Below, piece by piece: positions 1 to 41,578 of a stretch of DNA of 41,578 nucleotides (positions are counted from its first letter, which is position 1; every line of letters begins with the position of its first letter). Location: NCBI GenBank assembly GCA_016790075.1, contig JAEUPP010000003.1, forward strand, positions 1 to 41,578, read 5' to 3'. Position numbers and translations under genes: made by a program. The notes under the pieces were generated by a model, which worked only from the letters and a program-made list of their open reading frames with translations, was not told the DNA's origin and ran no database searches. This DNA comes from Rhodanobacteraceae bacterium (GTDB lineage Bacteria > Pseudomonadota > Gammaproteobacteria > Xanthomonadales > Rhodanobacteraceae).

Positions 1-179
1 AGACGCTTCTTGGATGTTCTGGATCGCATCGCTGGATGATCGCAAACTCCGACCGACATCGACTACGTGAAGTGCCCTGAAAACAGGCCTCCGGTGATCA
101 TTACGGCCGTATATTCACCCACACGACTTCCCGAAGAGCCCGAAATTTTACCCTTGTCGTTCGCGGGCGAGGCGCCGGT

Positions 180-1433
180 TCAGCCCGCGCGCGCAGCATG
201 GACGCGAATGAACTCGCGCACATCGGGATAGACCACCTCGCGCCAGCGGCGGCCGCTGAAGATGCCGTAGTGACCCGCGCCCTTGACCGTCAGGTGGCGC
301 TTGTTGCCCGCGGCGATGCCGCTGCACAGCGCGTGTGCTGCTTCGGTCTGGCCCAGGCCAGAAATGTCGTCGAGCTCGCCTTCTATCGTCAGCAGGGCCG
401 TGCCAGTAATGTCGGATGGACTGACGCGCTGGCCGTTTACGTCCCAGAGCCCGCGTGGCAGCAGATGCTGCTGGAATACCGTCCGTATCGTATCGAGGTA
501 GTACTCTGCCGGCATGTCCAATACGGCGTTGTATTCATCGTAGAACTTGCGGTGTGACTGCGCGTCCTCCAGATCGCCCTTGAGCAGATCTTCGTAGAAA
601 TCCCAATGCGAGCTCAGATGCCGTCCCGGATTCATTGCGATAAAGCCGGCGTGCTGCAGGAAACCCGGATAGACGCGGCGGCCGTGACCAGGATAGTTGG
701 CCGGTACTTCGTGAATGACCGTGTGCTGGAACCAGGACAAGGGCTTGGTCGTGGCGAGATCGTTGACCTGGGTAGGGCTGCGCCGCGTGTCGATGGGGCC
801 ACCCATCATCGTCATCGTACGCGGCGTGGTCTCACCGTTGCTGGCCATCAGCGAGATCGCCGCGAGCACCGGTACCGTGGGCTGGCATACGGAGATCACA
901 TGCAGGTTCTTCGCGCCGATATGGCGGATGAATTCCTGTATGTAGCTGACGTAGTCGTCCAGATGAAACGCGCCCTTGCCTGCCGGAACCATACGCGCGT
1001 CTATCCAGTCGGTGATATAGACCTTGTGGTCCTGCAGCAGGGTGCGGACGGTATCGCGCAGCAGGGTGGCATGGTGGCCCGACAGCGGCGCGACCACCAG
1101 TACGACCGGATCGTCCTTGAGGTCGTCCACGGTCGCGGCATCGTCGGTGAAGCGCTTGAAACGGATCAGGTTGCAGAACGGCTTCTGCAGCGCGGTGTAT
1201 TCAACGATGGGCACTTCATGTCCATGCGCCGTGACGCTGCGGATGCCGAAGGCGGGTTTCTCGTAGTCCTTGCCGAGCCGGTACAGCAGCTCGAAACCGG
1301 CGGCTACCCGCGGTGCGCCCGGTAGCTGCGACAGCAGGGTGCTTTTGTCGCTCCAGGTCTTGGCGCCGGCTTCGGCGAAATGGACCAGCGGGCTCATCAG
1401 GGAGCGTTGCAGTTCGTGCAGGTGGTACAGCAT
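180..1433 (-). CDS. phaZ: Intracellular polyhydroxybutyrate depolymerase (PhaZ family)
   Basis: This enzyme breaks down stored poly(3-hydroxybutyrate) granules in the cytoplasm. The open frame reaches 1514, but I start it at the ATG at 1433 (MLYHLHELQ), giving 417 residues, the usual family length and without a signal peptide. With this start, the family's catalytic triad falls at Cys183 (in VISVCQPTVP), Asp355 (in GELDDISG) and His388 (in KGAGHYGIF). These are the positions I recall for the characterised Ralstonia intracellular depolymerase, which supports both the start and the function. The fold is alpha/beta hydrolase with Cys in place of the usual Ser. No phaC or phasin gene is visible nearby. 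A 19-bp dyad lies about 200 bp upstream at 1632-1650. Confidence in family is very high; activity on granules is inferred from the family. Confidence 0.95.
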   Translation of the reverse strand: MLYHLHELQRSLMSPLVHFAEAGAKTWSDKSTLLSQLPGAPRVAAGFELLYRLGKDYEKPAFGIRSVTAHGHEVPIVEYTALQKPFCNLIRFKRFTDDAATVDDLKDDPVVLVVAPLSGHHATLLRDTVRTLLQDHKVYITDWIDARMVPAGKGAFHLDDYVSYIQEFIRHIGAKNLHVISVCQPTVPVLAAISLMASNGETTPRTMTMMGGPIDTRRSPTQVNDLATTKPLSWFQHTVIHEVPANYPGHGRRVYPGFLQHAGFIAMNPGRHLSSHWDFYEDLLKGDLEDAQSHRKFYDEYNAVLDMPAEYYLDTIRTVFQQHLLPRGLWDVNGQRVSPSDITGTALLTIEGELDDISGLGQTEAAHALCSGIAAGNKRHLTVKGAGHYGIFSGRRWREVVYPDVREFIRVHAARAG

Positions 1434-1631
1434 GGACGTCGGCCGGAAGGGGAAGGGGTAACCACGGGATTGTAGCCGCCCCGGGGCAAGCAAGTGCCAT
1501 GCCGCAGTTGGCAATTGGTCGTAGGAACGACGTCAGGCAACGAAGCTCCGAGGGTGAGGGTTCGCGCCGTGAAGCGGCACGGAAGGGTAAGCAGCGCATG
1601 GCGTATTTGAGTGCGCGTGATTCTTTAAGGC

Positions 1632-1650
1632 GCAACCCTGGCTAGGTTGC
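1632..1650. repeat. 19-bp dyad GCAACC-N7-GGTTGC
   Basis: Two perfect 6-bp arms separated by 7 bp lie between phaZ (minus strand, start 1433) and the divergent propeller pseudogene (plus strand). The size and symmetry fit a dimeric repressor operator. No regulator gene is nearby, so the role is only suggested. I see no convincing promoter in the rest of the 1434-1729 stretch. Confidence 0.35.
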
Positions 1651-1729
1651 AAACAATGCATGCCGGCTGGAGACCAGAGTGACCATGACTGAGGAGCCGC
1701 AGAGACCACTTACGGCATTGGGGGGCGGC

Positions 1730-1789
1730 GCGCAGGTAAGCGTCTCAGCCTAGGCAATCGGCAGTGCTGAGACGCGAAAGCAACTGCGC
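1730..1789 (+). promoter_or_regulatory. Nested stem-loop in the leader of the propeller gene
   Basis: Two nested perfect inverted repeats are visible. The inner stem pairs GCGTCTCAGC (1740-1749) with GCTGAGACGC (1766-1775) around a 16-nt loop. The outer stem pairs GCGCAG (1730-1735) with CTGCGC (1784-1789). The strands between the stems are GTAA on the left and GAAAGCAA on the right. It ends 13 nt before the AAGGA at 1803-1807 and 30 nt before the chosen ATG at 1820. It could be a structured mRNA leader or a protein-binding dyad. It does not match a riboswitch class that I can recognise. Confidence 0.45.
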
Positions 1790-1819
1790 TCAATGCAACT
1801 GCAAAGGATAAGCATTGTT

Positions 1820-3990
1820 ATGGGTAAGGAAAGGCGTTCTGGCCTACGCTGCATCGTATTTTCACTGGCTCTGCTCCTGGGGCAGGCCGCCAGCGAAGTA
1901 CAGGCGGGAGAATTGCACCTGCTGACTTATGGCGCGCCGTCGATACTCGGGACGCAGGGAAATCGCCACTCCGACGTCGGGCGTTTCGGCGTGTCCGATG
2001 ATGGCCGCTACGTGGTGTTCTCGAGTGCCGCGAACAATCTGATTGCTGATGACCACGGCGAGCTGGCCGATGTCTATCTCAGTGATCTGCAAACCGGCTC
2101 GTTGACGCGTATCAGCCGCCGTCCCGATGGCGGCGAACCGAATGGCGGAAGTTTTGCAGCGGCGATTTCCGCTGACGGGCGCTGGATTGCTTATGCCTCG
2201 CATGCAACCGATATCGTGCCGACAGCAGCGGCCCAATGCCATGCGTTCGGCGCATGCGGCGCCTATCTGTTCGATCGCCAAAGCGGCCAGACCCAGTTGC
2301 TGACGCCTCCGCTACTGCCTTCGTCGACCAGCCTTGCTGCCGAGATCAGGGGCGTGGTGCCCTCAGCCGACGGTGAGATGGACTTGAACTGATTTCTGTC
2401 GCCACGGGTGGTGCGCCGGCGGTCGGCGGGGCCAGCGGAGGGGCTGTGATCAGCGCCGACGGCCGCTATCTCGCCTTTCTTTCGCAGGCGACGAACTTCG
2501 AGGCTGGTGTCAGCGGCTAGCATGTCTGGCGCCGCGATCGCAGCAGCGGTACCACGACGCGGGTCACGAATACTCCGGGTACTTCGGGTTCTCAGGACTG
2601 GCGCGAGGTTCCCGCGCTTAGCCGCGCCAGCGGCCGTGTCGTGTTCACTTCCAGCCACGAGGGGCTGGTCGCCGGCGACAGCAACCGGCGCTGGGATGTG
2701 TTTGCGGCTGACCCTGATGGGATGACTCGCCGGGTGAGTCAGGGCACGGTGGCCTATCTTGCCGGTATGACGGACTGGGCCTACGGGCGTCGGTCGCAGG
2801 GCGTGGCAGTGCCGCTGGGAGACTCGGGCAGGGCGGTCTTTGTGGCGAACTCCGACAACATCAGTGCAGCGCGCGGCGGCGGGGTATTTCTGGGAGGTGT
2901 GGGTGCTGCGCCGCTGGTCGAGATTCCAGGGCTTGCGTTCACGCCCTACGTGGAGCCTCAGCGCTATGCGCTGACGCTGGCCGGTGCTTCCACCGACGGC
3001 AGCCGTTTGCTCCTGCGGCGCGAGGCGTTCAGCCTCTACTCCGGTTCGCTGAATCAGAGCGAGCCGTGGGACCTCTGGTACCTGAGCGGTGCTGGCCAGC
3101 TGCGTATCGACGACCCCGCCAATGTGGGGGCGGGCAGGCGTACGACCCAGGCACTGCTGTCGGACGATGGCCGCACGGCCGTGTTCCTGTCCTTGCCTGC
3201 GCAGCCCAGCGGTGGTGTGCCGGCTGTGCCGCAGTTGTTCCTGTATCAGGCAGACACCGGACTGGTGACTCGTATCGACGTGACCGACCAGGGTGTGCCG
3301 GTCAACAGCCCGATTCAGTCGCGCATCGGCCTGTCGCGCAACGGACGTTTTACCGCGCTGGTGACGGCTGCAGGCAATCTGGTACCCGGTGATGTGGACA
3401 ACCGTGTCGATCTGTTCCTGCGCGACAATCAGACGGGCCAGTTCACACGCCTGCGCGATCCGCAGACTGGCGCATCGCTGATGAATCAGCAATCCAGCAA
3501 CACTCAGGTCATTGCCGTATCCGACGACGGCAATGTGATTGCGTTCGCCGATGCGGCACCCGTCGACAACCAGGAAATGCGGCTGCGCATATTTGACCGG
3601 CCGGCAGCGCAGCTGACCCAGCTGTGTGCCGATAGCCGCAGCGAAGTCGTGCGCTGCGGCAACCCGACGCTGAGCGCGGATGGCAAGGTCGTCGCATTTA
3701 CCGCGCTGCAGGCGCTGTTGCCCAGTGATACGGATGACATGGCAGATATCTACAGCTATCGCCGCGACCTGGGCTGGCTGCAGCAGGAGAGCCTGGATAT
3801 TTACGGGCAGGGCGGGCGTCACGGCCGGGCTCAGCCGCGCCTTTCGGCCAGCGGCAACACCCTGGTGTTCGAGGCACGCGGCGGCGGATGGCATACCACG
3901 CCGCAAACTACCGGTGACCGCGACTGGCTGCTGACCCAGGTTGAAGGGGACAGCATCTATGCGGACGGCTTCGCCATTCCCGCGCGCTGA
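1820..3990 (+). pseudogene. Secreted TolB/WD40-like beta-propeller protein, broken by a frameshift and a stop
   Basis: The first part (from ATG 1820, MGKERRSGLRC) has a Sec-type signal peptide and then propeller blades with the repeated 'S-D/A-DGR-Y/W-h-h-h-x-S' pattern (SDDGRYVVFSS, SADGRWIAYAS). It ends at a TGA at 2390-2392. The same protein family continues one frame over (ELISVATGG... at about 2386, ISADGRYLAFLSQATN), meets an in-frame TAG at 2518-2520, and then stays open to 3990 with more blades (SDDGRTAVFLS, SRNGRFTALV, SDDGNVIAFAD, SADGKVVAFTA). The change from frame 2 to frame 1 fits one lost base, probably with part of a blade missing near 2370-2390. The C-terminus ends SIYADGFAIPAR, resembling the short DGF tails of many secreted proteins in this bacterial order. 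Sequencing error is possible, but two separate lesions favour real decay. Upstream ATG 1793 is an alternative start. Confidence 0.8.
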
Positions 3991-4007
3991 GTGGCATTGA
4001 GTCGGGA

Positions 4008-4033
4008 CGGCGGCGCTGGCTACAGCGCCGCCG
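4008..4033. terminator. GC-rich hairpin between convergent genes
   Basis: A perfect 10-bp stem (CGGCGGCGCT / AGCGCCGCCG) with a 6-nt loop lies between the stop of the propeller pseudogene (3990, plus) and the stop of the HupE-like gene (4037, minus). Its position suggests a shared terminator. There is no T-run on either side, so it is not a classic intrinsic terminator. Confidence 0.45.
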
Positions 4034-4036
4034 CGT

Positions 4037-5170
4037 TCAGAACGGCATCAGCTTCAGATCGAAACTGCGTTCGACCAGCCAGCCGGCGGCCAGCAGGGCT
4101 ATCGCTATCGAACCACCGCGTAGCAGCAGGGGCCGGTACACGGGAGTTGCGCGTAGTGTGTATATCAGCGGGATCAGCACCGCGACGGCGACGAGCTGGC
4201 CCAGTTCCACGCCGAGATTGAACCCGAGCAGCGACAGCGCCAACGCGCTGCGCGGCAGTTCGAGGTCACTCAGCACGCTCGCAAATCCAAAGCCGTGGAT
4301 CAGTCCGAAGGCGAACGCGACTATCCAGCGCCGCGCCGGAAGAAATGGCCAGAGGTTGTCGACTGCCGTCAGCAGCACCGACAAGGCAATCAGCGCTTCC
4401 GTCAACCGGCTGGGCAATTGCACCAGACCCAGTGTCGCAAGGCTGAGGGTGATCGAATGCGCTACCGTAAACGCGGTGACGGTAACGAGCACCGAGCCTG
4501 CGGCCACCGATAGACGGGACACCGGTTGCCATTCCCGCTGCTGCCGTCTGAGTACGGCCGGCAGCAGCAGGACGACCAGAAACAGCAGGTGGTCGTAGCC
4601 GATGGCGATATGAAACACGCCGTCACCGACGTAGCCGGCGAAGGCGTGCCAACGGGATGCTGCGCTGGTGTCGAAGGTCTGGCGTGACTGATCGTGCGAG
4701 AACACGGCGCTAAGCACCGGCCCGTGCGTGGTTTCCAGTTTGAGCAGGCCACGATGCTGGGCGTCGATATCAAACAGTGCCCGGTAGTCGATCGTCACGC
4801 TGCGGGTCTCGGGGCAGTCTGCGGCCAGCACCAGTACCAGGTAGGTGCCGTCGCTGTGGCGGTCGATGGCATGGTCGGTCACCTGTAGCGGGCAGGGGCG
4901 CTCGGTGGCGATCTGCAGTCGTGCGGTCGCATAGAGCTCGATCTCGTCGCGGCGCAGGCGCAGCTCGCCCCAGTCGATGCGATCGTCGCGATTGCGGTCG
5001 AGATCCAGCACCACGTCGAGATCGCGCAGGGCGAGATCCCAGCGGCCCGCCAGACGCCCCCCCTCAATGCGCAGGCTCAGATAGCTGTCGCTGGGCTTGT
5101 GCGCCAGCGCCGGCAGGCTGGATAGCGCCAACACCAGCAGGGCGGCCGCGATGCGCAGGATGGCAGTCAT
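4037..5170 (-). CDS. HupE/UreJ-like membrane protein with a periplasmic EF-hand
   Basis: A 377-residue protein with a signal peptide (residues 1-23, ending ALA before HKPSDSYL), a periplasmic domain to about 175, and about six membrane helices from about 185 to the end. The membrane part has the HupE/UreJ features FHIAIGYDHLLFL (His187, Asp193, His194), a further His in TVAHSITL and GLIHGFGFAS. HupE/UreJ proteins are linked to nickel or cobalt uptake, but this longer HupE/UreJ_2-like form has no assigned substrate. Residues 58-69 (DRNRDDRIDWGE) make a canonical 12-residue EF-hand loop, so calcium binding outside the inner membrane is likely. The start overlaps the TPR gene stop by 4 bp (ATGA), so the two are translationally coupled. 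It is the last gene of the DUF4331-TPR-HupE set. Confidence 0.85.
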   Translation of the reverse strand: MTAILRIAAALLVLALSSLPALAHKPSDSYLSLRIEGGRLAGRWDLALRDLDVVLDLDRNRDDRIDWGELRLRRDEIELYATARLQIATERPCPLQVTDHAIDRHSDGTYLVLVLAADCPETRSVTIDYRALFDIDAQHRGLLKLETTHGPVLSAVFSHDQSRQTFDTSAASRWHAFAGYVGDGVFHIAIGYDHLLFLVVLLLPAVLRRQQREWQPVSRLSVAAGSVLVTVTAFTVAHSITLSLATLGLVQLPSRLTEALIALSVLLTAVDNLWPFLPARRWIVAFAFGLIHGFGFASVLSDLELPRSALALSLLGFNLGVELGQLVAVAVLIPLIYTLRATPVYRPLLLRGGSIAIALLAAGWLVERSFDLKLMPF

Positions 5171-6357
5171 GGGGTGCGTATCCCGAGCAGCAGCGCGGCC
5201 AGGCGAATATCCTGCAAGCCGCTGCCCTCGACCCAGCCGGCGACCGCAGCTGCGGCCCGCGGCCGGTTCGCGGCATGCGCGGCTTCCAGCGCAATGCGGG
5301 CATCCAACGGTTCCTTTTGCACGGCCCAGTTCTCAAGGGCCAGTTCCAGTGCCAGCTCCGGATCCTGGGTCAGCGCCTGCCGGAAGCGGGATTCTTCCCG
5401 CCGGTGCACGCGGTCGCCGCGCTCGCGCAAGGCGTCAAAGCGTGCGGCGAGCAGCGCGATGCCGCGCTGCGCGGCTTCGACATCGAGCGCGTATTCGGCC
5501 AACACGCGGCGCAGCAGCAGGCTGTCTATCGACGAATCGGCTGCGATCAGTTGGACTACATCGGCCGGACGTCCACGGTCGAGCAGAAAATCCGCGTAGG
5601 CGGCCAAGGTATAGCTGTCCGTTGGATCGATCGCGAGGCTGTAGCGATACCAGCGTTCGGCCTCGCCGTTGCGTGCCAGACGTTCGGCGATTTCCGCAAG
5701 CAGGGTTGCCGCCCAGGTACGTACGGCCGCTGGTTGATCAGCGAGACGGTGGTGTGCGAATACCGACTCGATGGCGGCATAGGCCTCGCTGCCCCGGCCG
5801 GTGAGTGCATCGACACCGGCCTGGCAGACCGTGGCGATCGCAGGCGCGCCCGCGGCGGCGATACGGCCACAACTTTCCGCCGCAGCGGCGAGGTCACCCG
5901 TTGCCTGCTGCAGGCTCGCCAGATCGAGCCAGGCCTGGGCCGCCTGCGGCTGCTGGGTGACGGCGCGCAGCAGGTCGGTTTTGGCCGCGGCGAAGTCATG
6001 TCGATTCTGGTGTATCGCCGCGCGTGCCAACAACAGGCCCAGCGGCGGCGACTCCTGCTCCCACCAGGGCGCCAGTGTGGCCTGAGCCTGGCCCCAGAGA
6101 CGTGGATCGGAGGCGGCGCGGGCCGCTGCGATCTGGTTCTGCGCCAGACGCAGCGCGAGGTCCAGATTCGACGGATCACGCGCCTGCCATTCGCGCAGCA
6201 CACGCGTGCCGGCGTCGCCAGCACGCGCCGCGGCCAGCGGCAGGTATTCCAGTACCTCTGCATCGCGTGCTGGCCGATACAGCTCCGCACCGCTAGCTGC
6301 TGCGATGGTGATAGCGCTTAGCAATAGCGTGCGAGCCAGAAAGCGGAGCCAGGACAT
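5167..6357 (-). CDS. Exported tetratricopeptide-repeat protein
   Basis: A 396-residue protein with an N-terminal signal peptide (about residues 1-23), followed by alpha-helical TPR-like repeats. Clear repeat pairs include PQAAQAWLDLASLQQATGD at about 135-155 and GEAERWYRYSLAIDPTDSYT at about 235-255. No catalytic motif is visible. It probably acts as a periplasmic scaffold. An AGGAAT ribosome-binding site lies about 7 nt before the ATG. It lies between the DUF4331 gene (58 bp upstream) and the HupE-like gene (4-bp overlap), an arrangement I have seen in other proteobacteria. Function unknown. Confidence 0.8.
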   Translation of the reverse strand: MSWLRFLARTLLLSAITIAAASGAELYRPARDAEVLEYLPLAAARAGDAGTRVLREWQARDPSNLDLALRLAQNQIAAARAASDPRLWGQAQATLAPWWEQESPPLGLLLARAAIHQNRHDFAAAKTDLLRAVTQQPQAAQAWLDLASLQQATGDLAAAAESCGRIAAAGAPAIATVCQAGVDALTGRGSEAYAAIESVFAHHRLADQPAAVRTWAATLLAEIAERLARNGEAERWYRYSLAIDPTDSYTLAAYADFLLDRGRPADVVQLIAADSSIDSLLLRRVLAEYALDVEAAQRGIALLAARFDALRERGDRVHRREESRFRQALTQDPELALELALENWAVQKEPLDARIALEAAHAANRPRAAAAVAGWVEGSGLQDIRLAALLLGIRTP

Positions 6358-6383
6358 TATGTGGATTCCTGTACAAAGGGAAG

Positions 6384-6408
6384 TGCCGCCGGCCAGCAGC
6401 CGGCGGCA
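6384..6408 (-). promoter_or_regulatory. Intercistronic hairpin between the DUF4331 and TPR genes
   Basis: A perfect 10-bp inverted repeat (TGCCGCCGGC / GCCGGCGGCA, loop CAGCA on the plus strand) begins 27 nt upstream of the TPR start. There is no T-run. A stable hairpin here could protect the 3' end of the DUF4331 message or lower expression of the downstream genes. Both roles are inference. Confidence 0.45.
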
Positions 6409-6415
6409 ACCGCCT

Positions 6416-7957
6416 TTACGGTGAGGACAGACTGGCTGGCCGGACGCTGCCGGGCGATCCGGCCAGCGGTGTGGTCAGATACGGGAAGGCGTTGTCGAAC
6501 TGGCTGTCCTCGACCAGCACGCCATCGGTATAGGGCAGGCTCGCACTTGCCGGCTTGTTCGCTCCCGCTGGCAGCAAGGTGCCCATGGCGACGCGCAGCT
6601 CGATGTCAACCACATCGTCGCCGGGGCGGCGGCCATTCGGGAATCCAGCCGGATCACAGCCCGGATTGGACAAGGTCAAGGCGCCGTCGACGAAGCAGGC
6701 CGCCGCGCCCAGACTGTTCTGGCGGCCCTTGGGCGTTGCCGGAAGACTTGTGTTGAGACGAATCATTTCCGCCGGCACGCCGTTGAGCTGGCGATTGACT
6801 CCCGTCACACCGGTCAGGAATGCAGCGACCAAATCAGCGCGCGGATAGGCGGGCGGGGCTTGTACACCGGCGGAGCCGAACAGGATTTGCAGCAGCGCCG
6901 GCAAGGTCGGATTGGTTACGTAGGCGGCGAACTGCGCGTCGTCCTTGGGCTCGCTCGCGTTGAAGCGATCCTTGTCCTTGAGTCCTATCACCAGTTCGTT
7001 GACCAGTGGCATGCCCAGGCGCGACACCTGGACCATGTTGGCGTTGACTATGGCCTGGGCCAGCGGATCGCTGCTGACCAGGCGTGAGCGCGGCAGACTC
7101 GCTGTAGTCCAGATGCCGATTACGGGGTCGCCGTTGGTAATGCAGCTCGTCGGCAATTCCAGCGCAAGCGAAGTCACGTTCTTGTCGGCGGTCGCGTTGT
7201 AGCTGCCGGAGCGGCTGCCGATGACACGTGCTACCGGAATGTTGACCAGATCAAAAATCTCGCCGAGGTTGACGCCAAAACCTTCGCGGCGTTGACCGAC
7301 GAAGACGCGCCCCGGTATCGAACAGCCGGGAATGGTTGCGGTATAGACATGCCGCGCGGCATAGGCCGCATAGTCGGGGATTGATTTGTTGCCAATATTG
7401 TCGAGCGGCTTGGCGAAGTCGGTTGTACCGTCGCTTGCGTTGGTGAGCAACGCCCCAACCGCTGTGGGCCGGGCGCGCGGACCTGCAATTTGAGTCACTG
7501 TATAAATTTCAGCATCATTGCGTGCCGAGGAATCCGCCGCGGTGACCGGGCCGGCATTGCGCAGCGGAATGGCGACGCTCTTGTCGCCGACCTGCAACGC
7601 AATGTTCTTCAGGTCGTAGCGAAACTTGAAGCGGTAGGTCAGATCCTCGCGCGCGTCACCATTGTTGTCGATATGGATCTCGTAGACGCCGTCGGGGTCC
7701 AGGGTGAAATAGTTCGGTCCGCCGTAGGCGTCCTGCAATGGCAGGTAGTTCGCGATGACGGTGACATAGTCGCCGCGGCCGGACTCATAGCTGCGGAACG
7801 CGTACAGATCGGTTCCGTCCATTTTGGGATATTGCGTAATCGAAGGTGCTTCACGGTGACTCGATGCCTGCGCTGCTGGCGTAGCCAGATACAAGCCGGC
7901 GCTGGCAGCGATGATGAGTGCCATGGCGCCGTGGCGCGATGTCATGACCTGTTTCAT
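6416..7957 (-). CDS. Exported DUF4331 family protein
   Basis: A 513-residue protein with a signal peptide (about residues 1-31, cleaved after AQA) and then the family hallmark SSHREAPSI. Other family features are DGTDLYAFRSYE, the Ca-binding-like stretch HIDNNGDAREDLTYRF and GVNLGEIFDLVN. DUF4331 proteins are exported and biochemically uncharacterised. The start is supported by a GAGGAG ribosome-binding site a few bases upstream. A GGGAA-N17-CATCC element lies about 117 bp upstream (8074-8100), matching one before the TonB-dependent receptor gene. It is probably the first gene of the DUF4331-TPR-HupE operon. Confidence 0.9.
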   Translation of the reverse strand: MKQVMTSRHGAMALIIAASAGLYLATPAAQASSHREAPSITQYPKMDGTDLYAFRSYESGRGDYVTVIANYLPLQDAYGGPNYFTLDPDGVYEIHIDNNGDAREDLTYRFKFRYDLKNIALQVGDKSVAIPLRNAGPVTAADSSARNDAEIYTVTQIAGPRARPTAVGALLTNASDGTTDFAKPLDNIGNKSIPDYAAYAARHVYTATIPGCSIPGRVFVGQRREGFGVNLGEIFDLVNIPVARVIGSRSGSYNATADKNVTSLALELPTSCITNGDPVIGIWTTASLPRSRLVSSDPLAQAIVNANMVQVSRLGMPLVNELVIGLKDKDRFNASEPKDDAQFAAYVTNPTLPALLQILFGSAGVQAPPAYPRADLVAAFLTGVTGVNRQLNGVPAEMIRLNTSLPATPKGRQNSLGAAACFVDGALTLSNPGCDPAGFPNGRRPGDDVVDIELRVAMGTLLPAGANKPASASLPYTDGVLVEDSQFDNAFPYLTTPLAGSPGSVRPASLSSP

Positions 7958-8073
7958 GTCCTGCTCCTCGATAGGAAGATTTGCTGTACTTGATGAGTTT
8001 TGGAAAAGAGCTGCCGACGTTCAGGGCAACACCGCTGCAGCGGTACGAGGATCTACGGCGGGCGAGGACCGGC

Positions 8074-8100
8074 GGATGCAGCGATGCAGGAAAATTTCCC
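8074..8100 (-). promoter_or_regulatory. Candidate ECF-sigma promoter of the DUF4331 operon
   Basis: On the minus strand, GGGAA (8100-8096) is followed after exactly 17 nt by CATCCGCCG (CATCC at 8078-8074). The GGAA-type -35 box and its distance to the second box are typical of extracytoplasmic-function sigma promoters. The same two boxes with the same 17-nt spacing lie before the receptor gene at 10249-10275. The predicted leader to the ATG at 7957 is about 110 nt. Confidence 0.6.
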
Positions 8101-8133
8101 CTGCAATGCATTCGCCGCTGCTCCGGTCTGCGC

Positions 8134-10200
8134 TCAGAATGTGCCGCGCAAGGTCAGGCGGAACTGGCGCGGTTCTATAGGGTGCAAATGGAAATCAGCG
8201 ACCGGCTGCGTTTCGCCGGGGAGCTGTGACTCGTAGAAATACGTGATGTCGTTGTCGCGGCTGTCGGACAGGTTGAGTGCGTCCAGCGACAAGGTGAAAT
8301 CCTTGCTGAGCCGGTAGTCCGCGCGTGCATTGAACACGGTCGTCGACGACGAGCGTACGCTGCCATCCTCAAGCAGCGGCGCCGGGCCGAGATAGCGGCC
8401 GCGCAGCGCCGCGGACCAGCGGCCTGTGCCGGCCCATTGCACACCGAGCGAGGCCGTACGCTCGATCGCGTTCGGCACCTGAGTGCCGGCGGGGTTGGTC
8501 TTGTCAAAGCGGGCGTGGGCGCGGGCATAGTCGGCATCGATCAGCCAATGCGCCGAAGGCCGGTAATAGGCTGAGAGTTCTATTCCGTGGCGCGTGGCTG
8601 GGTAACTGGGTTCGGTGGTTCCGCCGTCGCCGGCGAACACGAGTTCCGAACCTATACGCAGGCGCCAGGCAGCAAACGCCAGCGCCAGCGTAGGAGTCGG
8701 CATGCTGCGCAGGCCCAGCTCGTAGCCGCTCGTTGCGACCAGCAGGCGCTGGGGTTGCGCAGCTTGCGCTGGGTCGCCAGGGGATACGCGCAAGGTACTG
8801 CCGCGTGCGTCGTTGGAGTGAAAGCCGCGGCCGGCGTTGAGCAGCAGCTCGGTATTGTGCCAGGGCCCCAGTACGAGGTTGAGCTTGGGGCTGGCACGCT
8901 GGTCCTGGGTGCTGCCGGAATTCGCTGCGATGTTGCTGTCAACGTGGGCGTGATAGTGGTCGTAACGCAAACCGGCGATGCTGCGGAAGCGGTTGCTCCA
9001 GCGCGTCGACCAGCTTGCGAACAGGCCCGCTGAAGCTTGATCGACGGCGTCCTCGCGCACTGTCGCAAGGCGCTGCCGCGCCGCCGTGTGATACAGGCCT
9101 ACCGTGCCGATAGCGTCGTAGCGTGTGTCCATGCCGACGGCAAGCTCGTGCGCAAAACTGCCAGACATCCACTTTTGTACGTATTTGACGCTTCCCCCGT
9201 AGTAGTTGCGCACATCGCGCTGTTCAAACTCGTCACCCTGGACCTGGTCGGCGAGAAAGTAGGTGAAGTTGGAGTACAGGCGGAGGTCGTAGTGCGCGGC
9301 GTAGGCATTCAGCAGAAGCTCTCCCACCGCCAGCGGCAGGTGATAACGCGCCGCGGCGGTCTGGCGCGAAGTATCACCGCCCAGGTCAGGATCAATTTGC
9401 GCGTAGCGGTCTATTTGCCCCTGGCGGATGGCGCGCAGCGGAATCTGGTCGGAGGCGTCCCAGCGGCTGGTGTAGGCAGCCAAGGTAAGCCGCAGGCCGC
9501 GCTCCGCGTCGCCGCTGCGGTGGCGCAGCAGCAGCGAGGCTTTGCGCGCGTCGGCTGGCTTGCGCCAAGGGCCGTCGTAGGCACCCAGATCGACAGCTCC
9601 CAGCCAGCGCGAATCGGCGCTATCGCCTGAAGCAGCGAGCAGTCCACGGACATAGCCGTGCTCGCCGCCGCTGATGGCGTAGAAGTCATGGTCGAGGCGA
9701 TCCTTGTAGCGTATGCGCACGGCACCGGCTGAGGAAAAGTCACCGTCATCGGCGTAGTAGGGGCCTTTGCGGTACTCGATCGAATCGATCAGTTCGGGGA
9801 TCAACCCATTGAGATCGTTATAGCCCTGGCCGTGGCCATGCGTGCGCAGGTTGTTGGGGACGTCGTCAATCGCGGTCGACAGATCAGTGCCGTGATCGAG
9901 ATTGAAGCCGCGCAGGAAATACTGATTGGCCTTGCCGTCGCCGCTGTGCTGGGTTGCGATCAGACCGGGCACTACTTCCAGCACTTCGGCCGGTCGCGAC
10001 AGCGGGCGCTGTGCTATCTGCTCGCTGCTGACCACGCCGGCCGAGGCTGCATCGGCCTGTGCCAGCGTGTCCGGGTCCAGCGTCTCGTCGACATGGATCG
10101 CAGCGAGTTGTGTTGCCGGCAGGCCGCCGGCGAAAGCACAAGGCACCAAAGCTAGCCCTGCTGCCAGCAGGGCCGCGTTGTTTCGGTTCCTTCTGTTCAT
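8134..10200 (-). CDS. TonB-dependent outer-membrane receptor
   Basis: A 688-residue outer-membrane transporter. Residues 1-24 form a signal peptide (MNRRNRNN... ending AFA). The plug domain is at about 35-165 (VSSEQIAQRP, LEVVPGLIATQHSGDG, FLRGFNLDHGTDL, YRKGPYYADDGDFSSAGAV), followed by a beta-barrel ending in LRGTF with a terminal Phe. The open frame reaches 10575, but I start at the ATG at 10200. A CGGAG ribosome-binding site precedes it, the signal peptide follows it, and the candidate ECF promoter at 10249-10275 lies inside the longer frame. The ligand is unknown. The shared promoter element and the 176-bp gap to the DUF4331 gene suggest a common system. Confidence 0.9.
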   Translation of the reverse strand: MNRRNRNNAALLAAGLALVPCAFAGGLPATQLAAIHVDETLDPDTLAQADAASAGVVSSEQIAQRPLSRPAEVLEVVPGLIATQHSGDGKANQYFLRGFNLDHGTDLSTAIDDVPNNLRTHGHGQGYNDLNGLIPELIDSIEYRKGPYYADDGDFSSAGAVRIRYKDRLDHDFYAISGGEHGYVRGLLAASGDSADSRWLGAVDLGAYDGPWRKPADARKASLLLRHRSGDAERGLRLTLAAYTSRWDASDQIPLRAIRQGQIDRYAQIDPDLGGDTSRQTAAARYHLPLAVGELLLNAYAAHYDLRLYSNFTYFLADQVQGDEFEQRDVRNYYGGSVKYVQKWMSGSFAHELAVGMDTRYDAIGTVGLYHTAARQRLATVREDAVDQASAGLFASWSTRWSNRFRSIAGLRYDHYHAHVDSNIAANSGSTQDQRASPKLNLVLGPWHNTELLLNAGRGFHSNDARGSTLRVSPGDPAQAAQPQRLLVATSGYELGLRSMPTPTLALAFAAWRLRIGSELVFAGDGGTTEPSYPATRHGIELSAYYRPSAHWLIDADYARAHARFDKTNPAGTQVPNAIERTASLGVQWAGTGRWSAALRGRYLGPAPLLEDGSVRSSSTTVFNARADYRLSKDFTLSLDALNLSDSRDNDITYFYESQLPGETQPVADFHLHPIEPRQFRLTLRGTF

Positions 10201-10248
10201 GGCATCGTTTCTCCGTATCGCAGCGAAGTACGCAGCGGGAGCGGCGGC

Positions 10249-10275
10249 GGATGCAGGCGGCTGCAAGAAATTCCC
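10249..10275 (-). promoter_or_regulatory. Candidate ECF-sigma promoter of the TonB-dependent receptor
   Basis: On the minus strand, GGGAA (10275-10271), 17 nt, then CATCCGCCG (CATCC at 10253-10249). It matches the element at 8074-8100 in both boxes, in the spacing and in the four bases after the second box. The predicted leader is about 40 nt to the ATG at 10200. Confidence 0.6.
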
Positions 10276-10606
10276 AGCGCGTAGCTGTGAATGCGCGGGG
10301 GCGTGCCGGGACGGACGGTACCGGCTTGCTTGTCGTGTCTGTAACGCGTCTGCGCGAAAAAGGCTGGTTGTCGTTGCGGTTGCGCAGTGAATACTGGCGT
10401 TCGACAGATGGCCCTCACGGAAAGGGTCGGACTCCGACGTGTACGCAGCGCTGGCTGCGCGGTATAGCGCTAGTGAGGCCGCTTGAAAATTGGAGTGACC
10501 CGCCAGTGGTGACTGACGAAATGTGTAGGCGAAAATTGGTTCTGTGCGGAGATCGGACATCGAGAAAACAAGCAAGAAAGACGGAAAACTGGCGTTGCCG
10601 TGTTCC
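10276..10606. other. Non-coding stretch upstream of the receptor
   Basis: I find no convincing gene here. The minus-strand frame is open through it but shows no recognisable protein. A 9-bp direct repeat GAAAATTGG occurs at 10485-10493 and 10531-10539. A CGCAG/CTGCG inverted repeat lies near 10445-10460. Confidence 0.4.
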
Positions 10607-10682
10607 GACTTAAGTCATGTTACTATTTATATGATAATTGTAAATATGATTTTGTTAATTTATATAATTAATTAATTAAATT
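10607..10682. promoter_or_regulatory. AT-rich tract with a 10-bp palindrome and a candidate minus-strand promoter
   Basis: About 65 bp of nearly pure A+T (10617-10682) stands out in this GC-rich window and includes a TTAA-repeat run. On the minus strand, TTTACA (10644-10639), a 16-bp spacer and TAACAT (10622-10617) resemble a sigma-70 promoter. The perfect palindrome GACTTAAGTC (10607-10616) lies just downstream of it. It could drive a long leader into the receptor gene, or mark an insertion junction next to the BACON-domain remnant. Confidence 0.35.
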
Positions 10683-10963
10683 TGCACCGACATCCCGCAT
10701 GGAATGCTGAGTGGCCGCGTCAGTCCTGGGTGGTGACAAGCAAGGCGCCGTGGCTGACAGTCAGCGACGGCGCGGGAAATACACCAGCGATGATTCCGGT
10801 CTCGGTCGACACGTTCGGGCTGCAGACAGGGCGCTATACGGCAAGTGCGCTCGTCAATTCTCCGGGAGTTGGGAATGCAATCAGCACTACCGTCGAGCTG
10901 CAGGTCAATGCGCCTGCGGGCGCCATTACGATCAGGCTCGTCGGTCCGAGGGAAGCGAACTGA
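10682..10963 (+). pseudogene. Remnant of a BACON/Ig-like domain of a large secreted protein
   Basis: The frame codes for about 93 residues with the pattern of a BACON-like beta-sandwich domain: SKAPWLTVSDGAGNTP, then IPVSVDTFGLQTGRYTASALV and STTVELQV. Such domains occur in tandem in large secreted or surface proteins. Here there is no signal peptide and no good start (TTG at best), and nothing of the protein precedes it. The sequence begins abruptly at the edge of the AT-rich tract. I read it as the 3' end of a lost gene. Confidence 0.6.
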
Positions 10964-11278
10964 GACAGAACGCCCTGCTCAGCGCCCGACAGGCCAAACA
11001 CAGGGAAGGCGCGACATGAGCGAGCGGCTGAGAACCACTCGCGTGCAGGGGGCTTTGCGTCGGAGTGCAGCCGGACGATTCCACTCCGCACCCTTTGTCT
11101 TGAAGGTGAGAGGATTTCGACAGAAGCATCACCATCTCTGTGACGGGAACAGGTTCATTTCCCAACCAGCTCATATCTGGGCCGCGTGACCAGCGATGAG
11201 CACCCGCTTCCAATGCACTCTTGCAGATGCAGCAAGCGAACCTGACCCCGTTCTTGACCCATTACGGAGGTGCGCAAA
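10964..11278. other. Intergenic stretch before the metalloprotease gene
   Basis: Several short frames overlap here on both strands, but none has a recognisable protein or a good ribosome-binding site. Apart from the Shine-Dalgarno at 11266-11270, I see no clear regulatory structure. Confidence 0.4.
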
Positions 11279-12052
11279 ATGGCAAAGACAAGAGATCAAG
11301 ACAGCCAGAGCAATGTACCAGGCCCATTCGAACTGCTGGAGGAGGACGCTTTCAAGAAGGCGCGTACGGGCTGCGCTCACGTGTTCGGAAAGGGCTACAG
11401 ATGCGCGACTGACGAGCTCGGATACAAGACGCCTCGGGGTCGAGGGCCGGCGGAACTTGTACTGGATGCGTCTGAGGGTTTCATTCCGCTATGGGAAAAG
11501 GGCGTTACGCTGCGCTGGCGGTTTAATGAAAATTCCTTTCTACAGTTCACAAGGCCTGCAGCCGCTAAAAAAGCAGTGCGAAACCTCATGAGCAAAGGTC
11601 TGCTCCTCTGGCAAGATGCAGTCCCGGTCAAGTTCGCCGAACGAACAGATGCATGGGACTTCGAGGTAATCGTGCGGGAGCGCGATGACTGTGACATCAA
11701 CGGATGCACGCTAGCGAGCGCGTTTTTCCCTGATCAGGGGCGCCACCAGCTATTCATCTACCCCAAGTCGTTTGAGCAGTCTCAGGACGAGCAGATCGAA
11801 ACAATGGCGCATGAGTTCGGACACGTCTTTGGATTGCGCCACTTTTTTGCGCAGCTTCACGAAACAGCGTGGGCAAGCGAAGTTTTCGGCGAGCACCAGC
11901 CGTTCTCCATCATGAACTACGGCGACAAGAGTGAGATGACGGAGCAGGATAGGCGCGACCTGAAGATGCTCTACACAAAGGTCTGGGCAGGAGAGCTGAA
12001 GCAGATCAATGGAACTCCCATTCGTTTGGTTCGTCCTTACCATATGTCGTAG
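11279..12052 (+). CDS. Matrixin-like (metzincin) zinc metalloprotease without a signal peptide
   Basis: A 257-residue protein with the zinc motif HEFGHVFGLRHF at about residues 178-189 (His178, Glu179, His182, His188) and a Met-turn SIMNYG around Met212. Together these define a metzincin, closest in layout to matrixins (M10). A helix-rich C-terminal part (SEMTEQDRRDLKMLY) follows, as in matrixin catalytic domains. I start at ATG 11279 because GGAGG at 11266-11270 is well spaced before it; the in-frame GTG at 11270 overlaps that site. No signal peptide, membrane helix or propeptide cysteine switch is visible, so it is either cytoplasmic or exported another way. Base composition is less GC-rich than the flanks, suggesting transfer. 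Confidence 0.85.
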   Translation: MAKTRDQDSQSNVPGPFELLEEDAFKKARTGCAHVFGKGYRCATDELGYKTPRGRGPAELVLDASEGFIPLWEKGVTLRWRFNENSFLQFTRPAAAKKAVRNLMSKGLLLWQDAVPVKFAERTDAWDFEVIVRERDDCDINGCTLASAFFPDQGRHQLFIYPKSFEQSQDEQIETMAHEFGHVFGLRHFFAQLHETAWASEVFGEHQPFSIMNYGDKSEMTEQDRRDLKMLYTKVWAGELKQINGTPIRLVRPYHMS

Positions 12053-12185
12053 CAAACGAGAGCCGGGAGCCATCCATCCTAGCCCCGAGTCATCTGAGGC
12101 GATCCGCAGGGTGTTGAGGCGAAGTGTTGACAAGGGAAAGCATGGGCATGCCATCGAGTCGCGAAAGTGCCCAGGCACACTCAAG

Positions 12186-12821
12186 TTAAAGCAACAGCTG
12201 CTGCTGCAAAGCTGGAGTCGTTTCAATCAATGCCTTTACCGGTGCAAAGCTACGCCGATGCTCGGCGCAGGGGCCCAGCTGCTGCAGACAGGCAAGATGT
12301 TCGGGGGTGGGATAGCCCTTGTGCCGTGCGAAACCGTAGCCAGGGTGCACGTGGTCCAGCGCCATCATGCGGCGGTCACGTGCGACCTTGGCAAGTATCG
12401 AGGCGGCGCTGATCGCGGGTTCGCTCGCGTCGCCGCCGACTATCGCACGCGCCGGGCAACACAGTTGTTTCGGCAGCCGGTTGCCGTCGATCAGTGCAAA
12501 TTGCGGTGTGATGGTGAGGGCTGCGAGCGCGCGGCTCATGCCCAGCATCGTTGCCTGAAAGATGTTCAGGCGATCGATCTCGCTTGCTTCGATCTCGATC
12601 ACACTGAACGCGAGTGCGCGTTCGCGGATACGCGGCTCCAGTACGTTGCGCCGCTCCTCGCTGAGGTATTTCGAATCGTCGAGGCCGCGGATGGTGTGGG
12701 CCGGATCGAGTATGACCGCGGCCACCATGACAGGCCCGGCCAGCGGGCCGCGGCCCGCTTCATCGACACCGGCAATCAGCGTGTCTGGCGGCAGATCGGT
12801 AACGCGGCGGCGGCGACGCAT
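12186..12821 (-). CDS. rnhB: Ribonuclease HII
   Basis: Cleaves the RNA strand of RNA-DNA hybrids and starts removal of misincorporated ribonucleotides from DNA. The 211-residue protein has the family signature [15 protein letters not shown] with catalytic Asp20-Glu21. The other acidic residues are the Asp in ALIDGNRLP and the Asp in [10 protein letters not shown]. The start is 3 bp from the stop of the LTA-synthase-like gene. In related genomes rnhB sits between lpxB and dnaE. Here dnaE does not follow, and the next gene is a convergent metalloprotease, so a breakpoint lies just past rnhB. Confidence 0.97.
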
Positions 12822-12824
12822 GGG

Positions 12825-14543
12825 CTAGTCCTTCAGTGCGCCCAGTTCGCCGTAGACGTAGGCGTGATAGGAGTCGAGCAGCGTCTTGTCGGAACAGTCG
12901 AAATAGCGTCCCTGGCAGCGGTCGCGCAGCAGTGTATTGGCTTCGTAGAAGTCGTCCTTGCGCAGGTCGGCGACATCGAGCAGCAGCGATCCGAGGTAGA
13001 TGATATCGAGTGTGTCAAAATCTACTTTTTTCCTTAGTGGAAAATTAGATTTCAGCATGTAATAGGTGACCTTGGTCGGGTCGGTGACGCCTTTGGGTAT
13101 GCGCTTGGCCAACGCGTTGATCGCGCCGTCGAACGAGGGCTGGTGATCGCCGAAGTGCATCAGCACGGTACGGCGGTCGGTTGCGAACAGCTTCTGTTCG
13201 AGTTGGGACATGGCCTGCTCCGACTGTTCCAGCCGTGCAAGGTAGTTGCCGAGGTTCAAGTTGAGCCAGGCGTCGAGCTGCTTGGGAAACAGCGGCTTGT
13301 CGTAGGGCGCCGGCAATTGGCCCAGTGGAGTCATGTGTGGGCCGTGCTGGTGCAGGGTCAGCATGAATACGAACAGGGGCTGGTCCGGGTAGTTGCGCCG
13401 TTCCTCGGCAAGTACGCGGTCAAACACACGCAGCAGGTCGAAGTCGGTCGAGTCCCAGCCCAGGCCGTTTTCGCTGCCGTCGTAGAACGCGTCGAAACCG
13501 TAGAACTTGTAGGCGTTGCGCGCGTTGATGAAGCTGCCCGACATCGGGTAGATCACGATGCTGCGGTAGCCGTTTTCCTTCATTACACGTGGCAAGCTGT
13601 AGGCCACGCGGGGCGCGAGGTTGAACGGCGCGTAGAGCCCGGCATTGCCGAACAGCACGTGGGCCATGCTGGTGAGAAACGCAAATTCGCTGGTCCAGGT
13701 GCCGCCGCCCCAGGTATGCACTTGCAGGTAGCCGTGCGCGCGCGTGCGTTTGTCGTCCTGGAACAGCTTGCGCTTGCATAGCGGCAGCTTGCAGACGCTG
13801 AGCATGGTCGGGTCGAACGTGCTTTCTTCGAGCACGACAACGATATCCGGGCGCTGGCGCGGATCGCCGCCTAGGGCGACCTGTTCGTTCCACACCTGTT
13901 TTTCTGCTGCGCCGGGGACAAGTTCCGGCAGCTTGATCTGCGTCGCATGGAACGAAATAAAGAAATCGGTCAGATAGCTCTTGTCGTTCATCGCCGCCCA
14001 CATGCCCTTGGCGTAAACCGCGGCGAACGGGCCCTGCGGGGCCAGTGCCTGGCCCAGCGAATAGGCAGACAGTGCGGTACCAGCGCTCAGCACGAAGCGG
14101 CGGCGCCAGGCTGGCCAGTCGGGCAGCACGCGTGGCCGGTCGATGCGCCAGATACCGACGAGTGCAAGCGGCAGCATGATGAGGCCGACGAAACTTGCGA
14201 TCAGCAAGAGCGGATAGCGCAGGATTACGCCCACGGTATCGGCGTTGGCGAAGTAGACGAGGTCCGGGGCAAGCAGCGGCGTCGTCAGGTAGGTAACCTT
14301 GAGGACGCTGCTGGCCAGCAGCACGGAGAACAGGCTGGCAGTTGCCATCAGGCTGAAGGCAACCCGCCGTGTCAGGCAGATCAACAGCAGGCCCAGAGCG
14401 CCACTGAGTACGGTGGTGAACAGGCGTTCCTCGCGCGTGCCTTCGCTCAGCGGGCCGTACAGCATCATCGCGGCGTAGGCCAGGACCGCCAGCAGGTACA
14501 GCAGCAGACTGCGGCGATCCAGCGTGGGGAATAGGCGCATCAC
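12825..14543 (-). CDS. LTA synthase-like membrane sulfatase-fold transferase
   Basis: A 572-residue protein with about five N-terminal membrane helices (roughly 12-30, 41-58, 62-82, 108-131, 148-165) and a large periplasmic alkaline-phosphatase/sulfatase-fold domain from about 230. Visible active-site features are VVVLEES (Glu240, metal), GGGTWTSE (candidate nucleophile Thr282), IYPMSGSF and MHFGDHQPS (Asp and His, metal). The family includes Gram-positive lipoteichoic acid synthases and Gram-negative phosphoglycerol or phosphoethanolamine transferases. A Gram-negative cell has no lipoteichoic acid, so a role in decorating lipid A, glucans or another envelope glycan is likely. The gene sits 52 bp after lpxB and 3 bp before rnhB, consistent with an envelope role. 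The substrate is unknown. Confidence 0.85.
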   Translation of the reverse strand: MMRLFPTLDRRSLLLYLLAVLAYAAMMLYGPLSEGTREERLFTTVLSGALGLLLICLTRRVAFSLMATASLFSVLLASSVLKVTYLTTPLLAPDLVYFANADTVGVILRYPLLLIASFVGLIMLPLALVGIWRIDRPRVLPDWPAWRRRFVLSAGTALSAYSLGQALAPQGPFAAVYAKGMWAAMNDKSYLTDFFISFHATQIKLPELVPGAAEKQVWNEQVALGGDPRQRPDIVVVLEESTFDPTMLSVCKLPLCKRKLFQDDKRTRAHGYLQVHTWGGGTWTSEFAFLTSMAHVLFGNAGLYAPFNLAPRVAYSLPRVMKENGYRSIVIYPMSGSFINARNAYKFYGFDAFYDGSENGLGWDSTDFDLLRVFDRVLAEERRNYPDQPLFVFMLTLHQHGPHMTPLGQLPAPYDKPLFPKQLDAWLNLNLGNYLARLEQSEQAMSQLEQKLFATDRRTVLMHFGDHQPSFDGAINALAKRIPKGVTDPTKVTYYMLKSNFPLRKKVDFDTLDIIYLGSLLLDVADLRKDDFYEANTLLRDRCQGRYFDCSDKTLLDSYHAYVYGELGALKD

Positions 14544-14595
14544 CGGTTCGGTCTGGCGGAATTGGCGCGCATGGTGCGATCCGCGCAGAACCAGG

Positions 14596-15858
14596 TCAAT
14601 GGGGGTGGTCGTGTGCTGTTGGTGCTGCTGCCGGCGCGCCGATCAATGTGGCGATCGCGCCGGCCGCGCTGCGGTCGGCGTCACCGATCAGGTGAGCATG
14701 CAGACGCTCGAATTCGGCAACAAGGGCGACTCGGCCAGCGCTGTCGGCAAACAGCCTGAGTACGGCCTCGGCCAGCGCCTGTGGTGTACAGGCATCCTGC
14801 AGGATCTCCGGTACCAGATCACGGCCGGCGAGCACGTTCGGCAACGAATAGCGCGTGCTGCGCATGAGCTTTAACCAGGTCACGATGGCATAGGTCAGGG
14901 CGGCGACCTTGTAGGCAACCACCATGGGCCGCTTGGCCAGCATGGCCTCTAGCGCCGCCGTTCCGGAAGCGACCAGTACGACGTCGGCAGCCAGCAATGC
15001 CTCATCGGCCCTGCCATCAAGCAGGGTGATGTGGCCGGGCGAGGTCGGGTCCGCGCTGTGCAGATCAATGCCCAGACTCTGCGCGATCTGCTCGAACATT
15101 TCGCGGCAAGCGGAGTTGGCCATCGGTGCGACGAGCTGCAAGCCAGGAATCTGCTGCTGGCAGCGGCGCGCAGCGCGCAGGAAATCGGCGCCGAGCCGGC
15201 GGATCTCGCCGAGCCGGCTACCGGGTAGCAGGGCGAGCACGGGCGCCTGTGCAGACAGGCCGAGTTCGGCGCGGGCGGGCAGGCGTTCGGTGACCAGGTC
15301 GAAACGATCGGCCATAGGATGGCCGACGAACTGCGCCCGCACGCCGTAACGGGCGTAGATCGGGGGTTCCATAGGGAACAGGCAGAGTACGAGGTCGGCG
15401 CTGCGGCCTAGCTTGGCGGCGCGCTGCTCGCGCCAGGCCCAGACCGAGGGACTGACATAGTGCACGGTGCGTATGCCGCGCGCCTTGAGCTTGCGTTCGA
15501 GCGGCAGGTTGAAATCGGGTGCGTCGATGCCGATGAACGCCGCTGGCTGCAGCTGGCTGATACGGCCCAGCAGGTCGCGGCGAATACGCAGCAGTTCGGG
15601 CAGGTGTTTGAGCACTTCGACCAAGCCCATTACGGCGAGTTTTTCGCACGGATACCAGGCTTCCAGCCCGGCGGCGATCATGCGTGGTCCGCCGACGCCG
15701 AGAAAACGTGCCAGCGGATAGCGCGCGCGCAGGGCTGTGATAAGGCCGGCACCGAGCTGGTCGCCCGAAGCTTCGCCAGCGACCAGTGCAAACACTGAGT
15801 CTGCGTTGGGCGCAGGCGCTAGTGACGCGGTCGGGGATCCCGCTTCCCGTAGCGCCAT
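14596..15858 (-). CDS. lpxB: Lipid-A-disaccharide synthase
   Basis: Joins UDP-2,3-diacylglucosamine and lipid X to form the lipid A disaccharide at the inner face of the cytoplasmic membrane. The 420-residue protein has the GT19 features LVAGEASGDQLGAGL near the N-terminus, YYVSPSVWAW-type YVSPSVWAWRE, LALLPGSRLGEI and VASGTAALEAML. It is about 40 residues longer than usual because of an Ala/Pro-rich start and an Ala/His-rich tail. The start lies 7 bp after the lpxA stop, so the two are coupled. Confidence 0.97.
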   Translation of the reverse strand: MALREAGSPTASLAPAPNADSVFALVAGEASGDQLGAGLITALRARYPLARFLGVGGPRMIAAGLEAWYPCEKLAVMGLVEVLKHLPELLRIRRDLLGRISQLQPAAFIGIDAPDFNLPLERKLKARGIRTVHYVSPSVWAWREQRAAKLGRSADLVLCLFPMEPPIYARYGVRAQFVGHPMADRFDLVTERLPARAELGLSAQAPVLALLPGSRLGEIRRLGADFLRAARRCQQQIPGLQLVAPMANSACREMFEQIAQSLGIDLHSADPTSPGHITLLDGRADEALLAADVVLVASGTAALEAMLAKRPMVVAYKVAALTYAIVTWLKLMRSTRYSLPNVLAGRDLVPEILQDACTPQALAEAVLRLFADSAGRVALVAEFERLHAHLIGDADRSAAGAIATLIGAPAAAPTAHDHPH

Positions 15859-15865
15859 GGTTGTG

Positions 15866-16636
15866 TCAGCGCACCAGCGAACGCTGGCTGCGGTCGATGA
15901 AGTCCAGCATCAGCTTCACATCGGGCGCATCGGACGAGGCGCGCGCCAGTTCCTCGCGAGCCTCGGCCAAGGGCAGGCCCGACTTGTACAGCGTCTTGTA
16001 GGCGCGGCGTATGGCGAGGATGCGTTCGCTGTCGAAGCCGCGGCGTTTTAGCCCCTCGCTGTTGATGCCTTTGGGTTCGGCGAAACTGCCGGCAACGGTG
16101 ACGTAAGGTGGTACGTCGCGATTGATGATCGAGCCCATGGACGTGAAGGCATGGGCGCCGACCTGGCAGAACTGATGGACCAGCGTGAAACCGCCGAGTA
16201 TGACCCAGTCGTCCACCGTGACGTGGCCAGCCAGGGAGGCGGCGTTGGCGAAGATCACGTTATTGCCGACGATGCAGTCATGCGCGAGGTGCACATAGGC
16301 CATCAGCCAGTTGTCGTTGCCGATACGGGTCACGCCGCCGCCGTCGGCCGTGCCGCGATTGAACGTGACGAACTCGCGGATCACGTTGCGATCGCCGATT
16401 TCAAGCACGGACTGCTCGCCGTGGAACTTCTTGTCCTGGGGCGCTGCGCCTATCGATGCGAACTGCCAGATGCGGTTGTCGCGGCCTATGCGCGTCGGCC
16501 CTTCGATGACGACGTGTGGTCCTATCCAGGTGTCGTCGCCAATTTCAACGTTGGCGCCGATCACGCTGTACGCGCCTACGCTGACATTGGACCCGAGCTG
16601 TGCCGCCGGGTCGATTACCGCAGTGGGGTGGATCAT
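15866..16636 (-). CDS. lpxA: UDP-N-acetylglucosamine acyltransferase
   Basis: Catalyses the first step of lipid A synthesis, moving a 3-hydroxyacyl chain from acyl carrier protein to the 3-OH of UDP-GlcNAc. The 256-residue protein is built of left-handed beta-helix hexapeptide repeats ([24 protein letters not shown]). The catalytic-loop motif is HLAHDC (His116 and His119), with [17 protein letters not shown] further on. Its start shares one base with the fabZ stop (TGATG). Confidence 0.97.
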
Positions 16637-17103
16637 CAGTCGTTACGCTCCGCGCACAGCAGCTCCGCTTCGGCCACGACCTTGCCCCCGACCAGGGCCT
16701 GGCACCAGAACTGGCCCATGCGGCGGATCATGCGTTTCTGCTCGACTTCGAGCACGAGCTGGTCGCCAGGGCCGACAATGCTGGAGAAACGCGCCTTGTC
16801 GACCTTGACCAGATAGAACAGCGGGCTCGCGCTGGGCGATTCGGCATTGGTCAGCTGTACCAGCAGGCCCGATGCCTGGGCGAGTGCTTCGATGATCAGC
16901 ACCCCCGGCATGACCGGATGGCCGGGAAAATGGCCCTGGAAGAAGGGCTCGTTGATCGTGACGTTCTTGAGCCCGGTCAGGCGCTTGCCCGACTCGAACC
17001 GGGTAACGCGGTCGACCAGCAGGAAGGGATAGCGGTGGGGCAACAGGTCGAATATGCGACCGACGTCCAGCGGCAGGGTTGGGCTGGCGTTGGAATCGTT
17101 CAT
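16636..17103 (-). CDS. fabZ: 3-hydroxyacyl-[acyl-carrier-protein] dehydratase FabZ
   Basis: Dehydrates 3-hydroxyacyl-ACP in fatty-acid elongation, competing with LpxA and LpxD for the same substrates. The 155-residue hotdog-fold protein shows [14 protein letters not shown], the active-site histidine in [12 protein letters not shown] and the catalytic glutamate in IIEALAQ. It overlaps the lpxD stop by 4 bp and shares one base with the lpxA start, so the whole lpx-fab block is tightly coupled. Confidence 0.97.
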
Positions 17104-18131
17104 GGGGCGGAATCCTTTTCTAGGGCTTTCAGGCGACGCGCCAGTTCGTCCAGGTGGCGGAATCGCGCAGCGTTACGGCGCCACTGGCGATTTTCCTGGA
17201 TAGGCGTACCCGAGGAATATTCGCCGGCGGCAGTGATGGAGTGGGTGACCAGACTCATCGCCGTCACGGTGACGCGGTCGGCGACGCTCAAGTGGCCTAG
17301 GATACCGGCAGCGCCGCCAATCAGACAGTAGCGGCCTATGCGTGCACTGCCGGCGACGGCGGAACAGCCCGCCATAGCCGTGTGGGCGCCGATGAAAACG
17401 TTGTGCGCGATCTGGATCTGGTTGTCGAGGCGTACGTCTTCCTCCAGCACCGTGTCCTCAAGTGCGCCTCGATCTATGGTGCAGTTCGCACCGATCTCGC
17501 AGTCGTCGCCTATGCGTACACCGCCGAGCTGAGGCACCTTGATCCAGTGGTCGCGCTCGAAGGCAAGACCAAAGCCATCCGAGCCGATGACGGCTCCCGG
17601 ATGGACGAGTACCCGCCTGCCAAGGCGTACGCGGGTCACCAGCGTGACACGGGCGACAAGGCGCGACCCGGCGCCCACCACACAATCTGCGCCCACGATG
17701 CAGCCCGGGCCCAGCACGGCGCCGTCCTCGACGACAGCGCCGGCCTCGATCACGCAGAACGGACCGATGCTGGCACTGGCGGCAACGTCTGCCGTGACAT
17801 CGATCACCGCACTGGCGTGAATGCCTGGTGTGGCCAGTAGCGCAGGCTCGAACAGCGCTGCGATATGGGCATAGGCCACATAGGGATCGCGTGCGACCAG
17901 TGCGCTTCCTTCGCGCAGCGCCGCGTCGTCGGCGCGAAGCACGACGACGCCGGCGCGCGAACTCTGCATCTGCCCGCGATAGTGCGGATTGGACAGAAAA
18001 CTCAGGTGTTCGGGGCCGGCCAGCGCCAGGGTCGCGACTCCGCTGATTTCGCGATCCGGATCGCCGCGCACTTCCAGGGCGAAGCGCGTGGCGAGATCGC
18101 CCACGCGCCAACTCTGCGCTCGGGTACTCAT
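17100..18131 (-). CDS. lpxD: UDP-3-O-(3-hydroxyacyl)glucosamine N-acyltransferase
   Basis: Adds the amide-linked 3-hydroxyacyl chain in the third step of lipid A synthesis. The 343-residue protein has an N-terminal uridine-binding domain (about residues 1-100), a long hexapeptide-repeat beta-helix (VIEAGAVVEDGAVLG, IGSDGFGLAF) with the catalytic-His motif QIAHNVFIG, and a C-terminal helix (about 315-343). It overlaps fabZ and skp by 4 bp each (ATGA). Confidence 0.97.
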   Translation of the reverse strand: MSTRAQSWRVGDLATRFALEVRGDPDREISGVATLALAGPEHLSFLSNPHYRGQMQSSRAGVVVLRADDAALREGSALVARDPYVAYAHIAALFEPALLATPGIHASAVIDVTADVAASASIGPFCVIEAGAVVEDGAVLGPGCIVGADCVVGAGSRLVARVTLVTRVRLGRRVLVHPGAVIGSDGFGLAFERDHWIKVPQLGGVRIGDDCEIGANCTIDRGALEDTVLEEDVRLDNQIQIAHNVFIGAHTAMAGCSAVAGSARIGRYCLIGGAAGILGHLSVADRVTVTAMSLVTHSITAAGEYSSGTPIQENRQWRRNAARFRHLDELARRLKALEKDSAP

Positions 18132-18658
18132 GGGGTTGCCTGCTTGGACTGGAAATCCCGACGCAGGCGTTCAAGTATCCGGTCGGTGATATCGATGCGT
18201 GGATCGGCGTAGGCCACGGGGCTGGTCACGACGAGGTCGAGGCCCTGTTCACGGGCGTATTCAATCAGGGTGTTGTTGATCTCACCCCAGCTCCGGTTCG
18301 ACTCCTGGTCGCTGCGGGTCTTGAGTTCGCCGCGCAGTTCGTCGCGCAGGCGCTTGACGCTGCGTTCGAGCGCGTCGATTGTGCGCTTCTTGGCGTCGGC
18401 GTCCGCCTTGCTCAGCAACGCCCCATTGCGCTCGAAGTCGGTCTTGAGCTCGGCCAGCCTGGTTTCGTCGCGCTTGAGCTCGATGTCACGTGCGGCGAAT
18501 TCGCGCCGCAGGCGCTCGCGCCCGGCCTGCATCTGCGGCGCATCATCCAGCAGACGCTTCATGTCGATGTAGCCGAGCTTGCTCTGTGCCTGCGCCGTGA
18601 ACGGCAGCAATGCCAGAACGAGGGCGAATCGACATGCTGCGCTTGCGTGCTGGCCCAC
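18128..18658 (-). CDS. skp: OmpH/Skp-type periplasmic chaperone
   Basis: Holds unfolded outer-membrane proteins in the periplasm on their way to BAM. The 176-residue protein has a signal peptide (ending TAQAQ at about residue 25), then SKLGYIDMKRLLDDAPQMQ, and a long charged coiled-coil region (about 45-130), as in the trimeric Skp arms. The start is GTG, preceded by GGAGG at about 18664-18668. It lies between bamA (77 bp away, with a hairpin) and lpxD (4-bp overlap). Confidence 0.9.
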   Translation of the reverse strand: MGQHASAACRFALVLALLPFTAQAQSKLGYIDMKRLLDDAPQMQAGRERLRREFAARDIELKRDETRLAELKTDFERNGALLSKADADAKKRTIDALERSVKRLRDELRGELKTRSDQESNRSWGEINNTLIEYAREQGLDLVVTSPVAYADPRIDITDRILERLRRDFQSKQATP

Positions 18659-18684
18659 GCGAGTCCTCCATTATCCGGTCGCGG

Positions 18685-18714
18685 CGACGGCGGTGCTGGT
18701 CGTGTCCGCCGTCG
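18685..18714 (-). promoter_or_regulatory. Hairpin between bamA and skp
   Basis: A perfect 9-bp inverted repeat (CGACGGCGG / CCGCCGTCG) with a 12-nt loop lies in the 77-bp gap between the bamA stop and the skp GTG. No T-run follows. It may stabilise the bamA message or cause partial termination between the two genes. Confidence 0.4.
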
Positions 18715-18735
18715 GTGCGATGATGCCAGTTTCGA

Positions 18736-21084
18736 TCAGAACTGGGTGCCGAAGGAGAACTGGATCGACTCCGTCTTGTCGCCGTCCTTCTTGCGCAGGG
18801 GGCGGGCGATGTTGATCGTGATCGGACCCACCGGCGCCTGCCACTGCAGTGCGAGACCGGTAGACGCACGCAGTTCGCCGGCGTCGAAGTCACCGAATGA
18901 CTTGTACACATTGCCGACGTCGACGAACGCGGAGATGCGCACGGAATCGCTGTCCTTGGCGAATGGTGTCGGCAGGATCAGTTCGGCCGTGCCCAGCACC
19001 TTGAATGCACCACCCAGCGGCTGGCAGTAGTCGCTGAGTACGTTGACCCTCTGGCAGGGGCCCAGGGTGTTGTCCTCGAAACCGCGCACGTCGCGTACGC
19101 CGCCCGCATAGAAGTTTTCGAAGAACGGCAGGCCGCCTACGCGCAGCGGAATCTTTTCTTCAGAGTTCGGATCGAAGCGGCCGACGGCATCGCGGTAGGA
19201 ATCGCCGTAGCCGAGGTTGCCGGACAGCAAGAAGGTCAACTTGTCGCTGAGCGGGAAATAGTGCAGTCCCTGATAGTAGAGTTTGTAATATTCCAGGGTT
19301 GAGCCCGGCAGGGCGATTTCCGCCGAGAGCGACTGCAGGCCGCCGCGTGTCGGTGTGAAGTACTTGTTACGCGTGTCGTGCGACCACGACGCCGTCAGGT
19401 TCCAGGTGTGGATAGTGCGGCGATCAAGGTCGGTGATGTAGTCGATGATGAAAGGCGGTGTAAAGCCAGGGAACGTGTTGATCTCGGTCTTGTTGACGCC
19501 GAGCTGCAGCTGTATCGAGTCGGTCTCGCCGACCGGAACGCCGACAAAGGTCGAGAACGCGGCCGTGTCGGTGGAGTAGTTGGCAATGTTGGCCTGGCTC
19601 TGATCGAGGTTGCGCAAGCTCGCGTTATAACCGAGTGCGATGCCGGAATCGTTGAGATAGGGCTGGGCATAGCTGAGGTCATAACGTTTGAGATACGAAC
19701 TCTTCTGCACCGTCATGGCGATGCGATCGCCGGTGCCGAGGAAGTTGTTCTGCGATACCGACACCGACGCGATGAGCTTCTGCACCTGCGAATAGCCCAG
19801 GCCGAACAGCAGGCTGCCCGAGGGTTGTTCCTCGACGGTGACGAGCATGTCGACCTGGTCTTCGCTACCGGGCACTTTGGGGGTCTCGATTTCGACCTTC
19901 TTGAAGTAGCCCAGGCGCTGCAGGCGCACCTTGGAGCGGTCGATCGCCGCCTGCGAGTACCAGGAGCCTTCGAGCTGGCGCATTTCGCGGCGCAGGACTT
20001 CATCCTCGGTACGCACGTTGCCCTTGAACGTGATGCGATTGACGTAGACGCGCTTGCCGGGCTCGATATAGAACGTGACCTCTACCGTACGGCCTGACTT
20101 GTCGGTCTTGGGAACTGGCGTGACCTCGGCGAATGCGTAGCCGATGTTGGACAGCACCGAACTCATGGCCTTGGCCGACTGTTCGAGCTTGCGCCGCGAG
20201 AACACTTCGCCGGCCTTGGTCTTGAGCAGGGCGCGCAGGCTTTCTTCCGGCAGTATCAGCTCACCGAGCAGCTTGATGTCGCTGATCGTATAGAGCTCGC
20301 CTTCCTGCACATTCGCGCTGACATAGATGTTGCGCTTGTCCGGGCTGATCGAGACTTCCGTCGATTCGACATTGAAATCCGCATAGCCGCGATCGAGGTA
20401 GTAGGACGCCAGCTTCTCCAGATCGCCGGAAAGCTTTTCCCGCGAATACTGGTCGTCCTTGGAATACCAGGAGGTCCAGTTCGTCGTGTTGGACTCGAAT
20501 TCGTCGCGGATTTCCTTGTCGCTGAAGACCGTATTGCCGACGACGTTGATGTGTTTGATCTTCGAGGCCTTGCCCTCGGCGATCACGATATTGATATCGA
20601 CGCGGTTGCGGTCGAGGTTGGTAACCTTGGGCGTAATCGTGACGTTGTATTTGCCGCGATTGTGGTACTGGCGGGTCAGCTCCTGCTGCACGCGGTCAAG
20701 CTGCAGGCGGTCGAAGGTTTCGCCTTCCTCCAGGCCTATGCCCTTGAGGCCCTTGCGCAGTTCTTCTTCCTTGAGTTCCTTGTTGCCCTTGAGGGTGATC
20801 TTGGAGATCGCCGGGCGCTCCTGCACGGTGACGACGAGAATGTCGCCTTGTCGGGACAGTTGCACATCATTGAAGAAGCCGGTCTTGAACAGGGCGCGGA
20901 TTGCTTTCTCGGACGCGTCGGCTGTCATGCGGTCGCCTTTCTCGACCGGCAGGTAGGTGAACACCGTACCGGGCGCGATGCGCTGCAAACCGTCGATGCG
21001 GATTTCCGAGACGACGAAGGAATCGAAAGCGTGGGCCTCGGCAGCGAGGCAGGCAAGCAAGAGCAGGGCGGCGATACGCTTCAT
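18736..21084 (-). CDS. bamA: Outer-membrane protein assembly factor BamA
   Basis: The central subunit of the BAM complex, which inserts beta-barrel proteins in the outer membrane. The 782-residue protein has a signal peptide (about 1-19) and five POTRA domains (about 22-420, starting SFVVSEIRIDGLQRI). The C-terminal 16-strand barrel contains the lid-loop motif GVRDVRGFEDNTLGP and ends in a terminal Phe (SFGTQF). The gene follows rseP after 73 bp, the usual order. Confidence 0.98.
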   Translation of the reverse strand: MKRIAALLLLACLAAEAHAFDSFVVSEIRIDGLQRIAPGTVFTYLPVEKGDRMTADASEKAIRALFKTGFFNDVQLSRQGDILVVTVQERPAISKITLKGNKELKEEELRKGLKGIGLEEGETFDRLQLDRVQQELTRQYHNRGKYNVTITPKVTNLDRNRVDINIVIAEGKASKIKHINVVGNTVFSDKEIRDEFESNTTNWTSWYSKDDQYSREKLSGDLEKLASYYLDRGYADFNVESTEVSISPDKRNIYVSANVQEGELYTISDIKLLGELILPEESLRALLKTKAGEVFSRRKLEQSAKAMSSVLSNIGYAFAEVTPVPKTDKSGRTVEVTFYIEPGKRVYVNRITFKGNVRTEDEVLRREMRQLEGSWYSQAAIDRSKVRLQRLGYFKKVEIETPKVPGSEDQVDMLVTVEEQPSGSLLFGLGYSQVQKLIASVSVSQNNFLGTGDRIAMTVQKSSYLKRYDLSYAQPYLNDSGIALGYNASLRNLDQSQANIANYSTDTAAFSTFVGVPVGETDSIQLQLGVNKTEINTFPGFTPPFIIDYITDLDRRTIHTWNLTASWSHDTRNKYFTPTRGGLQSLSAEIALPGSTLEYYKLYYQGLHYFPLSDKLTFLLSGNLGYGDSYRDAVGRFDPNSEEKIPLRVGGLPFFENFYAGGVRDVRGFEDNTLGPCQRVNVLSDYCQPLGGAFKVLGTAELILPTPFAKDSDSVRISAFVDVGNVYKSFGDFDAGELRASTGLALQWQAPVGPITINIARPLRKKDGDKTESIQFSFGTQF

Positions 21085-21157
21085 CGTCAGTCCGTCAGGG
21101 TTTTCTTATTGTGCGGCGGGCCTTGCCGCGGTTTATGGAGCGAGAGGTGAGCAGCGG

Positions 21158-22516
21158 TCAGGACAGCAGCCGATGCACGATGTCGTTGTAGAAAGCCAGC
21201 CCCATCAGAGCTGCCAGCAGCACCAGGCCCGCGTACTGGCCGGCGATCAGTGCTTTCTCGCTGAGCGGACTGCCCTTGACCGACTCGATAAGGTAATACA
21301 CGAGGTGGCCGCCGTCCAAGATCGGGATAGGCAGCAGGTTCATGATGCAAAGGCTTAACGAGATCAGGGCAAGGAAAAACAGAAACCTCGCCGTGCCCTC
21401 GTTGGCAGCGGCATTGGCAACGGCGGCGATGGTGATAGGGCCGGAAATGTTCTGCAGCGAGGCCGAGCCGACCAGCATGCGTTTGATCATTTGCAGCGTC
21501 TTGACGGTGAGGTCACCGGTCTCCTGCAGCGCGGCGGGAATGGCGGCCAGTGGCCCGTAGCGCAGCAACGCGTCAAACGGTGGCTCCACATACTTGGGGC
21601 TTATGCCGACACGCCAGACCGTCTTGCCGTCCTCGGTTTCCTGGCGCGGCGTGACAGCGATCTGCAGCGGTTTGCCGCTGCGCAGGATGTCCAGGGTGAG
21701 CGGTCCGCCGCCTGGGGCGCTGGTCTGTATGGTTTCGACGAACGCGTCCCAGGCGAGAATTGGCTTGCCGTTGATGCTCACCAGCTTGTCGTCGACTTCC
21801 AGGCCGGCTGCTGCGGCGGCGCTGCCTGGCAAGATCTTGCCGACGAAGAACTCGGCTGGTAGCTGAAACTTCGGGGTCAGGCCGATCTCGCGCCAGGCGG
21901 CGAGATCTTTCTTGTCAACGGGAATCTGGCTGAGGTCGAGCCGGCGCAGGGCAGTGCGGCCGGCGGCGTCAGTGACCTGGACTTCCACCGCGCGCCGGTC
22001 CAGGGCATGCCCCAGCAGCACGAGATTGGCGTTGGTCCAGCTGGTTACCGGCTCGCCGGCTATCGACTCGATACGGTCTCCGGCGGCGAAGCCCGCGGCT
22101 GCCGCGGCGGCCTCGGCGCGGCCGACCACCGGCTGATAGTCCGGCTTGCCGATCACGAACATGGCCCACAGGGCGAATACGGTAAAGATCAGGTTGAACG
22201 CAGGGCCGGCGGCGACGACCAGCATGCGCTGCCAGATCGGCTTGGCGCTGAAATCGCCGCTGCGCTCGGAGGCGCTGACGTCGACTTCGCGCGAGTCGAG
22301 AAATTTCACGTAACCGCCCAGCGGAATCGCCGCGACGCAGTATTCGGTGCCGTCCTTGCCGGTACGGCTCCAGATCGGCTTGCCAAAGCCGACCGAGAAG
22401 CGCAGCACGGTCACGCCAAAGCGGCGCGCGACCCAGTAATGGCCGAACTCATGGAAGGTGACCAGCAGGCCGAGCGTGACTACCAACCACCAGATGGATC
22501 CGAGTATTTCGCTCAT
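21158..22516 (-). CDS. rseP: Site-2 (RIP) zinc metalloprotease RseP
   Basis: An inner-membrane protease that cleaves anti-sigma factors such as RseA and clears signal peptides. The 452-residue protein has HEFGH at 22-26 in the first membrane helix, two periplasmic PDZ domains (around GDRIESIAGEPVTSW and DDKLVSINGKPILAW), and the second catalytic motif NLLPIPILDGGHL near the C-terminus. It starts 6 bp after the dxr stop. Site-2 proteases can release ECF sigma factors, so it could connect to the ECF-like promoters at 8074 and 10249; that link is speculative. Confidence 0.97.
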   Translation of the reverse strand: MSEILGSIWWLVVTLGLLVTFHEFGHYWVARRFGVTVLRFSVGFGKPIWSRTGKDGTEYCVAAIPLGGYVKFLDSREVDVSASERSGDFSAKPIWQRMLVVAAGPAFNLIFTVFALWAMFVIGKPDYQPVVGRAEAAAAAAGFAAGDRIESIAGEPVTSWTNANLVLLGHALDRRAVEVQVTDAAGRTALRRLDLSQIPVDKKDLAAWREIGLTPKFQLPAEFFVGKILPGSAAAAAGLEVDDKLVSINGKPILAWDAFVETIQTSAPGGGPLTLDILRSGKPLQIAVTPRQETEDGKTVWRVGISPKYVEPPFDALLRYGPLAAIPAALQETGDLTVKTLQMIKRMLVGSASLQNISGPITIAAVANAAANEGTARFLFFLALISLSLCIMNLLPIPILDGGHLVYYLIESVKGSPLSEKALIAGQYAGLVLLAALMGLAFYNDIVHRLLS

Positions 22517-22522
22517 AGGGGC

Positions 22523-23713
22523 TCAACAGTGCAGGCGGCGCATCATACGTTGGGCTGTCGCCCGGGCGGTTAAGTCCGTCTGAATAAGCTGGGTCAGGTT
22601 TTCGACGGGTTCAGCCGGGATCGCGTCCAGGCAGGCTTCGATGATTTCGCTGATTGCCAGAAACGGCAACTGGCCATCGAGAAAGGCTGCTACGGCAACC
22701 TCGTTGGCGGCATTGAGCACGGTCGGAGCCGTACCGCCGCGATGCAGTGCCGCATAGGCCAGGCCCAGGCAGCGGAAGGTATCCAGGTCCGGCGCCTGGA
22801 AATCCAGCTGTGCAAGTGCGACGAGATCCAGGCGCTTCACGCCCGCGTCGATACGTTCGGGCCAGGCCAGACCATAAGCCAGCGCGGTGCGCATATCGGG
22901 GTTGCCGAGCTGGGCCAGCACCGAGCCGTCAGCGTATTCGACCAGCGAATGCACGATGCTCTGTGGGTGCACGACGACCTCGATGCAGTCTGGCGCTGCG
23001 TCGAACAGGAAATGCGCTTCGATGACCTCCAGCCCCTTGTTCATCAAGGTGGCCGAGTCGACCGAGATCTTGCGTCCCATGCGCCAGTTCGGGTGCGCGA
23101 CGGCCTGCTCGGGCGTAATTGCGCCCAGGTCGGCACGCCGGCGACCGCGGAAAGGTCCGCCCGATGCCGTCAGGATAAGCCGGTGCACGCCGTTGGCCTG
23201 CAGGCTTTCTGCCCGTGTCGCCGCAGCGCCGGGCAAGGCCTGGAACAGCGCGTTGTGTTCGGAATCAATCGGCAGCAACTCGCCCCCGCCGGCGCGCAGC
23301 GCCGCAAGCAGCAGCGGGCCAGCCATGACGATTGCTTCCTTGTTGGCGAGCAGCAGGCGTTTGCCGGCACGTGCGGCAGCGAGCGTGGACGCCAGGCCGG
23401 CCGCACCGACTATGGCGGCGACTACGGTATCGCACAGCGAGGATGAGGCCGCTTCCGCCAGTGCCGCTTCGCCGGATGCGACGCGTGTGGCCAGTCCGGC
23501 GCGCTGCAGGCGTGCGCGCAGATCGGCCTCCAAAGCAGTATCGGCAATGATGGCAAGATCCGGAACGAAGCGTTCGCAGAGCACTGCCAGCGCTTCACTG
23601 GCACGATGCGCAGTGAGCACACTGGCGCGGAAACGCTGCGGATGGCGGGCGATGACATCCAGCGCGCTGGTACCTATGGAGCCGGTAGCTCCGAGAACGG
23701 CGACGTTTCTCAT
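22523..23713 (-). CDS. dxr: 1-deoxy-D-xylulose-5-phosphate reductoisomerase
   Basis: Makes 2-C-methyl-D-erythritol 4-phosphate, the committed step of non-mevalonate isoprenoid synthesis, using NADPH. The open frame runs on to 24646, but the enzyme starts at ATG 23713 ([16 protein letters not shown]), giving 396 residues, the normal length. Visible features are the nucleotide-binding [37 protein letters not shown] and [14 protein letters not shown]. It overlaps cdsA by 4 bp (ATGA). Confidence 0.97.
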
Positions 23714-24525
23714 AGGCGCAGCAGCGCAAGCCCTGCGGCCCAGACCGGCAGTGCCGCGAACACGCTGTCGAGGCGGTCGAACATGCCTCCGTGACCGGGG
23801 AACAGGTCGCCGGAATCCTTGAGGTTGGCGTGGCGCTTGATCAGGCTTTCGAACAAGTCGCCGACTATCGAGGCCAGCACCGTCAGCATGGCGAGCACGA
23901 AAATACCCACCATAGCCGCGCCGCTGATGCCTAGCAGGGCCGAACCGGCAATCCCGACCAGGGCCGAGGCGGCCAGGGCGCCATAGACCCCGGCCCAGGT
24001 CTTGCCAGGGCTGATCCGCGGTGCGAGCTTGCTGCGGCCCCAGCGGCTGCCGGCGAGATAGGCGCCGCTGTCGGCAACCCAGACCAGCATGAGTCCGAAC
24101 AGGGCCCACCACGGGCCGCGCTCGGCAGCGGCATGCACCTGCAGCAGGGCGCACCAGGCGGGTACCACGATCAGGAAACCAATCACGAGCTTGAGCGCCG
24201 TGTTTTCCCGGGTCGGTGCAACGCCGAAACTGAAATGGCGCAGCCACAGGGGCGCGACCGACCACCAGGCGACGCCGGCCAGGATCACGCCCCACCAGGC
24301 CAAGCTGCCGCGCACGAACCAGAGTGCGATCAATGCCAGCGCGTGCAGCACGACCACAGCACCGCGCGCAGCCTGGGCACGCAAGCCAAGCAGCCGCGTC
24401 CATTCCCAGATCGCATACAGAAATACGGCACCGGTAACGGCAGCGAACAACGCCGTCGGTACGAACAGGATCAGCGCAATCGCGGTCGGTGCGAGCACCA
24501 GTGCCGTCAACGTGCGCGTTTTCAT
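23710..24525 (-). CDS. cdsA: Phosphatidate cytidylyltransferase
   Basis: Forms CDP-diacylglycerol from phosphatidate and CTP in the inner membrane, feeding all phospholipid synthesis. I start at ATG 24525 ([13 protein letters not shown]), giving 271 residues with about eight membrane helices. The family signature [20 protein letters not shown] is complete, followed by GMFDRLDS. An earlier conserved block is [19 protein letters not shown] 169-bp gap without a recognisable feature separates it from uppS. Confidence 0.96.
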
Positions 24526-24694
24526 AGCAGAAGCCACGTTCAACGCACTCCGTGGAAAAGGTGAAGGTTGACACGGCGTGGCGCGGCGCTGCAGCGCTTC
24601 GCGAGGTGCATGGACAGTCTGACCTGGCCAGGCAAGCTCGGGCCATTGCACGCGGCGTTCAGGCTGCAACGCGCGAAGTCGGTAACAGGCGGAC

Positions 24695-25459
24695 TCATCC
24701 GGCTTCCGCCGCGATCTGTGCGCTGGTCTTGCCGAAGCGGCGCTCGCGGCCGGCAAAGTCCGCCAGCGCCAGCTCGAAGGCGGCGGCATCGAAATCGGGC
24801 CACAGGGTCGCTGTGAAATAGATTTCGGCGTAGGCGATTTGCCACAGCAGGAAATTGCTGAGCCGCTGCTCGCCGCCGGTACGGATAAAGAGATCGATCG
24901 GCGCCTGGTCGGCGAGACAGAGGTAAGGTTCCAGGCGGCGTTCATCGATCTGATCGACGGCGATTTCGCCGGCCTGGACCGCGCGGGCGATGCGGGCCGC
25001 GGCCTGGGTTATGTCCCAGCGACCGCCGTAGTTCACCGCGATATTGAGTTCAAGGCGGGTATTGGCGGCGGTGCGGTCCATGGCCGCGTTCATGCGTGCG
25101 GCCAGTGCGGGCGCGAATGCCGACAGCTCGCCGATGAAACGGATGCGCACGCCGTAGCCGTGCAGTTCGTTGACCTCGCGGTCCAGCGCCTTGAGGAAGA
25201 GCTCCATCAGCGCACTGACCTCGTCGGCAGGGCGCTGCCAGTTCTCGCTGGAAAACGCGAACAGGGTCAGTGCTGTGATGCCGCGGCGTAGGCAGAACTC
25301 GATGGTGCTGCGCACCGCTTTCTGGCCGGCGTGGTGTCCGAAGGTGCGTGGCCGCAGACGCTTGCGTGCCCAACGGCCGTTGCCATCCATGACGATGGCG
25401 ACGTGGCGCGGTAGCCGGGTGCTGTCGCCTGCAGGGGGCGACGGAATGAGCGGATCCAG
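24695..25459 (-). CDS. uppS: Undecaprenyl diphosphate synthase with a non-canonical start codon
   Basis: Makes the C55 lipid carrier for peptidoglycan and O-antigen by cis-adding isopentenyl units. The only in-frame ATG (25390) begins MDGNGRWA, whose Asp is catalytic, so starting there would lose the first beta-strand. The frame upstream encodes LPRHVAIV directly before MDGNGRWA, which is the family consensus. Between the in-frame TGA at 25484-25486 and 25390 there is no ATG, GTG or TTG. The likely start is therefore CTG (25459) or ATC (25462), after GGAG at about 25467-25470; ATT (25447) is a third option. Other family motifs present are FAFSSENWQRP, NIAVNYGGRWDI and DLFIRTGGEQRLSNFLLWQ. The end coordinate is my best guess. 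Confidence 0.9.
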   Translation of the reverse strand: MDPLIPSPPAGDSTRLPRHVAIVMDGNGRWARKRLRPRTFGHHAGQKAVRSTIEFCLRRGITALTLFAFSSENWQRPADEVSALMELFLKALDREVNELHGYGVRIRFIGELSAFAPALAARMNAAMDRTAANTRLELNIAVNYGGRWDITQAAARIARAVQAGEIAVDQIDERRLEPYLCLADQAPIDLFIRTGGEQRLSNFLLWQIAYAEIYFTATLWPDFDAAAFELALADFAGRERRFGKTSAQIAAEAG

Positions 25460-25472
25460 GATCGTGCTCCGC

Positions 25473-26030
25473 TCAGAGCGCCATCAGTTCTTCTTCCTTG
25501 GCCTTGACCACCGCATCGACGTCCTTGATCGCTTTGTCGGTCAGCTTCTGGATGTCCTCTTCGGCCTTGCGCTCTTCATCTTCAGTGACTTTCTTTTCCT
25601 TGAGCAGCTCCTTGACATGCTGCATGGCGTCGCGGCGCACGTTGCGCACGGCGACTTTGGCGTCTTCCCCTTCGCTATGGACCTGCTTGGACAGGGCCTT
25701 GCGGCGTTCCTCGGTCAGCGGCGGCAGGTTGATGCGGATGACCGTACCGGCCGTGTTCGGATTGAGGCCGAGATCGGAGGCGATGATCGCTTTTTCGATC
25801 GGCTGCACCATGGTCTTTTCCCAGGGCGTGATCGTCAGCGAACGCGAATCCTGTACGGCGACGGTAGCGACTTGCGAAAGCGGCATATCGCTGCCGTAGT
25901 AGTTGACCTTGATGTGGTCGACCAGCGCCGTGGTCGCACGGCCCGTGCGCAGGCGCTGCAGGTCGTGCCTCAGCGCTTCCACGCTCTTGGCCATGCGGGT
26001 CTGGGCGTCTAGCTTGATGTCGTTGATCAT
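25473..26030 (-). CDS. frr: Ribosome recycling factor
   Basis: Splits post-termination ribosomes together with EF-G. The 185-residue protein has the family start INDIKLDAQTRMAKSVEALR, the conserved LRTGRAT, LSQVATVAVQDSRSLTI and INLPPLTEERRKAL, and two long helices at the C-terminal end. It normally follows pyrH on the same strand; here yebC lies between them in the opposite direction, so frr needs its own promoter in 26031-26207. Confidence 0.97.
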   Translation of the reverse strand: MINDIKLDAQTRMAKSVEALRHDLQRLRTGRATTALVDHIKVNYYGSDMPLSQVATVAVQDSRSLTITPWEKTMVQPIEKAIIASDLGLNPNTAGTVIRINLPPLTEERRKALSKQVHSEGEDAKVAVRNVRRDAMQHVKELLKEKKVTEDEERKAEEDIQKLTDKAIKDVDAVVKAKEEELMAL

Positions 26031-26166
26031 GGCGGCTAATCCTTGGGCCGGAACAAAGCTGCCGGAGTATAGCAGCGCCCCGCCGGGCGGCGTGCCGCGG
26101 GTGGCCGCGGCTGCCGGCAGACGCGGCCAGCGCAGCGTCCACTGCCCGGGACCGAATGGCTGCGGC

Positions 26167-26172
26167 TACAAT
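26167..26172 (+). promoter_or_regulatory. Candidate -10 box of yebC
   Basis: TACAAT, 35 bp upstream of the yebC ATG, differs from the TATAAT consensus at one base. No good -35 box is seen at the usual distance. This is the most promoter-like site in the divergent frr-yebC gap. Confidence 0.35.
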
Positions 26173-26207
26173 TCCGCTCCGATTTTTCGAGGCGAACAGG
26201 TAGGGCA

Positions 26208-26927
26208 ATGGGCAGACTGATGGCGATCGAAGGGCGCAAGAACGCCCAGGATGCACGGCGTGGCAAGATCTTCACCAAGGTCATTCGCGAACTTACCGTA
26301 GCGGCGCGTGCCGGCGGCGGAGACCCGAAAGCCAATCCCCGTCTGCGTCTGGCCATGGACCGCGGTCTGGCCGTGAACATGGCGCGCGATGTCATGGAAC
26401 GTGCCATCAAGAAGGCGACGGGTGAGCTCGAAGGCGTCAGCTATGAAGAAGTCCGTTACGAGGGTTACGCCCCCGGCGGCGTCGCCGTCATCGTCGACTG
26501 CATGACCGACAACAAGGTCCGTACGGTGGCCGATGTGCGGCATGCGTTTACCAAATGCGGCGGCAATCTCGGTACGGATGGCTCCGTGTCCTTCATGTTC
26601 AAGCGCCTCGGCGTGCTGAGTTACCTGCCCGGCGCCGACCAGGGCGCGATCGAGAACGCGGCGATCGAAGCGGGGGCCGACGATATTGTGGTCTACCCCG
26701 ACGACGGAGCCATCGACGTGCTTACCAGCCCCGATACCTTCGAGGCCGTGAAGCAGGCGATGGAGGCCGCCGGCCTTGCTCCTGAACACGCCGAGGTTGG
26801 TCTGCGCGCTGACAACGACATCGCCGTGTCCGGCGACACGGCGCAGGCCGTACTCAAGATGATCCATATGCTGGAAGACCTTGATGACGTGCAGAACGTT
26901 TATTCGAACGCGGATATCGTGAGCTGA
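26208..26927 (+). CDS. yebC: YebC/PmpR (TACO1) family protein
   Basis: A 239-residue protein of the family long annotated as a DNA-binding regulator. Members have more recently been linked to relieving ribosome stalling at proline runs. Conserved segments are [15 protein letters not shown] near the N-terminus, [48 protein letters not shown] and a C-terminal [20 protein letters not shown]. The N-terminus [12 protein letters not shown] differs from the usual MAGHSKWANIKHRK and resembles the form I associate with xanthomonads. Usually yebC is near ruvC; here it lies convergent to pyrH and divergent from frr, splitting that pair. Confidence 0.95.
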
Positions 26928-27006
26928 TCTGTCCGCATGGTTCGGGCCGCTTGCGCCGCGGCCGTTTCGTACCGTGGCTGCGCGCCAGGCGCTGCCCGGA
27001 CCCTGT

Positions 27007-27723
27007 TCAGGTGACCAGTGTTCCCACCGCTTCGCCGCGCGCAATACGCAGCAGGTTGCCGGGTACACCCATGTCGTAGACGCGCAGCGGGATGCGGTTG
27101 TCGCGGCATAGCGCGATGGCTGTCGTATCCATGACCTGCAGGTTGCGCTGGATCACGTCGGAATACGTCAGCTTGTCGTAGCGCTCGGCAGCCGGATCCT
27201 TTTTCGGATCGGCGCTGTAGATGCCGTCGACTTTGGTCGCCTTCAGCAGCAGCTCGGCGCCGACTTCGATCGCGCGCAGTGCGGCGGCCGAGTCGGTGGT
27301 GAAGAACGGATTGCCGGTGCCGGCGGCAAACAGCGCGATACGGCCTTTTTCCAGATGCCGTATCGCCCGGCGCCGGATAAAGTCCTCGCAGACTTCGTTG
27401 ATCTTGATGGCGCTCATCACGCGGGCGTAGGCGCCGAGTTTTTCCAGCGCATCCTGCATGGCGAGCGCGTTCATCACGGTGGCCAGCATGCCCATGTTGT
27501 CGCCGGTCACGCGGTCCATGCCGGCCTTGGCCAGGCCTTCGCCGCGGAAAATATTGCCGCCGCCGATAACCACGCCGACCTGCACACCGGCACGCTGGAT
27601 TTCGATGATTTCCTTGGCGAGGCGGTTCAGCACCTTGGGATCGATGCCGTAGTCGGCGTCTCCCATGAGCGCCTCGCCGCTGAGTTTGAGCAGGATGCGC
27701 TTGTATTTGATCTCGTTAGGCAT
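27007..27723 (-). CDS. pyrH: Uridylate kinase
   Basis: Phosphorylates UMP to UDP for nucleotide and UDP-sugar supply. The 238-residue protein shows [15 protein letters not shown] at the N-terminus, [39 protein letters not shown] and [15 protein letters not shown], all typical of bacterial hexameric UMP kinases. It is first in its transcript here: rpsB and tsf, which usually precede it, are absent, and a divergent gene follows upstream. A weak 6-bp hairpin (26945-26963) lies in the 79-bp gap between its stop and the yebC stop. Confidence 0.97.
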
Positions 27724-27818
27724 AAGCCATCCTCGGGGCAGGGCTGGACGACCGCAGGAATACTGACGGTGTTGGCCATGGAAAGGGACAGGGCCAGGCG
27801 GCCCGCAAAATGCGCGCG

Positions 27819-27824
27819 ATCATA
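27819..27824 (-). promoter_or_regulatory. Candidate -10 box of pyrH
   Basis: On the minus strand TATGAT (5 of 6 consensus), about 95 nt before the pyrH ATG. No convincing -35 box is visible. It is the best candidate in the 394-bp gap between pyrH and the divergent gene at 28118. Confidence 0.3.
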
Positions 27825-27923
27825 CAGCAATGCCAGAAATGTCGGCGCAGTCGCACGTATTGGGTACAAGAAGCCACGCCGAGCGGCGCCAGATGAATTG
27901 ACTCCAGCCGGGCGCCGTATCAC

Positions 27924-27950
27924 CCAGACCGGACTTTGGTTCCGGTCTGG
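27924..27950. repeat. Perfect 10-bp stem-loop in the pyrH upstream region
   Basis: CCAGACCGGA and TCCGGTCTGG flank a 7-nt loop. A shorter outer pair (CCGTA 27915-27919 / TACGG 27962-27966) could extend it. There is no T-run. It could be an operator, an mRNA leader structure or a repeat element. I saw no second copy in the window. Confidence 0.4.
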
Positions 27951-28117
27951 CGCGGCCAGGGTACGGGGCGCCGGGCACAAAGCCTTGCTGCAGACACGAA
28001 GTCGAGTCATCGCCTCACGTCAACTGCCTGTCATCGGCGTTTCATGCGCCCGCACTACCGTGCCGGCCGATCGTCGCGGTCTGTTCGCGGCGGCGATGCG
28101 GATCCGGAGCAGCGTGC

Positions 28118-28666
28118 ATGTTCGAGCGTGTGTATGTGGTTGGCTTGCTGCTGGCAATCGCTGGCGCTGTGTCCGCCAATTCGTCGATCCCATCGGCGCC
28201 ACCGACGCTGCGCAAGACGCCGCCGGTGTTCTCGGTGCAAGACACCTTGCCGTCGCCGCCACACGAGGTGGGGGACTTGCGCTTTCGCGACGTGTTCGAG
28301 CTGCCGGTGGGGCCACGCGGGCTGGAAGCTACACAACGCCTGCGCGAACTTGACGGCCGCCGTGTCCGTCTTGTCGGTTACATGGTCCAGGCCGATGTGG
28401 CCGGTGGTTTCATCCTGAGCCCGTTGCCGGCGGCCCTGGGCCATGCCGATGAAGGCCTGGCGGACGATTTGCCGCCTAGCGCCCTGCTGGTTGCGCTGCC
28501 CCGTGCCACCGAGCTGCGCAGTGGCCATATGCCGGGTCTGATCCAGGTCACCGGGCTGCTGCGCGTCGGCAATGCGGAAAACACGAGTGTGCCCGGTCGG
28601 GTGTTTCCCGCACGTATCGAACTGGATTCACGCCTTGAGAAAGCGCTGGTGAAAGCTAACAAGTAA
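28118..28666 (+). CDS. Secreted protein with a DUF3299-like core
   Basis: A 182-residue protein with a signal peptide (about 1-20, ending VSA). The central segment LRELDGRRVRLVGYMVQADV resembles the 'L-D-G-x-x-V-x-x-x-G-Y-x-x' start of DUF3299-type proteins, which have an OB-like fold and no assigned function. No catalytic residues or metal motif are evident. It lies 64 bp before the alkaline phosphatase gene on the same strand and may be transcribed with it. The family call is tentative. Confidence 0.65.
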   Translation: MFERVYVVGLLLAIAGAVSANSSIPSAPPTLRKTPPVFSVQDTLPSPPHEVGDLRFRDVFELPVGPRGLEATQRLRELDGRRVRLVGYMVQADVAGGFILSPLPAALGHADEGLADDLPPSALLVALPRATELRSGHMPGLIQVTGLLRVGNAENTSVPGRVFPARIELDSRLEKALVKANK

Positions 28667-28730
28667 AAATGTGAACTTGTGGCTGCATTGCAGCGTACTG
28701 AACACTCATTTTCCATAGCAAGGAACGTCT

Positions 28731-30767
28731 ATGCCTGTCTCCCGTCTCGTCCTGGGCATGGCCCTGGGGCTGCTGGTTTTTCCTGTGCAAGCAGCCACCG
28801 TATCGCGCCTGACCCCGCCCAGCGAATTGTTCGCCTCGGGCAGCCCGGGTCCGGTCATCTCGCGTTTTCTGCCTGGCCAACGCTTCGACCTGCAGGCTAC
28901 CGTGCAGCCAGACGCAGGTGAAAGCGTGGCCAGTTTCCAGTTCTTCGTCGACGGCGCCTGGGTGAACGGCCCCTTGCCGCTGGGCGGTGGTGCAAACGAT
29001 TCACGGCTCGCACGCAATAGCCTGGTCGTTGAAACTGGTACAGCCGAAACCTGCATCCGCGACGGCAAGACTACCGGCGCCGCAGGCTGTGTGCTGGCCG
29101 CAGGGCTGCCCTCGAACACCGCTGTGGTGAGTTTCCGCGGTTATTCCCATTACGAAGCCGGCCCGCACCAATTCAAGCTGGTCGCGCGTACGAATAGTGG
29201 CCGCACGATCAGTGCAGCGGGCAACTTCGAAGTCGTCGGCATTGACGGCGGCGGGCGCACGGCCAAGAACATCATCATTCTGCTGGGCGATGGCATGGGG
29301 GCCGCGCACCGTACTGCTGCACGCATCATGGCCAAGGGCTATGCACAGGGTAAGGCGCGAGGCATGCTGGCCATGGACACCTTCCCGTTCAGCGGCCAGG
29401 TCATGACCGCATCGCTGAACTCGATCGTGACCGACTCGGCCCCGGGCATGGCCAACTATGTCTCGGGCAACAAGGCCAACAACAACGAAGAGGGCGTCTG
29501 GCCGGACGATACGTTGGCGGCGTTTGACAATCCGCGCATCGAATACCTGGCGGAGTACCTGCATATGCTGCAGGGCAAGTCGCTGGGCATCGTGACCACA
29601 TCAGATGTGTTCGACGCGACGCCGGCAGCCAACGCCGTGCACACGGCGCAGCGCGGCAACGGCACCGGCATCGTCGACCAGTTCCTCGACGAACGTAACA
29701 AGACGGGCCTGACGGTACTCATGGGCGGCGGCCGCAAATGGTTTCTGCCCAACGCCACGGGCAGCACCAGCCCGCAGCCAAGCAACGGTTCGCAGCGCGC
29801 CACACGCAACGACTACGTGCTGCCGGCCGATATTGTCAACGGCTGGGGTGTGGTCGCTGGCAAGATGGATCCGGAGCGTGACCTCATCGCCGATTTCATC
29901 GCTGCCGGATTTGCCTATACCCCGGATAACACAGCCTTGAATGCTGCTTTCGCGCGCGGCACTCCCGACAAGTTGCTCGGCCTGTTCGCGTATTCCAACA
30001 TGAATGTGTCTTACGACAAGATCGCCGGACGTCGCGGCAATCCCGAAGTGGTCAACGCATTCGGCTTCCCGGACCAGCCCCTGCTCGAGGAGATGACCGA
30101 CAAGGCGATCAAGGTGCTGGCGCGCAATCCCAAGGGGTTCGTGCTGACCATCGAAGGGGCTTCTATCGACAAGCAGGCGCATCTCATGGACACCGATCGC
30201 TGGATTCATGATGTGATCGAATTTGATCGCGCAGTCGCCGTCGCCCAGCAGTTCGCCGCGACGAATGCGGACACCCTGGTCATCGTCACCGCCGACCATG
30301 AATGCGCTGGTGCGGCCGTCATCGGTGCGTCCACGTTGAGTTCGGCGCAGCTCGCCGCGGACAAGCTGCGCGGCAAGAACGCCGTCGGTGTTTATGAGGC
30401 GGCCAGGTTCCCGCGTTATGCGATGGCGGCGGACGGCTATCCGGCCACGACCAACGTCGACTACAAGATGCTGATCGGCTACGGCGCGAATGCAGACCGC
30501 TACGAGAACTGGTTGCCCAGCCGCTTCCCGACACGCGATTCGCAGCAGCCGTTCCCGCCAGCGCAGTCGCCGGCCAATCCGGGCGTGCGTAACAAGGATG
30601 AAGGTGCGCTGATCACCGGACAGGTTGCGGGTGACTCGGCGGTGCATACCGGCACGGACATTCCGCTGTCGGCTTACGGCCTTGGCGCGTCGCAGTTCAG
30701 CGGCACGTTCGATAACACCGACGTGTTCTTCAAGCTGGGCCAGCTGGCGGTCGGCGGGGTGAAATAA
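28731..30767 (+). CDS. PhoA-type alkaline phosphatase with an N-terminal beta domain
   Basis: A secreted metal-dependent phosphomonoesterase of 678 residues. Residues 1-21 form a signal peptide. Residues 22-172 form an extra domain of Ig-like character (FDLQATVQPD, SFQFFVDGAW, HQFKLVARTNSGRT). The catalytic domain starts near 175. Active-site features are Asp187 in LLGDGMG, the phosphorylated Ser236 in VTDSAPGMAN, Glu475/Asp480/His484 in IEGASIDKQAH, Asp522-His523 in TADHE and His639 in VHTGTDIPL. All metal ligands of the family appear present. An AAGGA ribosome-binding site precedes the ATG. No Pho box is recognised in the 64-bp upstream gap, so phosphate control is not shown. Confidence 0.93.
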   Translation: MPVSRLVLGMALGLLVFPVQAATVSRLTPPSELFASGSPGPVISRFLPGQRFDLQATVQPDAGESVASFQFFVDGAWVNGPLPLGGGANDSRLARNSLVVETGTAETCIRDGKTTGAAGCVLAAGLPSNTAVVSFRGYSHYEAGPHQFKLVARTNSGRTISAAGNFEVVGIDGGGRTAKNIIILLGDGMGAAHRTAARIMAKGYAQGKARGMLAMDTFPFSGQVMTASLNSIVTDSAPGMANYVSGNKANNNEEGVWPDDTLAAFDNPRIEYLAEYLHMLQGKSLGIVTTSDVFDATPAANAVHTAQRGNGTGIVDQFLDERNKTGLTVLMGGGRKWFLPNATGSTSPQPSNGSQRATRNDYVLPADIVNGWGVVAGKMDPERDLIADFIAAGFAYTPDNTALNAAFARGTPDKLLGLFAYSNMNVSYDKIAGRRGNPEVVNAFGFPDQPLLEEMTDKAIKVLARNPKGFVLTIEGASIDKQAHLMDTDRWIHDVIEFDRAVAVAQQFAATNADTLVIVTADHECAGAAVIGASTLSSAQLAADKLRGKNAVGVYEAARFPRYAMAADGYPATTNVDYKMLIGYGANADRYENWLPSRFPTRDSQQPFPPAQSPANPGVRNKDEGALITGQVAGDSAVHTGTDIPLSAYGLGASQFSGTFDNTDVFFKLGQLAVGGVK

Positions 30768-30836
30768 CAGGCGGTGCGGGCGTGAGCCTGCTCCCCGCTG
30801 GTCTGGCGGGGCAGGGTGTCTTGTCCTGGGTGTCGC

Positions 30837-30865
30837 GGCTCCCGGCGGTTGTGCCGGGGGCCTTT
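30837..30865 (+). terminator. Intrinsic terminator candidate after the alkaline phosphatase
   Basis: A 10-bp stem (GGCTCCCGGC / GCCGGGGGCC, with one G-T pair) and a 6-nt loop are followed by TTT, about 70 bp past the stop codon. The U-tract is short but the stem is strong. The rest of the gap to 31010 holds nothing clear. Confidence 0.5.
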
Positions 30866-31010
30866 CCAAAGCCAGATCGCCCGCCGGGTATCTGCGCCAC
30901 GAGGCCGGCGCGGCGACTTCGTCGCGAAACGAGGTGATGGCACGGCCAGCTGCTGTTGCAGTGGCCTGGGCCGCACCATCCGCAGCGTTCGGGTCCTGCC
31001 GTGAGTTCGT

Positions 31011-31484
31011 CTACAGCCCGAGCTGGGACAGGCCGGGATGGCCCTCCGGTCGCGCACCGTAGGGCCAGTGGAACAGGCGCTGGTCCTCACGGAGTGCCAC
31101 ATCGTTGATGCTGGCGAGGCGCCGCGCCATGCGCCCGTCCGGAGCAAATTCCCAGTTTTCGTTACCGTAGCTGCGCCACCACCGGCCTTCGTCGTCGTGC
31201 CATTCGTAGGCAAAACGCACCGCGATGCGATTGCCGGCGAAGGCCCACAGCTCCTTGATCAAGCGGTACTCGCGCTCTCGCATCCATTTTTCCTTAAGGA
31301 ATGTGTGGATTTGTTCGCGTCCGTGCAGGAAGCGGTCCCGGTTCCGCCAGTGACTGTCCGGGGTATAGGCCAGCACGACCCGGTCGGGGTCGCGGCTGTT
31401 CCAGGCATCCTCGGCCATTCGGACCTTCTGCCTGGCGCCGGCCTCATCAAAAGGCGGCAATGGCGGGCGGCTGGAAGTGTTCAT
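31011..31484 (-). CDS. DUF1348 (NTF2/SnoaL-fold) protein at the end of the bufferin operon
   Basis: A 157-residue cytoplasmic protein. The block from [20 protein letters not shown] through [29 protein letters not shown] and [17 protein letters not shown] is typical of DUF1348 in the nuclear-transport-factor-2 superfamily. Function unknown; related folds bind small hydrophobic ligands or act as isomerases. The open frame extends to 31811, but the family begins at ATG 31484, which overlaps the bufD stop by 4 bp. This coupling makes it a member of the operon rather than a bystander. Confidence 0.88.
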
Positions 31485-31939
31485 CGGGAAGTCTCCCTGT
31501 GGGCAGTCGACGAGCGGCGCATCAGCAGATGATCCATCGATAGTGGTCCTGGGCCGCGCGCGACCAACCAGAGCAACAATGCCGCCCAGGTCATGTGGGT
31601 AGGCCAGGCATGGGGATACACGAAGCACTGGATTACCAAAGTCATTGCCAGCAGTGCCAGTGCGGCGAGGCGGGTGGTCAGGCCCAATACCAGCAGCAGC
31701 GGGAGCAGGTGTTCGAGCAGGGCGGTCAGGTGAGCTGCCCACAGCGGCTCTATCCAGGGCAGGCGGTATTCCTCCTGAAACAGGTACAACGCGTTGTCGT
31801 TGAGCTGCCACCCGTTGACCTTGGTGCGCCCCGATTGCCAGAACACGGCGGCCGGGGCCAAGCGAGTGAAAAGCAGCAGCAGGTTTTCAGGCAGGCTAGA
31901 AAGCAGCCGGCGCGCGTGTTGAATCACGGCGGAGTTCAT
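31481..31939 (-). CDS. bufD: DoxX-family membrane protein (BufD-like)
   Basis: A 152-residue inner-membrane protein with four helices (about 20-38, 63-85, 88-107, 112-128). The DoxX features [34 protein letters not shown] and [17 protein letters not shown] are present. In bufferin loci the DoxX protein (BufD) is encoded with BufA, BufB and BufC; its role is unproven, possibly redox or transport. It overlaps bufC and the DUF1348 gene by 4 bp each. Confidence 0.88.
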
Positions 31940-32700
31940 TGCTTGTTCCTTTGGGTGAAGGTATCGACGCCTACGATCAGGCGTTCGGTGAAAAGGGCGG
32001 CCAGCGCAGTGTCCGGGTCAAACTCGGGGGCCGCCTGGCGGGCCGACTGCAGGGCGTCGATCAGTCGGGCACCTGCCCTCAGGCCCTGGCGCAGCTGGGC
32101 TTCGCCCGGTTGCAGTCGGCGCTGCATGACCTGCGCGTCGGGGCGCCACACCTGCAAGGACACGGGCTGCCACTGCAGTTCAGGCCCGTGGTGTTCCTCG
32201 TCCTGGCGTAGCCAGAGCTGATCAATCGGATACGGCGAGATCAGCCATCGCAGGGCTGGGTGCAATCGCAGCCGGGCCTGCAACAGACCAGCCTCGGGCA
32301 GGGCCGCCAGTGTCTGCGGAGTCAGCGCGGTGGCATCGGCGGCGTGGGTGACGATCTGGCGTGTCCAGTCGAGCTGCGCCAGATCGGCCAGCCAGGGCCA
32401 GGCCTGGAGGGGAGGGAACTTCTGCAGAAATTCAGGAAATTCACTGCCGTATTCCTGCAGTACCGGAGTGCGTGGCGGCGAGCAGGCGATGAATTCGGCC
32501 GCCACCGCGCGAAAGTATTCGCTGCCGACCGCGCGTTCGATGGCGGGATAGCTCGCGCGCAAAGTTTCGAGCAGGGCATGGCGCACGGTTTGCCGATGCA
32601 CGGCCAGGCGTGAGTGCAGAGATTCCGCCAGCGTGGCGGGCGGCGTGAACTCGGCGCTGCTCAGCGCGGTGATCAGATACGGAAACAGCGCCGGTTTCAT
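31936..32700 (-). CDS. bufC: DUF2063 protein, peptide-recognition partner of BufB
   Basis: A 254-residue protein with the N-terminal DUF2063 'putative DNA-binding' helical domain (about 20-110: LAVHRQTVRHALLETLRASYPAIERAVGSEYFRA) and a C-terminal mixed domain. In studied bufferin systems, DUF2063 (BufC) proteins bind the precursor and pair with the DUF692 enzyme; they do not bind DNA. I start at ATG 32700, which overlaps the bufB stop by 4 bp; the longer frame to 32805 only re-reads bufB. Confidence 0.9.
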   Translation of the reverse strand: MKPALFPYLITALSSAEFTPPATLAESLHSRLAVHRQTVRHALLETLRASYPAIERAVGSEYFRAVAAEFIACSPPRTPVLQEYGSEFPEFLQKFPPLQAWPWLADLAQLDWTRQIVTHAADATALTPQTLAALPEAGLLQARLRLHPALRWLISPYPIDQLWLRQDEEHHGPELQWQPVSLQVWRPDAQVMQRRLQPGEAQLRQGLRAGARLIDALQSARQAAPEFDPDTALAALFTERLIVGVDTFTQRNKQ

Positions 32701-33557
32701 GCAGCCGCCCCGGGGCCAGGCGTGGTCCTGACCCGCTGAGTTGCGGCTCTTGCCCGCTCTGCTTCCCGCGTCAGGACATTCCAGTCCGGCAGGTCCTGGT
32801 CCCACTCGATCAGCGTGGGAACAGGACCGGTGATCGCAAGTGCCTCAGCGTAGAGGTCAAGTACGAGTTCGCCGATAGCGCCGGCGTGATCGTCAATCAG
32901 GATTGTGCTGCCATCAGCGAGGGACTGCCGGCGATGGCCAGCCAGATGGAACTGGGCCACGGCCTGCAATGGAAAGCGGCGCAGGTAGTCGCGGGGGGCA
33001 ATGCCCTGGTTGTGGCAGCTGACGACGACATTGTTCAGGTCCAGCAGCAGGCCGCAGCCGGTAGCGCGCTGCAGCGCCTCCAGGAATTGAGGCTCGGCCA
33101 GCGGATCGGCGGCCGGCAGGTAACGCGAAGGGTTCTCGATCAGCAAGGTACGCCCCAGCACCTGCTGCGCCTCGTCGACGTGAGCGCAGAGCCGTACCAG
33201 GGCAGCGTCGTCGTAGTCCAGCGGAAGCAGGTCCGGCAGGTATCGCGCGGCATGGCTGCTCCAGGCCAGGTGCTCCGAAAACACGGCTGCCTCATGCCGG
33301 GCCAGCAAGCCGGCCAGGCGCTGCAGATGAAGCCGGTCAGGGCGTTCGCTGCCACCCAGCGACAGGCCCACGCCGTGTACGAACAGCGGGCGCTCGCTAC
33401 GCAGGCGTTGCAACTGCCGGTGTGGTAACCCGCCGGCGCCCAGATAGTTCTCGGCGTGAACCTCAAAGAAGTCCACGGCCGCCATGTCCGCCAGTGCCGA
33501 TTCGAAATGCACGGGCTTGAAGGCAAGGCCAATGGCAGGAACGGTTTCTACGGACAT
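32697..33557 (-). CDS. bufB: DUF692/MNIO iron oxygenase modifying the bufferin precursor
   Basis: A 286-residue TIM-barrel enzyme of the multinuclear non-heme iron oxidative (MNIO) family. Likely iron ligands, numbered from this start, are in FFEVHAENYLG (Glu32, His34), VHGVGLSLGG (His61), SEHLAW (His96), IENPSRY (Glu141), LLDLNNVVVS (Asp173), FHLAGH (His204, His208), DDHAG (His224) and LIEWD (Glu251). In characterised systems it turns precursor cysteines into thiooxazoles. I chose ATG 33557; GTG 33569 is an alternative, and neither has a strong ribosome-binding site, so it may rely on coupling to bufA1 18 bp upstream. It overlaps bufC by 4 bp. Confidence 0.93.
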   Translation of the reverse strand: MSVETVPAIGLAFKPVHFESALADMAAVDFFEVHAENYLGAGGLPHRQLQRLRSERPLFVHGVGLSLGGSERPDRLHLQRLAGLLARHEAAVFSEHLAWSSHAARYLPDLLPLDYDDAALVRLCAHVDEAQQVLGRTLLIENPSRYLPAADPLAEPQFLEALQRATGCGLLLDLNNVVVSCHNQGIAPRDYLRRFPLQAVAQFHLAGHRRQSLADGSTILIDDHAGAIGELVLDLYAEALAITGPVPTLIEWDQDLPDWNVLTREAERARAATQRVRTTPGPGAAA

Positions 33558-33575
33558 GGCGGCTTGCACATACGC

Positions 33576-33884
33576 TCAGTGCGAGACAGGACGCTGCACG
33601 GGAGTCAGTGATCCCATGCCCTGCGGTGTTTCGATGCGGGTGCAGGTTCCTTTGGGCACCAGCTTCCAGGCATTGCCCTGGTAGTCGGCCTTGGAGGTAC
33701 CGGCGCAGGACGTGCCGGGGCCTGCGGCACAGTCGTTCTGTCCGGCCAGGGAAATGCCATAGCATTTTTCCTTGCCCTGGTTGGACGGGAGTTCCGACGG
33801 CAGTTCGGCGGCCTGGGCGATGCCGGCGGCCAGGGCGTTGCCCAGGGCCAGTGCCATGAGGGCGGCAAAATCTCGACGTTTCAT
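33576..33884 (-). CDS. bufA1: DUF2282 bufferin precursor peptide (BufA1 type)
   Basis: A 102-residue precursor of a ribosomally made, modified peptide. It has an unusually long Sec signal peptide (about 1-26, MKRRDFAAL...) and a core with four cysteines at 41, 52, 60 and 81. These sit in the family pattern [28 protein letters not shown] and LVPKGTC. Bufferins of this type are exported and bind copper after BufB modifies two of the cysteines; that is family knowledge, not shown here. The tail [10 protein letters not shown] is also typical. ATG 33884 is chosen over the longer frame because the signal peptide starts there. It is the first bufferin gene, 52 bp after the YHS gene. Confidence 0.93.
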
Positions 33885-33936
33885 GTCAGTCGCTCGATGA
33901 GACCGGTGCGGCGGCGGGCGCCGCACCGGTGTGTCG

Positions 33937-34437
33937 TTACAGGGAGGCCGGAGTCTTGTCCTTGATCAGGGGCCAGTTGGCTTCGGCCTTGGCGATATTT
34001 GCCGGGATGTTTTCCGACCACTTCTTGAAAACGTCGGCATTGACGTTCAGGTAAAGCTTGCCGTCGACCACCTTGAACGCCATGGGATCGACGTCAAGCT
34101 TCTTGCCCAGGGCCGCGCCCATGGCGCAAAAGCCGCCAAATTGCGGAACGTAGTGTTCCGGGTTGCTCTGGAAGGTCTTGCGGTTGGCCTCGGAGGCGAA
34201 GTGGTAGGTCGCTCCGCCGTGGCTGGCGGAGAACTTGGCGTCACCCTTGGTCGGCTTGCCGGCGGCGAAATAGGCGACCGGGTCGTAGCCATGAAGAATC
34301 ACGGCGCCGGCTTCGGTATTGATGGCCGAGGTGGATTCTGCGTCGTAGGCGAAGACTGACGTGGGAACCGCAGCGGCGCCAGCTAGGGCGAGGGCCAGGA
34401 CGGCGCTGAGCTTCAGGTGCAGGGAAATACGGGACAT
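33937..34437 (-). CDS. Exported YHS-domain protein
   Basis: A 166-residue protein with a signal peptide (about 1-30, cut before YDAESTS) and a YHS domain (about 46-115: [44 protein letters not shown]). YHS domains are thought to bind metals; the single Cys104 and several histidines could serve. The start at ATG 34437 has GGAG 6 nt upstream. It lies 42 bp after the AhpD-like gene and 52 bp before bufA1 on the same strand, which points to a metal-related job beside the bufferin. Confidence 0.88.
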
Positions 34438-34479
34438 GGCAACTCCAGTGGATTGTTGGTAAAGGGAAATCGACAAGGA

Positions 34480-35037
34480 TCAGGCTGCGCGGTTGACGTC
34501 GCGCAGGTTCACGCGGGGGAAATCGACCGTGGTCTGGGCAACGTTGTTGACGTAGTTGGTCAACACATTGAGGGCGACGTTGGTGATCACTTCGATCACC
34601 GTGTCCGCAGTGAAACCAGCGGCGAGAAAGGTCTGCAGTGATTCGTCGCTGACCTGGCCGCGGCTGGCCAGCACTGCCTGGGTGAACTGCAGCAGGGCGT
34701 GGCTGCGGGCATCAGCCGAGCGCCCTTCGCGAGCAGCGCTGAGTTCATCCTCGCTGAGCTTGGCCACGTTCTTGCCAAGGTAGGTATGCGCCGACAGGCA
34801 GTACTCGCAGCCATTGGCCTGGGCCACCGTCAGGGCAATGCGCTCGCGATCGGCGGCGTCGAGCCCGCCACTGGCGACGGCGGCGCTGAAGCCGAGATAG
34901 GCGCCCAGCCCAGCGGGACTATGGGCCAGTACCTTCATCAGATTGGGCACCATGCCTAGCTGCTGTTTTACTGCGGCAAGCAACGGCTGCGACGCGGAGG
35001 GGGCGGTTTCTACGGAAGGAATGGGCAGGCGGTTCAT
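34480..35037 (-). CDS. AhpD-like (carboxymuconolactone decarboxylase family) peroxidase-related protein
   Basis: A 185-residue all-helical protein of the CMD/AhpD family. The redox motif GCEYCLSAHTYLGK has Cys77, Cys80 and His84, the arrangement used for peroxide reduction in AhpD. VPNLMKVLAHSPAGL and FTADTVIEVITNVALNVLTNY are other family blocks. ATG 35037 follows a GGAG ribosome-binding site. It is the first gene of the minus-strand operon and faces the LysR gene across a 167-bp gap holding a perfect 19-bp dyad. Substrate unknown. Confidence 0.88.
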   Translation of the reverse strand: MNRLPIPSVETAPSASQPLLAAVKQQLGMVPNLMKVLAHSPAGLGAYLGFSAAVASGGLDAADRERIALTVAQANGCEYCLSAHTYLGKNVAKLSEDELSAAREGRSADARSHALLQFTQAVLASRGQVSDESLQTFLAAGFTADTVIEVITNVALNVLTNYVNNVAQTTVDFPRVNLRDVNRAA

Positions 35038-35164
35038 GGGGGCTCCGGTATGGGCTAGTGGCGACGGCGGGCTGCCGTTGGTCGGGCGCACTCTAGGCAG
35101 GCGTGTCCGTGCCGAGAATCACCGCGAGCCGCAGGGCGCCTTTGCAAAAAAGGAAAGAATCGGG

Positions 35165-35183
35165 TGCTGAGCTAGACTCAGCA
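35165..35183. promoter_or_regulatory. Perfect LysR-type operator TGCTGAGCTAGACTCAGCA
   Basis: Seven-base perfect arms (TGCTGAG / CTCAGCA) around a 5-bp centre, with a T-N11-A core as LysR-type regulators prefer. It ends 21 bp before the lysR ATG and lies about 128 bp upstream of the divergent AhpD-like gene. That is the standard position for an autoregulating LysR protein that also controls its divergent neighbour. Confidence 0.65.
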
Positions 35184-35204
35184 GGTTCTTGCTGGCGGGA
35201 CGCA

Positions 35205-36107
35205 ATGGATCAACTTGAGGAAATGGCCGTGTTTACCGCCGTCGCCGAGCAGGGCGGTTTTGCGGCGGCGTCACGCCAGTTGAATCTTTCGGCGGCGACG
35301 GTGACCCGTGCCGTGGCGGCGCTGGAACAGGCGATTGGTGCCGAATTGTTCGTACGCACTACCCGTTTCGTACGGTTGACCGAGGTCGGCCAGCACTACC
35401 TGGATGATTGCCGGCGCATCCTGCGCCAGGTTGAAGAGGCCGAGGCTCAGGCGGCTGGTGCGCACCTGGTCCCTCAGGGGCAGCTGGTACTGGCGGCACC
35501 AACCTTGTTCGGCCAGCAACTGGTGGTTCCGGTCGTGGTGGATTTTCTCGCGCAGTACCCGTCACTGGCGGTTCGCCTGCTGCTGGTAGACCGGCAGGTG
35601 CAGCTTGGCGAGGAAGGGATAGACGCTGCGTTTCGCATCGGAGAGCTACCCGACTCCAGCCTGGTGGCAATGCCCTTGGGATATGTGCGCCGGGTCGTTT
35701 GCGCCAGTCCTGGCTACCTGGCGTCCCGGGGCTACCCGTCGCATCCTTCCGAACTGGGGGCGCACCATCTGGTCGTTTCGGTGGCGGACACGCGGCACGA
35801 TACCTGGCACTTTGTCGATGCCGGGCGGACTCTGGACCTGACGATCCAGCCCCGGCTGACGGTTTCCACCAATGCGGCTGCCATCGCTGCGGCCGAGGCC
35901 GGTGCAGGATTCACCCGCGTAATGTCCTATCAAGTGGCAGAGGCGCTGGCGCAAGGGCGGCTCGAGCGCGTGCTGCAGCCTTTTGAAGCCAAGCCGCTGC
36001 CGGTCTGGCTGGCCAATCTGGAGGGGCGTCGTGCGGCGGCCAAGCTGCGGGTTTTCCTGACGTTTGCCCGCGACCGTCTGCATGGCCATGCGGCCTTGCT
36101 GGGCTAG
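35205..36107 (+). CDS. LysR-family regulator, likely of the bufferin operon
   Basis: A 300-residue transcription factor. Residues 1-60 form the winged helix-turn-helix (FTAVAEQGGFAAASRQLNLSA), followed by a linker helix and a substrate-binding domain (about 90-295). I start at ATG 35205 (MDQLEEMAVF), which matches the family, rather than 34 codons upstream. It is divergent from the AhpD-YHS-buf operon and has the 19-bp dyad just before it, so it probably controls that operon and itself. It is closely similar to the next gene, 8 bp downstream. The inducer is unknown. Confidence 0.92.
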   Translation: MDQLEEMAVFTAVAEQGGFAAASRQLNLSAATVTRAVAALEQAIGAELFVRTTRFVRLTEVGQHYLDDCRRILRQVEEAEAQAAGAHLVPQGQLVLAAPTLFGQQLVVPVVVDFLAQYPSLAVRLLLVDRQVQLGEEGIDAAFRIGELPDSSLVAMPLGYVRRVVCASPGYLASRGYPSHPSELGAHHLVVSVADTRHDTWHFVDAGRTLDLTIQPRLTVSTNAAAIAAAEAGAGFTRVMSYQVAEALAQGRLERVLQPFEAKPLPVWLANLEGRRAAAKLRVFLTFARDRLHGHAALLG

Positions 36108-36115
36108 ATCAGGCC

Positions 36116-37012
36116 ATGGACCGTGTCGCCGAGATGCGCACCCTGATTGCAGTCGCTGAAGCCGGCAGCTTCAGCAAGGCCGCCAGCCGGCTCGGGCTGA
36201 CGCCACCGACGGTCACACGCAGTATCGCTGCGCTGGAGCAGCGGCTGGGCGCGCGCCTGATCATCCGCACGACGCGCAGTTTGCGTCTGACCGACGCCGG
36301 TGTGCACTTCGTCGAGGACGCAAAACGTGTGCTGGCCGAAATGGAGTTCGCCCATCAAACGGCCGCCGGTCAGCATGGCAGGGCCCGCGGCATGCTGCGC
36401 CTGACCGCGCCCGTGCTGTTTGGTGAGATGTATCTGATGCCGGTACTGCGTGAATTCCTGCAGCAGCATACGGAGATCAGCGCCAGCGTCCTGCTGCTGG
36501 ACCGGATCACCAACCTGATCGAGGAGGGGCTTGACCTGGCCCTGCGGATCGGGCCGGCCGACGACACCGGACTGGAGGTCGTCGAACTGGGCCGGGTGCG
36601 GCGCATGGTCGTCGCAGCGCCCTCCTATCTGCAGCGATACGGGCGGCCGCAGCAGCCACAGGATCTGGCACAGCATCGCATCGTGCACTCGGTGGGGGCC
36701 AGCGCCAGCCTCAACTGGAATTTCGGCCAGGGGGAGCATGCCTTTGGCGTACGCATCAACCCGGTGCTCAGCGTAAGCACCTTGCGCGCCGCGATCAGTG
36801 AGGCGCGAGCCGGCTGGATGCTGACGCGGGTGCTCTCGTATCAGGTACAGGACGACCTTGCAGCCGGCCATCTGGTGGCGCTTCTTGAGGAGTTCGAGCC
36901 GGCACCGTTGCCGGTATGCCTGGTATTTCCGCGCAGCCGGATTCCTTCGGCGCGGCTGATGGCTTTTGTCGAACTGGCCAGCCAGAGGCTGGCCACCGTG
37001 CTGGAGACCTGA
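36116..37012 (+). CDS. Second LysR-family regulator
   Basis: A 298-residue paralogue of the preceding gene (MDRVAEMRTLIAVAEAGSFS; the helix-turn-helix is at about 18-40). The effector domain has LTAPVLFGEMYLMPVLREFL and VSTLRAAISEARAGWMLTRVLSYQV, much like its neighbour. With only 8 bp between them, both are likely read from one mRNA. The ATTGC/GCAAT half-sites 9-56 bp past its stop, before the GST gene, make the GST and reductase genes its likely targets. Confidence 0.92.
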   Translation: MDRVAEMRTLIAVAEAGSFSKAASRLGLTPPTVTRSIAALEQRLGARLIIRTTRSLRLTDAGVHFVEDAKRVLAEMEFAHQTAAGQHGRARGMLRLTAPVLFGEMYLMPVLREFLQQHTEISASVLLLDRITNLIEEGLDLALRIGPADDTGLEVVELGRVRRMVVAAPSYLQRYGRPQQPQDLAQHRIVHSVGASASLNWNFGQGEHAFGVRINPVLSVSTLRAAISEARAGWMLTRVLSYQVQDDLAAGHLVALLEEFEPAPLPVCLVFPRSRIPSARLMAFVELASQRLATVLET

Positions 37013-37020
37013 ACGGCATC

Positions 37021-37068
37021 ATTGCGCTTTCTGCAATGGCAGATTGCCGGCCGTGTGGCTTCAGCAAT
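37021..37068. promoter_or_regulatory. Paired ATTGC/GCAAT half-sites before the GST gene
   Basis: ATTGC at 37021-37025 and GCAAT at 37033-37037 make a 17-bp dyad with a T-N11-A core (T37023 to A37035). A second pair, ATTGC 37043-37047 and GCAAT 37064-37068, follows. The cluster fits a LysR-type recognition plus activation site, about 50 bp before the GST ATG at 37118. Confidence 0.5.
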
Positions 37069-37117
37069 GCGGGCGCGGAGTGGACTATTTCGCCACCCCA
37101 TCCCATCGGAGATCTCC

Positions 37118-37735
37118 ATGAGCCTCACCCTGCATCGCTTCCCCCTGTCTGGTCACGCGCACCGCGCCGAACTCTTCCTGTCGCTGCTGGGACTCAAGGC
37201 CAGGCTAGTGGATGTCGACTTGCGCAACGGCGAACACAAGCAGCCGGCTTTCCTCACGCTCAATCGTTTCGGTCAGGTGCCGGTGCTGGAAGATGGCGAT
37301 GATGTGATCGCGGATTCCAATGCCATTCTGGTCTATCTGGCGCGCAAGTACGGCAATGAACAATGGCTGCCGTCGGATCCGCTGCAGGCTGCCCAGGTTG
37401 AGCGCTGGTTGTCGGTAGCGGCCGGCCCTTTGGCTTCCGGCCCGGCCCGCGCCCGTCTGATCACGGTTTTCGGCGCCCGTTACAGCGCCGAGGAAACCAT
37501 CGCCAGCGCACATGCCTTGCTCAACGTGCTTGAGGCCGAACTGCAAGGGCGCGAATGGCTGGTCGGCACTCACCCGAGCATCGCCGATATCGCTGGCTAC
37601 ACCTATGTCGCCCATGCCCCCGAAGGCAATGTTTCGCTCGATGCTTATCCGGCTGTGCGCGCCTGGCTGGCTCGTATTGAATCCTTGCCCGGCTTTGTCC
37701 CCATGCAGGAAACCCGGGTCGGGCTGAGGGCCTGA
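37118..37735 (+). CDS. Glutathione S-transferase
   Basis: A 205-residue cytosolic GST. The N-terminal thioredoxin-fold domain (1-80) contains [21 protein letters not shown], the cis-Pro region [21 protein letters not shown] and YLARKYG. The all-helical C-terminal domain contains [19 protein letters not shown]. Such enzymes conjugate glutathione to electrophiles. The start at ATG 37118 has GGAG upstream; the longer frame to 37022 would cover the operator region. It is followed by the fusion reductase after 74 bp, and both probably respond to the LysR pair. Confidence 0.9.
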
Positions 37736-37809
37736 TGGCTGCGGCCCCGGTGGCGACCGGTGCGCCGTCCAGCGGTGTGAGAACGTGATCCGACAGGCAG
37801 GAGACAGGC

Positions 37810-39834
37810 ATGCAAGCCAATTCACCCTTTCATGCCGGCGAAATCGCCATCCAGCAACGGCTGGGTGTGGCTGAGCGCATGGCCGAGTTCGGCCGGCGTG
37901 TTGTGCGTGACTACATGCCCGACCAGCATCGGCAGTTCTATGCGCACCTGCCATTTCTCGTGCTGGCGACGGTCGACGATGAAGGTCGGCCCTGGGCCAG
38001 CCTGCTGGAAGGGGAGCCGGGTTTCGCCCATTCCCCGGCTCCGACCCGGCTGGATCTGGCGGCAACTCCCGCTGCGGTCGACCCGGCGCGGGCAGGGTGG
38101 CGGCCGGGGAGTGCAATAGGCCTGCTCGGTATCGAGCTGCCTACGCGCCGGCGCAACCGGGTCAACGGTCTGCTGCGGCAAGGCTCCCGGGGGTTGCAGC
38201 TGGAGGTCGAGCACTCCTTCGGCAATTGCCCGCAGTACATCCAGGCACGTGGCCTGCAGTTCGCCTGTCCACCGGGCAGTCAGGCCGCAGGAGCGGTCAG
38301 TCGTGGCGAGATCCTGGACGAGCCGGCCCGGGCGATGATTGCTGCCGCCGACACTTTTTTTGTGGCCAGTTATGTCGACCACGCCGATGGCCGCCGCTCC
38401 GTCGATGCCTCGCACCGCGGGGGCAAGCCCGGTTTCGTTCAGGTGCAAGGAAATCGCCTGAGCATTCCGGATTTCGCCGGCAATCTGCACTTCAATACAT
38501 TGGGCAATTTTGTACTCAATCCGCGCGCCGGCCTGCTGTTCGTCGACTTCGGCAGTGGCGACGTGCTTCAGCTCAGTGGCCGGGTCGTACTGGATCTTGA
38601 TGCTGATGAAGCGCGCTTCTTCCAGGGCGCGGAGCGCCTCTGGCATCTGCAGGTGGAGCAATGGGTGCTGCGCCGCGGTGCGCTGGCCCTGCGCGGCGAT
38701 GCCGGACAGATGTCCATGAACTCGGCGTTGACGGGTTCCTGGGAGGAGGCTGACGCACGCCGTCAGGCGGAACAGATGCGTGAACAATGGCGCTCGTTCC
38801 GTATCACGCGTATCGACCTGGAGTCGGCTGCCGTGAAGTCCTTCTGGCTGGAGCCGACCGACGGCCGAGGGCTGAACGTGTTCAAAGCAGGCCAGCATCT
38901 GCCGGTACGGGCTGTGCTGGAGGTCGGTCAGGCCCCGGTTGAGCGCAGCTATACCTTGTCGTTGGCGCCGTCGGACGGCGCTTACCGGCTGAGTATCCGC
39001 AGGCAAGGCCGTTTTTCGCGTTTCATGCACGAGCATGTGCAGGTAGGGGACGAGATCGAGGCTCGGGCGCCGCGGGGCAACTTCAGCGTCGATGCCTTGC
39101 AGCCACGGCCGCTGGTACTGCTGTCGGCCGGCATCGGCATTACCCCGATGCTGGCCCTGTTGCGTCATGTGATCTATGAGGGTATGCGCAAGCGGCGCAT
39201 TCGCCCGACCTGGTTCATCCATGGCAGCCGCAGCGAGTCCGACCGTGCATTTTCCGCTGAGATCGACCGCCTCAACGAATCGGTCGGCGGTGCCGTACGG
39301 GTGCTGCAGGCGTTGACTGAACCCGGTCCCGATGCGCGAGAAGGCAAGGACTTCCACTTCCGGGGCCGGCTCGATCTGGATCTGCTGAAGTCGGTGTTGC
39401 CGTTTGACGACTTCGACTTCTACCTGTGCGGCCCGCCTGCGTTCATGCAGGACCTGTATGCCGGGTTGCGCCGCCTGCATGTGCCGGATGAACGCATCCA
39501 CGCCGAATCCTTCGGCCCGGCGGGCTTGCGTCGCGACGCCGCGGCGCCCTTGCCGGCGATTTCTTCACAGCCCGTGCCGGTATCGTTCGCCCGTTCCGGC
39601 AAGGAAGCGCGTTGGTCGCCCGGCAGCGGCAACCTGCTTGAGCTCGCCCAGACGCGGGGCCTCAATCCGGAACATTCCTGCCGGCAGGGGTTATGTGGCA
39701 GCTGCAGCCACGCGCTGAAGTCCGGCAGCGTGACCTATGCAGCGACTCCGGCCAGCGACATTGCACCCGGACAGGTTCTGCTTTGCCAGGCGCTGCCTGC
39801 AGAGGGCAGCGGTCCGATTGTGATCGAGGCTTGA
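37810..39834 (+). CDS. PNPOx-like/ferredoxin-NAD(P) reductase/[2Fe-2S] fusion protein
   Basis: A 674-residue three-part redox protein. Residues about 45-290 are a flavin-binding pyridoxamine-5'-phosphate-oxidase-like domain (LPFLVLATVDDEGRPWASL, PGFVQVQGNRLSIPDFAGNL). Residues about 330-570 are a ferredoxin-reductase-type FAD/NAD(P) module (PVERSYTLSLAP, LLSAGIGITPMLALLRH, DFYLCGPPAFMQDL). Residues about 590-674 are a plant-type [2Fe-2S] ferredoxin with Cys624-x4-Cys629-x2-Cys632-x26-Cys659. The layout suggests electron flow from NAD(P)H through FAD and the iron-sulfur cluster to the PNPOx-like flavin site. The substrate is unknown. An AGGAG ribosome-binding site precedes ATG 37810. The next 220 bp hold no recognisable feature. 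Confidence 0.9.
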   Translation: MQANSPFHAGEIAIQQRLGVAERMAEFGRRVVRDYMPDQHRQFYAHLPFLVLATVDDEGRPWASLLEGEPGFAHSPAPTRLDLAATPAAVDPARAGWRPGSAIGLLGIELPTRRRNRVNGLLRQGSRGLQLEVEHSFGNCPQYIQARGLQFACPPGSQAAGAVSRGEILDEPARAMIAAADTFFVASYVDHADGRRSVDASHRGGKPGFVQVQGNRLSIPDFAGNLHFNTLGNFVLNPRAGLLFVDFGSGDVLQLSGRVVLDLDADEARFFQGAERLWHLQVEQWVLRRGALALRGDAGQMSMNSALTGSWEEADARRQAEQMREQWRSFRITRIDLESAAVKSFWLEPTDGRGLNVFKAGQHLPVRAVLEVGQAPVERSYTLSLAPSDGAYRLSIRRQGRFSRFMHEHVQVGDEIEARAPRGNFSVDALQPRPLVLLSAGIGITPMLALLRHVIYEGMRKRRIRPTWFIHGSRSESDRAFSAEIDRLNESVGGAVRVLQALTEPGPDAREGKDFHFRGRLDLDLLKSVLPFDDFDFYLCGPPAFMQDLYAGLRRLHVPDERIHAESFGPAGLRRDAAAPLPAISSQPVPVSFARSGKEARWSPGSGNLLELAQTRGLNPEHSCRQGLCGSCSHALKSGSVTYAATPASDIAPGQVLLCQALPAEGSGPIVIEA

Positions 39835-40055
39835 CTCAAACCGGCGCTCCATTCCAGACGGTGGTGGCTTCGTGGCTGGCAACGTCAGGCTGCAGGGTCT
39901 GGCGGCAATCTGCCCCTGATGGTCTTCAAGCGGCAGTGGCAGCAACGTCAGTCTCTGAATTGTGGGTGGCCGACGTTCCTTGCCCTCTCGTTACTTCGCG
40001 CCAATTGCACCAGTATCGAATGCGTGAACGTGATTTGATTTGGCGGAGGGGTGGA

Positions 40056-40421
40056 TCAAGGCTTGAGTTCGTCAAATGACGAAAATTCTTCGTCAATAGT
40101 TATTTCCCAATAATCGCTATCGACCGCTTCTAGCTCGACTAACGTGTGACCACGATCCGTTCCGATAAGTTTGAGATCGTAGATATCTGTCAACCCTGAC
40201 GCAAATTTTCCAAGACCTTCAGCGGTAAACAAATAACCAGCGGGTCGTTGTCTAACTTCGTTCTCGAAATCCACCATTCCCATTCCGTCTGGTGCGGCGC
40301 CAGTCCCGTAAAACTCCATCAGCCTCCAGCTTACCGAGTCAGTCATCGAAAGACGGCCAATAACGTCTACAAGCATTATCTTGTTTCCATGTTGCCACAT
40401 AGCGAAGCGGAAGCTTTTCAT
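40056..40421 (-). CDS. Probable immunity protein of the RHS toxin
   Basis: A 121-residue acidic protein (C-terminus TIDEEFSSFDELKP) with no signal peptide or membrane helix and no family that I recognise. It directly follows the RHS toxin gene with a 4-bp overlap, the classic place for a cognate immunity gene. It is clearly less GC-rich than the rest of the window, typical of swapped toxin-immunity tips. Function is inferred from position. Confidence 0.65.
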   Translation of the reverse strand: MKSFRFAMWQHGNKIMLVDVIGRLSMTDSVSWRLMEFYGTGAAPDGMGMVDFENEVRQRPAGYLFTAEGLGKFASGLTDIYDLKLIGTDRGHTLVELEAVDSDYWEITIDEEFSSFDELKP

Positions 40422-41578
40422 GTGCCACCTATTGGAGGTTTTCCACCTGCCGGAGGATTCGGTTCTTTCGGAGGTTCTGGGCTTCCGCGCCGCGGTGTTC
40501 CGCCAGTAGGATTTGGGGTGCGAATATGGTCATGAGGGTTGGTGTGATTGCCCGGCCTTCCATGGTCCGTGAAGTCTCGAGTCTTGACTTCTTTGCCTTT
40601 TTCATCAAATTCTCGCGCTTGCGGATATTTCCCCTTGCTTCCGTTCTTCGTGCCGAGTTGTGTATGCGGTACCCCTACCGCCTCTGCATCTGGTACTGGT
40701 TCACCGCTTACGGGATCTCTGGGCAACGGCCTGTCGGGAAAGGCATCCCCTGGCTTCACTCCTTCGCCCGGATTTCTGCTAGCGTCTTCGCCCGGAGTGG
40801 GCTGTGGCGCTTCGGAGTCATCGACGACTTCGTTGTAGATTGCCACACCAGCGGCGCCGATAATCACACCCGCCACCGCCCCGATGATTGCCCCTCCAGG
40901 GCATCCAGGGCCTGTCAGGGCGCAGCCTGCGGCAGCCCCTGCAATCGGATTTCGCCCATCCGGATCAACATTCTTGTATGGATTGTTATTCGCATACCAG
41001 TAGCGATTAAACGAACCCGGGTTGGCCGCTACCGGATCGGTGGCCATAAACCGCCCCGCATACGGATCGTAGTAACGGGCCTGCATATAGATCAGCCCGG
41101 TTTCCGCGTCAGCGACATGGCCGGTGAAGCTGGGCTTGGATAGCGGTGTGGGTCCCCAGCCGTAGGGTTTGTAGTCATCACGGCCGGAGGGCGCACCGGC
41201 GCTGTTGCTGGTGCGGACCGGTGAGCCCAGTGCATCGGTGTGAATGTACTGGCGGCCGGAGGTGCCGTCTTCGGCGATCAGATGGCGGTCGAGGTAGAGA
41301 TAGCGCTTGTTACCGCCAGTGGAAGCGGGATACGGTGTATCGCCGGTCTGGAAGCCGCTCTTGAAGATGCCGTCGCTGGCGGGACCACTTTGGTACATCA
41401 GCTGCCCCGACTGGCTATAGACCTGCACGGTGGTCACACCGGCCTTGGTCACCTGGGTACGGCGGCCATGCCCGTCGTAGCGGTACGTCGCGGTAGCCGG
41501 GTTAACGGCGGTGACGCGGTCGGCCAAGTCCACGACAAAGGTTTGTGCCGCGCCGCTGGTGGTGCGCGCCGTGGCGCG
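40418..41578 (-). CDS. C-terminal part of an RHS-repeat polymorphic toxin (partial)
   Basis: The frame is open to the right edge, so this is the 3' part of a longer gene. It begins with YD-repeat-like sequence (TYRYDGHGRRTQV, YLYLDRHLIAEDGTSG, YIHTDALGSPVRT). The RHS core then follows (TGLIYMQARYYDPYAGRF, NNNPYKNVDPDGR). After DPDGR comes a Gly/Ala-rich hydrophobic stretch (GAIIGAVAGVIIGAAGVAIY) and a variable tip with HTQLGTKNGSKGKYPQAREF and RDFTDHGRPGNHTNPHDH. The tip resembles what I recall as polymorphic toxin type 24, a probable nuclease, but this is from memory. It ends in a Pro-rich tail. RHS toxins are delivered by type VI or other secretion systems; none is in the window. Confidence 0.85.
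   Translation of the reverse strand, partial: RATARTTSGAAQTFVVDLADRVTAVNPATATYRYDGHGRRTQVTKAGVTTVQVYSQSGQLMYQSGPASDGIFKSGFQTGDTPYPASTGGNKRYLYLDRHLIAEDGTSGRQYIHTDALGSPVRTSNSAGAPSGRDDYKPYGWGPTPLSKPSFTGHVADAETGLIYMQARYYDPYAGRFMATDPVAANPGSFNRYWYANNNPYKNVDPDGRNPIAGAAAGCALTGPGCPGGAIIGAVAGVIIGAAGVAIYNEVVDDSEAPQPTPGEDASRNPGEGVKPGDAFPDRPLPRDPVSGEPVPDAEAVGVPHTQLGTKNGSKGKYPQAREFDEKGKEVKTRDFTDHGRPGNHTNPHDHIRTPNPTGGTPRRGSPEPPKEPNPPAGGKPPIGGT

Follow-up and report, generated by a model that had tools for sequence, protein, structure and literature searches.

In Buf1 bufferin clusters (e.g. Caulobacter vibrioides; captophorins), a DUF2282 precursor with four cysteines, the MNIO enzyme BufB, the DUF2063 protein BufC and DoxX are encoded in this order (PMC12452194). 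According to a survey of the bufferin landscape, further conserved genes accompany such clusters extremely rarely; the AhpD, YHS, DUF1348 and LysR families are not named in the main text of that survey (PMC12452194). The related 'Pep' clusters of Pseudomonas fluorescens consist of a short peptide, DUF692 and DUF2063, with DoxX also present in Pep1 (PMC8719888). Pep3 includes a LysR regulator, as does the locus described here, so there is precedent for a LysR gene next to MNIO genes. The Pep clusters differ from this locus, however, in that YHS has 0 occurrences in the available text describing them and that Pep3 combines a COG3767 peptide with a DMT transporter (PMC8719888). In Haemophilus, related MNIO-DoxX genes are induced by HOCl, and the available text of that H. 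influenzae study mentions neither YHS nor AhpD (PMC7907618).

Here we analyzed a 41,578-nucleotide stretch of a Rhodanobacteraceae genome (the window), which carries seven genes on the minus strand at 31011-35037 in the order ahpD, yhs, bufA1, bufB, bufC, doxX and duf1348. All seven reading frames are open with ATG starts and all seven products exceed their Pfam cut-offs, in agreement with an earlier note that described this set from the DNA letters. Compared with Buf1 clusters, the LysR, AhpD, YHS and DUF1348 genes are additional, and the last three lie outside the published bufferin core (PMC12452194), as that note had supposed. The explanation we favor, with moderate confidence, is that a Buf1 bufferin operon has been fused with an independent thiol-redox and electrophile-defence module made up of LysR, AhpD-like, YHS and DUF1348 proteins.

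Bufferin core and locus layout

The core of the locus is an ordinary Buf1 bufferin cluster. The bufA1 gene (33576-33884, minus strand) encodes a DUF2282 bufferin precursor (93.4 bits over a Pfam cut-off of 22.4) with four cysteines, as in the relatives compared. Its N terminus is signal-like by inspection, and its start, MKRRDF, also resembles a Tat motif. Downstream, bufB (32697-33557, minus strand) encodes an MNIO bufferin maturase (Pfam MbnB_TglH_ChrH 302.3 bits; NF050167 323.3 over 310), bufC (31936-32700, minus strand) a DUF2063/RRE partner protein (PME type 1; Pfam 71.1 over 27.2) and doxX (31481-31939, minus strand) a DoxX membrane protein (Pfam 62.3 over 23.6). Against the stricter HvfC and HvfX models, BufC and DoxX score 64.0 and 45.1, below the cut-offs of 142 and 80, respectively. 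The proposal that DUF2282, MNIO, DUF2063 and DoxX form the known bufferin set here agrees with the family models.

The bufB/bufC, bufC/doxX and doxX/duf1348 junctions each overlap by 4 bp, confirming what had been read for the last four genes, and gaps of 42 bp, 52 bp and 18 bp separate ahpD from yhs, yhs from bufA and bufA from bufB. From this spacing, the seven genes may form one transcript. A sigma-70 consensus scan of 30700-35400 returned 0 sites, with 0.3 expected in shuffles. The interval between yhs and bufA holds a perfect 12-bp hairpin (33902-33930, minus strand) with no T-run, and a 66-nt stretch there folds at -28 kcal/mol (z -3.27). This hairpin could separate expression on its two sides, which counts against reading the genes as a fused unit. 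The DNA of the locus has no match longer than about 60 bp in any of the seven other genomes of the genus, and the region is therefore recent or variable.

YHS, AhpD-like, DUF1348 and LysR proteins

The yhs gene (33937-34437, minus strand) encodes a YHS domain-containing (seleno)protein (Pfam YHS 37.0 bits) that scores 149.7 against the NF041384 model, above the cut-off of 70. Its N terminus was judged signal-like by inspection and its predicted structure is confident over the domain. The sole cysteine, Cys104, lies within GGFC, where GFC (residues 102-104) fits a Gx(C/U) motif. C104 is kept in 71 of the 72 other family rows aligned, and exactly one cysteine occurs beyond residue 40 in 68 of 73 rows. 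Selenocysteine members carry the motif GxU in NF041384 and CxxU in TIGR01926 (PMC13188914); judged by motif, the invariant cysteine of the YHS protein occupies the position of selenocysteine in its relatives.

The earlier note had placed the YHS protein in a metal-binding family. Copper elicits a response from the YHS domain of a cyclase of Mycobacterium phlei, and a copper site of one Asp and three Cys has been proposed for that domain (PMC4626032). Mapping this classical YHS/TRASH site by eye, we found that D52 is kept but that A55, A81 and N85 replace the cysteine ligands. Metal binding through the classical site is unsupported because these three cysteines are absent, and the protein belongs instead to the Cys/selenocysteine family NF041384.

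The ahpD gene (34480-35037, minus strand) encodes an AhpD-like CMD protein (Pfam CMD 57.5 bits; PDB relative 6e8l) that carries a CxxC motif (CEYC) and no signal peptide by inspection. It scores 48.6 against TIGR00778 (AhpD core domain), above the cut-off of 27.8, and 78.6 against TIGR01926 (peroxidase-related enzyme), below the cut-off of 81.8. Since the AhpD-like protein looks cytosolic and the YHS protein exported, direct redox exchange between the two is improbable. At the other end, duf1348 (31011-31484, minus strand) encodes a SnoaL/NTF2-like protein (DUF1348 216 bits; PDB 2imj). The window copy is 65% identical to that of Phaeobacter; DUF1348 is widespread and well conserved, with 60-80% likeness in 259 of 264 plasmid records matching the Phaeobacter copy, so this identity is not specific and was set aside as evidence.

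Divergent from ahpD, across an intergenic stretch of 167 bp, lies a gene for a LysR-type regulator (LysR1; 35205-36107, plus strand; Pfam HTH_1 and LysR_substrate), which was absent from the earlier description. By its position, LysR1 is likely the regulator of the operon. A 7-bp palindrome at 35165-35183 has T-N11-A spacing, the pattern of LysR boxes. We did not retain it as evidence, because the window has perfect palindromes with 7-bp arms at a rate of about 0.2 per 167 bp.

Distribution of the accessory genes

The AhpD, YHS and DUF1348 genes are not kept as a set beside bufABCD. Among the matches listed, we examined 30 regions around close BufB relatives of the same order (one region just 3.8 kb); none held YHS or DUF1348, and one held an AhpD-like gene about 5 kb from BufB. 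YHS genes (E to 1e-6) occur in 24 of 250 genomes of the order, including that of the window, and no other of these 24 genomes belongs to the window's own family. In 15 regions examined around the 32 other YHS places of the order, a BufB-like gene was found near YHS only in genome G158, where a distant YHS lies about 4.5 kb away. Across 112 DUF2282 loci (398 genomes), DUF1348 lies within 3 kb at one locus, the window itself. Phylum-wide, the pairing is rare, which weighs against the fusion reading: YHS (matches to E 1e-15) lies beside DUF2282 at five of the 112 loci, the four non-window loci being in three genomes of one gammaproteobacterial family (f14), and only 5 of 121 YHS places are within 3 kb of a DUF2282 gene. 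Among the genomes examined, none besides the window's has AhpD, YHS and DUF1348 all beside bufABCD.

The pairing of YHS with bufferin genes does recur. In f14 (46 genomes, 54 DUF2282 loci), a YHS gene belonging to the window protein's family stands directly upstream at 33 of 54 loci (29 of 46 genomes). At 10 of 18 loci examined, YHS and bufA are separated by a thioredoxin gene, and part of the f14 operons have thioredoxin in place of AhpD. Such a YHS gene also flanks bufABCD on plasmids of Thalassobaculum and Aminobacter, downstream in the latter. These f14 and plasmid loci differ from the window in having AraC-like or sigma/NrsF genes, not LysR, and in their BufB lineages. The conserved co-occurrence that the earlier note had proposed looking for is therefore refuted for the set but not for YHS.

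In BufB trees, the window and f14 form separate clades. Constraining the window BufB into the f14 clade was rejected (AU p 0.00057; the groups were named with the trees already in view, and the branch of the window BufB is long); in a first, less clean tree, a single clade with f14 was not rejected (p 0.079). The window BufB clusters with five same-order BufBs without YHS (98/95), and its grouping with Thalassobaculum was not rejected (p 0.067). Because the window and f14 BufBs fall in separate clades, the YHS-buf pairing would most simply have arisen at least twice. It is also possible that one old joining was followed by many losses or replacements. An adjoining YHS is missing in 5 of 30 rows of the f14 BufB clade, so losses do happen, and the YHS tree alone may be compatible with a common origin of the window and f14 YHS genes (AU p 0.046 and p 0.225 in two tests).

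The redox genes also occur together in stretches with no bufferin genes. In genome G530 (L223), TetR stands beside AhpD-DUF1348-hydrolase-YHS (TetR and hydrolase by eye), and Phaeobacter inhibens pP30_b carries DUF1348-cysteine hydrolase-YHS-CMD. Three of the four gene families of these clusters are common to the window operon, which lacks the isochorismatase-like hydrolase and differs in its regulator. In G329, hydrolase-YHS-DUF1348 adjoins ahpF and ahpC (hydrolase and ahpFC by eye); AhpD-YHS pairs occur in G079, G043, G119 and G123, and LysR stands beside such a pair in G506. DUF1348-YHS pairs within 3 kb number three, including the window, versus about 0.06 by chance.

Proposed mechanism and alternatives

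In the proposed fusion, the module flanks bufABCD on both sides, and stress from oxidants, electrophiles or copper would lead LysR1 to activate the unit. As a cytosolic CxxC dithiol protein, AhpD would hold the BufA cysteines reduced, and BufB/BufC would convert the reduced central cysteines to thiooxazoles; in many f14 operons, the thioredoxin encoded between YHS and bufA could take AhpD's task. The modified BufA peptide would be exported and then bind copper. Exported YHS may act beside it in the periplasm as a peroxidase-like partner or thiol oxidoreductase that uses its one cysteine, while DoxX would provide a membrane step and DUF1348 would deal with a small reactive organic product. The HOCl induction of the related Haemophilus genes (PMC7907618) speaks for this reading, as do the selenocysteine counterparts of the YHS cysteine.

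Recurrent gene content does not separate co-regulation from cooperation, and it is possible, though we consider it the less probable case, that the bufferin and AhpD/YHS/DUF1348 genes share one promoter and a common stress signal (copper, HOCl or electrophiles) with no biochemical link. The variety of YHS/AhpD clusters, with TetR, AraC or LysR regulators, is consistent with such a shared trigger, as is the HOCl induction of H. influenzae MNIO-DoxX genes in a paper whose available text leaves YHS and AhpD unmentioned (PMC7907618). However, at least two distinct lineages of BufB have YHS adjoining bufABCD, and the position of thioredoxin between YHS and bufA in f14 also argues for more than this. 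It seems unlikely that redox and bufferin genes are separate units abutting by chance after an insertion and split by the hairpin: the hairpin and the recent or variable region would fit, but the genes share a strand with short gaps and the doxX/duf1348 overlap, and YHS lies beside bufABCD in other lineages.

Two further roles for YHS were considered. We doubt that it is a periplasmic copper-binding chaperone passing copper to or from bufferin. The copper response of the M. phlei domain (PMC4626032) and a signal-like N terminus, as in bufferin, speak for this, but the ligand cysteines are replaced and most family members have a single cysteine after residue 40. It is very improbable that YHS is a second BufB substrate modified at Cys104 by the MNIO. 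Although MNIOs have been proposed to modify proteins as well as peptides (PMC12452194), and yhs adjoins bufB and specifies an apparently exported protein with one invariant cysteine, few YHS places lie near a DUF2282 gene, and a redox residue that stays free is what the variants with selenocysteine indicate.

Returning to the fusion of a bufferin operon with a redox module, the link between metal sequestration and oxidant defence raised in the earlier note finds support in that YHS recurs beside bufABCD elsewhere, often with thioredoxin, and falls short in that the accessory set is not conserved. The recurrence of YHS is a hint that copper storage may cooperate with redox defence. More tentatively, a dedicated bufferin redox arm may have been assembled more than once. 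In such an arm, thioredoxin or an AhpD-like CxxC protein in the cytosol would keep precursor cysteines reduced during copper or oxidant stress so that thiooxazoles can form, and the exported single-cysteine YHS would react in the periplasm with copper-bufferin or its oxidized groups, making copper buffering and thiol-based peroxide or electrophile defence one pathway. Bufferins are so far known as large families of copper-buffering systems that make do with four genes, and a recurrent partner that resembles a redox rather than a metal-binding protein would help explain MNIO clusters in oxidant responses. The uncharacterized YHS (seleno)protein family would gain a testable function, and the operons named here offer concrete places to ask whether thiooxazole formation needs a reductase.

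A bufferin core with an unusual extension

The operon is an ordinary bufferin core with an unusual extension. We found all seven minus-strand genes that the earlier note had described (ahpD, yhs, bufA, bufB, bufC, doxX and duf1348; 31011-35037) in place, with ATG starts and each above its own Pfam cut-off. Overlaps of 4 bp join bufB to bufC, bufC to doxX and doxX to duf1348, and a LysR gene is divergent from ahpD. BufB exceeds the NCBI bufferin-maturase model (323.3, cut-off 310) and the YHS protein exceeds NF041384, 'YHS domain-containing (seleno)protein' (149.7, cut-off 70). AhpD falls slightly below TIGR01926, peroxidase-related enzyme (78.6, cut-off 81.8), yet above the AhpD core-domain model, while BufC and DoxX score below the stricter HvfC and HvfX models. 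Between yhs (34437-33937) and bufA (33884-33576) lies a GC-rich hairpin with perfect 12-bp arms and no T-run (33902-33930; -28 kcal/mol, z -3.27), which may serve in processing or attenuation. The BufA signal region begins MKRRDF, a Tat-like RRxF flagged in 2 of 34 distinct BufA rows: this one and that of region L205, there only within an overlong gene call.

The published MNIO landscape gives the core set as precursor, MNIO, DUF2063 protein and DoxX (PMC12452194); compared with this Buf1 core, the YHS, AhpD, DUF1348 and LysR genes are extra. The same landscape places extra conserved genes in "extremely low proportions", and its main text has no occurrence of YHS, AhpD, carboxymuconolactone, SnoaL, LysR or DUF1348. 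Pseudomonas Pep3 is a previously described MNIO cluster with an adjoining LysR gene (PMC8719888).

The operon sits in a variable region of its species. In a search of eight genomes of the genus, including its own, all seven others match DNA to its left (within 26.0 to 30.8 kb), and across 31.0 to 35.0 kb none has DNA matches exceeding about 60 bp; in one relative (G012), tsf- and rpsB-like genes come, by eye, after the alkaline phosphatase gene. A second LysR gene, a GST gene and a long ferredoxin-reductase-like gene occupy the plus strand at 36116-39834, a stretch with a long DNA match in one of the seven relatives (G255). At the contig end (40418-41578), GC falls to 0.535 over what by eye is an Rhs-like repeat protein fragment. 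A further MNIO locus lies on a different contig of this genome (C64:21772-22581, region L001); by eye, its precursor joins an EF-hand-like sequence to EGKCG repeats. The genome therefore carries two bufferin-type systems.

The YHS-bufferin pairing is recurrent

The earlier note had proposed an extended system of AhpD, YHS and DUF1348 with bufABCD, and conservation of these genes as a set is contradicted by both close and distant loci. Thirty regions with close BufB relatives, mostly picked among the best BufB matches listed, held no YHS or DUF1348 homologue, and just one held an AhpD homologue, about 5 kb off. Across the phylum, 398 genomes drawn gave 112 DUF2282 loci in 102 genomes. YHS matches (E to 1e-15) lay within 3 kb of DUF2282 at five of these, namely the window locus plus four from one gammaproteobacterial family (f14), spread over three genomes, and DUF1348 at the window only. 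The seven-gene set has one instance so far, the window.

The YHS-bufferin pairing itself is recurrent and was not found in print in open-licence literature searches: there, YHS did not occur in the same paper as DUF692 or UPF0276, and among the matches listed for other term pairings we recognised no paper linking YHS to bufferin genes. From 147 f14 genomes drawn, we obtained 54 DUF2282 loci in 46 genomes, 33 of which (29 genomes) have a same-strand YHS match directly upstream, with 128 to 594 bp separating the matched parts; the other 21 have none in that position. A thioredoxin-like CxxC gene lies between YHS and bufA in 10 of the 18 linked f14 loci with both genes called and in 8 of 15 longer f14 regions, and an AraC-like gene adjoins YHS in 8 of those 15 (by eye). 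In one f14 region (L228), 1.7 kb separate YHS from a DUF1348 gene, and no AhpD is labelled. We also opened, by choice, 13 plasmid YHS neighbourhoods among 81 records matching the window YHS or 78 matching the Thalassobaculum YHS; two contain bufABCD and 11 have none within 4 to 5 kb. YHS is upstream of bufABCD on the Thalassobaculum sp. OXR-137 plasmid, with a sigma factor and NrsF downstream, and downstream of bufABCD on the Aminobacter sp. SS-2016 plasmid (NZ_AP017988.1). In the latter operon a GDCCVxC (seleno)protein gene (L248:3595-3852), another Cys/Sec family adjoining bufferin genes, lies between doxX and YHS.

The BufB tree and approximately unbiased (AU) tests favour at least two separate joinings of YHS to buf genes. 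The YHS-linked f14 BufBs form one group against the other labelled rows (100/97), and the f14 clade comprises 30 rows, 25 linked and five unlinked. The window BufB clusters with five same-order BufBs lacking an adjoining YHS (98/95), and those of Thalassobaculum and Aminobacter lie elsewhere within the same larger clade (97/94); in another BufB tree the smallest well-supported set holding the window has 30 rows. Holding the window BufB with the f14 clade was rejected (AU p 0.00057), for a group named after seeing the tree and a window branch that is long. On a less clean data set the same constraint gave p 0.079. Holding the window with Thalassobaculum was not rejected (p 0.067), and the window YHS held with the f14 YHS clade gave p 0.046 in one test and 0.225 in the other, borderline and no rejection. 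In one YHS tree, the window protein groups with two rows (97/80), by path those of same-order regions L059 and L060, which have no bufferin genes nearby. One old joining followed by losses or replacements may also account for the pairing.

Gene company and nature of the YHS protein

Without bufferin genes, the company of the AhpD/YHS/DUF1348 module is that of thiol and electrophile defence. Genome G530 (region L223) has, beside a gene identified by eye as TetR, the order AhpD-DUF1348-hydrolase-YHS, the hydrolase likewise assigned by eye. Phaeobacter inhibens plasmid pP30_b (L247) has the order DUF1348-cysteine hydrolase-YHS-CMD, with DUF1348 annotated as nuclear transport factor 2 family protein (65% identity to the window) and CMD as carboxymuconolactone decarboxylase (39%); its hydrolase is 86% identical to that of L223. 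These two stretches share a four-gene module of hydrolase, DUF1348, YHS and AhpD, with no bufferin genes in the parts shown. Elsewhere, hydrolase-YHS-DUF1348 adjoins ahpF and ahpC on the opposite strand (G329; hydrolase and ahpFC by eye), LysR stands beside AhpD-YHS (G506), and LysR, DUF1348 and a peroxidase-related enzyme are grouped on a Klebsiella plasmid. Solitary AhpD-YHS pairs occur in G079, G043, G119 and G123, a DoxX-like gene following in two (L078, L081). Among other neighbours are genes for old yellow enzyme, GST, a glyoxalase-like protein and alcohol dehydrogenase (by eye in L074), DsbD with DsbA in one neighbourhood and glutaredoxin in another; some YHS neighbourhoods opened had no neighbours of this type.

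The window YHS has a single cysteine, C104 in GGFC. Of the 72 other family rows, 71 keep it; beyond residue 40, 68 of the 73 rows contain one Cys and no more. The earlier note had regarded YHS as a metal-binding family. For the copper-responsive YHS domain of the M. phlei cyclase, the proposed ligands are one Asp and three Cys (PMC4626032); mapped by inspection, the window protein keeps D52 and has A55, A81 and N85 in place of the cysteines, which lends no support to metal binding through that site. A 2026 review gives selenocysteine motifs for NF041384 (GxU) and AhpD-like TIGR01926 (CxxU) (PMC13188914). The YHS family and, for AhpD, a close family thus include members with selenocysteine in place of the conserved cysteine, a sign of probable redox chemistry in both. 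The AlphaFold model of the window YHS is confident across the domain and gave no strong match in a structural search.

Judging from their N termini by inspection, AhpD and YHS apparently occupy different compartments, which makes it unlikely that one relays electrons directly to the other. Copper-chelating thiooxazoles are reported on Buf1 cysteines (PMC12452194; see also PMC12668002), and HOCl induces a related Haemophilus DoxX-MNIO gene set (PMC7907618). Based on these reports and on gene order, we hypothesize that a cytosolic CxxC protein would guard the precursor cysteines until their modification, and that the exported YHS protein may work with the bufferin peptide in the periplasm.
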